64,000 bases of DNA from Zoogloea dura (GTDB taxonomy: Bacteria; Pseudomonadota; Gammaproteobacteria; Burkholderiales; Rhodocyclaceae). Location of the stretch: the NCBI RefSeq assembly GCF_012927165.1, contig NZ_JABBGA010000009.1, positions 62,001 to 126,000 on the forward strand, in the 5' to 3' direction. Of this stretch, positions 1 to 64,000 are shown piece after piece. The translations under genes and the position numbers were made by a program. Position 1 is the first letter of the stretch. Each line of letters begins with the position of its first letter. The notes beneath the pieces were generated by a model. That model saw only the letters and a list, made by a program, of their open reading frames with translations, ran no database searches and was not told where the DNA came from.

Positions 1-46
1 TTGTCACGCGGGGATGCCCAGGCACCCCCACGACCGGCAGGACAGG

Positions 47-1327
47 TCAGAAGGCCACGGAATACTGCGCGCCGAGGATCCACACGCGGGCATCGTAAGC
101 ACCCTTCACGTAGCCCCGGCCCAAGGCCGCCTGGTTATTGTCGATCTTCGACTCCGGCACGTGAAGATAGGCCACGCCCACATCCAGCACCGACGATTTG
201 TCGAACTTCACCTGGGCGCCAGTGGAGAACCAGGTCCGGTTGTTGTCCGGCAGGGACACCAGGCGATGCTGGGCATCAGGCACCGGCGTCTGGTCGTAGG
301 CCACGCCGAACTTCAGCTTGATGGCCTCGGTATAGCGGTAGTTGGCCCCGACCGCATAGCGCCAGGTGTCGCGGAAGTGGGTATCGAGGGTCTGCACGGT
401 GGCACCGCTGAGGGCGCCGGCGGTCCGCACGATGTCCACCTTGGGAATGCTGCTCCAGCCTGTCCAGGAGATGTCGCCGAGCATCTCCCACTTGTTGTCG
501 AGGCGCTGCACCACCGACAGGATGAAGGTGTCGGGCAGTTCCACGTCCGCCTTTGCACTACCCGTGGAGAGGGCCGGCGAGGCGCCCGCGGCCGGGCCGG
601 AGACGGCCAGGCTGCCGGTCAGTTCATGCTTGATCTTGGAGCGGTAGGACACCCCCACCTTGGTGGTGGGGCTGACGGTGAACAGCGCACCCACGTTCCA
701 GCCCCAGCTGTTGTCGCCCGCATCCAGGGTGGCCCGGGTGGCCGACAGGGCGGCCGAGGTCACGGTGGCGAGACGCGTGTACTCAGCCTCCATGCGCTGG
801 TAGTTCAGACCCGCCCCCAGGGAAACCATGTCATTCACCCGCCATGCCACGCTGGGGTTGATGTTATAGGTCTTGATGTCGAACTTGAGCGCCTGGGCGC
901 CGCCCAGCCAGGGGCTGTCGTATTCGGTCACCAGACCGAAGGGCGCGCCGAAGCCCACCCCGACATAGACATCCTTGGTCAGCCCCCACGACAGGTAGCC
1001 ATTGGGAATGAAAGCCCAGCTGCCCGCATCATTCCCGGTGCCGGTGCCGGCAAGCACACCGGTACTGGATCCACGGTCGCTGAACTTGAAGGTCGGGCGC
1101 ACCAGGGCAATGCCCGCGGAGGCCTCGCGGGCCTGCAATTGGGTCATGCCGGCCGGGTTGAAATAAATGGTGCTGGCGTTCTCGGCCACTGCGGCAGAGC
1201 CCGCGTAGGCATTGCCGATCCCGCTGGCGTTCTGTTCCAGCAGCTGAAAGCCCGCGGCGCCGGCCTGCCCTGCGGCCAGCCCCATGGCAAGGCAGGACAT
1301 CAGGCGGGCGATCGTTTTCATCTTCAT
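47..1327 (-). CDS. fadL: FadL/OmpP1 long-chain fatty acid outer-membrane transporter
   Basis: Outer-membrane beta-barrel that lets long-chain fatty acids (or other hydrophobic molecules) cross the outer membrane. The 426-residue product starts with a signal peptide of about 24 residues ending near AGA. The mature protein opens with AGFQLLEQNASGIGNAYAGS, the FadL family N-terminal signature, followed by the FNPAGM motif. It ends in phenylalanine (YSVAF), as barrel proteins do. The start ATG has a good GAGGAG ribosome site about 7 bases upstream; a second ATG two codons in is possible. It is the last gene of the beta-oxidation operon, 121 bases after the thioesterase gene, so it may also have its own promoter. 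Substrate identity is inferred from context: this family also transports aromatics. Confidence 0.93.
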   Translation of the reverse strand: MKMKTIARLMSCLAMGLAAGQAGAAGFQLLEQNASGIGNAYAGSAAVAENASTIYFNPAGMTQLQAREASAGIALVRPTFKFSDRGSSTGVLAGTGTGNDAGSWAFIPNGYLSWGLTKDVYVGVGFGAPFGLVTEYDSPWLGGAQALKFDIKTYNINPSVAWRVNDMVSLGAGLNYQRMEAEYTRLATVTSAALSATRATLDAGDNSWGWNVGALFTVSPTTKVGVSYRSKIKHELTGSLAVSGPAAGASPALSTGSAKADVELPDTFILSVVQRLDNKWEMLGDISWTGWSSIPKVDIVRTAGALSGATVQTLDTHFRDTWRYAVGANYRYTEAIKLKFGVAYDQTPVPDAQHRLVSLPDNNRTWFSTGAQVKFDKSSVLDVGVAYLHVPESKIDNNQAALGRGYVKGAYDARVWILGAQYSVAF

Positions 1328-1448
1328 TTATGCGTCTCCTCACATGTGGGCAATAGGCATGTAGTCCCACCGTAGGCTGCCCCAACCCCGGGGGATTCGA
1401 GAACTGCGCAGCCCTGCGGCTTTGCAGCACCGGTTTGAACCCTTGCAT

Positions 1449-1856
1449 TCACGCGGCGCTCTCGGCCGGCAGATCCTGCTTCACGCCGTCAGCGCTCACC
1501 GCCACGTAGGTCAGGGTGGCCTCGGTCACCTTGACCACCACCGGCGCGTCGGGATTGCGTTCGGCGAACACTTCCACATCCACCGTCACCGAGCTGCGGC
1601 CGATGCGCACGATGCGCGCATAGAAGCTGACGATGTCGCCCACCGACACCGGCTGCTTGAAGACGAAGGCGTTCACCGCCACCGTCGCCACACGCCCCCG
1701 CGCCCGCTGGCGGGCCGGCAGTGCGCCGGCGATGTCCACCTGGGACATGATCCAGCCACCGAAGACGTCGCCCGCGGGATTGGTGTCCGCCGGCATCGGC
1801 ATCACGCGGAGCACCGGCATCTCATTGGGGGGCAGACGGGTAGGCTGATTGCACAT
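1449..1856 (-). CDS. YciA-type hotdog-fold acyl-CoA thioesterase
   Basis: Hydrolyses acyl-CoA to free acid and CoA. The 135-residue protein is a single hotdog domain. The segment MPADTNPAGDVFGGWIMSQ near residues 18-36 is the typical YciA/BFIT substrate-site motif, with the catalytic Asp of the NPAGDVFGG loop. VAVNAFVFKQPVSVGD is the following core strand. It lies 18 bases after the hydratase/dehydrogenase gene in the fad operon, where it could release CoA when acyl-CoAs accumulate. Chain-length preference cannot be read from sequence. Confidence 0.88.
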   Translation of the reverse strand: MCNQPTRLPPNEMPVLRVMPMPADTNPAGDVFGGWIMSQVDIAGALPARQRARGRVATVAVNAFVFKQPVSVGDIVSFYARIVRIGRSSVTVDVEVFAERNPDAPVVVKVTEATLTYVAVSADGVKQDLPAESAA

Positions 1857-1874
1857 GATGGACTCCTGGAATGA

Positions 1875-3812
1875 CTATCCGGCGCGACGCGTCGTCCGGA
1901 GATGGTTGAAAGGCCCGCCCGTGAAGGGGGCGAAGCCGGTGCCGAAGATTATCCCGGCATCCGCCAGGTCCTCGTCTTCCACGACACCATCTGAAACACA
2001 TGACTGCGCAGCCGCCAGCAAGGGGGCGACGATGCGCCCGGCCAGTCCGGCCGGCGGCGTGCCCGTGGCCGGCCGGCTGAGCTTGCCACCGGGCCAGGCG
2101 TAGAAGCCCTGCCCGCTTTTCTTGCCGAGCTGGCCGGCGGCCACCCGCTCGGCCAGCCCCCGCGGCAGGGTGGCGTCAGCGCCGGCGAGGGCCTTGCCGG
2201 CCGCCACCGCGATGTCGAGCCCCACCGTGTCGATCAGCTCGATGGGCCCCATCGGCATGCCGAAGGCGGTCAGCGCCGCGTCGATGGTGGCCGGCGCGAT
2301 GCCCTCGTCCACACAGCGCAGGGCTTCGTACATGTAGGGGCCGAGCACCGCATTGACCAGGAAGCCGGGTGCGTCCTTGACCGGCAGGGGCAGCTTGTCG
2401 AGCCTGCGCACGAAGGCGGCAGCCTGCCGGAAGACCACCTCGTCGGTGAGCGCGCCGCGCACCACCTCGACCAGCGGCATCACCGCCACCGGGTTGAAGA
2501 AATGGATGCCGGTAAGCCGCGCGGGCTCGCGCAGGGCGGTGGCGATGTCGCCGATGCGCAGGCTCGAGGTATTGGAGGCCAGCACGGCATCGGGCCGGGC
2601 CCGCTGCTCCAGCTCGACGAACAGCGCCCGCTTCGCCTCGAGGTTCTCGTAGATCGCCTCGATGATCACGTCGGCGCGGGCCACGCCGTGGCCGTGGGGG
2701 TCGGCGATGATGCGGTCGAGGGCGAAGCTCACTTCCCGCGGCTTGCCCTTGAACTTGCGCTCGAAGCGCTTGGCGGCCCGTGCCACCACCGGCGCGATGC
2801 GCTCGACGGACTGGTCCTGCAGGGTCACCGTCATGCCGCGCAGGGCGCATTCGATGGCGATGTCACCGCCCATCACTCCTGCCCCGACCACATGCACGCG
2901 GCGCGGCGCAAAATCGGCGCCCTTGCCGAAGCCCTTCAGGCGCTCCTGCAGGAAGAACACGCGGATCAGGTTGCGGGCGGTGTCGGAGCCGAACAGGGCC
3001 CCCAGCGACACGGGCGAACCATTCGGCACAGCCAGCGCGTTGCCGCCGTAGTGCTGCCACACATCGATGATCGCCCACGGCGCCGGGTAGTGCTGGCGCG
3101 GGGCCTTGGCCGCCACCTGCCGGCGGGCGCCGGCCGCCACCACGCCGCGCAGCGGGCCGTTGAGGAGGCGCTGCAGCAGGGGCGGACGCCGCGCCGGCTG
3201 CCCGGAGAGCAGCGTCAGGCGGGCCGCGTTGTCCATCACCCGGGCCGGCACGCAGGCATCCGCCAGGCCCAGGCGGCGCGCCTTGCCGGCATCCACGCCC
3301 TTGCCGGTGAGCATCAGGTCGAGGGCCGCGGCGGGGCCGATCAGCGCCGGCAGGCGGGCCATGCCGCCCCACGCGGGGTAGATGCCGAGCATCACCTCGG
3401 GGAGGGCCAGCCGGGTGCCGGGCTCATCCACCACGATCCGGTAGCGGCAGGCCAGGGCCAGCTCCAGGCCGCCCCCCATGCAGTGGCCGCGGACCAGGGC
3501 CAGCGTCGGGTAGCGCACCGCCGCCAGCCGCTCGAACAGGTTCCAGCCCTTCTCCACCAGCGCGCGCGCGGCCGCCGCGGAATCGATGCGGGTGAATTCC
3601 TCGATGTCGGCCCCGGCAATGAAGCCCACCGCCTTGCCAGAGCGGATCACCAGCCCGCTGGGCGGCTGTACTTCGAGCCGGTCGAGGACGGCCGCCAGCT
3701 CGGTCAGCACGGCGCTGCCCAGGGTGTTGGTGCCGGCTCCCGCCACGTCGAGGGTGGCCCAGGCAATGCCATCGGCGTCGCGCTCGAGCTTCCAGTGTTT
3801 CAGATCCATCAT
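1875..3812 (-). CDS. Bifunctional enoyl-CoA hydratase / 3-hydroxyacyl-CoA dehydrogenase (FadB/FadJ-type alpha subunit)
   Basis: Carries out the second and third steps of beta-oxidation in the cytoplasm and should pair with the thiolase encoded just upstream. The N-terminal crotonase domain (about 1-200) contains GFIAGADIEEF and HCMGGGLELALACRYRI, the oxyanion-hole and active-site segments. The NAD-binding domain begins at about residue 305 with VHVVGAGVMGGDIA. It is followed by HFFNPVAVMPLVEVV, the 3-hydroxyacyl-CoA dehydrogenase catalytic histidine motif. Two C-terminal dehydrogenase repeats close the protein. At 645 residues it is about 70-85 shorter than E. coli FadB or FadJ; the linker after the crotonase domain looks shortened. 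The ATG overlaps the thiolase stop (TGATG), indicating translational coupling. Confidence 0.92.
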   Translation of the reverse strand: MMDLKHWKLERDADGIAWATLDVAGAGTNTLGSAVLTELAAVLDRLEVQPPSGLVIRSGKAVGFIAGADIEEFTRIDSAAAARALVEKGWNLFERLAAVRYPTLALVRGHCMGGGLELALACRYRIVVDEPGTRLALPEVMLGIYPAWGGMARLPALIGPAAALDLMLTGKGVDAGKARRLGLADACVPARVMDNAARLTLLSGQPARRPPLLQRLLNGPLRGVVAAGARRQVAAKAPRQHYPAPWAIIDVWQHYGGNALAVPNGSPVSLGALFGSDTARNLIRVFFLQERLKGFGKGADFAPRRVHVVGAGVMGGDIAIECALRGMTVTLQDQSVERIAPVVARAAKRFERKFKGKPREVSFALDRIIADPHGHGVARADVIIEAIYENLEAKRALFVELEQRARPDAVLASNTSSLRIGDIATALREPARLTGIHFFNPVAVMPLVEVVRGALTDEVVFRQAAAFVRRLDKLPLPVKDAPGFLVNAVLGPYMYEALRCVDEGIAPATIDAALTAFGMPMGPIELIDTVGLDIAVAAGKALAGADATLPRGLAERVAAGQLGKKSGQGFYAWPGGKLSRPATGTPPAGLAGRIVAPLLAAAQSCVSDGVVEDEDLADAGIIFGTGFAPFTGGPFNHLRTTRRAG

Positions 3813-5095
3813 CAGACCGCCTCCACCAGCATGGCGCCACCCAGGCCGCCGCCGATACAGATGCTCGCCAGGCCGCGCTTGCCGCCGGTGCGGCGCAGGG
3901 CCTCCAGCACATGCAGCACGATCCGCGCACCGCTGGCCCCGACCGGGTGGCCCAGGGCCACCGCGCCGCCATCCACGTTGAGGCGGGCCGGGTCCACCTC
4001 ACCCAGGGCGCCGGGCAGGTCGAGACGGGTACGGCAGTAGTCCGCATCCGTCCAGGCGCGCTGGCAGGCTATCACCTGGGCTGCAAAGGCTTCGTTGATC
4101 TCGAGCAGATCCAGGTCATCCAGGCTCAGCCTCTGACGCTGCAGGATGGGTGTGGCTGCGTGCACCGGCCCCAGGCCCATGCGCTCGGGTTCCAGCCCGG
4201 CCCAGTGGCTGTCCACGATGCGGCCGCGGGGCTCGAGGCCGAAGCGCTCGACGGCCTCGGCCGAGGCCAGCACCAGCCATGCCGCGCCATCGGTGATCTG
4301 GGAGCTGTTGCCGGGGGTGACCCGGCCGTACTTCTTGTCGAAGAAAGGCTTGAGCTTGGCCAGGCCGGCCATCGACACATCGCGGCGCAGGCCGTCGTCC
4401 TCGGCAAAGACGCTGCCGTCCCGGCCGATCAGGGGCACCAGCTCGCGGCTGAAGTGACCCGCGTCATGGGCGGCCGCCACGCGCCGGTGGCTCTCCACGG
4501 CGAAGGCGTCCATCTCCTCCCGGCTGATGCCGAAGCTCCAGGCCAGGTTCTCGGCGGTCTGCCCCATCAGCTGCCCGACGATAGGGTCGGTGAGGCCTTT
4601 CATGATGGCGATCACCGGCGCCAGGTAGCCGGGCCGGAAGCGCCCGGCCATGGCCAGCTTCTGCCCCAGGCCACGGGCCTGCATCCAGCCGGCGAACCAG
4701 CGCACCATCGCGTCGGAATACAGCAGCGGCGCCCGCGACAGGGCATCCACCCCGCCGGCCAGCACCAGCTGCGAGCGCCCGCACAAGATGTTGGCGATGG
4801 CCGAATCGATGGCCTGCATGCCGGAGGCGCAGTTGCGCATCACCGTCCAGCCCGGCACCTTGATGCCGCAGCCCATGCGCAGGGCCACCACCCGCCCGAT
4901 GTTCACCTCGTCCGGCGAGGGGCTGGCGCAGCCCAGGATGACCTCGTCGAGCTGCTCCGGCGCGAAGCGCTGACGGGCCAGCAGGGCACTGCCGGCGGCC
5001 GTCGCCAGGTCGGAGGCGGCGAACGGGCCCGGTGCATTGCGCGCCTTCAGGAAGGGGCTGCGGGCACCGTCGATGATGTAGATGGGCTGCTTCAT
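3812..5095 (-). CDS. Acetyl-CoA C-acyltransferase (thiolase, beta subunit)
   Basis: Cleaves 3-ketoacyl-CoA with CoA to give acetyl-CoA and a shortened acyl-CoA. The 427-residue protein has the nucleophilic cysteine in NCASGMQAID (about residue 88). It also has the C-terminal thiolase signatures GGAVALGHPVGASGAR and the CIGGGLGGA loop with the general-base cysteine, plus NEAFAAQ. The length is closer to FadI (about 436) than FadA (about 387). It lies 36 bases downstream of fadE and shares a TGATG junction with the next gene. Together with that gene it should form the trifunctional beta-oxidation complex. Confidence 0.92.
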   Translation of the reverse strand: MKQPIYIIDGARSPFLKARNAPGPFAASDLATAAGSALLARQRFAPEQLDEVILGCASPSPDEVNIGRVVALRMGCGIKVPGWTVMRNCASGMQAIDSAIANILCGRSQLVLAGGVDALSRAPLLYSDAMVRWFAGWMQARGLGQKLAMAGRFRPGYLAPVIAIMKGLTDPIVGQLMGQTAENLAWSFGISREEMDAFAVESHRRVAAAHDAGHFSRELVPLIGRDGSVFAEDDGLRRDVSMAGLAKLKPFFDKKYGRVTPGNSSQITDGAAWLVLASAEAVERFGLEPRGRIVDSHWAGLEPERMGLGPVHAATPILQRQRLSLDDLDLLEINEAFAAQVIACQRAWTDADYCRTRLDLPGALGEVDPARLNVDGGAVALGHPVGASGARIVLHVLEALRRTGGKRGLASICIGGGLGGAMLVEAV

Positions 5096-5131
5096 GGTTC
5101 CGATCCGTCGGTGGCGGGTTCCGGGGAGCGC

Positions 5132-7609
5132 TCAGGCCGCCTCGCGCTGCTCCGCGGCCTGCCCGGCGAGCCGCGCGGAGAGGCCGAGGTCGTGCGGGAA
5201 GTCGTCGACCCGGATGACCTTGTCGCGCAGCACCCCGCGGCGAACCATCACGTCGTGCTCGTCGCGGCTGATGATGCCGACCGCGAGGGCCGCGTCATAC
5301 AGCGCATCCACCCCGCCGCCGACCAGCAGGCCGGGCTTGAACTGGCCTTCCTTGATCGCCCTGCGCACCTTGGCCTCGACCGGCTCGGCCTCCAGCGTGG
5401 CGCGCAGGGCGGCCTCCAGGGCGCCCACCGGCTCTTCCACGTCGTCCGGCACGAACACGTCGGAGGTCAGGCGGTCGCGGGTGGCCGAAGGCTCGATCAG
5501 CAGGCGCGCCACCTCGTGGCCCAGCCGGTCGGAGGGCACGAAGTACGGGCGGCCCAGGGGAAACACCACGATCCGCCGCAGCAGGGTGGCAAAGAGGCGG
5601 TTCGGGAAGTTGGCGATGACGCCCTCGAAGGCGTTCTGGGCCTTGAACATGCAGTCCCAGATGGCCCAGTGCATCAGCGGCGCGTCGGCAGCCTGGCGCC
5701 CTTCGGTCTCGTAGCGCTTGAGGGTGGCGGAGGCCAGGTACATCAGCGACAGGATGTCGCCGAGGCGGGCGGAGAGCTTTTCCTTGCGCTTCAGGGCGCC
5801 ACCCAGGGTACCCATGGACAGGTCCGACAGAAAGGCGAAGGCGGCCGAGAAGCGGGTCAGCTGCTGGTAATAGCGGCGGGTTTCCGGCGCCACGTCGGCC
5901 GGCACCGACACGAAGTGGGAGCCGCTCAGCCCCATCACCAGGGCCCGGGCGGCGTTGCTCACGGTGTAGCCGATGTGGCCCCAGAAGGCCGCGTCGAAGG
6001 CCTTCAGGTCGCCCGCGCGGGCGGCGTCCATCTCCTTGAGCACATAGGGATGGCAGCGGATCGCGCCCTGGCCGAAGAGGATCAGGCTGCGGGTGAGGAT
6101 GTTGGCGCCCTCCACCGTGATGCCCACCGGGATCTGCTGGTAGGCGCGGCCGAGGAAGTTCTGCGGCCCCAGGCAGATGCCCTTGCCGCCGATCACGTCC
6201 ATGCCGTCATTGACCGACTGGCGGGCCCGCTCGGTGACGTGGAACTTGACGATGGCCGAGACCACCGACGGCCGCTCGCCCAGATCGATGGCACCGGCGG
6301 TCATGACCCGGGCGGCGTCGCACAGGTAGGCGTTGGCGCCGATGCGGGTGAGGGCTTCCTCGACCCCCTCGAACTTGCCCACCGCGGTCTTGAACTGGTA
6401 GCGCACCCGGGCATAGGCCCCAACAGTGCGGGCGGTCATCTTGAGCATGCCGGTGTTGGAGCCCGGCAGGGAGATCGAGCGGCCTGCCGCCAGGCACTCC
6501 ATCAGCATGCGCCAGCCCTGCCCGGCCATCTTCGGGCCGCCGATGATGAAGTCGAGGGGCATGAACACATCGCTGCCGCGGATCGGGCCGTTCATCCACA
6601 CCGCGTTGAGCGGGAAGTGGCGGCGGCCGATGTCCACGCCCGGGTGGTCGTGGGGCACCAGCGCGCAGGTGATGCCCAGGTCTTCCTGGCCACCCAGCAG
6701 GTGCTCCGGGTCGTACAGGCGGAAGGCCAGGCCGAACACCGTGCACACCGGCGCCAGGGTGATGTAGCGCTTGTCGAAGCTGACCCGCATGCCCAGCACC
6801 TCGCGGCCCTGGTAGAGGCCCTTGCAGACCACCCCCGCATCAGGGATGGAGGCGGCATCGGAGCCGGCCCACGGGCTGGTCAGCGCAAAGGCGGGGATCT
6901 CCTGGCCGCGGGCCAGGCGCGGCAGGTAGTGCTTCTTTTGCTCGGGGGTGCCGTAGTGCAGCAGCAGCTCGGCGGGGCCGAGGGAGTTGGGCACCATCAC
7001 CGTGACGGCGGGTGCCGACGAGCGGGTGGACAGCTTGGTCACCACCTGGGAATGGGCATAGGCCGAGAAGCCCTTGCCGCCGTACTCCCGGGGAATGATC
7101 ATGCCCAGGAAGCCCTTTTCCTTGATGTAGCTCCACACCTCGGCGGGCATGTCGCCCTCCTCGGTGCATTCCCAGTCGCGGGTCAGGCGGCACAGCTCGG
7201 TGGTCTCCACGTCGAGGAAGCGCTGCTCCTCGGGGGTGAGGCGCGGCGCCGGGTAGGCCTGCAGCTTGGTCCAGTCGGGCTTGCCGGCGAAGAGCTCACC
7301 CTCCCACCACACCGTACCGGCCTCGAGGGCGTCCTTCTCGGTCTGCGACATGGAGGGCAAGGCCTTGCGGAAGGCCTTGAAGATGCCCGCCGTCACCAGG
7401 CTGCGGCGCAGCCCCGGCAGCAGGAACACCGCGCCCGCCACAGCCACGGCGGCGAGCACGCCTGCCGTCACCGCCACCGGCCAGCCGGCCAGCCCGCCGA
7501 GGGCCGCCAGCCACAACAACAACACTCCACACCAGGCAAAAAGAGGCGCTCGCCCGTAGGCGAGCGCGACCACCAGGGGAGGGAGGGAAACCAGGAACCA
7601 GTACGACAT
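5132..7609 (-). CDS. fadE: Acyl-CoA dehydrogenase, FadE type
   Basis: Catalyses the first, FAD-dependent oxidation of acyl-CoA to enoyl-CoA. The 825-residue length matches the long FadE class (E. coli 814) rather than ordinary 380-residue acyl-CoA dehydrogenases. Residues 1-70 contain two or three hydrophobic segments, so it is membrane-associated. The middle third holds the dehydrogenase fold, with PREYGGKGFSAYAHS, FALTSPWAGSDAAS and ITVEGANILTRSLI; the last is the FadE counterpart of the segment holding the catalytic glutamate. The C-terminal third is the FadE-specific domain of unknown role. The start has an excellent AAAGGAG ribosome site. It is the second gene of the operon, 69 bases after the TetR gene. 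Confidence 0.94.
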   Translation of the reverse strand: MSYWFLVSLPPLVVALAYGRAPLFAWCGVLLLWLAALGGLAGWPVAVTAGVLAAVAVAGAVFLLPGLRRSLVTAGIFKAFRKALPSMSQTEKDALEAGTVWWEGELFAGKPDWTKLQAYPAPRLTPEEQRFLDVETTELCRLTRDWECTEEGDMPAEVWSYIKEKGFLGMIIPREYGGKGFSAYAHSQVVTKLSTRSSAPAVTVMVPNSLGPAELLLHYGTPEQKKHYLPRLARGQEIPAFALTSPWAGSDAASIPDAGVVCKGLYQGREVLGMRVSFDKRYITLAPVCTVFGLAFRLYDPEHLLGGQEDLGITCALVPHDHPGVDIGRRHFPLNAVWMNGPIRGSDVFMPLDFIIGGPKMAGQGWRMLMECLAAGRSISLPGSNTGMLKMTARTVGAYARVRYQFKTAVGKFEGVEEALTRIGANAYLCDAARVMTAGAIDLGERPSVVSAIVKFHVTERARQSVNDGMDVIGGKGICLGPQNFLGRAYQQIPVGITVEGANILTRSLILFGQGAIRCHPYVLKEMDAARAGDLKAFDAAFWGHIGYTVSNAARALVMGLSGSHFVSVPADVAPETRRYYQQLTRFSAAFAFLSDLSMGTLGGALKRKEKLSARLGDILSLMYLASATLKRYETEGRQAADAPLMHWAIWDCMFKAQNAFEGVIANFPNRLFATLLRRIVVFPLGRPYFVPSDRLGHEVARLLIEPSATRDRLTSDVFVPDDVEEPVGALEAALRATLEAEPVEAKVRRAIKEGQFKPGLLVGGGVDALYDAALAVGIISRDEHDVMVRRGVLRDKVIRVDDFPHDLGLSARLAGQAAEQREAA

Positions 7610-7678
7610 GAGCGATCTCCTTTTACTCGGCGCCGTCTTTGCAGCGCACTTTTATAAATAAGGGGTGTTGCGTTATGG

Positions 7679-8341
7679 CTAGCGCAGTGACGCTTCCGCC
7701 AGGGGCGCGCGCAGGCCGCCGAGCAGGAAGCTCATCAGGCGCGGCGCCAGCTGGGAGGGGTCTTCGTCATCGAACTTGCCGGTCACCAGCTGCAGGGCGT
7801 CGGTGCCGGCGATGGCGTAGGACATGGCGCCCATCATGAAATGGAAGCGCCAGAGGATTTCCTTGCGATCCACCTCCGGCACGGCGCGGTACAGCGCGGT
7901 AAGGAAGCGGTCGACACACTCGGCGTATTCCTCGGCGAGGAACTGGCGGACGAATTCGCTGGGTTCGGTGTAGGTGCGGCCGAGCAGGCGCATGAAGGTG
8001 TGGCCGCCGCCCTCCACGTCGGCCGCCATGCGCAGGGCCGTGCCGAAGAAGGCATCGACAATCCGGCTGGGCTTGATGGGTGCTCCGGCGGCCTCGACTT
8101 CCAGCACTTCGAGCGCCGCGATCCGCGCCTGGTTGAGGCTGGTCAGGCGGCGCCGGAAGACTTCCTGGATCAGCAGCTCCTTGGTGCCGAAGTGGTAATT
8201 CACCGCCGCCAGGTTCACCTCGGCCCGGCTGGTGATCATGCGCATGGAGGTGCCGTCGAAGCCGTTCTCCATGAACAGCACCTCGGCCGCATCAAGGATG
8301 CGGCTGCGGGTATCCGTCGTCCTGCTGCCAGCTTCTGCCAT
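7679..8341 (-). CDS. TetR/AcrR-family transcriptional regulator, likely of the fad operon
   Basis: Predicted ligand-responsive repressor. The N-terminal helix-turn-helix (residues about 10-60) reads RILDAAEVLFMENGFDGTS, then MRMITSRAEVNLAAVNYHFGTKELL, a textbook TetR DNA-binding domain. The C-terminal 150 residues are helical and would bind the effector. It is the first gene of the fad operon. A palindromic AAACGTTT element at the predicted transcription start suggests it represses itself and the beta-oxidation genes, with a fatty acyl-CoA as inducer. That role is inferred from position and from PsrA/FadR-like TetR regulators; it has not been shown here. Confidence 0.9.
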   Translation of the reverse strand: MAEAGSRTTDTRSRILDAAEVLFMENGFDGTSMRMITSRAEVNLAAVNYHFGTKELLIQEVFRRRLTSLNQARIAALEVLEVEAAGAPIKPSRIVDAFFGTALRMAADVEGGGHTFMRLLGRTYTEPSEFVRQFLAEEYAECVDRFLTALYRAVPEVDRKEILWRFHFMMGAMSYAIAGTDALQLVTGKFDDEDPSQLAPRLMSFLLGGLRAPLAEASLR

Positions 8342-8430
8342 GTCCAGCCTCCCTGTGGTTCATCGCTCCCCTCGGTTGGGGGGCTGCATCCTGGCGGCGT
8401 GCCTGGGCACCACTCGCCGCCGCAATTCAT

Positions 8431-8445
8431 TAAAACGTTTGTTTG
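8431..8445 (-). promoter_or_regulatory. Predicted TetR-family operator over the fad operon start site
   Basis: On the minus strand this reads CAAACAAACGTTTTA. It contains the perfect 8-bp palindrome AAACGTTT (8433-8440) and fits the C/GAAAC-N2-4-GTTT pattern known for PsrA-type TetR regulators of fatty-acid degradation. It lies immediately downstream of the -10 box, so bound repressor would block initiation. The site is seen directly; the regulator assignment is inferred. Confidence 0.65.
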
Positions 8446-8446
8446 A

Positions 8447-8474
8447 ATCATACATTGGATTTATTCCCTGTCAA
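8447..8474 (-). promoter_or_regulatory. Sigma70 promoter of the tetR-fad operon
   Basis: On the minus strand there is a perfect -35 box TTGACA (8469-8474). A 16-bp spacer separates it from a 5/6 -10 box TATGAT (8447-8452). The predicted start of transcription is near 8440, about 100 bases before the regulator's ATG. This is the best-scoring promoter by eye in the window and the only obvious one for the six-gene operon. Confidence 0.75.
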
Positions 8475-8484
8475 CGCCCCGCCA

Positions 8485-8790
8485 TTCAGAGCGGGAGCCC
8501 CCCGCTCCAGCCCTGCACGCCATTCATGCAGCGCTGGAGCCGGTTTGTCAGAGGCTGGAGAAAATTCATCCAGGGCTGGACGAAAAAGACGCAGACGTGG
8601 ACCGCCGCCGTCCAGGGCTGGACAAAAATCATCCAGACCTGGACGGCAATCACCCGGACCTGGACAAAAATCACTGAGGCCTGGACGCACATCACCCACC
8701 CCTGGACAGCGCGCGTCCAGACCTGGACGACGGGCATGCAGCCCTGCCCGAAAATCACCCAGCGGAGCATGAAATCACCCCACACGGCCC
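8485..8790. repeat. Array of about 15 21-bp units with TCCAG-NN-CTGGA palindromes
   Basis: Units begin at 8485, 8506, 8527, 8548, 8569, 8590, 8611, 8632, 8653, 8674, 8695, 8716, 8737, 8758 and 8779, exactly 21 bp apart. The best-conserved 12 bases approach TCCAGNCCTGGA, a near-perfect inverted repeat. Perfect-arm units are at 8569, 8611, 8632 and 8716. The remaining 9 bases are variable but often contain AAAATCA. Units decay at both ends. The array ends about 10 bp upstream of the -35 box of the fad operon. The stretch 8342-8848 contains no convincing gene: all frames look open simply because the 21-bp period gives heptapeptide repeats in every frame. Confidence 0.85.
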
Positions 8791-8848
8791 TGCAAGGCCC
8801 CCGGCCACCCGGCCGCGGGGCGACAGCGGGGCCGCCCCCCGGCCTGGC

Positions 8849-9328
8849 TCAGGCCACCGACGCCTGGTCGCCCTCCCCGCCCCGCCCGCGGCGGGCCGGG
8901 CGCCGCACCAGCATGGCCTGGCGCAGGGCCTCCAGGCCCTCGCCCTTGCCGAACATCTTCATCAGCGAATAGCCCTCCAGCGAGGCCATCAGGATGTCGC
9001 TGCCCAGGGCGATGCGGGTGTCCTCCATCTTCGCCACCACCTCCTGCAGCCGCAGCAGGCGCGGGCGCAGCGCATCGAAGGCCGTAAGGTCGGCCTGCAT
9101 CTCGGTCGCCAGGAAGGACGGCGGCAGGATGTCCCCGTTCTGGGCCAGCACCATGGCGGTCTGGCGGCAGAACTGCTCGGACTTGTCGCCCATCTTCACC
9201 AGGCCGCGCACGACCTCCGGCGAAAGGCTCACGAAGGCCGCCACCTCCTGCTCGAGGGTCGCGATGGCCCCATCCATGGCGTCGAGGTTCTTGGCGGAAA
9301 GGGTCAGGGAAACAAGGTTCTGGGTCAT
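8849..9328 (-). CDS. Small helical protein of unknown function
   Basis: I do not recognise this 159-residue protein. It appears all-helical and soluble, with no signal peptide and a single cysteine. The N-terminal half resembles a long amphipathic helix pair ([20 protein letters not shown]). The C-terminus is a short Arg/Gly-rich tail. The size and helical pattern recall phasin-like or four-helix-bundle proteins, but no motif is decisive. It has a good AGGAG ribosome site and its own promoter, so it is likely expressed by itself. Confidence 0.72.
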
Positions 9329-9404
9329 GATCGGGCTCCTGGCAATGAGGTCTGGGATGACGCCACGAGAACGGTCGAATCCCCTCCGCAGCGGCAGGAC
9401 GAGA

Positions 9405-9432
9405 ATACTACTTCGTCATACAACAATGTCAC
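9405..9432 (-). promoter_or_regulatory. Probable promoter of the 8849-9328 gene
   Basis: On the minus strand a -35 box GTGACA (9427-9432, 5/6) and a -10 box TAGTAT (9405-9410, 4/6) are separated by 16 bp, about 75 bases ahead of the start codon. Confidence 0.45.
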
Positions 9433-9535
9433 TCAGGTAGGCCACCAGATGGTGGCAAAGTGTGAAACCCGGCAAGATCACACCCCACCCGGGCAGGCCT
9501 CATATCCGGCGGACGGAGCTGTGCCGCGGACATGC

Positions 9536-9566
9536 TTGACTTTGAGTGCACTCAAACTTCCAGAAT
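9536..9566 (+). promoter_or_regulatory. MerR-type promoter and operator
   Basis: A -35 box TTGACT (9536-9541) and -10-like box CAGAAT (9561-9566) are held 19 bp apart, the over-long spacing typical of MerR-activated promoters. The spacer holds a perfect 16-bp palindrome TTTGAGTGCACTCAAA (9541-9556). The predicted transcription start falls at or next to the MerR ATG at 9573 and no ribosome site precedes it, so the message may be leaderless. Confidence 0.75.
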
Positions 9567-9572
9567 CGATCC

Positions 9573-9986
9573 ATGGAATCCCATCTGAGCATCAACGAGG
9601 TTGCCAGGCGCACCGGCCTCAGCGCCCACACCCTGCGCTACTACGAGCGCGCCGGCCTGATCGCCCCCGTGGCGAGGGCGGCCGGCGGCCAGCGCCGCTA
9701 TGCCGCCGCAGACCTCGAATGGATAGGTTTCCTGCTGCGCCTGCGCGAAACCCGCATGCCCATCGGGCAGATGCAGGGCTTCGCCAGGCTGCGCGCCGAA
9801 GGGACGGCCAGCGCGCCGCAGCGCCGGCAGATGCTGGAAACACATCTCGCCGAGGTGGAGACATCGATCGCGGCCATGCAGCGCGCAGCCCAGGCCCTGC
9901 AGGCCAAGATCGAGCACTACCGGGCGCTCGAAGCGTCCCTGCAGCCCTCAACCCGCATCACCGCAAGGAAAACGCCATGCCCCTGA
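9573..9986 (+). CDS. MerR-family transcriptional regulator (NmlR/AdhR-like)
   Basis: DNA-binding regulator that presumably controls itself and the decarboxylase-family gene it overlaps. The 137-residue protein starts with the MerR winged helix ([20 protein letters not shown], then ERAGLI). The wing [20 protein letters not shown] and a dimerising coiled coil over residues 80-125 follow. AdhR/NmlR proteins of this type usually carry a sensor cysteine where this one has arginine (FLLRLRET). The only cysteine is two residues from the C-terminus, so thiol sensing as in AdhR looks unlikely. ATG 9573 is chosen because the domain begins there; a GTG at 9546 lies inside the operator. In Bacillus AdhR also controls a carboxymuconolactone-decarboxylase-like gene, which supports the pairing. 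Confidence 0.9.
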
Positions 9987-10378
9987 ACACCTCCCCTACC
10001 CCGACCCGCTACCAGCAAGGGCTTGCCCGGCTGCGCGAGATAGACGGCGAAGCCGGCGAGCGGGTCATCGACAGCCTCGCCGACATCGCGCCGGATTTCG
10101 CCCGCTACCTGATCGAGTTTCCCTTCGGCGACATCTACTCGCGGCCAGGCCTGGATCTGCGCAGCCGCGAGATCGCGGTGGTCGCCGCCCTCACCGCCAT
10201 GGGCAACGCCGCGCCCCAGCTCAAGGTCCATCTGCAGGCCGCCCTCAATGTAGGCGTCACGCGCCCGGAGATCGTCGAGATCATCATGCAGATGGCCGTC
10301 TACGCCGGCTTCCCCGCCGCCCTCAACGGCCTCGCGGCCGCCCGTGAAGTGTTTGCAGAGGGGGATGCGGCGGGCTAG
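9977..10378 (+). CDS. Carboxymuconolactone decarboxylase family protein
   Basis: Small helical protein of the CMD/AhpD superfamily, 133 residues. It contains the conserved stretch [16 protein letters not shown] and the segment [20 protein letters not shown]. There is no CxxC pair, so it is not an AhpD-type peroxidase reductase. The true reaction is unknown; many such MerR-linked members respond to aldehydes or electrophiles. The ATG sits 10 bases inside the end of the MerR gene, so the two are translated together. Its stop codon shares the four bases CTAG with the stop of the convergent htrA gene. Confidence 0.85.
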
Positions 10379-11853
10379 CGCGGAGTCTCCACCGGCCTCA
10401 CCGGCACGAACAGCCGTTCATTGCCCCGCTGCACCAGCAGCGCGATGGTGCCGCCGCTGGCCTTGAAGACCTCGCGGGCCTGGTCGATGGTGGCGACGGG
10501 CTTGCCGGCCACCGCCAGGATCACGTCGCCGGCCTGCACGCCGGCCAGCTGGGCCGGGCCCTCCACCACGTCGACCAGCACCCCCTCGACCACCCCGATG
10601 GCCAGGCGCTCGGCGGGCAGCAGCGGGCGCAGCTGCAGGCCGAAGCGCCCCTGCAGGTAGGCGTCGCGCGGCGGCTGCGGCGGTGGGCTGACCGGCTTGC
10701 CGGCGTCGCCGAGGGTCACCTCCAGGCGCAGGGCGTGGCCATCGCGCCACACTTCGAAGACCAGATGCTGGCCGGGCTGGGCCAGGGTGACCAGGGTCTG
10801 CAGATCGGCCGCGGCGGCGATGGGCCGGCCGCCCACCTTGAGGATCACGTCGCCGGGCAGCAGGCCCGCCTGGGCGCCGGGGCTGCCGCGCTGCGTGTCG
10901 AGCACCAGCGCGCCCGCCGGGGCGGGCAGCTTGAAGGCCTCTGAAAGCGGCTGGTTCATCTCCTGCACCGTCACCCCGAGCAGGCCGTGGGAGACATGGC
11001 CGGTGGCCACGATCTGCTGCTGCACCTTGAGGGCGATGTCGATGGGGATGGCGAAGCTGAGCCCCTGGAAGCCGCCAGTGCGGCTGTAGATCTGCGAGTT
11101 GATGCCCACCACCTCGCCGCGCGCATTGAACAGCGGCCCGCCGGAATTGCCCGGGTTGACCGCCGCGTCGGTCTGGATGAAGGGCACCCCGCTGCCGTCC
11201 GGCAGGGAACGCCCCTTGGCGCTGACCACCCCGGCGCTGACGCTGTTCTCGAAGCCGAAGGGCGAGCCGATGGCGAGCACCCACTGTCCCACCTGCAGCT
11301 CGGTGGGGTTGCCCACCTTCACGGTCGGCAGCTGCTTCGCGTCGATGCGCAGCACGGCGATGTCGGTGCGCTTGTCGCTGCCCAGCACCCGGGCCCGGAA
11401 CTCACGCCTGTCGGTCAGCTTGACGACCACGTCATGGGCGCTGGCGATGACGTGGGCGTTGGTCAGGATCAACCCGTCCTCACTGAGGATGAAGCCGGAG
11501 CCCTGGCCCCTGACCGGCACCTGCATGCTGGCCCCGCTGCCACCGAACTGCTGCTGGAAGCGGCGCAGGAACTGCTGCATGGAGTCCGCGTCGGCATCGT
11601 CGCTGGTCGGGTCGGCGGTTTCCGGCCCCACCGTCACCTGGCGCACGCCGCTGACGCTGATATTGACCACCGCCGGGCCGTAGCGCTGGGTGATCCGGGC
11701 GAAATCGGGCACCCCCGCCGTGCCCACCGCGGCGGGCGGATCCGCCGCAGCCGGCGCGGCGCCGGCGGGCACACAGGGGGTGACGAGGGCGGCGAGCGCG
11801 ATGGAGACGCTCGCTGCAAGGCGGTGGCGGGGGGCTGGAATGAACATGGGCAT
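10375..11853 (-). CDS. HtrA/DegP-family periplasmic serine protease with two PDZ domains
   Basis: Degrades or refolds damaged envelope proteins. It has a signal peptide (about residues 1-36, ending near AGA) and a trypsin-like domain. The triad is visible in ILTNAHVI (His), [10 protein letters not shown] (Asp) and [12 protein letters not shown] (Ser). Two PDZ domains follow, starting near [11 protein letters not shown] and at [16 protein letters not shown] Gln-rich Q-linker ([16 protein letters not shown]) sits before the protease domain, as in DegP/MucD. The product is 492 residues from the ATG at 11853; a second ATG at 11847 and an upstream GTG at 11904 are alternatives, and none has a strong ribosome site. 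It is downstream of the efflux operon by about 120 bases and could be co-transcribed. Confidence 0.9.
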
Positions 11854-11970
11854 GGGGCCAGGCTTCCGGGCAGGAACAGATGAGTGGCAGACGGGTGGCG
11901 GCACACATTATGACGCGACTCTCCACCCGCACAGCGCCCACGCCGCGCAAAAGCCGACCGGCGGCGGCCC

Positions 11971-13500
11971 TCAGTCCGGGCGCGGGCCCACCCCGCCCCC
12001 GGCGTTCTTGGCCAGCAGCACCGCCGCCACCAGGCGCCGGGCGGCCAGATCATTGGCGCTGCGCTGGGCCGACAGGTGGGTGGCCTGGGCCGTCACCACG
12101 TTGAGAAAGCTCACCGTGCCGGCCTTGTACTGGTTGAGGGCGATGGCCTCGGCCTCGGCGGCGGCGGCCACCGCGGCAGCCTGCTCGACCGCCGCCTCGT
12201 CCAGCAGGCGGGCCGCCGACAGGTTGTCCTCCACCTCCTGGAAGGCCACCAGCACGGTCTGGCGATAGGTGGCGACAGCCTGCTCCCAGCTGGCCTGGGC
12301 CTGGCCCACGGCGGCCTTTTTTGCGCCAGCATCGAAGATCGTCGCCGCCAGCGTGGGGCCCAAAGACCAGTAGCGGCTGGGCACGGTGAGCAAGTCCTCG
12401 ATCTGCGAGCGCCGGAAGCCGGTCGAGGCGCTCAGGCCCAGCACCGGGAAGCGGGCGGCCTGAGCCGCGCCGATGGCCGCGTTGGCGGCGGCCACCCGGC
12501 GCTCGGCCGCGGCAATGTCGGGGCGCCGCTCCAGCAGCGTGGACGGCAGGGTCACCACCGCCGGGGCGATCGGCAAGGCCGCGCTGGACGGCGGCAGGCT
12601 GAAGCCGGCCGGCGCCTGCCCGACCAGCACGGCCAGGGCGTGCTCGTACTGGCTGCGCGACAGCCTCGCATCCAGCGCCGAGGCCCGGGCGCTGCGCAGC
12701 TGGCTCTCGGCCTGGACCACATCGGCCTTGCTGGCCACGCCGGCGCCATAGCGGTTGCGGGTGAGCTCGAGCGAACGCGCGTAGGCCGCCACGGCGGCAT
12801 CGAGAAGCTGCAGCTGGCGCTCGGCGGCACGCAGCTGGAAGTAGGTCTGGGCCAGGGTGGCATGGGCCGACAGGCGCGCCGCAGCGAGGTCGGCCTCGCT
12901 GGCCTGGACCCGCTCGTCGGCGGCCTCCACGTTGCGGGCGATGCGCCCCCACACGTCAGCCTCCCAGCTGGCGCTGGCACCGAGGCTGAAACTGTTGCGT
13001 GGCGGTGCACTGCCGGCAGCATCGGTGGCGGCCGAGGTGGCCGAGCGGGTCGCCCCGGCGGTGGCATTGATGGTCGGGAACCACGACGCCCGCGCCGCAT
13101 CGGACAGGGCCCGGGCCTGGCGGTACTGGGCCTCGGCGATGCGCAGGTTCTGGTTGGAGATGTCGACCTTGTCCTGCAACGCGTCCAGCTGCGGGTCGCC
13201 AAAGGCCTTCCACCAGGTGTCGGAGGCCAGCGGATCGGCCGGAACGGCAGGCTTCCATTCACCGGCCTCCTTGAAGGCTGCGGGGGTGTCCACCACCGGC
13301 CGCACGTAGTCCGGGCCGATGCTGCAGCCCGCCAGGCTCAGGGCACAGAGAAAGGCGAGAACGGTGGGGCGAACTGCAGGGGCGACTTCAGCCGCCCATC
13401 GGACATCGATCAATGTTGGCTCCCGATTCAACGTGCTGCGGGCGGCCGAAGCCGCCCCTACAGGGGGCCCTGCCAGGTTGTGTGGGGTCTGGTCAGGCAT
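11971..13500 (-). CDS. RND efflux outer-membrane lipoprotein (NodT/OprM family)
   Basis: TolC-like channel that completes a tripartite efflux pump. The lipobox LSLAGC is followed by SIGPDYVRP, the signature start of mature NodT/OprM proteins. Two outer-membrane-efflux repeats follow. The ATG overlaps the stop of the permease gene (ATGCCTGA). That start puts about 45 residues before the hydrophobic signal segment, which is long. The extra stretch is encoded by a REP-like inverted repeat pair (13374-13462). A TTG at 13413 with GGGAG six bases upstream would give a normal 30-residue signal peptide and may be the real start. Confidence 0.9.
13374..13462. repeat. REP/BIME-like inverted repeat pair
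   Basis: Two 24-bp elements face each other: 13374-13397 (CTGCAGGGGCGACTTC core) and 13439-13462. The reverse complement of the second (starting CTGTAGGGGCGGCTTC) matches the first at 21 of 24 positions. Each can fold into a hairpin, best seen as GGGCGGC-CGAA-GCCGCCC at 13440-13457. They lie inside the 5' end of the efflux lipoprotein gene. A 12-base match to the same element (CTTCAGCCGCCC) occurs at 22214-22225. Confidence 0.7.
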
Positions 13501-16500
13501 GGGCAGGCAGGCTCCGCTTGCGGCGCAGCCGGTCGAGCAGCACGAAGACGACCGGCGTGGTGTAGAGGGTGAGGATCTGGCTGAGGATCAGCCCGCCGAC
13601 GATGGCGATGCCCAGGGGCTGGCGCAGCTCGGCGCCGTCGCCGGTGCCGATGGCCAGCGGGATGGCGCCGAACAGGGCCGCCAGGGTGGTCATCAGGATG
13701 GGCCGGAAACGCAGCAGGCCGGCATGGTGGATGGCATCGCGGGCGCTCTCGCCGTGGTGGCGCATGCGCTCGATGGCCACGTCGATCATCATGATGGCGT
13801 TCTTCTTGACGATGCCGATCAGCAGGATCACCCCGATCATGGCGATCAGGCCGAACTCGGTGTCCTTCGCCATCAGGGCCAGCAAGGCCCCCACCCCGGC
13901 CGAGGGCAGGGTGGACAGGATGGTGATGGGATGGATCAGGCTCTCGTAGAGCATGCCCAGCACGATGTAGATGGTGATGATGGCGGCCAGGATCAGGATG
14001 GGCTGGGAGCTCATGGACTTCTGGAAGGCCCCCGCCGAGCCCTCGAAGCTGGTACGTACCCCCACCGGCACGCCGATGCCGGCCAGGGCCTGGTTGATCA
14101 CCACGGTGGCCTCGCCGATGGAACGCCCCTCCGGCAGGGCGAAGCTGATGGTCGACGCCGCCGCCCCGCCCTGGTGGCTGACCGACAGGGGCGCCAGGGT
14201 GGTCTCGAAGCGGGCCAGCGCCGACAGCGGCACCCGCGCCCCGGTGGGGCTGACCAGGTTGAGGCGCGACAGGGATTCCGGCCCCTGCAGGTATTCCGGG
14301 GCGGCCTCGAGCACCACCCGGTACTGGTTGAGGGGGTTGTAGATGGTGGACACCTGGCGCTGGCCGTAGGCGTTGTTGAGCGCCGTGGTGGCGGCCCGCA
14401 TGGTGATGCCGTAGCGGGCCAGGGCGTCCCGGTCGAACACCAGGGTGGTCTGCGGCCCGGCGTCCTGCTGGTCGGTGCTCACGTCGGTGATCTCGTCCAG
14501 GCGGCTCATCGCGTTGCGGATGCGCGGCTCCCACAGGCGCAGCTCGTCCAGGCTGTCGGACTGCAGGGTGAACTGGTAGGCGGAGTTGCTGGAACGCCCG
14601 CCGATCCGGATGTCCTGCACGGCGCTCAGGTAGAGGCTGGCCCCCGGCACCCGCGCCAGCTTCTTGCGCAGGCGCCCCACCACCGCCTCGGCGGATTCCT
14701 GGCGTTCGGCGATCGGCTTGAGGGTCACGAACATCGACCCGTAGTTGCGCTGGGAGCCGCCGGTGAAGCCGGTGACGGTGGCCACCGCGGGGTCGGCCCC
14801 GACGATGGCCAGGAAGATGTCCATCTTCTCCTTCATCGCCTGGAAGGAGATGGCCTGGTCGGCCTCGACGAAGCCGCGCAGGCGGCCGGTGTCCTGCTGC
14901 GGGAAGAAGCCCTTGGGAATGATCTGGTACAGATGCACGTTGAGGCCCACCGTGGCCAGCAGCACCAGCATGACGATCCAGCGGTGGTCCAGGGCCCAGC
15001 CCAGGCTGCGCCGGTAGCCGCCGGCCAGGGCCTCGAGGGCGCGCCCCACCGCCCGGTCGAGGCGGCCGCGCTCCCCTTCCGGCGGACGCGGGCGCAGCAG
15101 GCGGGCGCACATCATCGGAGTGGTGGTGAGCGACACCAGCATCGACACCAGGATGGCCGCCGACAGCACCACCGCAAACTCCCGGAACAGCCGCCCGACG
15201 ATCCCGCCCATGGCCAGGATGGGGATGAACACGGCAATCAGCGACAGGCTCATCGACAGCACCGTGAAGCCGATCTCCCGCGCCCCGCGCAGGGCCGCCT
15301 GACGCGGCGGCATGCCCTCGTCCACGTGGCGGGAGATGTTCTCCAGCACCACGATGGCGTCGTCCACCACGAAGCCGGTGGCGATGGTGAGCGCCATCAG
15401 CGACAGGTTGTCGAGGCTGAAGCCGGCCAGGTACATGATGGAGAAGGTCCCCACCAGCGACACCGGCACCACCACGCTGGGGATGACGGTGGCCCGCCAG
15501 TTGCGCAGGAACAGGAAGACCACCATCACCACCAGGGCCACCGAGATGAGCAGCGTGCGCTCCACCTCGCGCAGGGAGCCGCGGATGGTGGGGGTGCGGT
15601 CCATCACCACGTCCAGGTCGATGGCCGGCGACACGCTGGCGCGTAGATGGGGCAGCAAGCCGGTGACCCGGTCCACCGTCTCGATGATGTTGGCGCCGGG
15701 CTGGCGGTTGACCATCAGCAGCACACCCGGGCGGCCGTTGGCGTAGCCGTAGTTGCGGTCGTTCTCGACCCCGTCCCGGACCCGCGCCACATCGCCCAGG
15801 CGCACCGCCGAGCCGTTCTTCCAGGAGATGATCAGCGGCCTGTATTCTGCCGCCGTGCGGGCCTGGTCGTTGGCCCCGACCTGCCAGGCCTGCTCGCCAT
15901 CCTCCAGCACACCCTTGGGGCGGTTCACGTTGGCGCCGACCAGAGCCGTGCGCACATCATCCAGGTTGAGCCCCGCCGCGGCCAGGCGGGCCGGGTCGGC
16001 CTCCACCCGCACCGCCGGCAGCGAGGCGCCGCCGATGGACACCTGCCCCACCCCATCCACCTGGGCCAGGCGCTGGGCAAGCACCGTGGAGGCCGCGTCG
16101 TACAGCTGGCCCTGGGTGAGGGTCGCCGAGGTGAGGGCCAGGATGATGATGGGCGTCTCGGCCGGGTTCACCTTGCGGTAGGTGGGGTTGTTGGGCAGGC
16201 TCGTCGGCAGCTGGCCGCGGGAGGCGTTGATGGCCGCCTGCACTTCGCGGGCGGCACTGTCGATGTTCTTGGAGAGCTCGAACTGCAGGGTCACGCGGGT
16301 GGTGCCGAGGGACGAGTTGGAGGTCATCTCGGTGACCCCGGCGATCTGCCCGAGGATCCGCTCCAGCGGCCCGGCCACCGTGGCCGCCATGGTCTCCGGG
16401 CTGGCCCCGGGCAGGTTCGCCGACACCGAGATGGTCGGGTAGTCCACCTGGGGCAGCGGCGACACCGGCAGCAGGCGGAAGGCGATCGCCCCCGCCAGGG

Positions 16501-16564
16501 CCACCGCCAGGGTCAACAGGGTGGTGGCCACCGGCCGGAAGATGAACAGGCGGGAGAGGTTCAT
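13493..16564 (-). CDS. RND efflux permease, MdtC/MuxC type
   Basis: Proton-driven inner-membrane drug exporter. The 1023-residue protein has the RND layout: one N-terminal helix, a large periplasmic loop, a central six-helix group, a second periplasmic loop and a final five helices. It starts [20 protein letters not shown]. The essential charged pair of helix 4 is in [19 protein letters not shown]. It lies 14 bases after a paralogous permease of the same size, the arrangement of MdtBC and MuxBC heteromeric pumps. Expected substrates by family are novobiocin, deoxycholate, macrolides and similar compounds, but specificity cannot be read here. Confidence 0.93.
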
Positions 16565-16577
16565 GCCCGTACAGCCC

Positions 16578-19500
16578 TCACGCCGACCGCCGCGCCAGCC
16601 GGTCGAAGGCCAGGTAGATCACGGGCGTGGTGAACAGGGTCAGCACCTGGCTGACCAGCAGGCCGCCCACCATCGTGATGCCCAGCGGCTGGCGCAGTTC
16701 GGAGCCGACGCCGGTGCCCAGCATCAGCGGCAGCGCGCCCAGCAAGGCCGCCAGGGTGGTCATCAGGATCGGCCGGAAGCGCAGCAGGCAGGCCTGGAAG
16801 ATCGCCTCCCGCGGGGCCAGGCCCTGGTTGCGCTCGGCGTCGAGGGCGAAGTCGATCATCATGATGGCGTTCTTCTTGACGATGCCGATCAAGAGCACGA
16901 TGCCGATGATGCCGACGATGCCCAGCTCGCTGCGCGCCAGCAGCAGCGCCAGCAGCGCCCCCACCCCGGCCGAGGGCAGGGTGGACAGGATGGTCACCGG
17001 GTGGATGTAGCTCTCGTAGAGCACGCCCAGCACGATGTACATGGTCACCACCGCGGCCAGGATCAGCAGCAGGGTGTTGGTCAGCGAGGCCTGGAAGGCC
17101 AGCGCCGCGCCGCGGAAGCTGGTCTCGATGCTGGCCGGCATGCCCAGTTCCTTCTCCACCCCGCGGATCGCCTCCACCGCGTCACCGAGCGCCGCGCCGG
17201 GGGCCAGGTTGAAGGACACCGTCACCGCCGGGAACTGGCCGATGTGATTGACCGCCAGGCTCGCCGGCCGCTCCACCACCCGCGCCACCGACGACACCGG
17301 CACCTGCACCCCGCCGGTGCCGGGCACATAGAGGCTGGCGATGGCGCCGGGGCCCTTGCGGAACTCGGGCTGCACCTCCAGCACCACCCGGTACTGGGTG
17401 GCCTGGGTGAAGATGGTGGAGATGAGGCGCTGGCCATAGGCGTTGTAGAGGGCGTTGTCGATGGCCGCGGTGCTCACCCCGAGGCGCGCCGCGGCGGCCC
17501 GGTCGATCTCGACCCAGGCCTGCAGGCCCTTGTCCTGCAGGTCGCTGGCCACGTCGGCGAGCTGCGGCAGCGCCTTGAGGCTGTCCACCAGGCGCGGCAC
17601 CCATTCGGCCAGGGCGGCACTGTCCGGCGACTGCAGGGAGAACTGGTACTGGGTGCGGCTGACCCGGTCCTCGATGGTCAGGTCCTGCACCGGCTGCATG
17701 TACAACGTGATGCCCGCCACCTTCCGCACCTCCGGCGCCAGCCGGCGGATCACCTCGCTGGCGCTGGCATCCCGCTCGGCCAGCGGCCTGAGAGTGATGT
17801 TCATGCGGCCGCTGTTGAGGGTGGTGTTGCTGCCATCCACCCCGATGAAGGACGACAGGCTGGCCACCGCCGGGTCTTTGAGTACCACCTCGGCGAGCGC
17901 CTGCTGGCGCTCCGCCATGGCACCGAAGGAGATCGACTGGTCGGCCTCGGTGATGCCCTGGATGGCCCCCGTGTCCTGCACTGGGAAGAAGCCCTTGGGC
18001 ACCGCCACGTAGAGCAGCACGGTGAGGCCGAGGGTGGCCGCCGCCACCAGCAGGGTCAGGCCCTGGCGCTCGAGGACCCATTCCAGCATCACCCCGTAGC
18101 GGGCAATGACCCGCTCGAGGAAGGCCCCCACCGCCCGGTTCAGCCGCCCCTGCTCATGCTCCGGCACATGGTGCAGCAGGCGCGCGCACATCATCGGGGT
18201 GAGGGTCAGGGACACGAAGGCGGAGATCAGGATGGCGATGGCCAGCGTGATGGCGAACTCGCGGAACAACCGCCCCACCACATCGCCCATGAAGAGTAGC
18301 GGGATCAGCACGGCGATGAGGGAGAAGGTCAGCGAGATGATGGTGAAGCCGATCTGCTTCGCCCCCTTGAGGGCCGCCTGCATGGGGGATTCGCCCTCCT
18401 CCACGTAGCGGGCAATGTTCTCGATCATCACGATGGCGTCGTCCACCACGAAGCCGGTGGAGATGGTGAGGGCCATCAGGGTGAGGTTGTTGAGGCTGAA
18501 ACCAGCCAGGTACATGACCCCGAAGGTGCCGACCAGGGACAGGGGCACCGCCACGCTGGGGATAAGGGTGGCCGGCACGCTGCGCAGGAACAGGAAGATC
18601 ACCATCACCACCAGGGCGACGGCAAACATCAGCTCGACCTGCACGTCGTGCACCGAGGCGCGGATGGTGGTGGTGCGGTCGGACAGCACCCGCAGCTCCA
18701 GCGAAGCCGGCAGGCTGGCGGTCATCTGAGGCAGCAGCGCGGTGACCCGGTCGGCCACCTCGATGACGTTGGCGCCAGGCTGGCGCTGCACGTTGATGAT
18801 CACCGCGGCGGTCTGGTCGGCCCAGGCGGCGAGGCGGATGTTCTCGGCGTCGTCCTTGAGGGTGGCCAGGTCGGACAGGCGCACCGGGTTGCCGTTCTTG
18901 TAGGCGACGATCAGGCCGCGGTATTCATCGGCCGACTTGAGCTGGTCGTTGGCATCGAGGGTGGACGCGCGCTGGGGGCCGTCGAAGCTGCCCTTGGCCT
19001 GGGTCACGTTGGCATTGGCCACCGCCGTGCGGATGTCTTCCAGGCCCAGCCCGTAGGCCGCCGCCGCGGTGGGATTGACCTGCACCCGCACCGCCGGGCG
19101 GCGCCCGCCGGCGATGCTCACCAGGCCCACCCCCGGCACCTGGGAGATCTTCATGGCCAGACGGCTCTCGACGAGGTCGTGGATGCGCGTGATGGGCAGG
19201 CTGGGCGAGCTCACCGCCAGGGTCAGGATGGGCGCGTCGGCCGGGTTCACCTTGCTGTAAGTGGGCGGCGCCGGCAGGTCGTTGGGGAGCAGGCTGGAGG
19301 CTGCGTTGATGGCCGCCTGGACCTGCTGCTCGGCCACATCGAGGCCCATCGTGAGGGCAAAGCGCAGGGTGATCACCGAGGCGCCGCCGGAGCTGCTGGA
19401 CGACATCTCGTCCAGCCCCGGCATCTGCCCGAACTGGCGTTCCAGCGGCGCGGTGACCGCCGAGGTCATCACGTCCGGGCTGGCACCGGGGTAGAGCGTC

Positions 19501-19643
19501 TTGACCTGGATGGTGGGGTAATCCACCTCGGGCAGGGCCGAGATCGGCAGCAGCCGGTAGGCGACGAAGCCCACCAGCAGGATGGCGACCATCAGCAGCG
19601 AGGTCGCCACCGGCCGCAGGATGAACAGGCGGGACGGATTCAT
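16578..19643 (-). CDS. RND efflux permease, MdtB/MuxB type
   Basis: Second proton-driven permease of the pump, 1021 residues, starting [20 protein letters not shown]. It has the same twelve-helix layout and the helix-4 acidic pair in [19 protein letters not shown]. Both permease genes have all expected segments and no frameshift, so a heterotrimer as in MdtB2C is likely. It begins 13 bases after the fusion-protein gene. Confidence 0.93.
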
Positions 19644-19655
19644 CGCAACCGCCCG

Positions 19656-20918
19656 TCAGTGGGCCGGCCGGCCACCGGGGCCGCCGCGCTTCCTTTCCCG
19701 TCCGGGGGCGTTCACCGCGCCGGCGTCGATGGGCTCCACCTTCGCGCCGTCCTTGAGCTTGTCGAGGCCGTCCACCACCACCTTGTCGCCGACGGCCAGG
19801 CCCTCCTCGACGGCGGCCTTGCCCGCATCCACCGGGCCGAGCCGGACCGGCACCGCGCTGACCTTGCCCTCTTCACCCAGGCGATACACGTAGTTGCCCT
19901 TGCTGCCCTGCTGCACCGCCGCAGTCGGCACGGTGACCACGTCGGTCAGGGTGTCCAGCAGCAGGCGCACATTGACGAACTGGTTGGGGAAGAGGCTGCC
20001 GTCCTTGTTGTCGAAGTCGGCCTTGAGCTTGACGGTGCCGGTGGCGGAGTCGATCTGCGCATCCACCGCCAGCAAGCGCCCCTCGGCCAGGCGGCTCTTC
20101 ATTTCCCGGTCCCAGGCCTCGACCTTGAGGCCCTTGCCCTCGCGCAGCCGCTTGCGGATGCCCGGCAGGCGCTCCTCGGGCACCGCGAAGACCGCGGTGA
20201 TCGGCGTCATCTGGGCGATGGTGACCAGGCCGGCCGCATCCGAAGCCTTGACCATGTTGCCCGGATCCACCGCGCGCAGACCGACCCGGCCGGAGATCGG
20301 CGCCTTGATGGTGGTGTAGGACAACTGCAGCTCGGCGCTCTTCACCGCCGCCTCGTCGGCCTGCACCGTGCCCTGGTACTGGCGCACCAGGGCGTCCTGG
20401 GTATCGACCTGCTGCTTCGCGATGGAGTCCTGGGCCAGCAGGCCCTTGTAGCGCTCGAGGTCGAGCTTCGCGTTCTTCAACAGCGCGGCATCCCGGGCCA
20501 GCTGGCCGCGGGCCTGGTCGAGGGCGGCCTTGAAGGGCTCGGGGTCGATGCGGGCGATCAAGTCGCCGGCCTTGACCGCCTGGCCCTCGGTGAAGCGCAC
20601 CTCCAGCAGCGGCCCGTCCACCCGACTGCGCACGGTGACCAGGTTGCGCGGCACCACGTTGCCGAGGGCCGGCACCGTGACCCGCAGCTCGCCGGTCCCC
20701 AGGGTTTCGAGGGTCACCGGCACTGGACGCTCGCCGCGCATGCCGGGGCCACCCCGCGGCCCGGCGGCCTCCTTGCCCCCGCCGCCGCCCTCTCCCGGCA
20801 CGCCGCCGCGATAGGCGTAGTAGCCCCCGCCCGCGGCGAGCGCCAGGCCCACGATCCAGGGCCACAGACGATTACGTTTGGGAGCGGGGGATGCACTTGC
20901 AGGAGACGGGCTGGACAT
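19656..20918 (-). CDS. RND periplasmic adaptor (membrane fusion protein), MdtA/MuxA type
   Basis: Links the inner-membrane permeases to the outer-membrane channel. The 420-residue product has a single N-terminal transmembrane segment (about residues 18-36, LWPWIVGLALAAGGGYYAY), a Gly-rich spacer and a lipoyl/hairpin region (VRSRVDGPLLEVRFTEGQ). A beta-barrel domain (ITAVFAVPEERLPGIRKRL) and a C-terminal membrane-proximal domain follow. The C-terminal tail is Arg/Gly-rich. It is the first gene of the four-gene pump operon, transcribed leftward. Confidence 0.92.
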   Translation of the reverse strand: MSSPSPASASPAPKRNRLWPWIVGLALAAGGGYYAYRGGVPGEGGGGGKEAAGPRGGPGMRGERPVPVTLETLGTGELRVTVPALGNVVPRNLVTVRSRVDGPLLEVRFTEGQAVKAGDLIARIDPEPFKAALDQARGQLARDAALLKNAKLDLERYKGLLAQDSIAKQQVDTQDALVRQYQGTVQADEAAVKSAELQLSYTTIKAPISGRVGLRAVDPGNMVKASDAAGLVTIAQMTPITAVFAVPEERLPGIRKRLREGKGLKVEAWDREMKSRLAEGRLLAVDAQIDSATGTVKLKADFDNKDGSLFPNQFVNVRLLLDTLTDVVTVPTAAVQQGSKGNYVYRLGEEGKVSAVPVRLGPVDAGKAAVEEGLAVGDKVVVDGLDKLKDGAKVEPIDAGAVNAPGRERKRGGPGGRPAH

Positions 20919-21175
20919 GAATGGCTTTCAGGGAAGATTCCGGCTCGCGGGCCGGATCGGCAGGACACGAATGCTACACGATGGGCCTTTGCGACTGCCT
21001 ACTGACCGGAGCCCCCGGAAAACGATCCCCGCACTGCAAAATAGACACGTTCAGCCTCTTCGCTGTGCGCAATGCTTGTGAGACACTTTTTTTGACGTTT
21101 TAACCCTCCCGTCGTAGGGGATTTGAATCATAGTCAAAGAGTGCTGCAGTGCACATCAAATTGGAGAACTACACG

Positions 21176-22204
21176 ATGCCGCCTGTGCCGGCCCCCTCGC
21201 AGCCCAGCTCAGAGGACTTGCTGTCCATCATCCGCGTACAGACCGAGATTGCACGCCTCGGCCTCGATCTGGACGCAGTCATGGCGCTGGCGGTCAGGGC
21301 CTGCATGGAGCTCTCCCGTGCGGACGGCGCCGCCGTGGAGATCGCCGAAGGTCCGCTGATGATCTACAAGGCCGCCGCCGGCTCCGCCTCGGCACAGGTC
21401 GGCCTGAGCGTCAATGCCGGGCACAGCCTGTCCGGCCTCTGCGTGCAGACCGGTGTCCCCCTGTGGTGCGACGACGCAGAAGACGATCCGCGGGTCGACA
21501 TCGAGGCCTGCCGCCGGGTCGGCCTGCGCTCCATGGCCGTGGTGCCCCTGCGCCATGACAGCGAGACCGTGGGTGTGCTCAAGGTCCTGTCCCTGCAGCC
21601 CGCCGCCTTCGGCCCCCGCCAGATCGAGATTCTCAAGCTGATGGCCGACCTGCTCGCCGCATCCATGTACTTCGCCGCCCGCTGCGGCAAGGACGCCCTC
21701 TTCCACCGGGCCACCCACGACCTGCTGACCGGCCTGGCCAACCGCTCCCTGTTCATCGACCGCCTGCGCAACGCCTTGCTGCAGGCCGACCGGGAAGGCA
21801 ACCAGACCGGTGTGCTGATGGTGGACATGGACGAGCTCAAGCAGATCAACGACCGCTACGGCCACCGCATCGGCGACATCGCCATCCGCGAGTTCGGCAA
21901 CCGCCTGCTGGGCGGCGCACGGCGCTCCGACACGGTGGCGCGGCTGGGTGGCGACGAGTTCGGCATCGTCCTCAGCCCCACCGCCAGCTCCGACGGCCTG
22001 CGCGCCAGCACCGACCGCCTGATCCGCCAGGCGCAGGGGCCGCTGGTGGTGGACGGCCGCCAGATCGACCTGGGCGCGAGCTTCGGCGCCGCGCTCTACC
22101 CCAACGACGCCACCGACATCGACAGCCTGCTGGAAAAGGCCGACCAGGCCATGTACGTGATCAAGCGCGAACGCAAGAGCCAGGCCCCCCACCGGGCAGA
22201 CTGA
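21176..22204 (+). CDS. GAF-GGDEF diguanylate cyclase
   Basis: Predicted to make cyclic di-GMP from two GTP in response to a signal sensed by the GAF domain (about residues 20-165). The cyclase domain spans about 180-335. It contains THDLLTGLANR, MVDMDELKQINDRYGH, and an intact active site RLGGDEFGIVL. A product-inhibition I-site RRSD lies five residues before GGDEF. It is soluble with no membrane helix. The ATG at 21176 is chosen because GGAG lies nine bases upstream; a GTG at 21149 is in frame. Divergent from the efflux operon across a 257-base gap in which I see no strong promoter. Confidence 0.9.
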   Translation: MPPVPAPSQPSSEDLLSIIRVQTEIARLGLDLDAVMALAVRACMELSRADGAAVEIAEGPLMIYKAAAGSASAQVGLSVNAGHSLSGLCVQTGVPLWCDDAEDDPRVDIEACRRVGLRSMAVVPLRHDSETVGVLKVLSLQPAAFGPRQIEILKLMADLLAASMYFAARCGKDALFHRATHDLLTGLANRSLFIDRLRNALLQADREGNQTGVLMVDMDELKQINDRYGHRIGDIAIREFGNRLLGGARRSDTVARLGGDEFGIVLSPTASSDGLRASTDRLIRQAQGPLVVDGRQIDLGASFGAALYPNDATDIDSLLEKADQAMYVIKRERKSQAPHRAD

Positions 22205-22213
22205 GGCGAGGGG

Positions 22214-22259
22214 CTTCAGCCGCCCTCAGGTGCAGGATCGAAGTCCACGGGCTGAAGCT
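22214..22259. repeat. REP-like element at the cyclase/PepSY gene junction
   Basis: CTTCAGCCGCCC at 22214-22225 is identical to the core of the REP-like pair at 13.4 kb. An inverted GGCTGAAGC follows at 22251-22259. The element lies between two convergent genes and covers the last codons of the PepSY gene. Confidence 0.5.
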
Positions 22260-23392
22260 TCGCCTGCCTGGCCCCTGGCCCTGGCTTTGGCGCGGCGCTT
22301 CTGCCGCCAGCGCAGCCAGCCGGTCACCAGCATCACGGCGGGCAGCAGGCCGGCGATGCAGGCCAGCAGGCGGCCACCCAGGCCGAAGGCCTCGCCGTTG
22401 TGGAGGGGGTGCATCCAGGCCATGAAGCCGTCGCCGGCGCTCCCGGCCCGGGGGTCGCGGACCTGCAGCACGGCGCCGCTGGACGGGTCGATCCACACCT
22501 GGGCGCGGGGAAAGCGCCGGCCCGGTTCGCCCGGCGTGTGGAAGCGCACCGAGATGGGCTTTCCCGCCGCCCCCGGCGTCTCGATCCAGCGCAATTCGCC
22601 CTGCGGAAACTCGCGGCGGGCGATGGCGACGGCCTCGTCCAGGGACAGCATCGGCGCGCCCTCCTCCACCAGGCCGGCCGGCGCACGGTAGAACGGGGTC
22701 AGCGGCGAGAAGGCTTCAATCCCGCCACGGGCCAGTTCCGGCAGGCCCAGCACGCTGCCGGTGAAGGCCAGCACGATGAGCACCAAACCGCCATAGACGC
22801 CGGACAGCACATGCAGGTCGTAGGTGCGGCGCACCGCGCCCGGGCGCAATTGCGGCCTGAGGGCCGCCGCCAGGCGGGCCCGGCTGGGCCACCACAGCAC
22901 CATGCCGCTGAGCAGCGACGCCAGCAGCACCAGCCCCGCGTAGCCGACCACGTCCTTGCCGGTCTGCCCGAGCAGCAGGCTGTAGTGCAGGTCGTACAGC
23001 CAGGTGACCGCGTAATCGCCCCAGAAGCGCCGGCTGGTCTCCTTCAGGGTGTGCGGGTCAAGGGTCAGCATCAGCGGCGCGAAGCCCCGCCCGGCGGTTT
23101 CCGGCGGGTTGTAGTAGCGCACCATCAGGGGCCGCTGCGGCCCCGGCGGCATCTCGATCCGCCACGGGCCGGTCCGCTCCGGATGCAGCGCGTGCAGACG
23201 CGCCAGCACCGCATCCGGCGACGGCGGCGCGGCCGGCCGATCCACCCGGATCGCCGGGTTGAGCAGGCCATCCAGCTCCGGGTAAAACACCAGCACGCTG
23301 CCGGTCAGCCCGAGCAGTGCGAACAGCAGGCCGGCCGCCAGGCCGAGCCAGAGGTGGACTTTCAGCCAGCAGCGGCGGACGGCGGCGCGCAC
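22226..23392 (-). CDS. PepSY-associated TM helix protein (iron-regulated membrane protein family)
   Basis: Inner-membrane protein of 388 residues with about four transmembrane helices. The first is WLKVHLWLGLAAGLLFALLG, the family signature with its conserved histidine, and PepSY-like loops lie in between. Such proteins sit next to siderophore TonB receptors and are thought to reduce or release iron in the periplasm. Here it starts 16 bases after the TonB receptor gene. The start codon is GTG with GGAG just upstream. The C-terminal tail is encoded by REP-like sequence, so the original end may have been different. Confidence 0.85.
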   Translation of the reverse strand: MRAAVRRCWLKVHLWLGLAAGLLFALLGLTGSVLVFYPELDGLLNPAIRVDRPAAPPSPDAVLARLHALHPERTGPWRIEMPPGPQRPLMVRYYNPPETAGRGFAPLMLTLDPHTLKETSRRFWGDYAVTWLYDLHYSLLLGQTGKDVVGYAGLVLLASLLSGMVLWWPSRARLAAALRPQLRPGAVRRTYDLHVLSGVYGGLVLIVLAFTGSVLGLPELARGGIEAFSPLTPFYRAPAGLVEEGAPMLSLDEAVAIARREFPQGELRWIETPGAAGKPISVRFHTPGEPGRRFPRAQVWIDPSSGAVLQVRDPRAGSAGDGFMAWMHPLHNGEAFGLGGRLLACIAGLLPAVMLVTGWLRWRQKRRAKARARGQAGEASARGLRSCT

Positions 23393-23408
23393 GGCGGCTC
23401 CGCCGGGC

Positions 23409-25448
23409 TCAGAACTTCACGGCCAGCGTGCCATACACGCTGCGCGGGGCGCCCGGTGCGTGCAGGCTCTGGGCCCCGTCCCACCACACGTACTCGCTGT
23501 AGCGGTCGAACAGGTTGCGCAGCGTCAGTTCGACGCTCAGCGCCGGGCTCAGGCGGTAGGCGCCGGACAGGTTGACATGGGTGTAGCCGCCGAACTTGCC
23601 GGTGGCGTTGGTGCGCTCCAGGTAATAGCTGGTCTGGCCGTTGAGCCAGGCCGACAGACGCAGGGCCTCGCTGGCCTGGTAGTCGGAGCCGGCGGCGTAG
23701 AGCAGCTGCGGCACGTGGTCGATTTCCTTGCCCAGGCTGGCCGGCGAAGACGAATCCGCCTGCAGGATCTTAGAGCGCTGGATGGCCGTGGACGCCCACA
23801 GGCCGAGGCTCGCGGTGGGCCGCGCGTTGATCTGCAGGTCGATGCCCTGGCGACGGGTCTGGCCGATGTTCTCGGCGTCGTTGGCCGGGTCGTTGAGCTT
23901 GCGGCGGGCTTCGTTGGACGCTGTCTGGCGCCACACGGCGACGCGCCCGTCGAGCCAGGCCAGGGGCCGGAACTTGAGGCCGGCCTCCAGTCCCTCGTTG
24001 ATCGAGGGTGCCAGGCTGGCGTTCTGATTCACCTTGTAGGAGGCCGTACCCACCCCCACCTGGAAGCTGCGCCCCCAGTTGCCATACACCGACCACGCCT
24101 CCGACGGTGCATACACTGCCGACAGCTTGGGCTGCTTGATGTTGCCGTAGTCGTTGACGTCGTAGGTCCGACCATTGAGTTGGTTGGTATAGCTGCCGTC
24201 CACCCGGTCGATGCGGAAGGCGGGCGTCAGGGTCAGGCCCGGCAGGGGTTTCACCACGGCCTGCACAAAGGCCCCGGCGGTGTTGAAGTCGAACTGCTGG
24301 TTGCGGGTCTGGCTCTGGCGCACCTGGGCCACGGTGGTAAAGCGCTGGCTGCGGTTGTCCTGATGCTCGGCATCCACGCCGCCCATCACGGCGAGGTCAC
24401 CGAAAAGTGTCTTGCCGGCGCGCCAGGTCAGGGTGGTGGAGGCGCCGGTGTGGGTTTCGGCGACGATGCGTTCCTGCTGGGCCGCCCCGGCCGAGAACTT
24501 CACGAAACGCCGGTCGTCCAGGTTGTTCAAATAGACCTGGCCCGTCCAGAACAGGCGCTCGCCCAGTTCCGACTCGCCCTGCAGGGCAAACTGGCTCACC
24601 TGGCGGCGGTCCTCGTCCGTAGCATTGTGGGCCGGCGACTGGTCCGGATTGGCCTTGACCTGAGCCTGGGTCAAATAGCCCGCCTCGTCGGCAGTGGCCG
24701 TGTAGTGCCGGGCGATCAGGCCGAAGCGGGAGTTTCCGCCGGCCGGGGTGACGAACCACTTGCCCGAGAAGCTGCCGCTCTCGGCATTGGCATGGTCCCG
24801 GTAGCCGTCGGTCCGGTTCAGGGAGACGGCATAGTTCTGGGCCAACCCGTCCTTCTCGATGCCGGCGGCCGCCTGCAGCTCACGGGTGGCAAAACTGCCC
24901 ACGGTGGCCCGGCCCAGCAGGTAGTTGCCGCCGCTCTTGGTCGAGATGTTGGCGTTGCCGGCGATGTTGTGCAGCCCATAACGCGGATCGTTGGTGCCCC
25001 GCACCACTTCGATGGATTCGATATCCAGGCGCGGCGCCAGATCAATGTAAGGCATGTTGCCGTCGTTGCTGTTGGACGGCACGCCGTCGATCAGCAGCTT
25101 GACCGCATTGATCTCGCCTTCGCCGTTGAAGGCCCGCAGGGAAAACTTGCCCGAGGTGGTGCCCTGGCCGAACTGGGTCAGCATCACTCCGGGCACCTGG
25201 CCGAAGAGCTCCCAGTTGTTGCTCACCACCTGGCTCTCGATGCGCTCGGTCGGCAGCACATCCACCGAGGTCAGCAGACGCTTCGCCTCCAGGGGGCCGC
25301 CGGCGCTGCCGCTGACAACCACCTGGCCGAGGGTCAGCACGGGGCTGTCGCCCGGCGCGGCGTCGGCGGCCATGGCACCGGATGCGGAAAACAAGCCGCC
25401 AGCGAGGGCCACGGCAAGCGCGAGGGGGATGGGGCGGAGGACGGACAT
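23409..25448 (-). CDS. TonB-dependent outer-membrane receptor
   Basis: Energy-dependent importer, probably of a ferric siderophore or similar metal chelate. From ATG 25448 (AGGAAAAACG ribosome site) it is 679 residues with a signal peptide ending near AMA. A plug domain (about 40-150) contains VKLLIDGVPSNSNDGN and IESIEVVRGTNDPRYG. A 22-strand barrel ends in aromatic LAVKF. The PepSY protein downstream supports an iron role. No Fur box is evident upstream, but a 19-bp palindrome is present. An in-frame upstream start at 25580 would add an unlikely 44 residues. Confidence 0.92.
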   Translation of the reverse strand: MSVLRPIPLALAVALAGGLFSASGAMAADAAPGDSPVLTLGQVVVSGSAGGPLEAKRLLTSVDVLPTERIESQVVSNNWELFGQVPGVMLTQFGQGTTSGKFSLRAFNGEGEINAVKLLIDGVPSNSNDGNMPYIDLAPRLDIESIEVVRGTNDPRYGLHNIAGNANISTKSGGNYLLGRATVGSFATRELQAAAGIEKDGLAQNYAVSLNRTDGYRDHANAESGSFSGKWFVTPAGGNSRFGLIARHYTATADEAGYLTQAQVKANPDQSPAHNATDEDRRQVSQFALQGESELGERLFWTGQVYLNNLDDRRFVKFSAGAAQQERIVAETHTGASTTLTWRAGKTLFGDLAVMGGVDAEHQDNRSQRFTTVAQVRQSQTRNQQFDFNTAGAFVQAVVKPLPGLTLTPAFRIDRVDGSYTNQLNGRTYDVNDYGNIKQPKLSAVYAPSEAWSVYGNWGRSFQVGVGTASYKVNQNASLAPSINEGLEAGLKFRPLAWLDGRVAVWRQTASNEARRKLNDPANDAENIGQTRRQGIDLQINARPTASLGLWASTAIQRSKILQADSSSPASLGKEIDHVPQLLYAAGSDYQASEALRLSAWLNGQTSYYLERTNATGKFGGYTHVNLSGAYRLSPALSVELTLRNLFDRYSEYVWWDGAQSLHAPGAPRSVYGTLAVKF

Positions 25449-25534
25449 CGTTTTTCCTGGAGAGTCGGCAACGGGTGCGGACTCTAACAAGCCCCGGCCG
25501 TGCGGAAACTTGATCCAGGCCAGAATCGGGGCCT

Positions 25535-25553
25535 CTGCGACACCATGTCGCAG
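25535..25553. promoter_or_regulatory. 19-bp palindrome upstream of the TonB receptor
   Basis: CTGCGACACCATGTCGCAG is a perfect 8-3-8 inverted repeat. It lies 87 bases upstream of the receptor start, between it and the divergent 2H phosphoesterase gene. It could be an operator for either gene. I cannot match it to a known regulator. Confidence 0.5.
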
Positions 25554-25681
25554 CCGGGCAGGGCTCCAGACGGTAGTCACTCACAAAGCTGGGCAAAGCT
25601 CATACTCAGGCGATAAGCAGGGCGGGAACAGGCCGCTTGATTTACGATAGCGCCTCTCCAGCCCCCCTCCCATTCAAGCGT

Positions 25682-26431
25682 ATGGCCTCCGTGTTCGACC
25701 TTGCCCGTGCCGATTTCCTGGCTGCCGGCCATACTCTCGAGAACGTTCGCCGGGACTTCCCCGAATGGCACAGGGGGCGTCCCCGGTATCTGCTTTGGGC
25801 CATCGACGCCGACCAACCCGCTGTTCGCGAGCAGGTGGCCCGTGCCACCCACCACCTGCAGGACCTGCTTCTCGCGGGCTACGTCCGCCAGCCACACCTC
25901 ACCCTCGCCCTGTGCGGGTTTCCCACCGACGAACCCCGGCAGGACGATGACTTCGGGCCCACGGCGCTGCTGGCCCAGCTCAAGGCCTTGCGGGCCGCAG
26001 CCTGTGCCCCCTTCATGCTGCAGATCGGCCATCTCGCCAGCTTTTCATCTGCCCCCTTTCTGGCCGTCCAGGACCTGGAAGGTGGACTCGGCGTGCTTCG
26101 CGATGCCTTGTCCGCTACGACGCACCCGACCGGCAGCCCCTACGTACCCCACGTCACGGTGGGCCTCTACAACGGGCGCTACTCCACTCCGAAGGTCCAG
26201 GCCCGGCTGGATGCGCATGCGGCTCGACCCGTGCTGTGCCCGGTCGACCGGATCAGCCTGATGAGCTACGCTTCCGCGGAAATCGGAGGCCCCCTGGCTC
26301 ATCTGGCCGATTACGACCTCGCCAGCCAGGTGCTGGTATGGCGCGACGACCCGCTCCATCTCCAACTCCAGGCGGCGTCCACCGCCGCCACCGGAATTCA
26401 TTCACATTCGGACGGAAGCACTATCCACTAG
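25682..26431 (+). CDS. 2H phosphoesterase (2'-5' RNA ligase superfamily)
   Basis: Belongs to the 2H fold, whose members open 2',3'-cyclic phosphates or ligate RNA. The 249-residue protein has both catalytic HxT motifs: QPHLTLAL near residue 74 and VPHVTVGL near 157. The spacing fits the fold. The substrate is unknown. It could be an RNA or nucleotide cyclic phosphate. The ATG at 25682 is chosen, but there is no clear ribosome site and an upstream TTG at 25637 is possible. It runs directly into the histidine kinase gene, one base apart. Confidence 0.82.
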   Translation: MASVFDLARADFLAAGHTLENVRRDFPEWHRGRPRYLLWAIDADQPAVREQVARATHHLQDLLLAGYVRQPHLTLALCGFPTDEPRQDDDFGPTALLAQLKALRAAACAPFMLQIGHLASFSSAPFLAVQDLEGGLGVLRDALSATTHPTGSPYVPHVTVGLYNGRYSTPKVQARLDAHAARPVLCPVDRISLMSYASAEIGGPLAHLADYDLASQVLVWRDDPLHLQLQAASTAATGIHSHSDGSTIH

Positions 26432-26442
26432 AGTGAATGAGT
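26396..26442 (+). repeat. Inverted repeat spanning the 2H stop and kinase start
   Basis: ATTCATTCAC (26396-26405) can pair with GTGAATGAGT (26433-26442) at 9 of 10 positions across a 27-base loop. The 3' arm contains the GTG start of the kinase, and the loop holds the stop of the upstream gene. It might make kinase translation depend on upstream translation. Confidence 0.4.
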
Positions 26443-28307
26443 CCCGTCCTCCGAGTGCCGTGCCAATGCCTCACCCGCGCAGCCTGACCGCCCCCCACCG
26501 CGCGATCCTCCGCATCGTGCTGGTGTATGCGCTGGCGGCAGGGGCCTGGATCATCCTGTCGGACAGGCTCCTCTTCCTGGCCGGTCTCGAATCCGATACG
26601 GCGCTGATCAGCATCCTCAAGGGCCTGTTCTTCGTGGCCGTCACCTCGCTGCTGCTTTACGGCATGCAGCGCCGCGCCTGGGAACGCCACACTCGCGCCC
26701 TCACCGAGCGCGTGAATGCGCTGAACCTCCTCGAAACGGTGACCAACGCCTCCGAAGACGCCATCTTCGCGAAAGACCGGCAAGGCCGTTACCTGGTCCT
26801 CAACCGGGCCGCCAGCCGCTTCATTGGCAAGCCGCCCCGCGAAGTCATCGGCAAGGACGACCGGGCCCTCTTTCCGCCGGAGCAGGCGGAAATGCTCCTC
26901 GCCATCAACGCGCGCATCGTCGCTGAAAGGATCACCAGCACCCACGAGGAGGCCGTGGACACCAGCAGCGGCCCGCGCATCTTCCTCGCCACCAAGGGTC
27001 CCCTCCTGAACGAGGACGGCACGGTCCTCGGCACCTTCGGAATTTCCCGGGACATCACCGAAAGCAAGCAGGTTCAGGACGAACTGGCCCGCCATCGGGC
27101 CCGCCTCGAAAGTCTGGTGGCCCAGCGCACCGCTGAACTCGGTGCCGCCAAGGAATCCGCCGAGGCAGCAAACATTGCCAAGAGCGCCTTCCTGGCCAAC
27201 ATGTCCCACGAGATCCGCACGCCGCTGGGCGCCATTGCCGGCCTGACTCACCTGATCCGCCAGGCCGGCCTTCCCCCCGAACAGCACGAGCGCCTCAACA
27301 AGCTGGACATGGCCGGCAAGCACCTGCTGGGGGTCATCAATGCGATCCTCGACCTGTCCAAGATCGAGGCCGGCAAGTTCTTCATCGACGAAGCCCCCGT
27401 GCACGTGGAGGCCCTGCTGGCCGACGTCGCCTCTCTGATCCACGACCGGGCGCGCAGCAAGGGCCTCGCCCTGACCACCGAGTGCGGGCCGATGCCACAC
27501 AACCTGCTCGGCGACCCCACCCGGATCCGCCAAGCGCTGCTGAATTTCGCTGTCAATGGCATCAAGTTCACCGAGAAAGGCAGCGTGCATATCAGTGCCC
27601 GCGTGGTCGAACAGTCCGACCAGGACGCCATGCTGCGCTTCGAGGTCGAAGACACTGGCATCGGGATCGCACCCGAAGCCCTGGCCCGCCTGTTCAGCGC
27701 CTTCGAGCAGGCCGACAACAGCATCTCCCGCAAATATGGCGGTACCGGCCTCGGCCTGGCCCTGTCCCGCAAACTCTCGCAACTCATGGGCGGCGACGCC
27801 GGGGCACGCAGCCAGCCCGGCATCGGCAGCACCTTCTGGCTGAGCGTGCGGCTGCGCAAGTCGGTGCAGAGCACTGACAACGACACCCCGCCGGCCCCCG
27901 GCCAGGCCATCCTGGTGCTGCAGCGCGAGCACGCCGGGCGCCATGTCCTGCTGGTCGAGGACGAGCCGGTGAACCGCGAGATCGGCAAGCTGGTCCTGGA
28001 GGATGCCGGCCTCGCCGTGCACCTCGCCGAAGACGGCCAGGCTGCCCTGGAACTGCTCCGGGACCATCACTTCGACCTGATCCTGATGGACATGCAGATG
28101 CCGCGCATGGACGGCCTCGCCGCCACCCGGGCGATCCGGGCCCTGCCTGAAGGGCAGCAGATCCCCATCGTCGCGCTGACCGCCAACGCCTTTGCCGAGG
28201 ACCGCCTGCGCTGCCAGGACGCCGGCATGAACGATTTCCTTTCCAAGCCTTTCGAGCCGGAGCAGTTCTACGCCGTCATCCTGCGCTGGCTATCCCGCAA
28301 AAGCTGA
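26433..28307 (+). CDS. Hybrid sensor histidine kinase (2 TM - PAS - HisKA - HATPase - REC)
   Basis: Membrane signal-transduction kinase of 624 residues. Two transmembrane helices (about 24-42 and 57-77) have almost no periplasmic loop between them, so the signal is probably intramembrane or cytoplasmic. A PAS domain (about 100-210) leads by a coiled coil to the phospho-acceptor H259 in FLANMSHEIRTPLG. ATPase motifs follow (LLNFAVNGIKFTEKG, then VEDTGIGI and KYGGTGLGLALS). A C-terminal receiver has its aspartate in LILMDMQMPRMDG. No output regulator lies nearby, so a separate phosphotransfer partner is expected. The start may be GTG 26433 or ATG 26466; neither has a strong ribosome site. Confidence 0.92.
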   Translation: MNESRPPSAVPMPHPRSLTAPHRAILRIVLVYALAAGAWIILSDRLLFLAGLESDTALISILKGLFFVAVTSLLLYGMQRRAWERHTRALTERVNALNLLETVTNASEDAIFAKDRQGRYLVLNRAASRFIGKPPREVIGKDDRALFPPEQAEMLLAINARIVAERITSTHEEAVDTSSGPRIFLATKGPLLNEDGTVLGTFGISRDITESKQVQDELARHRARLESLVAQRTAELGAAKESAEAANIAKSAFLANMSHEIRTPLGAIAGLTHLIRQAGLPPEQHERLNKLDMAGKHLLGVINAILDLSKIEAGKFFIDEAPVHVEALLADVASLIHDRARSKGLALTTECGPMPHNLLGDPTRIRQALLNFAVNGIKFTEKGSVHISARVVEQSDQDAMLRFEVEDTGIGIAPEALARLFSAFEQADNSISRKYGGTGLGLALSRKLSQLMGGDAGARSQPGIGSTFWLSVRLRKSVQSTDNDTPPAPGQAILVLQREHAGRHVLLVEDEPVNREIGKLVLEDAGLAVHLAEDGQAALELLRDHHFDLILMDMQMPRMDGLAATRAIRALPEGQQIPIVALTANAFAEDRLRCQDAGMNDFLSKPFEPEQFYAVILRWLSRKS

Positions 28308-28359
28308 AGCCGATCCCGCCGGGCAGTACAATGCGCGCCCTGCCGACCAGGACCACGCC

Positions 28360-30222
28360 ATGCCCATCCACCTGCTGCCCGACCACCTGATCAACCAGAT
28401 CGCCGCCGGCGAGGTCGTCGAACGCCCCGCGTCGGTGCTCAAGGAGGTCCTGGAGAACGCCATGGATGCTGGCTCCACGGTGGTGGACGTGCAGCTCGAG
28501 CAAGGCGGCGTACGGCGCATCCGGGTCGCCGACGATGGCTGCGGCATCCCGAAGGACGAGCTGCCCCTGGCCCTGGAGCGCCACGCCACCAGCAAGATCG
28601 CCAGCCTCGACGACCTCGAACGGGTCGGCACCATGGGCTTCCGCGGCGAAGCCCTGGCCGCCATCGCCGCCGTCTCGCGGATGAGCATCACCAGCCGCGC
28701 CGACGGCGCCCCCCACGCTTGGCGCATCGATGCCGACCCGCGCGAACTCGCGCCGGCGGCGCTCAACCACGGCACCGTGATCGACGTGGCCGACCTGTAT
28801 TTCAACACCCCCGCCCGGCGCAAGTTCCTGAAGAGCGAAGGCACCGAGTTCGCCCACTGCGACGACGTCTTCCGCCGCGTCGCCCTGGCCCGCCCGGACG
28901 TGGCCCTGCAGCTCAGCCACAACGGCCGGGTCAGCCAGCGCCTGCCCGCCGGCACCCGCGAAGCCCGCGTGCGGGCCCTGCTCGGCGACGACTTCCTGGC
29001 CGCCGCCCGCTCCGTGGAGGCCGAGTCCGGCCTGCTCCGCGTGCACGGCTTCGCCTCCCTGCCGGCCTATTCCCGCAGCAGCCGGGACGCCCAGTTCTTC
29101 TACGTGAACGGGCGCTTCGTGCGCGACAAGCTGGTCACCCACGCCATCCGCGAGGCTTACGCCGACATCCTGCACGGCAGCCGCCACCCGGCCTACGTCC
29201 TGTTCCTCGAGCTGGACCCCTTCGGCGTGGACGTGAACGTGCATCCGGCCAAGATCGAAGTGCGCTTCCGCGACTCCCGGGCGGTGCACCAGTTCGTGTA
29301 CCACGCCCTCAACCGGACCCTCGCCACCTCGGGTGCCGGTGCCGGCAGCGCGTTGGGAAGCGGCAGCCCTGCCGTGGATGACGAGGCGCGCCCGGCAAGC
29401 CCGGCCGCCACCACCGGCTACACCCACGCCCCCCAGCCCTACCAGACCCGCCTGGCCATGGAGCCGGCCTCCCGGGCCTACTTCGAATTTGCGGCCTCGG
29501 CCCGCCCCGAGCCGGCCGGAAGCGGCCCGTCCACCGCCGGAGCTGCGACCACCGGATTCTCCGCCACCGCCTTCCCGCTCCGCAGCACCTCTGCCGGCAC
29601 GTCACCGATGCCGGCCCCCACCCTGCCCGCCGGCGACCTCGCCCCGCCCCTCGGCTACGCCCTGGCCCAGCTCCACGGGGTGTACATCCTGGCTCAGAAC
29701 GAGGGCGGGCTGATCCTGGTGGACATGCACGCAGCCCACGAGCGCATCCTCTACGAGCGCCTCAAGACCCTCCTCGACGGCAGCCCCGGGGTGCAGCGCC
29801 TGCTCATCCCCGCGGTGTTCGGCGTCGGCAGCAAGGACATGGCCAGCGCCGAGGAGCACGCCGAACTGCTCGAACGGATGGGCTTCGAGATCGGCCCGGC
29901 CGGCCCGCAGGAACTGGCGGTACGCAGCGTGCCGGCCCTGCTGGCCTCCGCCCCGGTGGCCGAACTGGTACGCGCCCTGCTTTCCGAACTGCGCGATTAC
30001 CCGGCCACCGAGGTCATCACCGCCAGGCGCAACGAGCTGCTCGCCACCATGGCCTGCCACGGTGCGGTGCGTGCCAACCGCAGCCTGACCCTGCCCGAAA
30101 TGAACGCCCTGCTGCGCGAAATGGAAGCCACCGAGCGCGCCGACCAGTGCAACCATGGCCGCCCCACCTGGACCGCCCTGAGCATGGCCGACCTCGACAA
30201 GTTGTTCCTGCGCGGCCGCTGA
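28360..30222 (+). CDS. mutL: DNA mismatch repair protein MutL
   Basis: Couples MutS mismatch recognition to strand removal. The N-terminal GHKL ATPase (about 1-330) has IAAGEVVERPASVLKEVLEN, DDGCGIPKDEL and TMGFRGEALAAIA. A Pro/Ala-rich linker (about 330-420) precedes the C-terminal dimerisation domain. That domain carries DMHAAHERILYE from D455, matching the endonuclease motif DQHA-x2-E-x4-E with Gln replaced by Met. The companion segments ACHGAVRANR and CNHGRP are also present. This is therefore the nicking type of MutL found in bacteria without MutH. A TACAAT -10-like box lies at 28327-28332. Confidence 0.96.
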   Translation: MPIHLLPDHLINQIAAGEVVERPASVLKEVLENAMDAGSTVVDVQLEQGGVRRIRVADDGCGIPKDELPLALERHATSKIASLDDLERVGTMGFRGEALAAIAAVSRMSITSRADGAPHAWRIDADPRELAPAALNHGTVIDVADLYFNTPARRKFLKSEGTEFAHCDDVFRRVALARPDVALQLSHNGRVSQRLPAGTREARVRALLGDDFLAAARSVEAESGLLRVHGFASLPAYSRSSRDAQFFYVNGRFVRDKLVTHAIREAYADILHGSRHPAYVLFLELDPFGVDVNVHPAKIEVRFRDSRAVHQFVYHALNRTLATSGAGAGSALGSGSPAVDDEARPASPAATTGYTHAPQPYQTRLAMEPASRAYFEFAASARPEPAGSGPSTAGAATTGFSATAFPLRSTSAGTSPMPAPTLPAGDLAPPLGYALAQLHGVYILAQNEGGLILVDMHAAHERILYERLKTLLDGSPGVQRLLIPAVFGVGSKDMASAEEHAELLERMGFEIGPAGPQELAVRSVPALLASAPVAELVRALLSELRDYPATEVITARRNELLATMACHGAVRANRSLTLPEMNALLREMEATERADQCNHGRPTWTALSMADLDKLFLRGR

Positions 30223-30262
30223 CCCCCCTGCGGAGTTGCCCGACCTCCTGCGAAGGACGACA

Positions 30263-31021
30263 ATGGCGGGTTATTCCAGCAATCGCCAGAACCCGCATTC
30301 CGTGAAACTCGAACGCATCCTCCAGAACCAGGGCTTCGGCAGCCGGCGCCAGTGCCGCCAGCTGATCGAACTCGGTGAAGTCCGCATCGGCGGCGAAGTA
30401 GTCGACAACCCCGGCGCCGACATCGCCACGGCCGGCCTCGTCCTCGACATCGAGGGTGAAACCTGGACCTACCGGGAAAAGACCTACGTCGCCCTCCACA
30501 AGCCGGCCGGCTTCGAATGCTCCCACGAGCCCAAGCACCACCGCAGCGTGTACTCCCTGCTGCCCCACCCCCTGGTGGTGCGCAACGTGCAGAGCGTCGG
30601 GCGCTTGGACGTGGACACCACCGGCCTGCTGCTCTTTTCCGACGACGGCGCCTTCATCCACAACCTGTCGTCCCCCAAGAAGCATGTTCCCAAGACCTAC
30701 CGGGCCGAACTGGCCGAGGACGGCAGCGAGGCCCTCCTGCAGCAGCTTCTGGCCGGCGTCGACCTGATCGACGAGGCCCTGCCGGTGCGTGCCCTCACGG
30801 CACAGCTGCTGGCGCCGCGCAGCCTCGAGCTGTCCATCGACCTGGGCAAGTACCACGTGGTCAAGCGCATGATCGCCGCTGCCGGCAACCACGTGGTCGC
30901 GCTGCACCGCAGCGGCTTCGGCGGGCTCACGCTGGGCGAAGGCCCCCTGGCCGGCGTGGCCGAAGGCGAATGGGTCTACCTCGAAGAGGCCGACCTCCGA
31001 CAACTGCATCCCGCCGCCTGA
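30263..31021 (+). CDS. RsuA-family pseudouridine synthase
   Basis: Converts a uridine in ribosomal RNA to pseudouridine. The 252-residue protein has an N-terminal S4 RNA-binding domain ([20 protein letters not shown]) and a catalytic domain with the aspartate in [17 protein letters not shown]. It also has the KTYRAEL motif typical of the RsuA/RluB/E/F group. Closest by eye is RsuA (16S U516), but the exact target is not certain. The ATG at 30263 has GAAGGA upstream. It precedes a second family member with only 10 bases between. Confidence 0.88.
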
Positions 31022-31031
31022 AAGGGCCGAC

Positions 31032-32300
31032 ATGACTGATACGCCCCGCCGCCGCCCGCCCCTGCCGACCCGAGAAGGCACCCTCAAGATCAAACCCCGC
31101 GCCGATGCAGCGCCCGCTGCCGCACCCGTCGTGCCCGACCGCCGCAAGGCTGCGTCCGGCCGCAGCCGCGGCAAGGCCTCGCACCCGGATCAGGCCCAGG
31201 CCGATCCCCGCCAGGAACGCTCCACCACACCGCGGGAACCAAGGGAGCCGCGCGGCGATGCGCCCCGCCGCGACGAACCGCGTCGTGATGACCCGCGCCG
31301 CGACGCCACGCGCCAGACCGACTGGCGCGAACGCCCGTCCTCACAGCAGGACCGTCCCCGCCGCCCCGCCGCCGAGGGCACGGCCCAGGACCGCCCGCGT
31401 CGCCCCGCTGGCGAAGGCTACGCTTCCGACCGCCCGCGCCGCCCCGCCGCAGAGGGTGCCCCCCAGGACCGCCCGCGTCGCCCTGCCGGCGACGCCCCCC
31501 CACGCCACGAGCGCCGCAGCGGCAACGGCGAGCCCCGCCCTGCCCAGGCACCGTCACCACTGGCTGCCGACGGCTCGATCCGCCTCTCCAAGCGCATGAC
31601 CGAACTGGGCCTGTGCTCCCGCCGGGAAGCCGACGAATACATCGAAAAGGGCTGGGTCCGGGTGGACGGCCGGGTCGTCAGCGAACTCGGCTCGCGGGTC
31701 AAGCCGGGCCAGGAGGTCGAGCTCGACCGTCGCGGCCAGACCGCCCAGGAACGGCGCGTCACGATCCTCCTCAACAAGCCCGTCGGCTACGTCTCCGGCC
31801 AGGCCGAGGACGGCTACGAGCCTGCCAGCGTGCTGATCACCGCCGACAACCGCTGGGCCGAGGACCCGTCCGAAACCCGTTACCTGAACACCCACCACCG
31901 GGGCCTCGCCCCTGCCGGCCGCCTCGACATCGACTCCATCGGCCTGCTGGTGTTCACCCAGGACGGTCGGGTCGCCCGCGCCCTGATCGGCGACGACTCC
32001 AGTATCGAGAAGGAATACCACGTCCGCGTGGAAGGCCGCCTCGATGAGGCCGGGCTCAAGCTGCTCAACCACGGCCTGTCCCTCGACGGCGCGGCCCTGC
32101 GCCCAGCCAAGGTCAGCTGGCTCAACGAAGACCAGCTGCGCTTCGTGCTGCGGGAAGGCAAGAAGCGCCAGATCCGCCGCATGTGCGAGCTGGTCGGCCT
32201 CAAAGTGGTCGGCCTCAAGCGGGTCCGCATCGGCCGCGTGATGCTGGGCCACCTGCCGCCAGGCCAGTGGCGCTACCTGGGGCCCAACGAGTCCTTCTGA
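31032..32300 (+). CDS. RluF/RluB-type 23S rRNA pseudouridine synthase with Arg/Pro-rich extension
   Basis: Second rRNA pseudouridine synthase, 422 residues. The family core is residues about 178-422: S4 domain ([20 protein letters not shown]), catalytic [24 protein letters not shown] and the [14 protein letters not shown] motif. The latter motifs favour RluF (23S U2604), though RluB is possible. Residues 1-175 are a low-complexity, highly charged arm rich in Arg, Pro and Asp. It includes four 13-residue tandem repeats of DRPRRPA. The arm is probably disordered and RNA-binding. Confidence 0.88.
31350..31505 (+). repeat. Four 39-bp tandem repeats coding DRPRRPA[A/G]EGxxx
   Basis: Units start at 31350, 31389, 31428 and 31467, each encoding 13 residues beginning DRPRRPA. 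They lie in the disordered N-terminal arm of the RluF-type synthase and are likely to vary in number between strains. Confidence 0.85.
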
Positions 32301-32320
32301 CCCCGAACCGGATCCCCCCA

Positions 32321-32932
32321 ATGCCCCTCACCGCGCACCACAGCCTGCGCCGCCTGGCCAGCACCGCACTGATCGGGCTGGCCGCCCTGGAGTCCCTGCC
32401 CGCAGGAGCCCAATCGTCGACCTTCGACGGACGCTACGAGGGCAACCTGGTGTCGGACTCGGGTGAGCTCAGCATCCCGATCAGCGTCGAGCTGCGAGAT
32501 GCCCAGGGCGTACTGACAGGCCGGGTGCGCACCGAACAGCCCCTGGCCGGAGCAGGCCCTGTATCGGCCGGCGACTACAACGGCGGAAACTGCAACCTGC
32601 GGGTGCAGCTGACCCCGGGCACCACCCTGCGCATGTCGGGAAGCTGCCAGACCAGGATCTTCGAAGGCAAATACACGCTGAGCTCAAGCACCCAGGGCAG
32701 CACCGGCAACTTCCGGCTCGACCGCAAGGCCGGAGGCAGCCCGCATCAGGGAGCCGCGCTGCTCAACCCGCTGACCGCCTGCCTCAACGCCAACACCCGC
32801 TGCCTGGTCGCCTGCCCCCAGGGCGACTACAACGCCGAGTTCCTGTGCGCCAACCGCTGCCGGCAGCGCTTCCAGGCCTGCAAGGGCAAGGCTGCCAGCG
32901 GCGGAACCGGCGCCGGTTCGGCGGGCGACTGA
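32321..32932 (+). CDS. Secreted Cys-rich protein of unknown function
   Basis: I do not recognise this 203-residue protein. It begins with a signal peptide (MPLTAHHSLRRLASTALIGL, cleavage near AGA/QSS). A beta-rich domain of about 100 residues follows, with YEGNLVSDSGELSIPISVEL. The C-terminal 60 residues contain seven cysteines in a CxxxxxxCxxxC ... CxxxC ... C arrangement. With an odd cysteine total in that part, at least one may bind metal or pair with the upstream ones (CNLRV, SCQTR). The start ATG at 32321 is chosen for the signal peptide. It sits between the pseudouridine synthase and prfB. Confidence 0.75.
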   Translation: MPLTAHHSLRRLASTALIGLAALESLPAGAQSSTFDGRYEGNLVSDSGELSIPISVELRDAQGVLTGRVRTEQPLAGAGPVSAGDYNGGNCNLRVQLTPGTTLRMSGSCQTRIFEGKYTLSSSTQGSTGNFRLDRKAGGSPHQGAALLNPLTACLNANTRCLVACPQGDYNAEFLCANRCRQRFQACKGKAASGGTGAGSAGD

Positions 32933-32990
32933 TCGCTTCCCACCGCGCAAGCGACAGCCCCTGCAATCCGCCGGAAACCGCGTCTGAAGG

Positions 32991-32996
32991 TATAAT
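32991..32996 (+). promoter_or_regulatory. -10 box upstream of prfB
   Basis: A perfect TATAAT lies 32 bases before the prfB ATG, followed by GCGCGG. No good -35 box is visible at 16-18 bp, so the promoter may be weak or need an activator. Confidence 0.45.
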
Positions 32997-33028
32997 GCGC
33001 GGTTTTCCCGAACATGCAGGGCACGATC

Positions 33029-34133
33029 ATGGAAGCAGAACGCCTCAACGCCATCTCCAACAAGCTCGCCGACCTGAAGTCCCGGGAGCTCGAACTTCGG
33101 AGGTATCTTTGACTACGATACCAAGGCAGAAAAGCTGATCGAAGTCAGCAAGCAACTCGAAGACCCGGCCATCTGGAACGACGCCGCGTACGCCCAGGAG
33201 CTCGGCAAGGAAAAAAAGACCCTCGAAGGCATCGTGGTGACCCTGCAGGAGATCGAACAAGGCCTCGCCGACGGCAAGGACCTCTTCGAACTCGCCTCCA
33301 TGGAAGAGGACGAGGACACCATGCAGGCCGTCGAGGGCGACGTGGCTTCCCTCGAAGCCCGTGTCGGCGCACTCGAATTCCGCCGCATGTTCAACAACCC
33401 GATGGACGGCAACGCCTGCTTCATCGAAATCCAGTCCGGCGCCGGCGGCACCGAGGCCCAGGACTGGGCTGGCATGCTCGAGCGCATGTACCTGCGCTAC
33501 TGCGAACGCAAGGGCTTCAACGTCGAGCTGCTCGAAGAGTCCGAAGGTGAAGTGGCCGGCATCAAGAGCGCCACCATCAAGGTCGGCGGCGAGTACGCCT
33601 ACGGCTTCCTGCGCACCGAGACCGGCATCCACCGCCTCGTCCGCAAGAGCCCCTTCGACTCCAACGCGCGCCGTCACACCAGCTTCTGCTCGGTGTTCGT
33701 GTTCCCCGAGGTGGACGACTCGATCGAGATCGACATCAACCCCTCCGACGTACGCACCGACACCTACCGGGCTTCCGGCGCGGGCGGCCAGCACATCAAC
33801 AAGACCGACTCCGCGGTGCGTCTGACCCACGTCCCCACGGGCATCGTCGTGCAGTGCCAGAACGACCGCTCCCAGCACCGCAACAAGGACGAAGCCTGGT
33901 CGATGCTGCGCGCCCGCCTCTACGAAGCCGAACTGCGCAAGCGCCAGAGCGAGCAGCAGAAGCTCGAGGACGCCAAGAGCGACATCGGCTGGGGCCACCA
34001 GATCCGCTCCTACGTGCTCGACCAGTCGCGCATCAAGGACCTGCGCACCAGCTACGAAGTCGGTAACACCCAGGCCGTTCTCGACGGCGACCTGGACGGC
34101 TTCATCCAGGCCAGCCTGAAGCAGGGCGTCTGA
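33029..34133 (+). CDS. prfB: Peptide chain release factor 2, made by programmed +1 frameshift
   Basis: Recognises UAA and UGA stop codons and releases the finished protein. Translation starts at ATG 33029 and meets an in-frame TGA at 33110-33112 after 27 codons. The canonical shift site CTT-TGA-C with a Shine-Dalgarno-like GGAGG just upstream moves ribosomes to the +1 frame, giving 367 residues. The SPF anticodon-like motif (RKSPFDSN) and the catalytic GGQ ([15 protein letters not shown]) are present. It is followed closely by an unknown gene and the SMC cassette instead of lysS, its usual neighbour. Confidence 0.96.
33098..33113 (+). promoter_or_regulatory. prfB: prfB autoregulatory frameshift site
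   Basis: CGGAGGTATCTTTGAC matches the universal RF2 recoding signal: an internal Shine-Dalgarno GGAGG, slippery CTT and UGA followed by C. Low RF2 slows termination at this UGA and favours the +1 shift, so RF2 controls its own level. Confidence 0.95.
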
Positions 34134-34156
34134 CACCTGTCGCCGCGGGAGCAGTC

Positions 34157-35395
34157 ATGAAGCGTCTTTTCGCCGGCCTGCTGGCCGGCCTCATGCTCCT
34201 GCTGGCGGCAGTCACCCTGCTGGCCTTCCGGGCCGTCCAGGACGAGCCGCTGGTGACCGGTGACGCGCCCTTGTCGGCCGAAGACCTCAGCCGCGCCAAG
34301 GACCTGATCCGGCGCAACGACCCGCGTCGCCTGGTGCGGGACGAACGGCGGGAAGCCCGCATCGCCGCCCGCGACGTGGAGACCCTGGTCCGGCTCGCCG
34401 CCCGCCGTGGCCGGTCAACGGTCGTCCTCGAGGACGGCATTGCCGATCTGCGCTACACCACCGCCGTACCTCCCAGCCCGCTGGGCCGCTACCTCAACCT
34501 GTGGGCCCGGGTCGTTGTGGGCGCCGACGGCGTGGAGTTCCAGAAGGTCCGGATCGGCTCGATCCCCGTTCCCGGCGCCCTGTTCCGTGCCGCCCTCCTG
34601 TATGGCGCACGCCACTCCCAGCTGGCCCCCGACCTGGCGTTGCTGGGCAAGACCATCGACCAGGTGGCGATCACCCCGGGCGAGCTGCGGCTCCGCTACA
34701 CCTGGCAGCCCGAGCTCCTGGACTCTGCCCGCGCCCACGCCCTCACCCACGACGAAAAGGCCGGCCTGGCACGGGCCCACCTGCGCCTGGTGGCGCGCAT
34801 GGACAGCCTGCCCGCGCGCCCCCGGACCCCGTTGGCCGAACTCCTCGCCCCCCTGCTGCAGGACCCCGGCCAGACCGGTGGAGAGGCCCTCGGCCAGGCC
34901 TACCGGAACATCCTGCTCGTCGCCGCCTTCCATGTATCGGGCCGCAACATCGCCCAGCTGATTCCCGAAGCCCGGGAATGGCCCCAGCCGCGCCCCACCA
35001 CCCTGATCCTGCGGGGCCGCGAAGACCTGGCCCAGCACTTCCTGGTCTCGGCGGCCCTCGCCGCGTGGGCTGGCGAGCCCCTTGCCCAGGCCATCGGGAT
35101 CGGCAAGGAAGTGGACGACTCCCGCGGCGGCAGCGGCTTTTCCTTTGTCGACCTGGCCGCCGACAAGGCCGGCACCCGCCTCGGCGAGCTGGCGGCCCGC
35201 GACCCCGAGCGCCTCGCCGCGGCGGTGGCCGCCGGGCTCAGCGACAGCGCCCTGCTGCCACCCATCCACGGCCTGCCCGAATCCATGCAGAACGCCGAAT
35301 TCCAGCGCCGCTTCGGCGGTGTGGGTGGCCCGGCCTACACCCGCCTGAGCGACGAGATCGACCGGCGCATCGCGGCCCTCGCCTTGTTCCGCTGA
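34157..35395 (+). CDS. Membrane-anchored protein of unknown function, upstream of the SMC cassette
   Basis: I do not recognise this 412-residue protein. It has one N-terminal transmembrane segment or uncleaved signal (residues about 4-24, LFAGLLAGLMLLLAAVTLLA) and a soluble, probably periplasmic remainder. Recognisable blocks are a basic helical stretch (about 50-85), AAFHVSGRNIAQLIPEA and DSRGGSGFSFVDLAADKAGT. It contains no cysteines. It lies 23 bases after prfB and 22 bases before the kleisin-like gene, so it could be co-transcribed with either. The Gly/Ser-rich FSFVDLAAD block is the best handle for finding relatives. Confidence 0.75.
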   Translation: MKRLFAGLLAGLMLLLAAVTLLAFRAVQDEPLVTGDAPLSAEDLSRAKDLIRRNDPRRLVRDERREARIAARDVETLVRLAARRGRSTVVLEDGIADLRYTTAVPPSPLGRYLNLWARVVVGADGVEFQKVRIGSIPVPGALFRAALLYGARHSQLAPDLALLGKTIDQVAITPGELRLRYTWQPELLDSARAHALTHDEKAGLARAHLRLVARMDSLPARPRTPLAELLAPLLQDPGQTGGEALGQAYRNILLVAAFHVSGRNIAQLIPEAREWPQPRPTTLILRGREDLAQHFLVSAALAAWAGEPLAQAIGIGKEVDDSRGGSGFSFVDLAADKAGTRLGELAARDPERLAAAVAAGLSDSALLPPIHGLPESMQNAEFQRRFGGVGGPAYTRLSDEIDRRIAALALFR

Positions 35396-35417
35396 TTGGT
35401 CCGCCAAGCCTCCCGCC

Positions 35418-36764
35418 ATGTCCGAAGTCCGCCTGGAAGAACTGCTGGCCCCCGGCGTCGCCGCCGACGACGTGCCTGAACTGGCCCCGCTGCTGGCCGC
35501 GCGCGCCCTGCTGTCGGCCTTCAGCACCCTCTTCCATGGCAGCGAGGCCGAAGTCCTGATGCGCCTGCTGGTACTGCGCGAGATCGGCCGTGAATCCGAA
35601 TCGCCGCGCTGGAGCCCCGAGCAGCTGCGCCAGCGCTTCGCCTTCCTCGACACCGTCAAGCTCGAGACCGTGCTGCGCCGCCTGCGCGGCAACGGCCTGC
35701 TCGACATCGGCGAAGACAGCCACTACGCCCTCTCCGACCTGGGCCGCAACGCGGTGGCGGCGGTCGGCATGCTGGTCAGCTTCAGCGCCGAGGACGACCT
35801 GGAGCTGGGCTTCCTCACCGCCCAGCTGGCCGGCCTGCAGGCTGTCGGCAGCGTCACCCCGGAAGCCCTCGGCCACCTGCTCGGCAAGCTCAACGACCTG
35901 GCCTGGCACTTCGAGGAGGCCATCGCCTCCGGCTCGGAATTCCGCATCGCCGACGCCCGCCGCAAGCTCTCCGCCAACACCCGCTGGATCGAGCGCGGCA
36001 CCGAGGTGCTGCACCAGCTGCTGGCAGACCCTGAGGTCCCCTTCGACCTCGCCCGGGTGGCCCAGCGCATCGGCCTGGCCCAGTCGCGCCTGGCGCGGGT
36101 GGACGCGGCCTTCCAGCGGGCCCTGAACAAGATCGAAGCCCAGCGGGTCACCCTGGGCGGCTCCGGCATCTCGTCCAGCGACGTGGCAGGCTGGCTGCGC
36201 CGCCTGGATGCCCGCGCCCTGGCCGCCCTGGCCGCCGATGGCGGCCTGTTGCCGGCACCGGAGCTGACCCTGCTGGCTGGCGGCCACGAGCTCCTCGACC
36301 GGGCCGAGCTGGCCCTCTCCGACGAGGCCCGCCAGATCGAGGCCGACATCGCCCTTCCCCCCGCCGAGGAAGCCCCCAGCCGTAATCAACCCGAGCAGGA
36401 AGACCTGCGCCTGCTGCAGCACTTCAGCCAGCGCCTGGCCCGCCTCGCCAAAGACGGCAGCGAGCCCGCCAGCCTCGCCCGCATGGTGGCCGGCGGCGGC
36501 TTTCCGGCGGCCTCCTACCGCCTGTCGCTGCTGGCCCTGCTGGCCGATGGCGGCGGCGAAGGCGGCGCCACCCCGGCCGACGGCCCCATCGGCGAGTTCA
36601 TGCGCCTGCCCCTCGACGTGCTCTTCGAGGCCACCACCGTAAAGGTCGGCGAAGACGAGATCGCCGCCATGTCCACCGGCCTGGTCGGCGCCAGGGGCAG
36701 CCTGCCCGCCGCCGAGGCCGTACCCGTGCTCGACGCCACCGAAACCCTGCCTGACGAAGCCTGA
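35418..36764 (+). CDS. MksF/JetA-like kleisin subunit of an SMC complex
   Basis: Predicted non-SMC subunit bridging the ATPase heads of a condensin-type complex. The 448-residue protein starts with a winged-helix region (about 35-115, EVLMRLLVLREIGRE ... YALSDLGRNAV). A long helical middle (about 130-240) and a second helical C-terminal region follow. The assignment rests mainly on operon order, size and fold pattern: MksF-MksE-MksB operons have about 450/230/950 residues and this one has 448/236/933. Sequence motifs for kleisins are weak, so this is inference. The stop overlaps the next start (TGATG). Confidence 0.72.
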   Translation: MSEVRLEELLAPGVAADDVPELAPLLAARALLSAFSTLFHGSEAEVLMRLLVLREIGRESESPRWSPEQLRQRFAFLDTVKLETVLRRLRGNGLLDIGEDSHYALSDLGRNAVAAVGMLVSFSAEDDLELGFLTAQLAGLQAVGSVTPEALGHLLGKLNDLAWHFEEAIASGSEFRIADARRKLSANTRWIERGTEVLHQLLADPEVPFDLARVAQRIGLAQSRLARVDAAFQRALNKIEAQRVTLGGSGISSSDVAGWLRRLDARALAALAADGGLLPAPELTLLAGGHELLDRAELALSDEARQIEADIALPPAEEAPSRNQPEQEDLRLLQHFSQRLARLAKDGSEPASLARMVAGGGFPAASYRLSLLALLADGGGEGGATPADGPIGEFMRLPLDVLFEATTVKVGEDEIAAMSTGLVGARGSLPAAEAVPVLDATETLPDEA

Positions 36765-37474
36765 TGGAACACCAGATCCGGACCCTCACCGCCCGCCTGC
36801 TGGCCAACCGCAGCCTGCCGCGCACCGACCCGCTGGTGCGTCGCGCGCTGGTGGACGAGAGCTTCCGCGTGGACCTCGACGCCCGCCTCGCCGCCGTGGG
36901 CCTGCAGCTCATCGACAACCCCTACGCCGAGCATGTGGCGGTGGCCCTGGCCGGCGACATGCACGAGCCGGTGTTCGGCGCCAGCCGCGAATACGCTGCC
37001 AGCAACATCGGCCTGACCCGCGACCAGTTGGCCCTGCTGGTGGTGCTGTGGTCCCTGATCATCCTGCCCAAGCGGGAACGCCAGGTGAACCGCCAGAAGC
37101 TCGGCGACGACGGCCAGGAAGACATGTTCGGCAAGGCCGCCCCGCTGGCCCATGGCGAAGAAGTCTCCGGCGCGCTGTCCGAAGCCTCCGTGCTGGCCGA
37201 CTTCGCCCCGGTGCTCGGCCACAAGACCTATGTGCAGGGCAAGCTCCTGTCGCGCCTGGCCCAGCTCGGCTTCATCGAGCGGCGCGGCGGCATGATCCAC
37301 GAAGGCCCGCTGCTTGACGTGCTGCTCGACTACCGCCTGCTGGCCGACCGCATCATCTACGGCACCCTCGGCGAAGTCCTGGCCCAGGCCGGCCACCCGC
37401 CCCCCGGCCAGGACGCCTTCACGCCCGCCGACGACATGCCCGACGACGCCGACTCCGAGCAGGAGGAATCCTGA
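36764..37474 (+). CDS. MksE/JetB-like (MukE-type) subunit of an SMC complex
   Basis: Predicted KITE-type accessory protein, 236 residues. It has two winged-helix-like parts, one around NIGLTRDQLALLVVLWSLI and one around LLSRLAQLGFIERRGGM, and an acidic tail (DDADSEQEES). It is coupled to both neighbours by one-base TGATG overlaps, implying fixed stoichiometry with the kleisin-like and SMC subunits. Assignment is by context and fold pattern, not by a diagnostic motif. Confidence 0.72.
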   Translation: MEHQIRTLTARLLANRSLPRTDPLVRRALVDESFRVDLDARLAAVGLQLIDNPYAEHVAVALAGDMHEPVFGASREYAASNIGLTRDQLALLVVLWSLIILPKRERQVNRQKLGDDGQEDMFGKAAPLAHGEEVSGALSEASVLADFAPVLGHKTYVQGKLLSRLAQLGFIERRGGMIHEGPLLDVLLDYRLLADRIIYGTLGEVLAQAGHPPPGQDAFTPADDMPDDADSEQEES

Positions 37475-40275
37475 TGTTCCACATCAAGCAACTCGAACTG
37501 GTCCACTGGGACTACTGGCGTCGCTTCAACCTGCCCCTGGACGCCCAGATCATCACCATCGTCGGCCCCAACGGCTCCGGCAAAACAACCCTGCTCGACG
37601 CCCTGCGCACCCTCTTCGGCCTGCGCTGCTCCGGCAAGCGCGACTTCCGCCGCTACGTGCGCCGCGCCAACCGCAGTTTTGCGTGGATCCGCGCGGTGGT
37701 GGCCAACCGTCCCGGCAGCACCGGCAAGCGCCCCTTCTTCCCCTGCCTCAAGGACGAGGTCACCCTCGCCTGCCGCATCCGCCGCGCCGGCGGCGACTGG
37801 ACCCGCGACTACGCCATCGCCGACGGTGACGTCTCCATCGAGGCCCTCGAGGCCCGCGAGGACAAGGTCGTCGAATGGGTCGGCTACCGGGACTACCAGA
37901 GCCGCCTGGCCTGGGGCGGCCTGACCCCGGCCATCGCCAAGGTGCTGGCCCTCGAGCAGGGCGACACCGACAAGCTCTGCGAATACTCCCCCAAGGCCCT
38001 GCTCGAGCTGGTCTTCGACGTCTTCGGCGACAAGGAGGTGCTCGACAACTACGCCGCCGCCCGGGAAGAACAGAACAACGCCGAGAAGGAACTGGCCGCC
38101 CTCGGCCTCGACCTGGACCGCCTGCGCGCCCAGGCCGAAGCCAAGCGCCTGGAGGCCGACCGCTTCCTCGAATGGAAACAGCTGGACGACGAAGCCCGCG
38201 CCCTCGGCGCCGAGATCGTGCCGCGCCTGGAAGCCGGCGAGCTGGCCCGCGACATCGTGCTGGCCCGTGACGACATCGCCCGCGCCCGCGCCGAATTCCA
38301 GCGCGGCCAGGATGAACTCGCCGCCCTCAAGGCCCGCAGCACCGGCGTCGAGGCCGAGAAGGCCGCCGCCGAGGCCGAGCGCAAGGCAGCCCGCAGCCGC
38401 GACCTGGAAGCCGAACGGCAACACCTCGCCGCCCACGACGAAGTCCGCGACGCAGAGAAGCTGCTGGCCGAGCGCAGCGCCCTGCGCGCCCGCCTGGCCC
38501 GCGAGGCCGGCGACGCCGCGGTGGACCTGGAAAGCGCCCACGCCAAGGCCGACGCCCGCCTGCTCCACCTGCAGCGCCAGGAGCGCGAGGCCATCGCCGC
38601 CTTCGAAGACAAGACCGCCCAGCTGCGTGCCACCCGCGAGCACCGCGGCCCGCCGGGCGACCCGGAAGTCAATCGCTTCCGCAAGCGCCTGCAGGAAGCC
38701 GGCATCGCCCACCGGGCCCTCGCCGAGATCATCGAGGTCACAGACCCAGCCTGGCAGGGCGCCGTTGAAGCCGTGCTGCGCCCCTATCGCCACGTGCTGC
38801 TGCTGGAACGCGAGCAGGACCGCCACGCCGCCTGGGGCCTGGGCGAGCAGGAACGCTTCCGCCACTTCATCGTGCCCGAACTGGAGACCGCGCCACCCGC
38901 CACCCGTGGCGCCCTGGCCGAGGTCATCCGCTTCGCCGACGCGGTGCCCCGCTGGCTGGCCGACCTGCTCAACCGCATCCAGCGGGTGGACGACGCCGAC
39001 GCCGCCCGCCGCCTGCCCCGCGAGACCGAATGGATCACCCGCGACGGCTACCACCGGGAGCGTCGCGGCGCCCGCCACCTGGGCAGCCCCACCGAATTCC
39101 ACTTCGGCGAACTGGCCCGCACCGCCCGCCTCAAGCAGCTCGACGCCGACATGCACAGCCTCGACGCCCGCCTGCGCGAGATCCGGCCACAGCTCGACGC
39201 CGCCAAGGAGGAAGCCGACGCCCTGCGTGCCCGCCTGCACGGCATCGAGGCCGCCCAGTTGCTGGCGGCCCGCGCCGAAGCCTTCGATGCCGCCGAAGCC
39301 GCGCTGCCCGCAGCCCGGGCCCGCCTGACCGCAGCCATCGGCGCCCGTGCCGAAGCCAAGGGTGACGTGGAGCGCATCGAGCAGAGCCTGCGCGGCATCG
39401 ACATCGAACTGGACCGCCGCAAGCGCGACATCGCCGCCCTCGCCGGGCGGGTCAATCAACTGGCCGCCGAGGCCGCCCCGCGCCGCGGCGAACAGGCCCG
39501 CCGCATCCTGCGCCTGCGCAAGCTGCGCCGCGGCATGCCGGCCGCCTGGCGGGACCCCCACGACAACGCGCGCCTCGCCGAAAAATATGGCGACGCCCGC
39601 GGCGCCCGCGCCGAACTGGAACGCCTGCGCACCCGCCTCGGCGACGGCGACTGGGTCACCGACGACACCGTGCTGACCCTCGCCTCCCGCCTCAGGGCCG
39701 ACGTGGCCGAACGGGAGAGCCAGTACCGCGAACGCGAACGCCACTGCAATGCGGCCCGCCACATCACCACCGAAGCCCGCGCCGCCTACATCGCCAAGCT
39801 GCGCGCCACGGTCCGCCAGTACGGCAAGAACCTGCATGCCCTCGGCGAGCTCGCCAACGTGGACGTGGACTGCCCCCTGCCGCACCTGGAAAACGACGAC
39901 CGCGCCCTGGCCGGCGCCGGCCTGGAAGTGCGCTTCGACTTCGACCGCAAGGGCGCTGTCGGCCTCAACGACGGCGAGGCCTCCGGCGGCCAGCAGGTGA
40001 TGAAATCCCTCATCCTGCTGATCGCCCTGCTGATGGACGAAGCCCGCCCCGGCGGCTTCGTGTTCATCGACGAGCCCTTCGCCCACCTCGACATCGCCAA
40101 CATCGACCGGGTCGGCACCTTCCTGCGCGCCACCCGCGCCCAATACCTGATCACCACCCCTGTGACCCACAACGCCAACGTCTTCGCCCCGGCCCAGCTG
40201 ACCCTGGTCACCCGCAAGAAGAAGCCCGGCGACGACTGGGCACCGCCGATCGGGCTGATCCAGCGCGCCCTGTGA
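37474..40275 (+). CDS. SMC-family ATPase, MksB/JetC-like
   Basis: Predicted DNA-loading or loop-extruding ATPase, 933 residues. Walker A GPNGSGKTT is at residues 31-39. A coiled coil runs from about 185 to 380. A hinge-like domain near 395-540 contains IIEVTDPAWQGAVEAVL, reminiscent of the SMC hinge pattern. A second coiled coil spans about 570-800. The C-terminal head has the ABC signature SGGQQ at 837 and Walker B FVFIDEP at 862, followed by the D-loop AHLD. Head, coil, hinge, coil, head is the complete SMC plan. It lacks an adjacent fourth gene: no MksG/JetD TOPRIM nuclease follows, and the next gene is a GGDEF cyclase. Wadjet-type defence is therefore less likely than a chromosome role. 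Confidence 0.85.
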   Translation: MFHIKQLELVHWDYWRRFNLPLDAQIITIVGPNGSGKTTLLDALRTLFGLRCSGKRDFRRYVRRANRSFAWIRAVVANRPGSTGKRPFFPCLKDEVTLACRIRRAGGDWTRDYAIADGDVSIEALEAREDKVVEWVGYRDYQSRLAWGGLTPAIAKVLALEQGDTDKLCEYSPKALLELVFDVFGDKEVLDNYAAAREEQNNAEKELAALGLDLDRLRAQAEAKRLEADRFLEWKQLDDEARALGAEIVPRLEAGELARDIVLARDDIARARAEFQRGQDELAALKARSTGVEAEKAAAEAERKAARSRDLEAERQHLAAHDEVRDAEKLLAERSALRARLAREAGDAAVDLESAHAKADARLLHLQRQEREAIAAFEDKTAQLRATREHRGPPGDPEVNRFRKRLQEAGIAHRALAEIIEVTDPAWQGAVEAVLRPYRHVLLLEREQDRHAAWGLGEQERFRHFIVPELETAPPATRGALAEVIRFADAVPRWLADLLNRIQRVDDADAARRLPRETEWITRDGYHRERRGARHLGSPTEFHFGELARTARLKQLDADMHSLDARLREIRPQLDAAKEEADALRARLHGIEAAQLLAARAEAFDAAEAALPAARARLTAAIGARAEAKGDVERIEQSLRGIDIELDRRKRDIAALAGRVNQLAAEAAPRRGEQARRILRLRKLRRGMPAAWRDPHDNARLAEKYGDARGARAELERLRTRLGDGDWVTDDTVLTLASRLRADVAERESQYRERERHCNAARHITTEARAAYIAKLRATVRQYGKNLHALGELANVDVDCPLPHLENDDRALAGAGLEVRFDFDRKGAVGLNDGEASGGQQVMKSLILLIALLMDEARPGGFVFIDEPFAHLDIANIDRVGTFLRATRAQYLITTPVTHNANVFAPAQLTLVTRKKKPGDDWAPPIGLIQRAL

Positions 40276-40317
40276 TGCCATCCTCTTCATGGTCCACACA
40301 GCCCGCCAGGAACGGCC

Positions 40318-40350
40318 TTCAGATTCCCGGGGGGCAGACGTTATAACGTC
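40318..40350 (+). promoter_or_regulatory. Promoter with 14-bp palindrome upstream of the second GGDEF gene
   Basis: A -35-like TTCAGA (40318-40323) and -10 TATAAC (40342-40347) are 18 bp apart. The -10 box is embedded in a perfect palindrome GACGTTATAACGTC (40337-40350), which could bind a regulator. The predicted start is about 22 bases before the ATG at 40376. Confidence 0.5.
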
Positions 40351-40375
40351 CATCCAACCCAGCCCGGAAAGTTTC

Positions 40376-41476
40376 ATGCGCGCCTCCCCGGCAGCCCAGC
40401 TGCCCCCCTCCCGTCTCATCGAGCTTCTGGCCGGCGCCGAATGCCTGTCCAGAACGCGGGATCTGCGCGAGATCTTCCGGAGCACCGCCGAAACCGCCAT
40501 GCGCTTCCTCGAAGGCGGCTTCTGCCTGCTCTTCGCGGTGCGCTTCACCCCACCCGACCTTACCGTGGGGCTGCTCGGCTGTTGCGTCTCGGACGGCACC
40601 GACACCTACTGGGACGATGTCTGCGACGGGCACTCCTGGCTGCCCGTCGATCCCCTGCTGGCCAACTGCCTGCACACCGACTTCGGCCACGCCATCGCCC
40701 ACGACGGCGAATCCTGGCGCATCGCCTTCGCCGTCGGCGCGCTTGGCCAGGCGCGCTGGGTGCTCGAGCTGCACAGCGCCCGCAAGCCCGAAGCCGCCGA
40801 CCTCCAGGCCTTCGGCCTGTTCCTGCGCTGCTTCGAGAACCAGCACCACGCCTGGGAATACGCCAATCTCGACACCCTCACCCGGTTGCTCAACCGCAAG
40901 ACCTTCGACGACGACTTCGAACGCCTCATCGCCGCCGCCGAGCTGGCCGAGCGGGCCCGCCTCGAGCCCCAGGAACGGCGCGACACGGAACACACCTTCA
41001 CCCAGCCCTGCTGGCTCGGCGTGGTGGATATCGATCACTTCAAGAAGATCAACGACAGCTTCGGCCACCTCTTCGGCGACGAAGTCCTGCTGCGCGTCGC
41101 CGACCTCATGCGGCAGAGCTTCCGCGGCCACGACAAGCTCTTCCGCTTCGGCGGCGAAGAGTTCGTGGTGATGCTGCGCAACGTCTCCGAGGACCACGTC
41201 AACAGCATCTTCGACCGCTTCCGCCAGGCCGTCGAAGAGCACGACTTCCCCCGCGTCGGCCAGGTGCGCTGCTCGGTAGGCTTCTCGCGCATCGACCCGC
41301 GCCTGTCGCCGGCCGAGCTGCTGGGCCGCGCCGACGAGGCCCTCTACTACTCCAAGGAGCACGGCCGCAACCAGGTCAATGGCTTCGACGAACTGATCAT
41401 GCGCGGCCAGCTACGGGTCACCACCCCGGCCGGCCAGGCCCAGATCCAGTCCGACATCGACGAAATCTTCCTGTAG
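40376..41476 (+). CDS. GGDEF diguanylate cyclase with GAF-like sensor
   Basis: Predicted c-di-GMP synthase, 366 residues. Residues 1-165 form a GAF-like soluble sensor region with several cysteines. The catalytic domain has TLTRLLNRKTFDDDFE, then an insertion of about 30 residues before VVDIDHFKKINDSFGHLFGD. The active site is RFGGEEFVVML, and an I-site RGHD lies five residues ahead of GGEEF. The ATG 40376 is chosen for its GGAAAG ribosome site; an earlier ATG at 40289 lies upstream of the predicted promoter. It has its own promoter and is probably not part of the SMC operon. Confidence 0.88.
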   Translation: MRASPAAQLPPSRLIELLAGAECLSRTRDLREIFRSTAETAMRFLEGGFCLLFAVRFTPPDLTVGLLGCCVSDGTDTYWDDVCDGHSWLPVDPLLANCLHTDFGHAIAHDGESWRIAFAVGALGQARWVLELHSARKPEAADLQAFGLFLRCFENQHHAWEYANLDTLTRLLNRKTFDDDFERLIAAAELAERARLEPQERRDTEHTFTQPCWLGVVDIDHFKKINDSFGHLFGDEVLLRVADLMRQSFRGHDKLFRFGGEEFVVMLRNVSEDHVNSIFDRFRQAVEEHDFPRVGQVRCSVGFSRIDPRLSPAELLGRADEALYYSKEHGRNQVNGFDELIMRGQLRVTTPAGQAQIQSDIDEIFL

Positions 41477-41615
41477 AGCGGGCCAAAGCAGCCTCCGGAG
41501 CCCCGCCGGCCGCGACGCACGCCTCGGAATGTGTCAAAATTCAGAGCTTTGCAGCACTTTGTTTATGCTGCCGCGGCTGCGCCGCCCTCCGATTCCGTTG
41601 ATTTAAGAGCCCATC

Positions 41616-43124
41616 ATGTCCGACCAGACCTCCTCGCCCACCCAGGACGAAAACCACCTGATCGCCGAACGCCGGCAGAAGCTCGCCGAATGGCGCGCCA
41701 CCGGCAAGGCGTTTCCGAACGATTTCTCCCGGGAAAACACCGCCGGCAAACTCGACGAGGTCTACGGCGAGAAAACCGCCGAGGAGCTCGAAGCCCTGCC
41801 CGTCGAGGTCAAGGTCGCCGGCCGCATCATGCTCAAGCGCGTGATGGGCAAGGCCAGCTTCGTCACCATCCAGGATCTGTCCGGGCGCATCCAGCTCTAC
41901 GTCACCCGCGACAGCGTCGGCGAGGACGTCTATGCCGACTTCAAGCACTGGGACATCGGTGACATCGTCGGCACCGTCGGCGTGCTGTTCCGCACCAAGA
42001 CCGGCGAGCTGTCGGTCAAGAGCGCCGAGCTGCGCCTCCTCACCAAGAGCCTGCGCCCGCTGCCGGACAAGTTCCACGGCCTCACCGACACCGAGACCAA
42101 GTACCGCCAGCGCTATGTCGACCTGATCATGAGCGAGGAGTCGCGCCACACCTTCGTGGCCCGCAGCCGCCTGGTCCAGTCCATCCGCAACTACATGACC
42201 GGCCACGGCTTCCTTGAGGTCGAGACGCCGATGATGCACCCCATCCCCGGCGGCGCCTCGGCCAAGCCCTTCGTGACCCACCACAACGCCCTCGACATGC
42301 AGCAGTTCCTGCGCATCGCGCCGGAGCTCTACCTCAAGCGCCTGGTGGTCGGCGGCTTCGAGAAGGTCTTCGAGGTCAACCGCAACTTCCGCAACGAAGG
42401 GCTCTCGCCCCGCCACAACCCCGAGTTCACCATGATGGAGTTCTACGAGGCCTATGCGAACTACCGCAGCCTCATGGACTTCACCGAAGGCCTGCTGCGC
42501 CACGCCGCGCGCGAGGCCCTGGGCACCGAAGTGTTCGACTACCAGGGCCGCGTGCTCGACCTGTCCAAGCCCTTCCACCGCCTGACCATCGTCGAAGCCA
42601 TCCGCAAACACCACCCCGGCTTCTCCGACGCCCAACTGGCCGATGCCGACTGGCTCAAGCAGAAGATCCAGGACTTCGGCGAGAAGGTGAAGCCGGGCGG
42701 CCTCGGCAGCCTGCAGCTGCAGCTCTTCGAAGCCTGCGCCGAAGCCGACACCTGGGAACCCACCTTCATCATCGACTATCCGGTCGAAGTGAGCCCGCTG
42801 GCCCGCGCCTCCGACGCCAACCCGGACATCACCGAGCGTTTCGAGCTGTTCATCGTCGGCCGCGAGATCGCCAACGGCTTCTCCGAGCTGAACGACCCCG
42901 AAGACCAGGCCGCCCGCTTCCAGGCCCAGGCCAAGGCCAAGGACGCCGGTGACGAGGAGGCCATGTTCTACGACGCCGACTACATCCGCGCCCTGGAATA
43001 CGGCCTGCCCCCGACCGGTGGCTGCGGCATCGGCATCGACCGGCTGGTCATGTTGCTGACCAACAGCCCCGCCATCCGCGACGTGATCCTGTTTCCGCAG
43101 ATGCGCCCGGAAGCCACCGACTGA
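41616..43124 (+). CDS. lysS: Lysyl-tRNA synthetase, class II
   Basis: Charges tRNA-Lys with lysine. The 502-residue protein has an N-terminal OB-fold anticodon-binding domain (about 55-170, [20 protein letters not shown]). The class II core shows motif 2 [20 protein letters not shown] and motif 3 [16 protein letters not shown]. Length and motifs match LysS. The 140 bases upstream separate it from the GGDEF gene; no clear promoter stands out. In many proteobacteria lysS follows prfB directly; here they are 7.5 kb apart. Confidence 0.97.
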
Positions 43125-43131
43125 AGCAACG

Positions 43132-43153
43132 GGGGCCACCCCCGGGTGGCCCC
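43132..43153 (+). terminator. Hairpin after lysS
   Basis: A 10-bp perfect stem GGGGCCACCC / GGGTGGCCCC begins 7 bases after the lysS stop. There is no following T-run, so it may stabilise or attenuate the message rather than terminate fully. Confidence 0.4.
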
Positions 43154-43195
43154 ACCCGCACGACCGCCCCAGCCCGAGCCGACCCCGACGCATTC

Positions 43196-43792
43196 ATGAC
43201 AGACCTGAAGTCCTACGAACTCCCTGAGCTGGAAGCACTCGCCGAACAGATCCAGGCCGAGATCGCCAAACGGGAGCAGGAAGAAGCCGACCAGGCCCGA
43301 GCCGCCGCCGAAGCTGCAGCGGAAGCCGAGCGCCGCGCCATCGCAGACGCCGAGGCGGCCCGCCTCGCAGCCGAGGAAGCCGCCGCGCGCAAGGTCGCCG
43401 AGGTGGCGGCCCGCGTCGAGGCCCGGGCCCAGGCCAAGGTCGAGGCCAAGGCCCTCGCAACAGCGCAGAAAGAGGCCGTCGCCCGCGAAGCGGCCGAGAA
43501 GAAAGCCGCCGAGAAGCAGGCCGCCGCTCAGGAAGCTGCAGCAAAGACAGCCGCCACGGCGGGCCCCGAAACAGCTGCCGCCGCCCCGGCAACGGGCGCA
43601 ACACCTCCGGCCATCCCCGGCCACGTCCGCTACATGCACCCCTCCAACCGGGCCCTCACCTGGGACGGCCAGGGCGGTACGCCCGACTGGATCCAGGCCT
43701 GGCTGACCACCGGCGGCACCCTGTACGCCCTTGAGGTTGCGGCCGAAAAGCTCGCTCCCCGCCCGATTCCCGGCAGCTTCCGCAAGGACTGA
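43196..43792 (+). CDS. H-NS-family nucleoid protein with extended Ala-rich coiled coil
   Basis: DNA-binding nucleoid protein. The C-terminal 55 residues (YMHPSNRALTWDGQGGTPDW, then IQAWL) match the H-NS DNA-binding domain, with TWDGQGGTPDW in place of the usual TW-G-GR-P-W loop. In the key loop QGG replaces the typical QGR/RGR hook, so AT-hook-like minor-groove contact may be weakened. The N-terminal oligomerisation helix (LKSYELPELEALAEQIQAEI) is followed by about 100 residues of Ala/Glu/Lys-rich coiled coil. At 198 residues it is much longer than the usual 95-135. It is separated from lysS by 71 bases. Confidence 0.85.
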   Translation: MTDLKSYELPELEALAEQIQAEIAKREQEEADQARAAAEAAAEAERRAIADAEAARLAAEEAAARKVAEVAARVEARAQAKVEAKALATAQKEAVAREAAEKKAAEKQAAAQEAAAKTAATAGPETAAAAPATGATPPAIPGHVRYMHPSNRALTWDGQGGTPDWIQAWLTTGGTLYALEVAAEKLAPRPIPGSFRKD

Positions 43793-43810
43793 ACCCCGCC
43801 AGACAGGCAG

Positions 43811-43838
43811 GCGCCGGGGCGGGATCCCCGACCGGCGC
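43811..43838. terminator. Hairpin between convergent H-NS and exonuclease genes
   Basis: GCGCCGG (43811-43817) pairs with CCGGCGC (43832-43838), with further GG/CC pairing inside. It lies in the 57-base gap between convergent stops and has no T-run; a bidirectional role is possible. Confidence 0.3.
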
Positions 43839-43849
43839 CCGGACCTCCC

Positions 43850-45256
43850 TCACGCCTCCACGGGCACCCCGCTGCCCAGGGGGACCACCCGTCCGCGGGC
43901 CAGGGCCCTGGAGAGGATCTTCCAGATATCCAGATCGAACACCGGGCGGCCGGAAGCCAGCAACGCATGGACTTCCTCCTCGTCCCGTGCCGTCCCCAGC
44001 CAGCACCAGTGATCCACCAGGTGCAGCACCTTGCCCTCCCGCAGGCCGACCGGCCCGGCGTAAGGCCAGCGCTCCACCCGCAGCTTGTGCAAGGCCATCA
44101 TCAGGCGGGCGCCATGCACAGGACGGGCCTCCTGACCGATGCAAGCCCCCTTGCAGCGCTTCAACTGGTAGCCGAAACAGGGCTGGCCGCCTCTCACCTT
44201 CTCGAGGCCCAGGCACACTTGGCACAAGTCATGATCTTCGGCCAGGGTACGCAAGGCCTTGGTGGCCGCAGTCTTGCTGGTGAAGAAACCGAACAGATTG
44301 TCCTGCCGACCCGGATCCAGGTCGGCCCCCCGCACCAGCTCCGGCCGCCAGCCGCCCTGCCCGTCCTCCACCAGTTGCCAGGCACACAGCTCACTGGCCC
44401 GGCGCAAGCGCCGGTTGTGGATGGGCTGGCGCTCCTTGACCAGGCGGGCTTCCAGCAGCAGGGCACCGATCTCGCCTTCGGTCTCGATCCACTCGATGCG
44501 GCGGAGCTGCTGCGACATGTTCATCTCCTTGCCACTGCGGTGGTCCGCGCTGAAGTGCGACAGCACCCGGCTGCGGATGTCCTTGCTCTTGCCCACGTAG
44601 AGGGGCAGATCGTTCTCGCCGAAAAACAGATATACCCCGGGCCGCTCGGGCATCTCGTCCAGCACCGCGGGATCCACATGGGGCGGCAGACTGGGCAGCG
44701 CCGCGATGCGGGCCACCGCGGCGTCGATCACCGCCTGCTCGAAGCAGCCATGGATGTGCTGCCAGAACTGCCAGACCAGCTGGGCGTCGGCCAGCGCCCG
44801 GTGACGGTCGCCCACCACCAGGGCATGGCGCTCGATCAGGGCGTCCAGGCCATGCCGCTTGTGTTCGGGGAACAGCGCCCGTGACAACTTGACGGTGCAC
44901 ATCACCGGCAGGCGCAGGGGCATGCCGGCGCGCTCGAAGGCATTGCGCAGGAAGCCGTAGTCGAAGCGGGCGTTGTGGGCAATGAACAGGCGGCCATCGA
45001 GACGGTTGTAGATCTCCTCGGCCAGCTCGGCGAAACGCGGTGCGTCGGCCACCATATCGTCGGTGATGCCGGTCAGGCGCTGGATGAACTCCGGAATGCG
45101 GCCCTCCGGACGCACCAGGTGCGACCATTCCCGCACCCCGTCCTCGTCCACCTCTACAATGCCGACCTCGGTGATCCCATCGATGGTCGGCATGCCGCCA
45201 TTGGTTTCGATATCGACGAAGGCGAGGCCTCGCCAGCGTCCATTGCTCAGCTTCAA
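43850..45256 (-). CDS. DEDDh exonuclease fused to a GIY-YIG (Cho/UvrC-like) nuclease domain
   Basis: Two nuclease domains in one 468-residue chain. Residues 1-170 are a DnaQ-like 3'-5' exonuclease with FVDIETNGG, HNARFDYGFL and HRALADAQ. Residues about 200-290 are a GIY-YIG domain, GVYLFFGENDLPLYVGKSKD and the conserved Arg and Glu of SRVLSHF ... EIGALLLEARLV, like UvrC/Cho. The rest (about 300-468) includes a CQVCLG ... GACIG cysteine segment. It starts with TTG; the only nearby ATG is out of frame, and AAAGGACGG lies just upstream. It begins 12 bases after recD, so it is probably co-expressed with RecBCD. The family is known as an accessory repair nuclease; the partner is inferred. Confidence 0.88.
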   Translation of the reverse strand: MKLSNGRWRGLAFVDIETNGGMPTIDGITEVGIVEVDEDGVREWSHLVRPEGRIPEFIQRLTGITDDMVADAPRFAELAEEIYNRLDGRLFIAHNARFDYGFLRNAFERAGMPLRLPVMCTVKLSRALFPEHKRHGLDALIERHALVVGDRHRALADAQLVWQFWQHIHGCFEQAVIDAAVARIAALPSLPPHVDPAVLDEMPERPGVYLFFGENDLPLYVGKSKDIRSRVLSHFSADHRSGKEMNMSQQLRRIEWIETEGEIGALLLEARLVKERQPIHNRRLRRASELCAWQLVEDGQGGWRPELVRGADLDPGRQDNLFGFFTSKTAATKALRTLAEDHDLCQVCLGLEKVRGGQPCFGYQLKRCKGACIGQEARPVHGARLMMALHKLRVERWPYAGPVGLREGKVLHLVDHWCWLGTARDEEEVHALLASGRPVFDLDIWKILSRALARGRVVPLGSGVPVEA

Positions 45257-45268
45257 GATTTCCGTCCT

Positions 45269-47332
45269 TTATGCCTGTTCGCCGGTATGGCGGTCGAGCC
45301 GCTCCATCAGCCCCGAGACCCGCAACACCTGGCGGCCGATGGCCCGCTCGAGGACCCCCGAGGCGGCCTGATCCACCAGCGTGAAACCACTGCGCGCACG
45401 GGTGATGCCGGTGTAGACCAGCTCCCGGGTGAGAATCGGGCTGAGAGTGTCCGGCAGCGCCAGGGCCGCATGCACGAACTCGGAGCCCTGGGATTTGTGC
45501 ACGGTCAGCGCATACACCGTGTCCACCGCCTGCAGGCGGCTGGGCAGGACCCAGCGGATGCCGTTCTGCCCGTCCCCCGCCGGGAAGGCCACCCTCAGCA
45601 CCTCGGCGCCCCGCGGCCCGGGCAGGGCCAGGGTGATGCCGATGTCACCGTTCATCAGGCCCAGGCCGTAGTCGTTGCGCGTCACCAGCACCGGACGGCC
45701 GAGGTACCAGCCTTCCGCCGCGGGGATCAGCCCGGCTTCGCGCAGCCAGCCGGCGATGCGTGGATTGAGCCCTTCTATGCCCCAGCGGCCGCGCCGCAGG
45801 GCGCACAGCAGCTGGAAGCTGCCATGGGCCTTGAGGACCCGCCGCGCCCAGTCATCGAAGGCAGCCTGGCCGGCGTCATCGGCCGGCCGGGTGGCCTGCA
45901 GGGTTTCAAGATAGGTCCGGTAGCCGGCCCGCCCATGCGCCGGGTCACCCTCCACCACCAGCCGGCGGAATGCCGCCTCCCCCGCGCCCGGAGACAACCG
46001 GGCCAGGTCGGGCAGGCCCGCGTCGAACAGTGCCGCCGCCTTCTCCGCGGCGCCGGCGTTGACCGCCGCCGCCAGCTGGCCGATGCCGCTGGCGGCACCG
46101 AAGCGGTGGCTGTGGCGCAACATGGCCACCGCCTGATCGAGGGGCTGCCCCGCCGGATCGACCAGCTCAGTCGGCACCCTGGCACCGCTCACGGCGGCCA
46201 GCCAGTCCGCGGTGGCCGGGCTGTAGTGCCCCTCCCGGGCCCGCCGGCACAACTCGCCCAGCACCGCCCCCGCCTCCACCGAGGCGAGCTGGTCCTTGTC
46301 GCCGAGCAGCACCAGCCGCGCCCCGGCGGGCAGGGCGTCGAGCACGGCGGCCATCATCTCCAGGTCCACCATCGAGGCTTCGTCCACCACCAGTACATCC
46401 ACGCCCAGCGGATTGCCGGCGTGATGCCGGAAATGGCGGCTGCCGGGCCGGCTGCCGAGGAGGCGATGGAGGGTCGTGACCTCCGTCGGGATGGCCTTGC
46501 GCACCGCGTCGCCGTCAGCCAGGGCAGCCAGATCGAGACTCGCCACGGCACCGGCGATGGATTCATTGAGGCGCGCCGCGGCCTTACCGGTGGGCGCCGC
46601 CAGGCGGATGCGCAGCGGCGGCTCGCCTTCACCAGCGCCGAGCGCAAGGGCCTGCAGCACCGCCAGCAGGCGCACCACCGTCGTCGTCTTGCCGGTTCCC
46701 GGTCCGCCGGTGACGATGGCGAAGGCGCTGCGCGCCGCCAGGGCACAGGCCAGCTTCTGCCAGTCCGGCCCGGTCACGCCGGCCACCTGGGGAAACAGGG
46801 CGGTCAGGGCCGCCGCCAGCCGGTCTGCCGGCAACCCTACCGGGCCTTCGCGGGCGGGGTCCAGGCGGCAGCCGATACCCGAGGCCACTGCACCTTCATA
46901 CTGCCAGTAGCGGCGCAGATAGACCCGCTGGCCGAGGCACAGCAAGGGCGTGTCGCCCTCGCCCTGCCCGACCAGGCTGGGCAGCGCCAGGGCGGCCCGC
47001 CAGGCCTCGAGACTGAGGCCCTCGAGGAGGTCGGCCGGCAGGACAGGGCGTTCCGCATCCGCATCCGCATCCGCGCCTTCGCCCTCCGGCGGCAGGGACA
47101 GGGCAAAGCCCGGATCGCCCAGGGTGTCGGCCAGGTCCAGGCAGGCGTGGCCACGACCAAGCTGATGGCTTGCCAGCGCGGCCGCCAGCAGCAGCAGGGC
47201 CGGCGCCTCCGCCACTTCGCGGGCGAGGAAGCTTGCAAAGGCGGCATCCAGGCTGCGCAGCCAGCCGCGGGCAGCCCAGGCGTCGAGCAGGGCCAGCAGG
47301 CTGGCCCGGTCCTTCAGGGCGGGATGGGTCAT
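45269..47332 (-). CDS. recD: Exodeoxyribonuclease V alpha subunit RecD
   Basis: 5'-3' helicase motor of RecBCD. The 687-residue protein has Walker A GGPGTGKTTTVVRLL near residue 215, the motif DEASMVDLEMM, and QGSEFVHAALALP with the helicase motif VI region YTGITRARS. The N-terminal part (1-150) is the RecB-contact domain. Its ATG overlaps the recB stop (ATGA), so translation is coupled. Length is slightly above E. coli RecD (608). Confidence 0.95.
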   Translation of the reverse strand: MTHPALKDRASLLALLDAWAARGWLRSLDAAFASFLAREVAEAPALLLLAAALASHQLGRGHACLDLADTLGDPGFALSLPPEGEGADADADAERPVLPADLLEGLSLEAWRAALALPSLVGQGEGDTPLLCLGQRVYLRRYWQYEGAVASGIGCRLDPAREGPVGLPADRLAAALTALFPQVAGVTGPDWQKLACALAARSAFAIVTGGPGTGKTTTVVRLLAVLQALALGAGEGEPPLRIRLAAPTGKAAARLNESIAGAVASLDLAALADGDAVRKAIPTEVTTLHRLLGSRPGSRHFRHHAGNPLGVDVLVVDEASMVDLEMMAAVLDALPAGARLVLLGDKDQLASVEAGAVLGELCRRAREGHYSPATADWLAAVSGARVPTELVDPAGQPLDQAVAMLRHSHRFGAASGIGQLAAAVNAGAAEKAAALFDAGLPDLARLSPGAGEAAFRRLVVEGDPAHGRAGYRTYLETLQATRPADDAGQAAFDDWARRVLKAHGSFQLLCALRRGRWGIEGLNPRIAGWLREAGLIPAAEGWYLGRPVLVTRNDYGLGLMNGDIGITLALPGPRGAEVLRVAFPAGDGQNGIRWVLPSRLQAVDTVYALTVHKSQGSEFVHAALALPDTLSPILTRELVYTGITRARSGFTLVDQAASGVLERAIGRQVLRVSGLMERLDRHTGEQA

Positions 47333-50300
47333 GACATCTCCGGAACAGGGGCGCGGGAAAACAGCCGGTCGAGGGCCTCGATCAGCGCGCGCGGCGGCTT
47401 CTCCAGATGCACCCCGCGGCTGGGGGCAGCGGCGCCGCGCAGGAAGATGTAGACCGCGCCCCCCACGTGGCGGTCATAGTCGTAATCGGGCAGGCGTAGC
47501 CGCAGCAGGCGGTGGAGGGCCAGCAGGTAGAGCACGTACTGCAGTTCGTAGCGATGGCCGAGCACTGCCTCGGTCATCGCCGCCGGAGAATAGGCGGCGT
47601 CATCGGGCCCCAGCCAGTTCGACTTGTAGTCGATCACGTAATAGCGCCCGTCGTGTTCCGCGACGAGGTCGATGAAGCCCTTGAGCATGCCATTGAGCTG
47701 CCCACGCTGCAGGGCCGGGCGGGAGGCGCCGTCCAGGGTCTGACGACAGACCAGGGCATCCATGGCCGTGAGGTCGGCTTCGTGCACGGCGATCCAGAAC
47801 TCCATCTCGACCACCCAGTTGTCGATCCCGGCCAGGCTGAAGCCATCCCCTGGATCGGCGCCCAGGGGCAAGGCCAGCAGGGTCTGGATCCAGCTGCACA
47901 GCGGCTCGATCCAGGCCTCCCAGCCACGCAGGGCGCAGCGCCGGGCCACCGCATCGCGCAGCAGGGCCGGACTCTCGGCAACCCGTGCAAAACCCTGGGC
48001 GCCGGCCCATTCCAGCAATTCGTGCAGGAAGGTGCCCACCGCCGCGCCGCGGGGAAAGGCATGGGGCGTACCGGCTGCGGGCGGTCGCACGGGGGCCGCC
48101 GGGCTCGTCGGCGTGGCCGCCGCGGCTTCGCGGAAGACATCCTCGGCCGGGGTATCCGCGCCCTCCCCTGCCGCAGTCTGCAGGGCCGAGTAGCTGGCGA
48201 TCCACCAGTTCTCGCGGACACTGCGGCGAGGCTGGCGGGCCGCGCCCTCGACCCGGGCCAGCCCGGTCGCCGTGTAGACGTCGGCAGAGGCTTCCGGCCC
48301 GTCGATCACGCGGATCGCCGGGCTGCCCGCGGCCAGTGCATCGAGGCCGGCGCCCAGCGTGCCGCCGAGCAGGTAGCCCAGCGCACTGATCTCCATCCGG
48401 TCGAGGGGCGCGGTGCCTATCCAGGTCGCGTGGCAGGCGCGGGTCAGCGCCACGTAGAGCTTGCGCAGATCCTCCCCCAGGCGTTCCCGGTCGGCCCGCT
48501 CGACCAGCAGGCCATCCTCGTCGGCCAAGGCCAGCTGCAGCCGGCCGGCCTGGTCATGCCACTTGAGCGGCAGATCGCCGGGTGAGGTGGCGCGGAAGGC
48601 GCAGGCGAAGGGCAGGAAGACCAGCGGGTACTCCAGGCCCTTGGATTTGTGCACGGTGACCACCTGGACCAGGTCGGCATCGCTCTCGAGGCGCAGCTGG
48701 CGGGCCTCACCACCGCTGTCCTCGCTGCACTGCTCGGCCAGGTGGCGGATCAGCGCGTGTTCGCCGTCCAGCAGGGTGCTGGCCTGCTGGAGCAGTTCGG
48801 CCAGGTGCAGCAGATCGGTCAGGCTGCGCTCGCCGGTGCCGCCGGCCGCCAGCAGCCGGGCAGGCACCCGGAAGTCGTTGAGCAGGCGGCGCAGCATGGG
48901 CAGCACGCCCTGACGCTGCCAACACTCCCGGTAAGCGCGGAACTGCAGCACACGTGCCTCCCAGGCCACTTCGTCGCGGTTGAGCTGGTCGAGGGTCGCC
49001 CAGTCCAGGCCCAGCAGGCTGCTGGCCAGGGCCGCCCGCAGGCAGCGGCCGTCGTCCGGCTCGGCACAGGCCGCCAGCCAGCGGCGCATCTCGGTGGCCT
49101 CCGGGCGCTTGAACACCGACTCGCGCTCCGACAGGTAGACGCTGCGCACGCCCCGCTCGCCGAGGGCGCTGCGGATGGCCTCGGCCTCGTTGCGGTTGTT
49201 GACCAGCACCGCCATGTCGGCCGGACGCAGCGACTTGAGGCCGTCCGCACTGGCGAAGCCCGCCGCACCGCGCTGGCCCAGCTGCAGCAGGCGCACCATC
49301 TCGCTGGCGCACACCCCGGCCATGCTGTGCAGGTAGGCACCCTTGGTAAGGGACTCCGCCCCCTCGGGCGGGGGCAGGCGCCACACCGTGAGGGCCGGCG
49401 CCGCCTGGCCGTCCACCTGCCAGACCTCCTTGCGGCCGGCGGCGGCGGCCGGCAGAAAGGGCACCGGATTGTCGTCCGCGTTGCGGAACAGGAAGGCCCC
49501 GGCCCCCTCCTCCCGCGCTTCCGCCAGGGCGAAGCAGCGGTTGGTGGCGTCGACCATCGCCTGGCTGGAGCGGAAGTTGCGCCCCAGGGTGTACAGCCGC
49601 CCCGCAGTGGCCCGGCGGGCCGCCAGGTAGGTATAGATGTCGGCACCGCGGAAGGCGTAGATGGCCTGCTTCGGGTCGCCGATCAGCACCACGGCAGTCT
49701 CGGGGTCGTTGTCGGCCACCCGGTAGATGGTGTCGAAGATGCGGTACTGGATGGCATCGGTGTCCTGGAACTCGTCGATCAGGGCCACCGGGAACTGCTG
49801 CCGGATGACCGCCGCCAGGCGCGCGCCATTGGGCCCGGCGAGGGCGGTATCGAGGCGCGTCAGCAGATCGTCGAAGCCCATCTGCGCCCGCCGCGCCTGC
49901 TCCTCGGCAAAGCGTGCGGCGACCCAGCCGGCGCCGTGGATGAGCACCGCCTGGCGGGCATCCGGCAGGGCCTCCAGCGCGGCAGGCAGCGCAGCGATGG
50001 CGGCAAAGGCAGGGTGGTCGGGCGCCTGGGACGGATCGTTCCAGGCGTCGGCGATGCCCTCCGGGCTCAGCCGCGCCCAGGCGGACTCGGTCAGCGCCGG
50101 CCAGGCCAGGGCCGGGTCATCACGCCAGGCTTCGAGGGCGCCGAACCAGCGGTCGCAGTAGTCCTTGCGCAGCTTGGTGCCCTTGCAGGCCTTGCGCGCC
50201 CGGGCGTCGTCGATGAGCCCGCGCAGCTCATCCAGCCAGCCAGCCCACGGCGCCTTCAGGTCGGCCAGGCAGGCCGCCTTCTCGGCCTCGGCCGCCGCCA

Positions 50301-50991
50301 GGGACTCGGCTGGCGGTGGTGCCGTACCGAGCTGATCCACATGGCCGAGCAGGCGGCCCAGCTCGTCCTCCAGGGCTGCGGGCGCCGCCCACCAGTCCGC
50401 CACCTGGCGCGCATGGCCGGGTGTCAGCGGGTACATGTGGCTCCGCCAGTAGTCGCGCACCACCTCGGCGAGCAGCTCGCTACCATCGGTCTCGAGCTGC
50501 TGGGTGAACAGGCTGTCGCTGTCGAAGGCGTGCTCGCGCAGCATGCGGTTGCACCAGCCGTGGATGGTGGACACCGCCGCCTCGTCCATCCATTCGGCGG
50601 CCAGCTGCAGCTTGCGGGCACAGGTCGGCCAGGCCTCGGGGGGATGGCTGGCACGCAGATCGTGGAGCAGGTCCTCCCCGGCGGGGCGTGCCTCCACCCC
50701 GGCCGGATCGGCCAGGAAGCAGCCGGCAGCTTCGGCCAGGCGGGCCCGGATGCGGTCGCGGAGCTCCTTGGTGGCCGCATCGGTGAAGGTCACCACCAGG
50801 ATGTCAGGCGGGTTCAGGGGGCGCAGGAAGGCCGCCTCATCGGCTTCGTCACGGGGGCCGAGGACCAGCCGCAGGTAGAGGGCGGCGATGGTGAAGGTCT
50901 TGCCGGTGCCGGCGCTGGCTTCGATCAGGCGGCTGCCGCGCAGGGGGAAGCGCAGCGGGTCCAGGGCTGTAGGGCTGGGGCGCGTGGGCAT
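47329..50991 (-). CDS. recB: Exodeoxyribonuclease V beta subunit RecB
   Basis: 3'-5' helicase and nuclease of RecBCD. UvrD-like helicase motifs are clear: Walker A ASAGTGKTFTIAALYLR, DEFQDTDAIQYRIF and GDPKQAIYAFRGADIYTYL. Also present are VVTVHKSKGLEYPLV and LYVALTRA. The C-terminal nuclease shows YYVIDYKSNWLG, with the catalytic Asp/Lys pair. About 1220 residues, matching E. coli RecB (1180). The start is ATG 50991 (TGATG with the recC stop) or GTG one codon earlier. Confidence 0.96.
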   Translation of the reverse strand: MPTRPSPTALDPLRFPLRGSRLIEASAGTGKTFTIAALYLRLVLGPRDEADEAAFLRPLNPPDILVVTFTDAATKELRDRIRARLAEAAGCFLADPAGVEARPAGEDLLHDLRASHPPEAWPTCARKLQLAAEWMDEAAVSTIHGWCNRMLREHAFDSDSLFTQQLETDGSELLAEVVRDYWRSHMYPLTPGHARQVADWWAAPAALEDELGRLLGHVDQLGTAPPPAESLAAAEAEKAACLADLKAPWAGWLDELRGLIDDARARKACKGTKLRKDYCDRWFGALEAWRDDPALAWPALTESAWARLSPEGIADAWNDPSQAPDHPAFAAIAALPAALEALPDARQAVLIHGAGWVAARFAEEQARRAQMGFDDLLTRLDTALAGPNGARLAAVIRQQFPVALIDEFQDTDAIQYRIFDTIYRVADNDPETAVVLIGDPKQAIYAFRGADIYTYLAARRATAGRLYTLGRNFRSSQAMVDATNRCFALAEAREEGAGAFLFRNADDNPVPFLPAAAAGRKEVWQVDGQAAPALTVWRLPPPEGAESLTKGAYLHSMAGVCASEMVRLLQLGQRGAAGFASADGLKSLRPADMAVLVNNRNEAEAIRSALGERGVRSVYLSERESVFKRPEATEMRRWLAACAEPDDGRCLRAALASSLLGLDWATLDQLNRDEVAWEARVLQFRAYRECWQRQGVLPMLRRLLNDFRVPARLLAAGGTGERSLTDLLHLAELLQQASTLLDGEHALIRHLAEQCSEDSGGEARQLRLESDADLVQVVTVHKSKGLEYPLVFLPFACAFRATSPGDLPLKWHDQAGRLQLALADEDGLLVERADRERLGEDLRKLYVALTRACHATWIGTAPLDRMEISALGYLLGGTLGAGLDALAAGSPAIRVIDGPEASADVYTATGLARVEGAARQPRRSVRENWWIASYSALQTAAGEGADTPAEDVFREAAAATPTSPAAPVRPPAAGTPHAFPRGAAVGTFLHELLEWAGAQGFARVAESPALLRDAVARRCALRGWEAWIEPLCSWIQTLLALPLGADPGDGFSLAGIDNWVVEMEFWIAVHEADLTAMDALVCRQTLDGASRPALQRGQLNGMLKGFIDLVAEHDGRYYVIDYKSNWLGPDDAAYSPAAMTEAVLGHRYELQYVLYLLALHRLLRLRLPDYDYDRHVGGAVYIFLRGAAAPSRGVHLEKPPRALIEALDRLFSRAPVPEMS

Positions 50992-53900
50992 CACTGGGCG
51001 CCCTCCTGACGGGTGGCGGTGGATTTGCGGGCGAAGGTCGCCTCATACAGAGGCTTGAGGAGGCGGACGGCCAGCTCGGCGAATTCACCGCTGGCGACGA
51101 GGCTCGCATAGTCGGGCCAGATCCGGCTCAGGTAGGGGCTGCCGGGGCCTTCGCCATCGAAGTTGAAGCCGCCGTCGTAGCTGGCCGGGGCGTTGTTGCG
51201 CTGGCCGGCCTGGTCGTCGAGCCAGGTAAAGGCGGTGCGCACCGCCAGGGGCAGCGGCCGACGCATGCCGTCCCGCCAGGCCGCCAGCAGGGTGTCCAGC
51301 TGTGCCCGGGCCGCATCGACTTCCAGGGCTTCGAACTGCACGTTGCCAGCCTTGCTGACCACCACCGTGGTCAGCGGCCCGCCGCCCAGGTGGGCGGCCA
51401 GGTGGGCAACCCAGTGCTTGATCAGGTTGTGGCGCTGGTATTTGCCGTTCTTCACCGCGTCGCTGGTCTCCAGCACCACCCGGCCACGGCCGCCGTCCTG
51501 GTCGGTACGCAAGCCGCGCAGCCAGTCCTCGAGGGCCAGGCCGGCCGCCGCGCCGCTACCTGCGTGGCGCAGCGCCACGTCCCGGGGCTGGGGCTGCGGC
51601 CAACGGGCGAGCGCAGCGTCGTAGCGCTCGAACATGTCGGCCATGGGGCCGGCCAGAGCCTCCGCGGCCAGGTCGGCAAAGGCACCGGCGGCCAGCTCGC
51701 CGCGTCGGCGGATACGCTGCAGGCCAGCCTCGAGGGCGGCCTCGCGCGGCTGCCCGTCCTGCAGCGCACGGGCCTGCAGGGCGATCAACTCGTCCCACAG
51801 GGCCCAGCGTTGCAGCCCGTCGAGGTCGAAGGGCTCCTGGTCCTCCCCGGCCGGATCGTCGAGCTCGAAATCCACCCGCAGGCGCTGCCGGAAGAAGCTG
51901 CGCACCGGATCCTTGAGGAAGGCAGCCAGTTCTGCGATGCGCAGGGGCTCCGGATCGGACAGCGGGTCGAGGATCATCTGCCGGAGGGCGGGACGGTCGT
52001 CGGCGATGCGCCATTCGGCGGCGTAGGTGAACAGGCGGCCGGCGCCGGGCTCGACCGGAAAGTAGTCCGGGTTGAAGGGCTGCAGGCGGTGCTCTACGGT
52101 CAGCGCTTCGAGCAGGGCCTTACTGGAGTCCGGCTCGCCAGCCAGCCGCCAGCCGGCCGCAAGGTGGTCGCGCAGTTGCCCCACCAGCACCGAAGGCGGG
52201 CGCGGGGTATTGTCATTGACGCTGCGCCCGACCCAGGAGATGTGCAGGTGCTCACGGGCCGACAGCAGCGCTTCGAGGAAGAGGTAGCGGTCGTCCTCGC
52301 GGCGCGAGCGGTCGCCGGGCCGGTAGTCGCGGCCCATCAGGTCGAAGTCCATGGGCACCCGGCTGCGCGGGTAATCCCCGTCATTGAGGCCCAGCAGGCA
52401 GACCATCCGGAAGGGGATCGCGCGCATCGGCATCAGGGTGGCGAAGGTCACCGCGCCGGCAAAGAAGCGCTGGGACAAGCTGCCCTCCTCGAGCTGGGCG
52501 AGCCAGTAGTCTCCCACCACGGCGAGGGGCAGCAGGCCATCGAGGCGCGCCGCGGTGCACGCCGCCAGCCAGCGCTCGAGGGCCAGGTCAAGCTGCTGCA
52601 GGGTGTAGGCGTCGTCGTCTCCGGCATCGAAGAAGTCGGCCATCAGGCCGCGCAGGCGCAGGCACCAGTCGGCCGGCGAGGCGTCCTGGCCAAGGGTCGT
52701 CCAAGCCGCCTCCAGGCGATCGAGGAGCGCCGCCAGGGGGCCGAGCAGCGCCGCATCGAGGCCGCCGATCTCGTCGTAGGGTTCGATGTCCTGCCACGCG
52801 CCGCCGGTGCTGCCGACGGCGTAGCCGAGGAGCATGCGGCGCAGCCCGAACTGCCAGGTGTTGCCGTCCGGCGCCAGGGGCAGCCCGAGGCTTTCCCGGT
52901 GGCGGGCATGCAGGCCCCAACGGACCTTTGCGCCGCGGATCCAGCGATGCAGCAGGGGCAGGTCGTCGTCGCCGATGCCGAAGCGGCGGCGCAGGGCCGG
53001 CACCTCCAGCAGGTCGAGCACATCGCTGACCGCCAGCCGTGAGCTGGGCAGGGCCAGCAGCTTGCCCAGGGCGCCGAGCAGCGGGTCCTGGTGGCGGCGG
53101 CCCTGGTCGGCGATGCAGGAGGGGATGTGGCGCGGATCGTCACCGTCGGTGAGCCCGAACACGGCCTGCACGTGGGGGGCATAAGCGTCCACGTCGGGCA
53201 CCATGACGATCACGTCGCGAGGGCGCAGGCCGGGGTCGGCATTGAAGGCGGCCAGCAACTGGTCGTGGAGGATCTCCACCTCGCGCAGGGGGCTGTGGGC
53301 CACGTGGAAGCGGATCGAGTCGTCAGCCGCCGCTACGGCAGGCCAGCGGGCCCGGGTTTCGGCCAGCGGGCGCAGATCGCGGATGTCGTCCTGGAGCTGG
53401 TTGAGGAGGCGCTCCTGGCCGTGGGGCGAAAACAGGTCGATGCGCTGGCGGATGTCGAGGAAGTGCTGCAGGTAGCCGGCCCGGGCCACGTCGCTGTCGT
53501 GCTCGTCGAGCAGGCCGATGAAGTCGCGCCCCTGCTTGCCCCAGGCCGCCAGCAAGGGGTGGGCGTGGAGATGCAGGTCGGCGTCGGCGATCTCCGCCGG
53601 CATGCCGGCGCGGCGGCGCTGGCGGCTGCGGGTGGCGCGCAGCAGGTCCTTGTCGGCGACGATGTCGGCCCAGTGGTGCTCGCAGGGGTTGTGGATGCAC
53701 ATCAGCACCTGGCTCCAGCGGGCCAGCACGGCCAGCACCTCGAGGGACTGGCGCGGCAGCGCCGAGATGCCGAAGACCAGTACCCGGCGTGGCAGCCCCG
53801 GCGGCCGCTGGTCGGCAGGCCAGGCTTCCGCGGCATGCAGGAAGGCATCGTGCACGGCTGCCCGTCCCTGCCCGGCGGGGCCGCTTCCGGCCCCCTGCTC

Positions 53901-54506
53901 CGCCACGTCGGCCAGCAGCTCGCGCCACAGGGAGGCCTGCCAGCGCTGCTCGTCGGGCAGCGGCTGACGCTCGCCGCCGGCACGGATCAGCACGTCCTCG
54001 CCGGCGGCCCAGGCGGCCAGCCAGTCGGCGCGATAGACCTGGTACTGGTCGAACAGATCGGCCAGGCGCTCGGCCAGCTGGAAGCGCTTGCGCTGGTCGC
54101 TGTCGGAGGCGAGAAAGCGCTGCAGCGGCGCGTAGGCCTCGCGGACGATGACCTCCGGCAGCAGGCGCACCAGGCGCCACACCAGCAGGGGCTTGTCGAA
54201 AGGCGAAGTCTCGGGCACCGCGTCGGGCCCCAGCACGGCACGGTAGGCCTGCCACAGGAAGCGCGAAGGCAGGGACAGGTCGAGCCCCGCGGCGATGCCG
54301 CAGCCACCTCCGCCCTGACCGTCGGCATCCTCCGCCAGGGCCAGGCGCAGCCACTGGGCAATGCCGTTGCTGTGCACCAGCAGGGTCTCGGTCTCGAGGG
54401 GGGCCAGGGGGTAGCGGTGGATCCAGGCGACCAGCAGGTCGCGCAGGGCTTCCGGGTGATTGCCGTGGACCAGCATCAGACCGGGGGGCAGCGCTTGGGG
54501 ACGCAC
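50991..54506 (-). CDS. recC: Exodeoxyribonuclease V gamma subunit RecC
   Basis: Chi-recognition scaffold of RecBCD. It begins GLMLVHGNHPEALRDLLVAW and has the inactive-helicase motifs typical of RecC (IPFRMVCLLGLNDGDYPRSR, DLMGRDYRPGDRSRREDDRY). 1171 residues, near E. coli RecC (1122). The start codon is GTG. As first gene of recC-recB-recD-exo it sets the operon; no clear promoter is seen in the 113 bases between it and the ATPase gene upstream. Confidence 0.95.
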   Translation of the reverse strand: MRPQALPPGLMLVHGNHPEALRDLLVAWIHRYPLAPLETETLLVHSNGIAQWLRLALAEDADGQGGGGCGIAAGLDLSLPSRFLWQAYRAVLGPDAVPETSPFDKPLLVWRLVRLLPEVIVREAYAPLQRFLASDSDQRKRFQLAERLADLFDQYQVYRADWLAAWAAGEDVLIRAGGERQPLPDEQRWQASLWRELLADVAEQGAGSGPAGQGRAAVHDAFLHAAEAWPADQRPPGLPRRVLVFGISALPRQSLEVLAVLARWSQVLMCIHNPCEHHWADIVADKDLLRATRSRQRRRAGMPAEIADADLHLHAHPLLAAWGKQGRDFIGLLDEHDSDVARAGYLQHFLDIRQRIDLFSPHGQERLLNQLQDDIRDLRPLAETRARWPAVAAADDSIRFHVAHSPLREVEILHDQLLAAFNADPGLRPRDVIVMVPDVDAYAPHVQAVFGLTDGDDPRHIPSCIADQGRRHQDPLLGALGKLLALPSSRLAVSDVLDLLEVPALRRRFGIGDDDLPLLHRWIRGAKVRWGLHARHRESLGLPLAPDGNTWQFGLRRMLLGYAVGSTGGAWQDIEPYDEIGGLDAALLGPLAALLDRLEAAWTTLGQDASPADWCLRLRGLMADFFDAGDDDAYTLQQLDLALERWLAACTAARLDGLLPLAVVGDYWLAQLEEGSLSQRFFAGAVTFATLMPMRAIPFRMVCLLGLNDGDYPRSRVPMDFDLMGRDYRPGDRSRREDDRYLFLEALLSAREHLHISWVGRSVNDNTPRPPSVLVGQLRDHLAAGWRLAGEPDSSKALLEALTVEHRLQPFNPDYFPVEPGAGRLFTYAAEWRIADDRPALRQMILDPLSDPEPLRIAELAAFLKDPVRSFFRQRLRVDFELDDPAGEDQEPFDLDGLQRWALWDELIALQARALQDGQPREAALEAGLQRIRRRGELAAGAFADLAAEALAGPMADMFERYDAALARWPQPQPRDVALRHAGSGAAAGLALEDWLRGLRTDQDGGRGRVVLETSDAVKNGKYQRHNLIKHWVAHLAAHLGGGPLTTVVVSKAGNVQFEALEVDAARAQLDTLLAAWRDGMRRPLPLAVRTAFTWLDDQAGQRNNAPASYDGGFNFDGEGPGSPYLSRIWPDYASLVASGEFAELAVRLLKPLYEATFARKSTATRQEGAQ

Positions 54507-54619
54507 GGGGAGACTCCGGGAAAGAAATGGCAGCGAATGGCCGGCGCCCTATCGGTGCGCCGGCAGCGCGGAGAAGATGCCCGCAGGGCCGCCCGCGGCT
54601 GCGCAGGCGACCAGGGCGC

Positions 54620-56980
54620 TCAGCGGATGCAGACCTTGCGCACCTGCTTGATGTCGGTGAGGCCAGCGAGGACCTTTTCGATGCCGTCCTGGCGCAGGGT
54701 GCGCATGCCCTCGTCGAGGGCTGCCGACAGCAGGGTGGCGACACGGGCCCGTTCCTGGATGAGGGCCTTGACCCGGTCGGTGCCCACCATCAGCTCGTGC
54801 AGGCCGAGGCGGCCCTTGTAGCCGGCGGTGCAATGCTCGCAGCCCACGGGTTCGTAGAGGGTGAAGCGCCCCTTGTCGTCGGCATAGCGCTGGCGCCAGC
54901 CGTTCAGCACAGCCTGGCGGGAGGCCTCCTCGTCGGCCAGGAAGGCCGGGGTCTGGCGCAGGTCCTCGCAGTAGTCGTCGAGCAGGTGGCGGATTTCGTC
55001 CTCGCCCGGGTGGTAGGCCTTGCGGCACTTGGTGCACAGGCGCTTGGCCAGACGCTGGGCCAGCACGCCGAGCAACGCATCGGCGAAGTTGAAAGGGTCC
55101 ATGCCCATGTCGAGCAGGCGCACGATGGACTCCGGGGCGCTGTTGGTGTGCAGGGTGCTGAACACCAGGTGGCCGGTGAGCGAGGCCTCCAGGCCGATGG
55201 AGACGGTCTCCTTGTCGCGCATTTCGCCGACCATGATCACGTCCGGATCGGCGCGCAGGAAGGAACGCATCACGGTCGGGAAATCGAGGCCGGCCTTGCG
55301 GTTGATCTGCACCTGACGCAGGCCCTTCTGGGTGATCTCCACCGGATCCTCAGCGGTCCAGATCTTGGTTTCAGGGGTATTGATGTGGCCGAGGATGGAA
55401 TGCAGGGTGGTCGTCTTGCCGGAGCCGGTGGGGCCGCAAACGAAGAAAATGCCGTAGGGCTTGGCAATCGTCGTGGTGAGTCGCTGGAAGTTATTGTCGA
55501 GCAGACCTAGCCTCTCCAGCGGCAGGGGCTCACTGTTGGCCAGCAGACGCATCACCACGTCCTCGATGCCGCCGGCGGTGGGCACGGTGGCCACCCGCAG
55601 CTCGATGTCCAGCGGGCCGAAACGGCGAAACTTGATCTTGCCGTCCTGGGGCTTGCGCCGCTCGGAGATGTCCAGATCACACATGATCTTGATGCGCGTG
55701 ACGATGGGGCTGCGGTAGCTGGAGGGAATCTCGATGTAGGGCACCAGGGTGCCGTCCTTGCGGAAGCGGATCTGGGTTTTTTCCTTGCCGGGGCGGGGCT
55801 CGATGTGGATATCGGAGGCGCCCTGGCGGTAGGCGTCGATGATGATCCGGTTGACCAGCTTGACCAACTCGTTGTCGGCCGCAGCGGAGACGTCCTCAGC
55901 AGTATTGGCGCCCTCCCCGTCATCGTCGGACATGTCCGACAGCAGATCGCTCACCGAGGCGTCGTCGGCGGCGCTGCCGCCGAAGAACTGGGCCACCGTC
56001 TGCATGAACTCGAGATGGGTGGTGACGCAGAAGACCGGGGTGGCCTTGGGGAAGACGTTCTGCACCACCCGCGAGGCGATGGCCTGATCCGGGTCGGTGA
56101 CGAGGATCAGGAGACCCTCGGTATTCTCCTCGAGGGGCAGCCATTCGGCCTGCTGGACGTAGTCGCGCTTGAGGTTGCGGAGCAGGTCGAGGGGTCGTAC
56201 CCGGTCGGGCCGGTAGGGTTCGTAGGGCACGCCGAAGAAGCGCGACACGGCCACCCCGATATCCGACGGCTTGAGCTTGAAATCCCGCAGCAGCAGATCC
56301 TCGAGAGACACGCCCTGCTCCCGGGCCAGGCTGGTGGCGGCCTCGAGCTCCGCACCGGTCAGTTTGGCGTCATGCACCAGCCCCTCGTACTTGGACTTGG
56401 GCTGGACCAGGGAGTGGCGACGCTGGGCAAAGGCCACGGCGAGGGTCTGGCCGAGCCCCTGGATGCCCTCTTCGGCGATGGCCGAGAAGGGCTCGCCATT
56501 ACGGCTGTTGATGAGCTGGATGACCCCGATCACATCGCCGCTGTCAGGCGCCGCGATGGGCGCCACCAGCATCTGGTGGCAGCGGTAGCCGCTGCGCTCA
56601 TCCACCTCTCGCCGGAACTCCATGCGCGGGGAGATGGCCTTGAGTTCGCGCTCGTCGTAAACATCGTGGATGTTCAGCATCTGCCCGGTGAGGGCGACAT
56701 AGCCGGATACGCTGTTCTCGGCGATGGGCAGGCGGATGGTGCGGATGGTATGCAGGCCGGTCTTGAGCCGTGACGAGATGGTGCTGCGGCTTTCGTCGAC
56801 CACGTAGATGGTCAGCCTGTCCGCGGCAAACAGGGCACAGATCTCTGCCGACAACTCGAAGATGATCTCGTCGATGTTCTCGGTGGCATGGACGCGGTTG
56901 GTGACCGTCTGCAGGCCCTTGAAGAAAGCCAGCCGGCTGGCCACATCGCTGGATCCGCCGCGTTGGATAGCACTGCTCAT
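54620..56980 (-). CDS. GAF-domain GspE/PilB-type secretion ATPase
   Basis: Hexameric ATPase that drives type II secretion or type IV pilus assembly. The 786-residue chain is about 200 longer than usual. The N-terminal 190 residues are a GAF domain (ENIDEIIFELSAEICALFAA ... ISSRLKTGLHTIRTIRLPI), which usually binds a small ligand such as a cyclic nucleotide. Next comes a GspE/MshE N1-like domain (about 215-360). The motor shows Walker A GPTGSGKTT near 515, and Asp and Walker B boxes RADPDVIMVGEMRDKE, then STLHTNSAP. The zinc tetracysteine pairs CTKC (about 650) and CEHC (about 712) are 60 residues apart, against about 30-50 in relatives. ATG 56980 is chosen as the domain begins there. Confidence 0.9.
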   Translation of the reverse strand: MSSAIQRGGSSDVASRLAFFKGLQTVTNRVHATENIDEIIFELSAEICALFAADRLTIYVVDESRSTISSRLKTGLHTIRTIRLPIAENSVSGYVALTGQMLNIHDVYDERELKAISPRMEFRREVDERSGYRCHQMLVAPIAAPDSGDVIGVIQLINSRNGEPFSAIAEEGIQGLGQTLAVAFAQRRHSLVQPKSKYEGLVHDAKLTGAELEAATSLAREQGVSLEDLLLRDFKLKPSDIGVAVSRFFGVPYEPYRPDRVRPLDLLRNLKRDYVQQAEWLPLEENTEGLLILVTDPDQAIASRVVQNVFPKATPVFCVTTHLEFMQTVAQFFGGSAADDASVSDLLSDMSDDDGEGANTAEDVSAAADNELVKLVNRIIIDAYRQGASDIHIEPRPGKEKTQIRFRKDGTLVPYIEIPSSYRSPIVTRIKIMCDLDISERRKPQDGKIKFRRFGPLDIELRVATVPTAGGIEDVVMRLLANSEPLPLERLGLLDNNFQRLTTTIAKPYGIFFVCGPTGSGKTTTLHSILGHINTPETKIWTAEDPVEITQKGLRQVQINRKAGLDFPTVMRSFLRADPDVIMVGEMRDKETVSIGLEASLTGHLVFSTLHTNSAPESIVRLLDMGMDPFNFADALLGVLAQRLAKRLCTKCRKAYHPGEDEIRHLLDDYCEDLRQTPAFLADEEASRQAVLNGWRQRYADDKGRFTLYEPVGCEHCTAGYKGRLGLHELMVGTDRVKALIQERARVATLLSAALDEGMRTLRQDGIEKVLAGLTDIKQVRKVCIR

Positions 56981-57071
56981 GGTTCGCTCGTATTCCGGAA
57001 AAGGGCGCCCCGACAGCGCGGGGCAAGGGCTGGGCCGTGACGCAGGGACGGCCACCGGCTCACACAGCAGG

Positions 57072-57842
57072 CTATAACGTCAGCTCCAGGCCGTTATAGA
57101 GAGCCTTGGGCGAAAACCGCCCGCAATAGCCGGCGATCTCCTCGAGCGTGGTCCTGGCCCGGCTGGGCTTGAGGTGGGTGATCCACACCTCCGGATTCGA
57201 CTTGATCCGCTCCAGGAACAGGGCCAGCAGGCTCGGACAGAGGTGCCGGGAGGCCAGCGCCAGGTCGTGCAGGGCATCGGGGAAAGCCGTCTCGACAAGC
57301 AGGTAGCGCAGGTCGGGGATCTCGTTGATGGCAGCGATCAGCGGCTCGGAATATGCGGTGTCGCCGGAGAAGACCAGGCTTCCGCCCTCCCCCGACAGCT
57401 GGTAGGCCACGGCGGGAACGGTATGCAGGGCCGGCAGGGCCTTCATGAAACGGCCCCTGCCCAGCTTGGCCACCTCGTCCACGCGCATCTCCTGGAAGCA
57501 CAGGAAGGGATTGTGACGATCGGGAATCGACGAGAAGTCGGGCCACACCAGCCAGTTGAAGATGTGCGAACGCAGGATGCGCAGGGTCTCGGCGGTGGCA
57601 TGCACGACGATGGGCATGGAACGGGCCTCGCCCACCGTGTCCACCAGCAGGGGGATCATCGCGATGTGGTCGAGGTGCGCATGCGTCACGAAGATGTGGT
57701 CGATGCGCACGAGCTCCTCGAACTCCAGGTCCCCCACACCGGTCCCTGCGTCGATCAGGACATCATCATCGACGAGCAGGGCCGTGGTGCGCTGATCGCG
57801 CCCGCCGATTCCACCGCTGCATCCTAGGACCCGCAACTTCAT
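57072..57842 (-). CDS. Metallo-beta-lactamase-fold hydrolase, cyclic-nucleotide phosphodiesterase-like
   Basis: Likely hydrolyses a 3',5'-cyclic nucleotide. The 256-residue protein has the metal site VTHAHLDHIAMIPLL near residue 75. It also has SGDTAYSEPL with a ligand Asp, and a late ITHLKPS that supplies another histidine. The arrangement matches the class II phosphodiesterase / CpdP group, but ribonuclease-Z-like activity cannot be excluded. There is no signal peptide from the ATG at 57842 (GGAATCAAG ribosome site), so it is cytoplasmic. It is followed after 91 bases by the GAF-bearing ATPase, which could be its regulatory target. Confidence 0.8.
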   Translation of the reverse strand: MKLRVLGCSGGIGGRDQRTTALLVDDDVLIDAGTGVGDLEFEELVRIDHIFVTHAHLDHIAMIPLLVDTVGEARSMPIVVHATAETLRILRSHIFNWLVWPDFSSIPDRHNPFLCFQEMRVDEVAKLGRGRFMKALPALHTVPAVAYQLSGEGGSLVFSGDTAYSEPLIAAINEIPDLRYLLVETAFPDALHDLALASRHLCPSLLALFLERIKSNPEVWITHLKPSRARTTLEEIAGYCGRFSPKALYNGLELTL

Positions 57843-57947
57843 CTTGATTCCATGAATCTCCGCCAGGGGGAATATGCAAGCACGCCACGGGGAGCCGGGG
57901 AGCGACCGCACTTCAGTACAACAGGATACGTTCCGGAGCCGGCGCCA

Positions 57948-57981
57948 TGCGTCAGAAAATTCACGCTTGCCTCCTGACGCA
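57948..57981. repeat. Inverted repeat TGCGTCAG / CTGACGCA
   Basis: A perfect 8-bp stem with an 18-base loop lies between the FHA gene stop and the phosphodiesterase gene. On the minus strand the loop contains TTTT before the second arm. It could attenuate transcription or mark a processing point; it is not a typical terminator. Confidence 0.4.
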
Positions 57982-57990
57982 CCGGCTCGC

Positions 57991-58668
57991 TCAGGCCTGG
58001 AGCGCCTGGGAGAAGAACTCCATCTTCACACCGGCAATCTCGATGATGTCGTGATCATTGAGGCGATGGGCCTGGGCGTCGAGGGGATGCCCGTTGACCA
58101 CCGGAAAGACGGTGCCTTCCACGTGGGTGATGAAATAGCCATGGGGCCGGCGAGTAATCACCGCGACCTGGGTCCCCGGCTTGCCCAGGGTGGTCAGGGA
58201 CTTGGACAGTTCCAGGGTTCGCCCGGCATGCGTGCCGCTGAGGATCTGGATCATCCCGATGGAACCCACCGGCGCTGCATTGGCTGCAGGCAAGCCACTA
58301 GGCGCCGGCGCCTCGCCCGACACCCCCGCCGTGGTGGAACCGAAGACCACTGCCTCGTCCTGCTCGGACTGCGCACCGGCCTGGTCCGCCACGAACTTGA
58401 TGCGGTACTTGCCCAGCTCGACCACGTCATTGTTCTGCAACACGTGCTTCTTGACGGGCTGGCCGTTCACGTAAGTCCCGTTGGTGCTGTTGAGATCTTC
58501 GAGAAAGGCATCGTTGAGGATCGTGACGATGGCCGCATGCTCGCCACTGATGGCGAGATTGTCGATCTGGATGTCGTTGTGCGGCTTGCGGCCGATGGTG
58601 GTGCGCTCCCTTTCGAGGGGCATTTCCTTCAGCACCAGTCCATCCATGCTCAAAATCAACCTGGGCAT
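57991..58668 (-). CDS. FHA-domain protein with two FHA repeats
   Basis: Phosphothreonine-binding adaptor, 225 residues. The first FHA domain (about 1-95) has the key residues in IGRKPHNDIQID, SGEHAAI and DLNSTNGTYVNG, so it should bind phosphothreonine. The second (about 125-222) has the fold pattern (LGKPGTQVAVITRRPHGYFI ... VNGHPLDAQ) but lacks the SxxH motif, so it is likely structural. A Gly/Ala/Pro linker joins them. The start has AGGAAAAGCA upstream. It follows the PP2C gene by 24 bases; no kinase gene is seen in the window. Confidence 0.9.
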   Translation of the reverse strand: MPRLILSMDGLVLKEMPLERERTTIGRKPHNDIQIDNLAISGEHAAIVTILNDAFLEDLNSTNGTYVNGQPVKKHVLQNNDVVELGKYRIKFVADQAGAQSEQDEAVVFGSTTAGVSGEAPAPSGLPAANAAPVGSIGMIQILSGTHAGRTLELSKSLTTLGKPGTQVAVITRRPHGYFITHVEGTVFPVVNGHPLDAQAHRLNDHDIIEIAGVKMEFFSQALQA

Positions 58669-58692
58669 TGCTTTTCCTATCTGAAACCAGAC

Positions 58693-59433
58693 TTAACCGA
58701 GTTCTGTGCCGAGCCGCGTTGCGGCACAGGACGAAACAACGATGACCGACACATTATCCATGCCGCCCCGATCGTTCGCCAGATCAATCAGGTGTTCTGC
58801 GGCAAGCGGGGGATTGACCCCCAGGGTGGCCAGGACCTCGGCGATGCCGGAATCCGTCACCATGTCCGTGAGCCCGTCCGAGCAAAGCAGGTAGATGTCC
58901 TCCGGCTCGAGGCCCAGGACGGCCACGTCGGGCTCCACCTGCTCATCGACCCCCACCGCCCGGGTCAGCAGGCCGCGCAGCAAGGCGGTTCCGGGCGAAT
59001 CGGCATCAATCATGCCCGCGTCCCACTGCGCCCGCAACACACTATGGTCCCGGGTGAGGCTGCGCAGGACGCCATCCCTGAGCTGATAGAGGCGGGAATC
59101 CCCGACGTGGGCGTACAGCAGCGTACCGTCGCCCCGGAAGCAGGCTCCCACCAGGGTGGTCCCCATCCCCCTGAGCCCCGGATCCCCGGCAGCCGCACTG
59201 CGGACCCGGCAGTTGGCCAACGAGAAAGCCTCGCGCAGGTCCTCCTCGTGCAGTACACCCGTGGACGCGCCCTGCTCCATCCGTTCCATCCAGGCAGCCA
59301 CCGCCATGAGGGCCGCCTCGGCGCCACCTGCATGCCCGCCCATGCCGTCGGCCAGCACGGCGAGTCCGCGGCCGGCATCGCAGGCGACCCGGTCCTCGTT
59401 GCGCAGGCGGACCTGGCCGACGTGGCTCGCCAT
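58693..59433 (-). CDS. PP2C-family serine/threonine protein phosphatase
   Basis: Removes phosphate from Ser/Thr residues, probably reversing the mark read by the FHA protein. All metal-site motifs are present: RLRNEDRV, LADGMGGHAGG, GTTLVGACF, HVGDSRLYQL, LLCSDGLTDMV and MDNVSVIVV. The start is placed at ATG 59433, with GGAGG spaced six bases, giving 246 residues; the ATG at 59439 has no room for a ribosome site. No transmembrane segment is seen. Confidence 0.92.
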   Translation of the reverse strand: MASHVGQVRLRNEDRVACDAGRGLAVLADGMGGHAGGAEAALMAVAAWMERMEQGASTGVLHEEDLREAFSLANCRVRSAAAGDPGLRGMGTTLVGACFRGDGTLLYAHVGDSRLYQLRDGVLRSLTRDHSVLRAQWDAGMIDADSPGTALLRGLLTRAVGVDEQVEPDVAVLGLEPEDIYLLCSDGLTDMVTDSGIAEVLATLGVNPPLAAEHLIDLANDRGGMDNVSVIVVSSCAATRLGTELG

Positions 59434-59634
59434 CGCCATCCTCCAGAACGGCGGACTGCCAGGCGGCGACGGAGAGATCGGTGTATTGCCCAAGATCGGA
59501 CCCTGTCAGGCTCCCGCCAGCTCCGGGAGCCCCCGGACATGGCGAGGTGACGCCGGAAAAGCGCCCCACGCTCGGCGCTGCGCGCATCGCAGCCCCCATG
59601 TGGGTGCCTTTCGCCGTGGGGCAGCCCGGCGACG

Positions 59635-59673
59635 AAAAAAAAACCGCGCTCGGGCGTTAACCACGGGCGCGGT
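59635..59673 (-). terminator. Rho-independent terminator of sucCD
   Basis: On the minus strand ACCGCGC and GCGCGGT (59643-59649 and 59667-59673) form a 7-bp stem followed by a run of nine T (59635-59643, overlapping the stem end). It lies 22 bases after the sucD stop. It is the clearest intrinsic terminator in the window. Confidence 0.85.
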
Positions 59674-59695
59674 GCATTTCAGGCTGGAAAGCCTC

Positions 59696-60589
59696 TTACA
59701 GCATGGCCTTCAGCAGCTTGGCCATTTCGGACGGGTTGCGGGTCACGGTGAAACCACAAGCTTCCATGATGGCCAGCTTGGCATCAGCAGTGTCCGCACC
59801 GCCGGAGATCAGCGCGCCAGCATGGCCCATGCGCTTGCCCGCGGGGGCAGTCACACCGGCGATGAAGCCGACGATCGGCTTCTTCATGTTGGCCTTGCAC
59901 CATTCGGCAGCTTCGGCTTCGTCCGGACCGCCGATTTCGCCGATCATGATGACGGCGTCGGTGTCGGGATCGTCGTTGAACATGCGCATCACGTCGATGT
60001 GCTTCAGACCGTTGATCGGGTCACCACCGATACCGACGGCGGAAGACTGGCCCAGACCGATTTCGGTCAGCTGGGCAACAGCTTCGTAGGTCAGGGTGCC
60101 GGAGCGGGAAACCACGCCGATGCGACCCTTGCGGTGGATGTGGCCCGGCATGATGCCGATCTTGATTTCATCGGGGGTGATGAGGCCCGGGCAGTTCGGA
60201 CCCAGCAGCAGGGTCTTCTTGCCACCGGCGGCTTCCTTGGCCTTCATCTTGTTGCGCACTTCCAGCATGTCCCGGACAGGGATGCCTTCGGTGATGCAGA
60301 TGGCCAGGTCGAGGTCGGCTTCAACGGCTTCCCAGATGGCGGCAGCAGCGCCAGCGGGCGGCACGTAGATCACGGACACGGTGGCGCCGGTTTCGGCGGC
60401 CGCTTCCTTGACGGAACCGAAGATGGGGATGTCGAAAATCTTTTCGCCAGCCTTCTTGGGGTTCACGCCGGCAACGAAGCATTCCTTGCCGTTGGCATAT
60501 TCCTGGCACTTTTCAGTGTGGAACTGGCCGGTCTTGCCGGTGATGCCCTGGGTGATGACCTTGGTGTCTTTATTGATCAGGATGGACAT
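59696..60589 (-). CDS. sucD: Succinyl-CoA ligase alpha subunit
   Basis: Citric-acid-cycle enzyme converting succinyl-CoA to succinate with substrate-level phosphorylation. The 297-residue subunit binds CoA near the N-terminus (TGKTGQFHTEKCQEYANG). The phosphohistidine is H256 in KRMGHAGALISGG. Motifs and length are normal (E. coli 289). It starts 11 bases after sucC. Confidence 0.97.
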   Translation of the reverse strand: MSILINKDTKVITQGITGKTGQFHTEKCQEYANGKECFVAGVNPKKAGEKIFDIPIFGSVKEAAAETGATVSVIYVPPAGAAAAIWEAVEADLDLAICITEGIPVRDMLEVRNKMKAKEAAGGKKTLLLGPNCPGLITPDEIKIGIMPGHIHRKGRIGVVSRSGTLTYEAVAQLTEIGLGQSSAVGIGGDPINGLKHIDVMRMFNDDPDTDAVIMIGEIGGPDEAEAAEWCKANMKKPIVGFIAGVTAPAGKRMGHAGALISGGADTADAKLAIMEACGFTVTRNPSEMAKLLKAML

Positions 60590-60600
60590 TCGCTAACTCC

Positions 60601-61761
60601 TTACTTGACCGCGTCGACGATCTTCTGGGCCGCTTCGGCCATGGTGTCGGCAGCGATGATCGGGAGGCCCGAATCGCGCAGGATCTGCTTGCCGATCTCT
60701 TCGTTGGTGCCCTTCATGCGGACGACCAGCGGAACCGACAGATGCACTTCCTTGGCCGCGGTGACCACGCCGGTGGCGATGGTGTCGCAGCGCATGATGC
60801 CGCCGAAGATGTTGACGAGAATGCCCTTGACCTTGGGGTTCTTGAGCATGATCTTGAAGGCTTCGGTCACCTTCTCGGTGGTGGCACCGCCGCCCACGTC
60901 GAGGAAGTTGGCCGGCTCGGCACCGAACAGCTTGATGGTGTCCATGGTGGCCATGGCCAGACCGGCGCCGTTCACCAGACAGCCGATGTTGCCGTCCAGG
61001 GAGATGTAAGCCAGGTCAAACTTGGAGGCTTCGATCTCGTCGGCATCCTCTTCATCCAGGTCGCGCATGGCAACGATCTCGGGATGACGGTAGAGGGCGT
61101 TGGAGTCAAAGTTGAACTTGGCGTCCAGAGCCTTGATGGTGCCGTCGCCTTCGTGGATCAGCGGGTTGATCTCCGCCAGCGAAGCGTCGGTTTCCATGTA
61201 GGTGGTGTAGAGCTTCTTGAGGGTATCCACGGCCTGGGCGATGGAACCTTCAGGAATGCCGATGCCCTTTACGAGGGTCAGGGCCTGCTCGTCGGTCAGG
61301 CCGGTGGCCGGATCGACGAAGACCTTGATGATCTTCTCGGGGGTCTTGTGGGCGACTTCTTCGATGTCCATGCCGCCTTCGGAGGAGGCCATCATGGCAA
61401 CCTTCTGGGTGGCGCGGTCGGTCAGCGCTGCGACGTAGTATTCGTGCTTGATGTCGGCACCTTCCTCGATCAGCAGATTACGCACCTTCTGGCCTTCCGG
61501 GCCGGTCTGGTGGGTGATCAGCTGCATGCCGAGGATCTGGCTGGAGTACTGGCGCACTTCGTCCAGGGACTTGGCGACCTTGACGCCACCGCCCTTGCCG
61601 CGCCCGCCGGCGTGAATCTGGGCCTTGACGACCCAAACCTTGCCGCCCAGGGTCTCAGCTGCCTTGACCGCGTCGTCAACGGTCGTGCAGTGAATACCGC
61701 GCGGAACCGTAACGCCGAACTTCTTCAGGATTTGTTTGCCCTGATATTCGTGAATTTTCAT
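60601..61761 (-). CDS. sucC: Succinyl-CoA ligase beta subunit
   Basis: ATP-grasp nucleotide-binding subunit, 386 residues. It starts [17 protein letters not shown] and includes the glycine-rich [11 protein letters not shown] loop, the nucleotide-site region EINPLI and [17 protein letters not shown]. The start ATG 61761 has GAAGGG upstream; an in-frame earlier codon is not needed. Co-transcribed with sucD. The Gly-rich motifs do not distinguish ATP from GTP specificity. Confidence 0.97.
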
Positions 61762-61989
61762 GGTTGCCCTTCGATCGAAGTCTTGGCCCAACAGGGCCGC
61801 TTACGCTTGGTTGATGGGACTCTTCGGGGCCGCGCTGCGCCCCGCGATACATGCACCGTTCTCCCTCGTCCAGTACACATACCGCTCGCCCTGCCCGCAA
61901 CCGACCGACATTGGACGGCAACGGAACGAACGATCCTGCCCCCTCGACAGACCGGCTCGGCCGGCTGGCTCCGGATTGCGGATCAAATG

Positions 61990-61995
61990 ATTATA
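61990..61995 (-). promoter_or_regulatory. Perfect -10 box upstream of sucC
   Basis: TATAAT lies on the minus strand about 230 bases before the sucC ATG, giving a long leader if used. No -35 box is seen at 16-18 bp. The gap 61762-62062 holds no convincing gene: two short frames of 61 and 81 codons are likely noise. Confidence 0.4.
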
Positions 61996-62062
61996 TACGA
62001 CGAAAGTGGGGGCGCGGCCGCTTTCACGCTGCAGTGCACACCAAGCGCCCTCCCAGCCGGCA

Positions 62063-62614
62063 TCAGGCCGGGTCCTTGCCCCGATACCAGGGCTTGTAAT
62101 AGCGCATCACGGTTTCGGAGGTCGTCTCCAGGGCATGACAGCGGTCGAGCTGGAAAGGCTTCTCACCGGTGTCCTCGTTTTCCTTGCGGAAGGTTGCGAA
62201 GGTCTGGATCGCCACCGTGGGCAAGGACAACAGCAACTCGGTGATATGGGAGCAGCCGCGCACATCGGCAAACATCTCGCCCACCGTACGCCGGAAACCG
62301 CGCACCAGGTTGAGGCCGATCAGTTGCCGGTAGGCCGGACCGATGGTGTCGCAGCCGCCGGGATAGGGCACCCAGTCGGAGACCGCCTCCACGTCGATCA
62401 CGTTGAATCCGGGATCGATGGTGACCCGCAGCAGCAGGTCATGGACCGGATCACCGGCACGACGCAGGCCGGACGCAATCGGGTAGTCCATCGCCTTGGT
62501 GTCGGTCAGGCGGGCATCGAGGTCGTACAGGCCATCATCGCGCAGGAAGCCCTGAACTTCGATGCGGCGGGTATGGACGTGGCGACGCCGGGGAGCGGGT
62601 GGGGATAAGGGCAT
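62063..62614 (-). CDS. DUF2889 domain protein
   Basis: Cytoplasmic protein of 183 residues of unknown function. The core HVHTRRIEVQGFLRDDGLYD and later CDTIGPAYRQLIGLNLVRGF, then GCSHITELL match the DUF2889 family. That family often lies near other metabolic genes. The ATG 62614 is chosen, since upstream codons would add 54 unlike residues. It sits between sucCD (same strand) and fimV (opposite strand). Confidence 0.8.
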   Translation of the reverse strand: MPLSPPAPRRRHVHTRRIEVQGFLRDDGLYDLDARLTDTKAMDYPIASGLRRAGDPVHDLLLRVTIDPGFNVIDVEAVSDWVPYPGGCDTIGPAYRQLIGLNLVRGFRRTVGEMFADVRGCSHITELLLSLPTVAIQTFATFRKENEDTGEKPFQLDRCHALETTSETVMRYYKPWYRGKDPA

Positions 62615-62872
62615 GGCTGTGGGGCTCAGGCCGGAGAGGCCATCAAAAACGGGTAAAAGCAGGTAAAAACACATAAATCGCTGCTGACTTTGCGTGACAT
62701 TCCACACTTCACAACAAACCAGCAGGACAAGTCGGCGCGATACGCTGCAAACTTCTTTAGAATACTGTAGCTTCAACCGTGACGCACCGTGACGCTACGG
62801 CACCCAAGATGCCGTCCTTGCCCAGGCCCGAACTTGCCGTGACATTGTCCGTATCCGCAACGCTCCCAATTG

Positions 62873-64000
62873 ATGAAAAGCGCGCGTAAGCCCCTTCCCC
62901 TCCTCCTCGCGGCGCTCCTCCTTCCCTACGGCCCCCTCGCAAGCGCCGTCGGAATGGGCGAACTCGTGACTCATTCATCCCTGGGAGAACCACTGCGGGC
63001 TGAGGTCAGGATTGTCCGCACCCCCGGGGAGACACTCGATGCGGGCTGCGTGAAGGTGGTGTCCGGAGCAAGCGAGGATATCCCCTGGATCGGTTCGGCG
63101 CGAGTACGGGTGTCGGGTGAGCACCTGCTGCTGAGCACCCGCGAACCCGTCAACCACCCCATCGCCATGATCGGCGTGCGTATCGGCTGCGGCTCCGAGC
63201 TGCGCCGGGATTTCACCCTGATGCTCGCCCCACCGGCGATCCGCAGCGTCACCCCGCCCACGCTTGCCCCCGTCGACGATACGGCCGAGGCTGCAGCGGT
63301 GCAGGCCGCCCCACGGGCCCGCACCCCGCGCCGGGAGCCCGCCGTCCGCGGCGAAGCCACCGGCACGCCGGCACCGGCCAGCACCCGGCCGGCCGCGGCG
63401 CGCAAGGCCGGCGTGTCCCCGGACAGCCCCGTCGAGCGTCGCCCGGCCACCCGGAACCCGGCCGCCACCGCCCCGCGGCTGGCGGCACCCACCCAGCCCC
63501 CGGTGCTCGGTGGCGACGGTGACAGGCTGCTGATCGGCGCCGGCGACGAAGCCAGGCTCGTCCCGCTCCGCATGTCCCCCCTGCTGGCCAACCCGCCACG
63601 CAGCGACAACACCAAGGCCGAGCGCCCGGCGTTGAGCATCGAGCAACGCACGGTTGCCGAGATCGACGACCGCATCGCCGCCCAGCTGGAGCTGGACGAG
63701 AAGATCAAGCGCCTGGAGGAATACCAGGCGATGCTGAAGGAGAAGGTCGCCCAACTGGATATGCCGGGAGCAGCCCCCTCAGCCCAGCCGGCCGCGCCGC
63801 CTCCCCCTCAGGCGGCCTCCCCCCAGGCGGTGCCCGCGCCGGTCAGTGCGGCGCCCGCGGAAGATCTGGGCTTCCTCGCCGGGCTCCCCGCCTGGGCAGC
63901 CCCCCTGGCCGGCCTGCTGGCGGTACTGGCCGGCGGCGCTGCCCTGATCCGCCTGCGCCGCGGACGCGAGGGCGGCGAGGATCTCTCCCTCCCCACCCAT
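62873..64000 (+). CDS. FimV-family pilus/polar hub protein, N-terminal part (runs off the window)
   Basis: Only the first 376 codons lie here; no stop is reached. It starts MKSARKPLPLLLAALLLPYG with a signal peptide, cleavage near ASA. Residues about 27-125 (GMGELVTHSSLGEPLRAEVR) match the FimV N-terminal beta domain. A Pro/Ala/Arg-rich linker follows, then a coiled coil (TVAEIDDRIAAQLELDEKIK) and a transmembrane segment (AWAAPLAGLLAVLAGGAAL) ending at RLRRGREGG. I see no LysM motif, unlike Pseudomonas FimV. The cytoplasmic TPR part would be past the edge. FimV proteins organise type IV pili and polar proteins. Confidence 0.85.
   Translation, partial: MKSARKPLPLLLAALLLPYGPLASAVGMGELVTHSSLGEPLRAEVRIVRTPGETLDAGCVKVVSGASEDIPWIGSARVRVSGEHLLLSTREPVNHPIAMIGVRIGCGSELRRDFTLMLAPPAIRSVTPPTLAPVDDTAEAAAVQAAPRARTPRREPAVRGEATGTPAPASTRPAAARKAGVSPDSPVERRPATRNPAATAPRLAAPTQPPVLGGDGDRLLIGAGDEARLVPLRMSPLLANPPRSDNTKAERPALSIEQRTVAEIDDRIAAQLELDEKIKRLEEYQAMLKEKVAQLDMPGAAPSAQPAAPPPPQAASPQAVPAPVSAAPAEDLGFLAGLPAWAAPLAGLLAVLAGGAALIRLRRGREGGEDLSLPTH

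What the first reader, a model, noticed from the sequence alone, without database searches (positions are those of the whole stretch)
35418..40275. Three-gene SMC cassette without the nuclease partner
Kleisin-like, MukE-like and SMC genes overlap by one base each and have the sizes of MksF/E/B. The SMC has a full head-coil-hinge-coil-head plan with SGGQQ signature and an SMC-like hinge pattern. No fourth JetD/MksG TOPRIM gene is adjacent, so this looks like a chromosome-handling condensin variant rather than a Wadjet plasmid-defence system, or a system that uses a distant nuclease. The pairing with the unknown anchored protein upstream is also unusual.
Basis: partly seen in the sequence, partly recalled or inferred. 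Interest (0 to 1): 0.72.

Follow-up and report, generated by a model that had tools for sequence, protein, structure and literature searches.

The report
Nuclease-less relative of Wadjet SMC complex
Three overlapping genes encode a ring-shaped, DNA-looping SMC machine related to the plasmid-destroying Wadjet system; relatives sometimes carry the matching DNA-cutting gene, but here it is gone, and in two other genera this machine is the only one of its kind found, so it probably handles the cell's own chromosome.

Summary
The cassette is real: K (448 aa), E (236 aa) and S (933 aa) overlap by one base each in a Zoogloea genome. S is an intact SMC ATPase. E is predicted to be a tandem winged-helix KITE closest to JetB. 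K is kleisin-like, closest to MukF, on weaker evidence. K and E of the window match no known Mks, Muk or Wadjet model; S matches JetC models only in part.

"No nuclease" is right for this genome but does not define the family. A JetD homologue (G) lies directly behind S in many relatives, two of them Zoogloea. G was found nowhere in the window's assembly or in five other Zoogloea-like genomes. It is unlinked in two Chromobacterium genomes, and in Crenobacter it has lost TOPRIM acids.

In 43 genomes of one family (Chitinibacteraceae), 42 keep KES. All 15 members of two genera lack canonical SMC and ScpB, best read as two independent losses. All 15 keep KES, and none has G.

Best reading: a divergent Wadjet/Mks-group complex that works on the chromosome without its nuclease, with JetD gained or lost repeatedly, and the only SMC complex detected in two genera. 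Function is inferred, not shown. The upstream anchored protein is not a conserved partner.

The parts
35418..36764 (+). K: kleisin-like subunit (MksF/MukF-like), 448 aa; N-terminal winged helix, long helical middle, C-terminal domain with strands
   Evidence: ORF; AlphaFold model mean pLDDT 84.6; top four VIA rows are MukF chains, Z 11.3-10.5, rmsd 10.6-11.5, 192-196 aligned; MukF of 7nz2 spans model 37-426 at Z 9.9, rmsd 25.4; Foldseek has no row under 0.001; no credible family for the window protein
36764..37474 (+). E: KITE subunit (MksE/JetB-like), 236 aa, tandem winged helix
   Evidence: AlphaFold model mean pLDDT 69.3; Foldseek 8as8_C E 1e-5; VIA 8as8_C Z 12.3, rmsd 3.0, 160 aligned; 8as8_C and 8dk1_E are JetB; DUF4194/JetB1 weak in 2 of 42 relatives
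37474..40275 (+). S: SMC ATPase, 933 aa, head-coil-hinge-coil-head plan
   Evidence: Pfam SMC_N 1e-16; JetC model PDLC00519 2.1e-26, best stretch residues 193-683; alignment A1
37564..37587 (+). Walker A of S, GPNGSGKT (aa 31-38)
   Evidence: invariant in 18 of 18 rows except P32, nearly invariant
38710..39015 (+). hinge region of S (aa 413-514)
   Evidence: Pfam SMC_hinge E 5.1e-4, 20.9 bits against cut-off 22.5; profile match at 342-591 to an Smc structure, 4rsj (that 4rsj is a hinge construct is recalled)
39982..39996 (+). ABC signature SGGQQ (aa 837-841)
40057..40092 (+). Walker B and D-loop FVFIDEPFAHLD (aa 862-873)
40276..40288 (+). 13-base gap between S and the GGDEF gene: the place where Zoogloea L079 carries the JetD homologue G

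Best explanation
K-E-S is a kleisin-KITE-SMC complex of the Wadjet/Mks group in a deeply divergent branch. Two S subunits join at the hinge, K bridges their ATPase heads, an E dimer binds K, and ATP cycles drive DNA entrapment and loop formation (inferred from the fold family). In part of the family a JetD homologue, G, completes a four-gene, presumably anti-plasmid system. In the window's Zoogloea G was found nowhere in the assembly, and the remaining complex most likely acts on the chromosome beside Smc-ScpAB. In two Chitinibacteraceae genera it is the only SMC complex found, so there it presumably took over the condensin duty, as MukBEF did in enterobacteria (recalled). Shown by computation: gene order, conservation, intact ATPase motifs, KITE fold of E (predicted model), G as a JetD homologue, no G match here, absence of Smc and ScpB in two separate groups on the KES tree. 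Inferred: K as kleisin, loop extrusion, chromosome role, loss rather than gain of Smc, direction of change of G.
For: Conserved trio. E model is JetB/KITE-like. K model is MukF-like. ATPase motifs conserved. G is JetD: 19 of 19 aligned members match PADLOC JetD1, best E 2.3e-22. G is tied to KES: 13 of 71 KES genomes against 0 of 9 without; directly behind S in 11 of the 13 (in G131 that copy is cut by the contig end) and unlinked in two Chromobacterium. Chitinibacteraceae: KES in 42 of 43, SMC over cut-off in 28 of 43, ScpB in 28 of 43; the same 15 lack both, and five of them are single-contig assemblies. G in 0 of those 15; PF04310 matches in 11 of the 15 are only 21.7-24.3 bits in frames of 255-521 aa, not MukB-sized; DUF3375 in 3 of the 15, one a fragment. 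The KES tree needs two changes of the SMC-less label, forced by well supported branches. dN/dS of S is 0.018-0.036 in four pairs from the SMC-less genera. Location among housekeeping genes: prfB and lysS both present in 21 of 80 loci, or behind rplU-rpmA-obgE by my reading of N-termini.
Against: No experiment. Two genomes of the order sample (G008, G057) lack SMC and ScpA without having KES or MukB, so Smc loss does not need KES; in the 150-genome sample outright SMC absence is not clearly enriched in carriers (1 of 23 against 2 of 127; five further genomes have SMC fragments only). K and E show no sequence-profile similarity to JetA/JetB or MukF/MukE (the method also fails for JetA against MukF, and E. 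coli MukF and MukE were single sequences). The head tree does not place S firmly with JetC/MukB. Loss-only evolution of G would need 35 losses where 13 changes suffice. The family is patchy in the order (23 of 150). PF09983 was run on only one of the 15 SMC-less genomes (G004).
Confidence: 0.62

Rival explanations
1. KES without G is still a plasmid-defence system: it captures and compacts or silences plasmids by itself, or recruits an unrelated nuclease coded elsewhere.
For: Relatives carry JetD beside S and two Chromobacterium genomes keep it unlinked; Wadjet acts on circular DNA (PMC10586767 and PMC10512200, passages read).
Against: No JetD_C, DUF2399 or G match in the window's genome; near-universal retention in one family (42 of 43) and housekeeping locations are unlike a defence island; KES persists where Smc and ScpB are gone.
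Confidence: 0.2
2. KES in the window is a decaying remnant of a four-gene defence system that lost its effector.
For: G is missing in the window and in five other Zoogloea-like genomes, and has lost TOPRIM acids in Crenobacter.
Against: Frames and ATPase motifs are intact; dN/dS window against L080 is 0.175-0.233 for the three genes (probably inflated by GC3 above 0.9); all three genes are kept in the five G-less Zoogloea-like loci L080, L082, L083, L084 and L119.
Confidence: 0.1
3. G is a mobile add-on captured several times by an old chromosomal SMC complex, i.e. defence grew out of a condensin rather than the reverse. (This concerns history, and can be true together with the best explanation.)
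For: On a midpoint-rooted S tree the Fitch count gives an ancestor without G and 13 changes; loss-only needs 35. G evolves faster than K, E and S in Silvimonas (dN/dS 0.147 against 0.024-0.041), though not in the pairs L134/L148 or L036/L139.
Against: G and S trees agree in their main clades; distance correlation 0.80 over 26 loci with 0 of 2000 permutations as high.
Confidence: 0.3

Closest known systems
Wadjet type I (JetABCD) / MksBEFG
   Same: kleisin-KITE-SMC gene order; E fold nearest JetB; relatives carry a JetD homologue as fourth gene
   Different: S is 933 aa against 1120-1170 in the 12 JetC rows compared; K and E not recognised by Jet models in the window proteins and not alignable by profile; nuclease absent here
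MukBEF
   Same: no nuclease; K fold nearest MukF; sole SMC complex in its hosts (recalled)
   Different: S is 933 aa against MukB 1486; MukB N model 12.7 bits, below cut-off 23
Pseudomonas aeruginosa MksBEF
   Same: nuclease-less Mks-type complex that coexists with SMC and contributes to chromosome organisation (PMC10586767 and PMC7485682, passages read)
   Different: direct sequence comparison with its subunits was not made here
Smc-ScpAB
   Same: SMC head, signature and hinge plan
   Different: S scores 110.3 bits against cut-off 567.35 for SMC_prok_B; the window's partners match neither ScpA nor ScpB; its genome has its own Smc and ScpA elsewhere

Membership tests
Wadjet/MksBEF(G) group | SMC ATPase over 890 aa with Walker motifs (size rule used in PMC7617805, passage read) | tested here: met
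   933 aa, motifs intact
Wadjet/MksBEF(G) group | MksE/JetB-type KITE partner | tested here: met
   fold level on a model of mean pLDDT 69: JetB Foldseek 1e-5, Z 12.3; sequence only weakly, DUF4194 in 2 of 42
Wadjet/MksBEF(G) group | MksF/JetA/MukF-type kleisin partner | tested here: inconclusive
   MukF rows lead at Z 11.3 with rmsd above 10, Foldseek weak, no profile match
Wadjet/MksBEF(G) group | SMC branches with JetC/MukB in a head tree | tested here: inconclusive
   with JetC+MukB (SMC rows cut short), with SMC at 94/78 (corrected)
Wadjet (anti-plasmid system) | JetD/MksG nuclease present in the genome | tested here: not met
   no match in G000; G found in 13 of 80 genomes searched
Wadjet (anti-plasmid system) | cleaves or clears plasmids | not testable with these tools
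   needs experiment
Smc-ScpAB | SMC_prok_B equivalog score and ScpA/ScpB partners | tested here: not met
   110.3 bits against 567.35; K and E match neither ScpA nor ScpB in Pfam
MukBEF | MukB N-terminal model over cut-off | tested here: not met
   12.7 bits against 23
chromosomal condensin (function) | required for chromosome organisation or segregation | not testable with these tools
   indirect only: 15 Smc/ScpB-less genomes keep KES

The most novel reading that the evidence does not exclude
A Wadjet-type plasmid-defence SMC has been turned into a housekeeping condensin in betaproteobacteria, independently of MukBEF. Present-day members show every stage: armed (KES+JetD), unlinked JetD (Chromobacterium), JetD with ruined TOPRIM acids (Crenobacter), JetD lost (this Zoogloea), and KES as the only SMC complex after loss of Smc-ScpAB, twice (Chitinibacter and a second Chitinibacteraceae genus).
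Probability: 0.42. Interest if true: 0.82.

Novelty: new variant of a known kind. Interest (0 to 1): 0.66.

Why it matters
A review suggests that MukBEF and MksBEF descend from Wadjet, MksBEF by loss of JetD (PMC10586767, passages read). This family offers that transition in living, mostly environmental genera with several intermediate states, so the idea can be tested directly. It also gives two genera in which a poorly known SMC complex appears to be the only one. K and E have no model of their own in the Pfam and PADLOC copies used, so annotation based on those libraries misses the system.

Tried and rejected
Rejected: that the JetD of carriers serves KES from afar. Six of 23 order carriers have a PF09983 match. 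In four of them (G032, G046, G056, G077) it sits in its own JetABCD-like operon; in G054 and G120 the match is weak (24.4 and 24.8 bits). Rejected: MukB in the Smc-less genomes (see evidence). Rejected: the anchored upstream protein as a subunit. PF09664 found G beside KES in only one of the 37 genomes searched (G095), so generic JetD models alone would have missed it elsewhere.

Led nowhere: profile-profile comparison of K and E with JetA/JetB/MukF/MukE; sequence search of K and E against the PDB. JetA is not among the 50 fold rows listed for K, which excludes nothing. PADLOC JukB matches in 9 of 43 K relatives (best 5.3e-5) were not followed. A JetB of another Wadjet operon (L069) matched no PDB chain.

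Literature: listings seen; passages read of PMC7485682, PMC10586767, PMC7617805, PMC10512200, PMC10123090. Nothing seen in these shows this family in Chitinibacteraceae or Zoogloea.

Weak points of my own analysis: gene calls in relatives are longest-frame picks; dN/dS uses stop-to-stop frames, so some upstream codons are included; the first head tree had canonical SMC rows cut by about 60 residues and its topology changed on correction; G counts are by locus, with duplicate loci and 10 undecided rows; the G search scored at most 23 candidates per genome; phyla outside the window's class were not searched with the S profile by the genome search, and the named-genome scan kept only the best 80 of 504 relatives.
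Full report
What is there. In the window, K (35418-36764), E (36764-37474) and S (37474-40275) form a tight + strand operon with TGATG junctions. It lies between prfB plus an anchored protein upstream and a GGDEF gene and lysS downstream (lysS and prfB by my reading of the translations). S hits SMC models but no equivalog: 110.3 bits against a cut-off of 567.35 for SMC_prok_B, and a PADLOC JetC model at 2.1e-26, best stretch residues 193-683. K and E of the window hit no family with a credible score. The genome is a Zoogloea by identity: S is 87-89% identical to five loci titled Zoogloea and 86-87% to two titled only Proteobacteria.

Conservation. Full-length S occurs in 23 of 150 genomes of the order, own included; the other 7 genomes in that tally have only short or weak ATPase matches. 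In a sample of 369 genomes of the class full-length S is in 2, own included. The best 80 of 504 named relatives are mostly betaproteobacteria, with a Vulcaniibacterium and some vaguely titled MAGs. K and E accompany S in 19 of 20 relatives, sometimes with inserted genes. In the 80 named loci K is readable in 73, E in 77 and S in 79; several of the misses are contig ends, but L107 has S with no K or E in its 7-kb flanks. Alignments: A1 (S, 18 rows), A2 and A3, A4 (K, 43 rows), A5 (E, 42 rows).

Folds. The E model (mean pLDDT 69) has two winged-helix-like units. Its three Foldseek rows under 0.001 come from JetABC structures; 8as8_C and 8dk1_E are JetB. JetB leads VIA at Z 12.3, rmsd 3.0 over 160 residues, and other KITE proteins (Nse1/Nse3 complexes, MukE) also appear. 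The K model (mean pLDDT 84.6) has an N-terminal winged helix, a helical middle and a C-terminal domain. MukF rows lead at Z 11.3-10.5, but with rmsd above 10 and MarR-like winged helices close behind, so I call K kleisin-like rather than proven. Two of 42 E relatives match DUF4194 and JetB1 weakly, which agrees with the fold.

A fourth gene. Behind S in many relatives lies a ~405-aa gene, G. Of 117 locus rows with S, duplicates included, 32 hold G, 75 have at least 1.5 kb downstream without it, and 10 are undecided; one G (L106) is 5.4 kb away. All 19 aligned members match PADLOC JetD1, and G aligns to JetD over 294 columns with the TOPRIM glutamate and DxD in register (E 3.8e-5, probability 71%). 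A G-profile search of 80 genomes finds it in 13: 13 of 71 with KES, 0 of 9 without (sorted). There is no match in the window's genome or in the five Zoogloea-like genomes of L080, L082, L083, L084 and L119 (two titled only Proteobacteria); it is present in the genome of L079 and cut off at the contig end in L081. In two Chromobacterium genomes it is unlinked, with no second KES in the 17-18 kb around it. TOPRIM acids are altered in Crenobacter L140 and L147 (E to Q, second D to S), in Chromobacterium L202 (D to A) and in L132 (D to H), and kept in the other 35 of 39 rows that cover the motifs, overlapping loci counted more than once. G and S distances correlate at 0.80 (0 of 2000 permutations as high, 26 loci). 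On a midpoint-rooted S tree of 110 distinct rows G status needs at least 13 changes (shuffles: mean 24.8, least 18), or 35 if only losses are allowed. The direction is therefore open.

KES as the only SMC complex. In the order sample, G004, a one-contig genome, had KES but no canonical SMC and no ScpA. I therefore searched its whole family (43 genomes; Chitinibacteraceae by G155 = Chitinibacter sp. GC72 and G185 = Silvimonas amylolytica, inferred). KES is in 42 of 43; the exception, G172, is 6% contaminated and has SMC. SMC over cut-off is in 28 and ScpB in 28. The same 15 genomes lack both: all 6 of genus g8 (Chitinibacter, from G155) and all 9 of genus g97 (possibly Iodobacter, recalled and unverified). 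All 15 have KES. In G004 the best SMC_prok_B match is S itself. ScpA was searched only in the order sample, so of the 15 only G004 was tested for it. None of the 15 has G. PF04310 matches in 11 of the 15 reach 21.7-24.3 bits, some above its cut-off of 23, in frames of 255-521 aa. DUF3375 (Wadjet JetA type) is in 3 of 15, one a fragment. On a K+E+S tree of 22 rows the sister of Chitinibacter, G054, keeps SMC, and the SMC-less label needs two changes, forced by starred branches. dN/dS of S in four pairs from these genera is 0.018-0.036.

Results against. G008 and G057 have neither SMC nor ScpA nor KES nor MukB, so Smc loss is not unique to KES carriers. Across the 150 genomes SMC is missing outright in 1 of 23 carriers and 2 of 127 others, with fragments only in five more, so there is no clear enrichment. 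The place of S in the head tree is unsettled: S, JetC and SMC are each one clade, but the join differs. Zoogloea dN/dS values (0.06-0.26) are higher than in Chitinibacter; GC3 of 0.9 probably depresses dS there (no housekeeping gene was run as a yardstick).

Interpretation. By architecture and by its JetD-bearing relatives, KES belongs with the Wadjet/Mks group; for the window it fails the nuclease criterion, so it should not be filed as a Wadjet system. It works most likely as a nuclease-less SMC motor on the chromosome beside Smc-ScpAB. The literature already holds that some Wadjet-group members lack JetD and that P. aeruginosa MksBEF organises the chromosome. What I did not see in the listings of six searches or in the passages read is this family, its patchy and decaying JetD, or genera that live with it alone.

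Noticed in passing
window 33080-33115: prfB has the RF2-type programmed +1 frameshift: the first frame ends ...RRYL* at CTTTGAC and the next frame carries on.
   Followed up: partly
G008 and G057 (order sample): Genomes rated 100% complete without canonical SMC, ScpA, KES or MukB matches; what organises their chromosome is not known.
   Followed up: no
L107: Pseudothauera nasutitermitis has S but no K or E in the 7 kb on either side.
   Followed up: no
L085, L086, L093, L098, L120, L089: Thauera loci carry 0.9-6 kb between E and S; contents not identified.
   Followed up: no
L045 9390-9926 (+); L048 9055-9591 (-): A 178-aa ORF, GNAT-like by my reading only, lies between E and S in Chitinibacter G004 and in its sister G054.
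   Followed up: no
L140 and L147 9810-11015: Crenobacter JetD homologue keeps its frame but has lost the TOPRIM Glu and second Asp.
   Followed up: partly
L207 7604-8848 (+); L208 7793-9487 (-): Chromobacterium JetD homologues stand alone, away from KES; the second has lost one TOPRIM Asp.
   Followed up: partly
G131 C59 and C171 (L206, L199): Two overlapping stretches of G on two contigs: one cut off behind S, one elsewhere; one gene or two is unclear.
   Followed up: no
alignment A4: 9 of 43 K relatives match PADLOC JukB weakly (best 5.3e-5).
   Followed up: no
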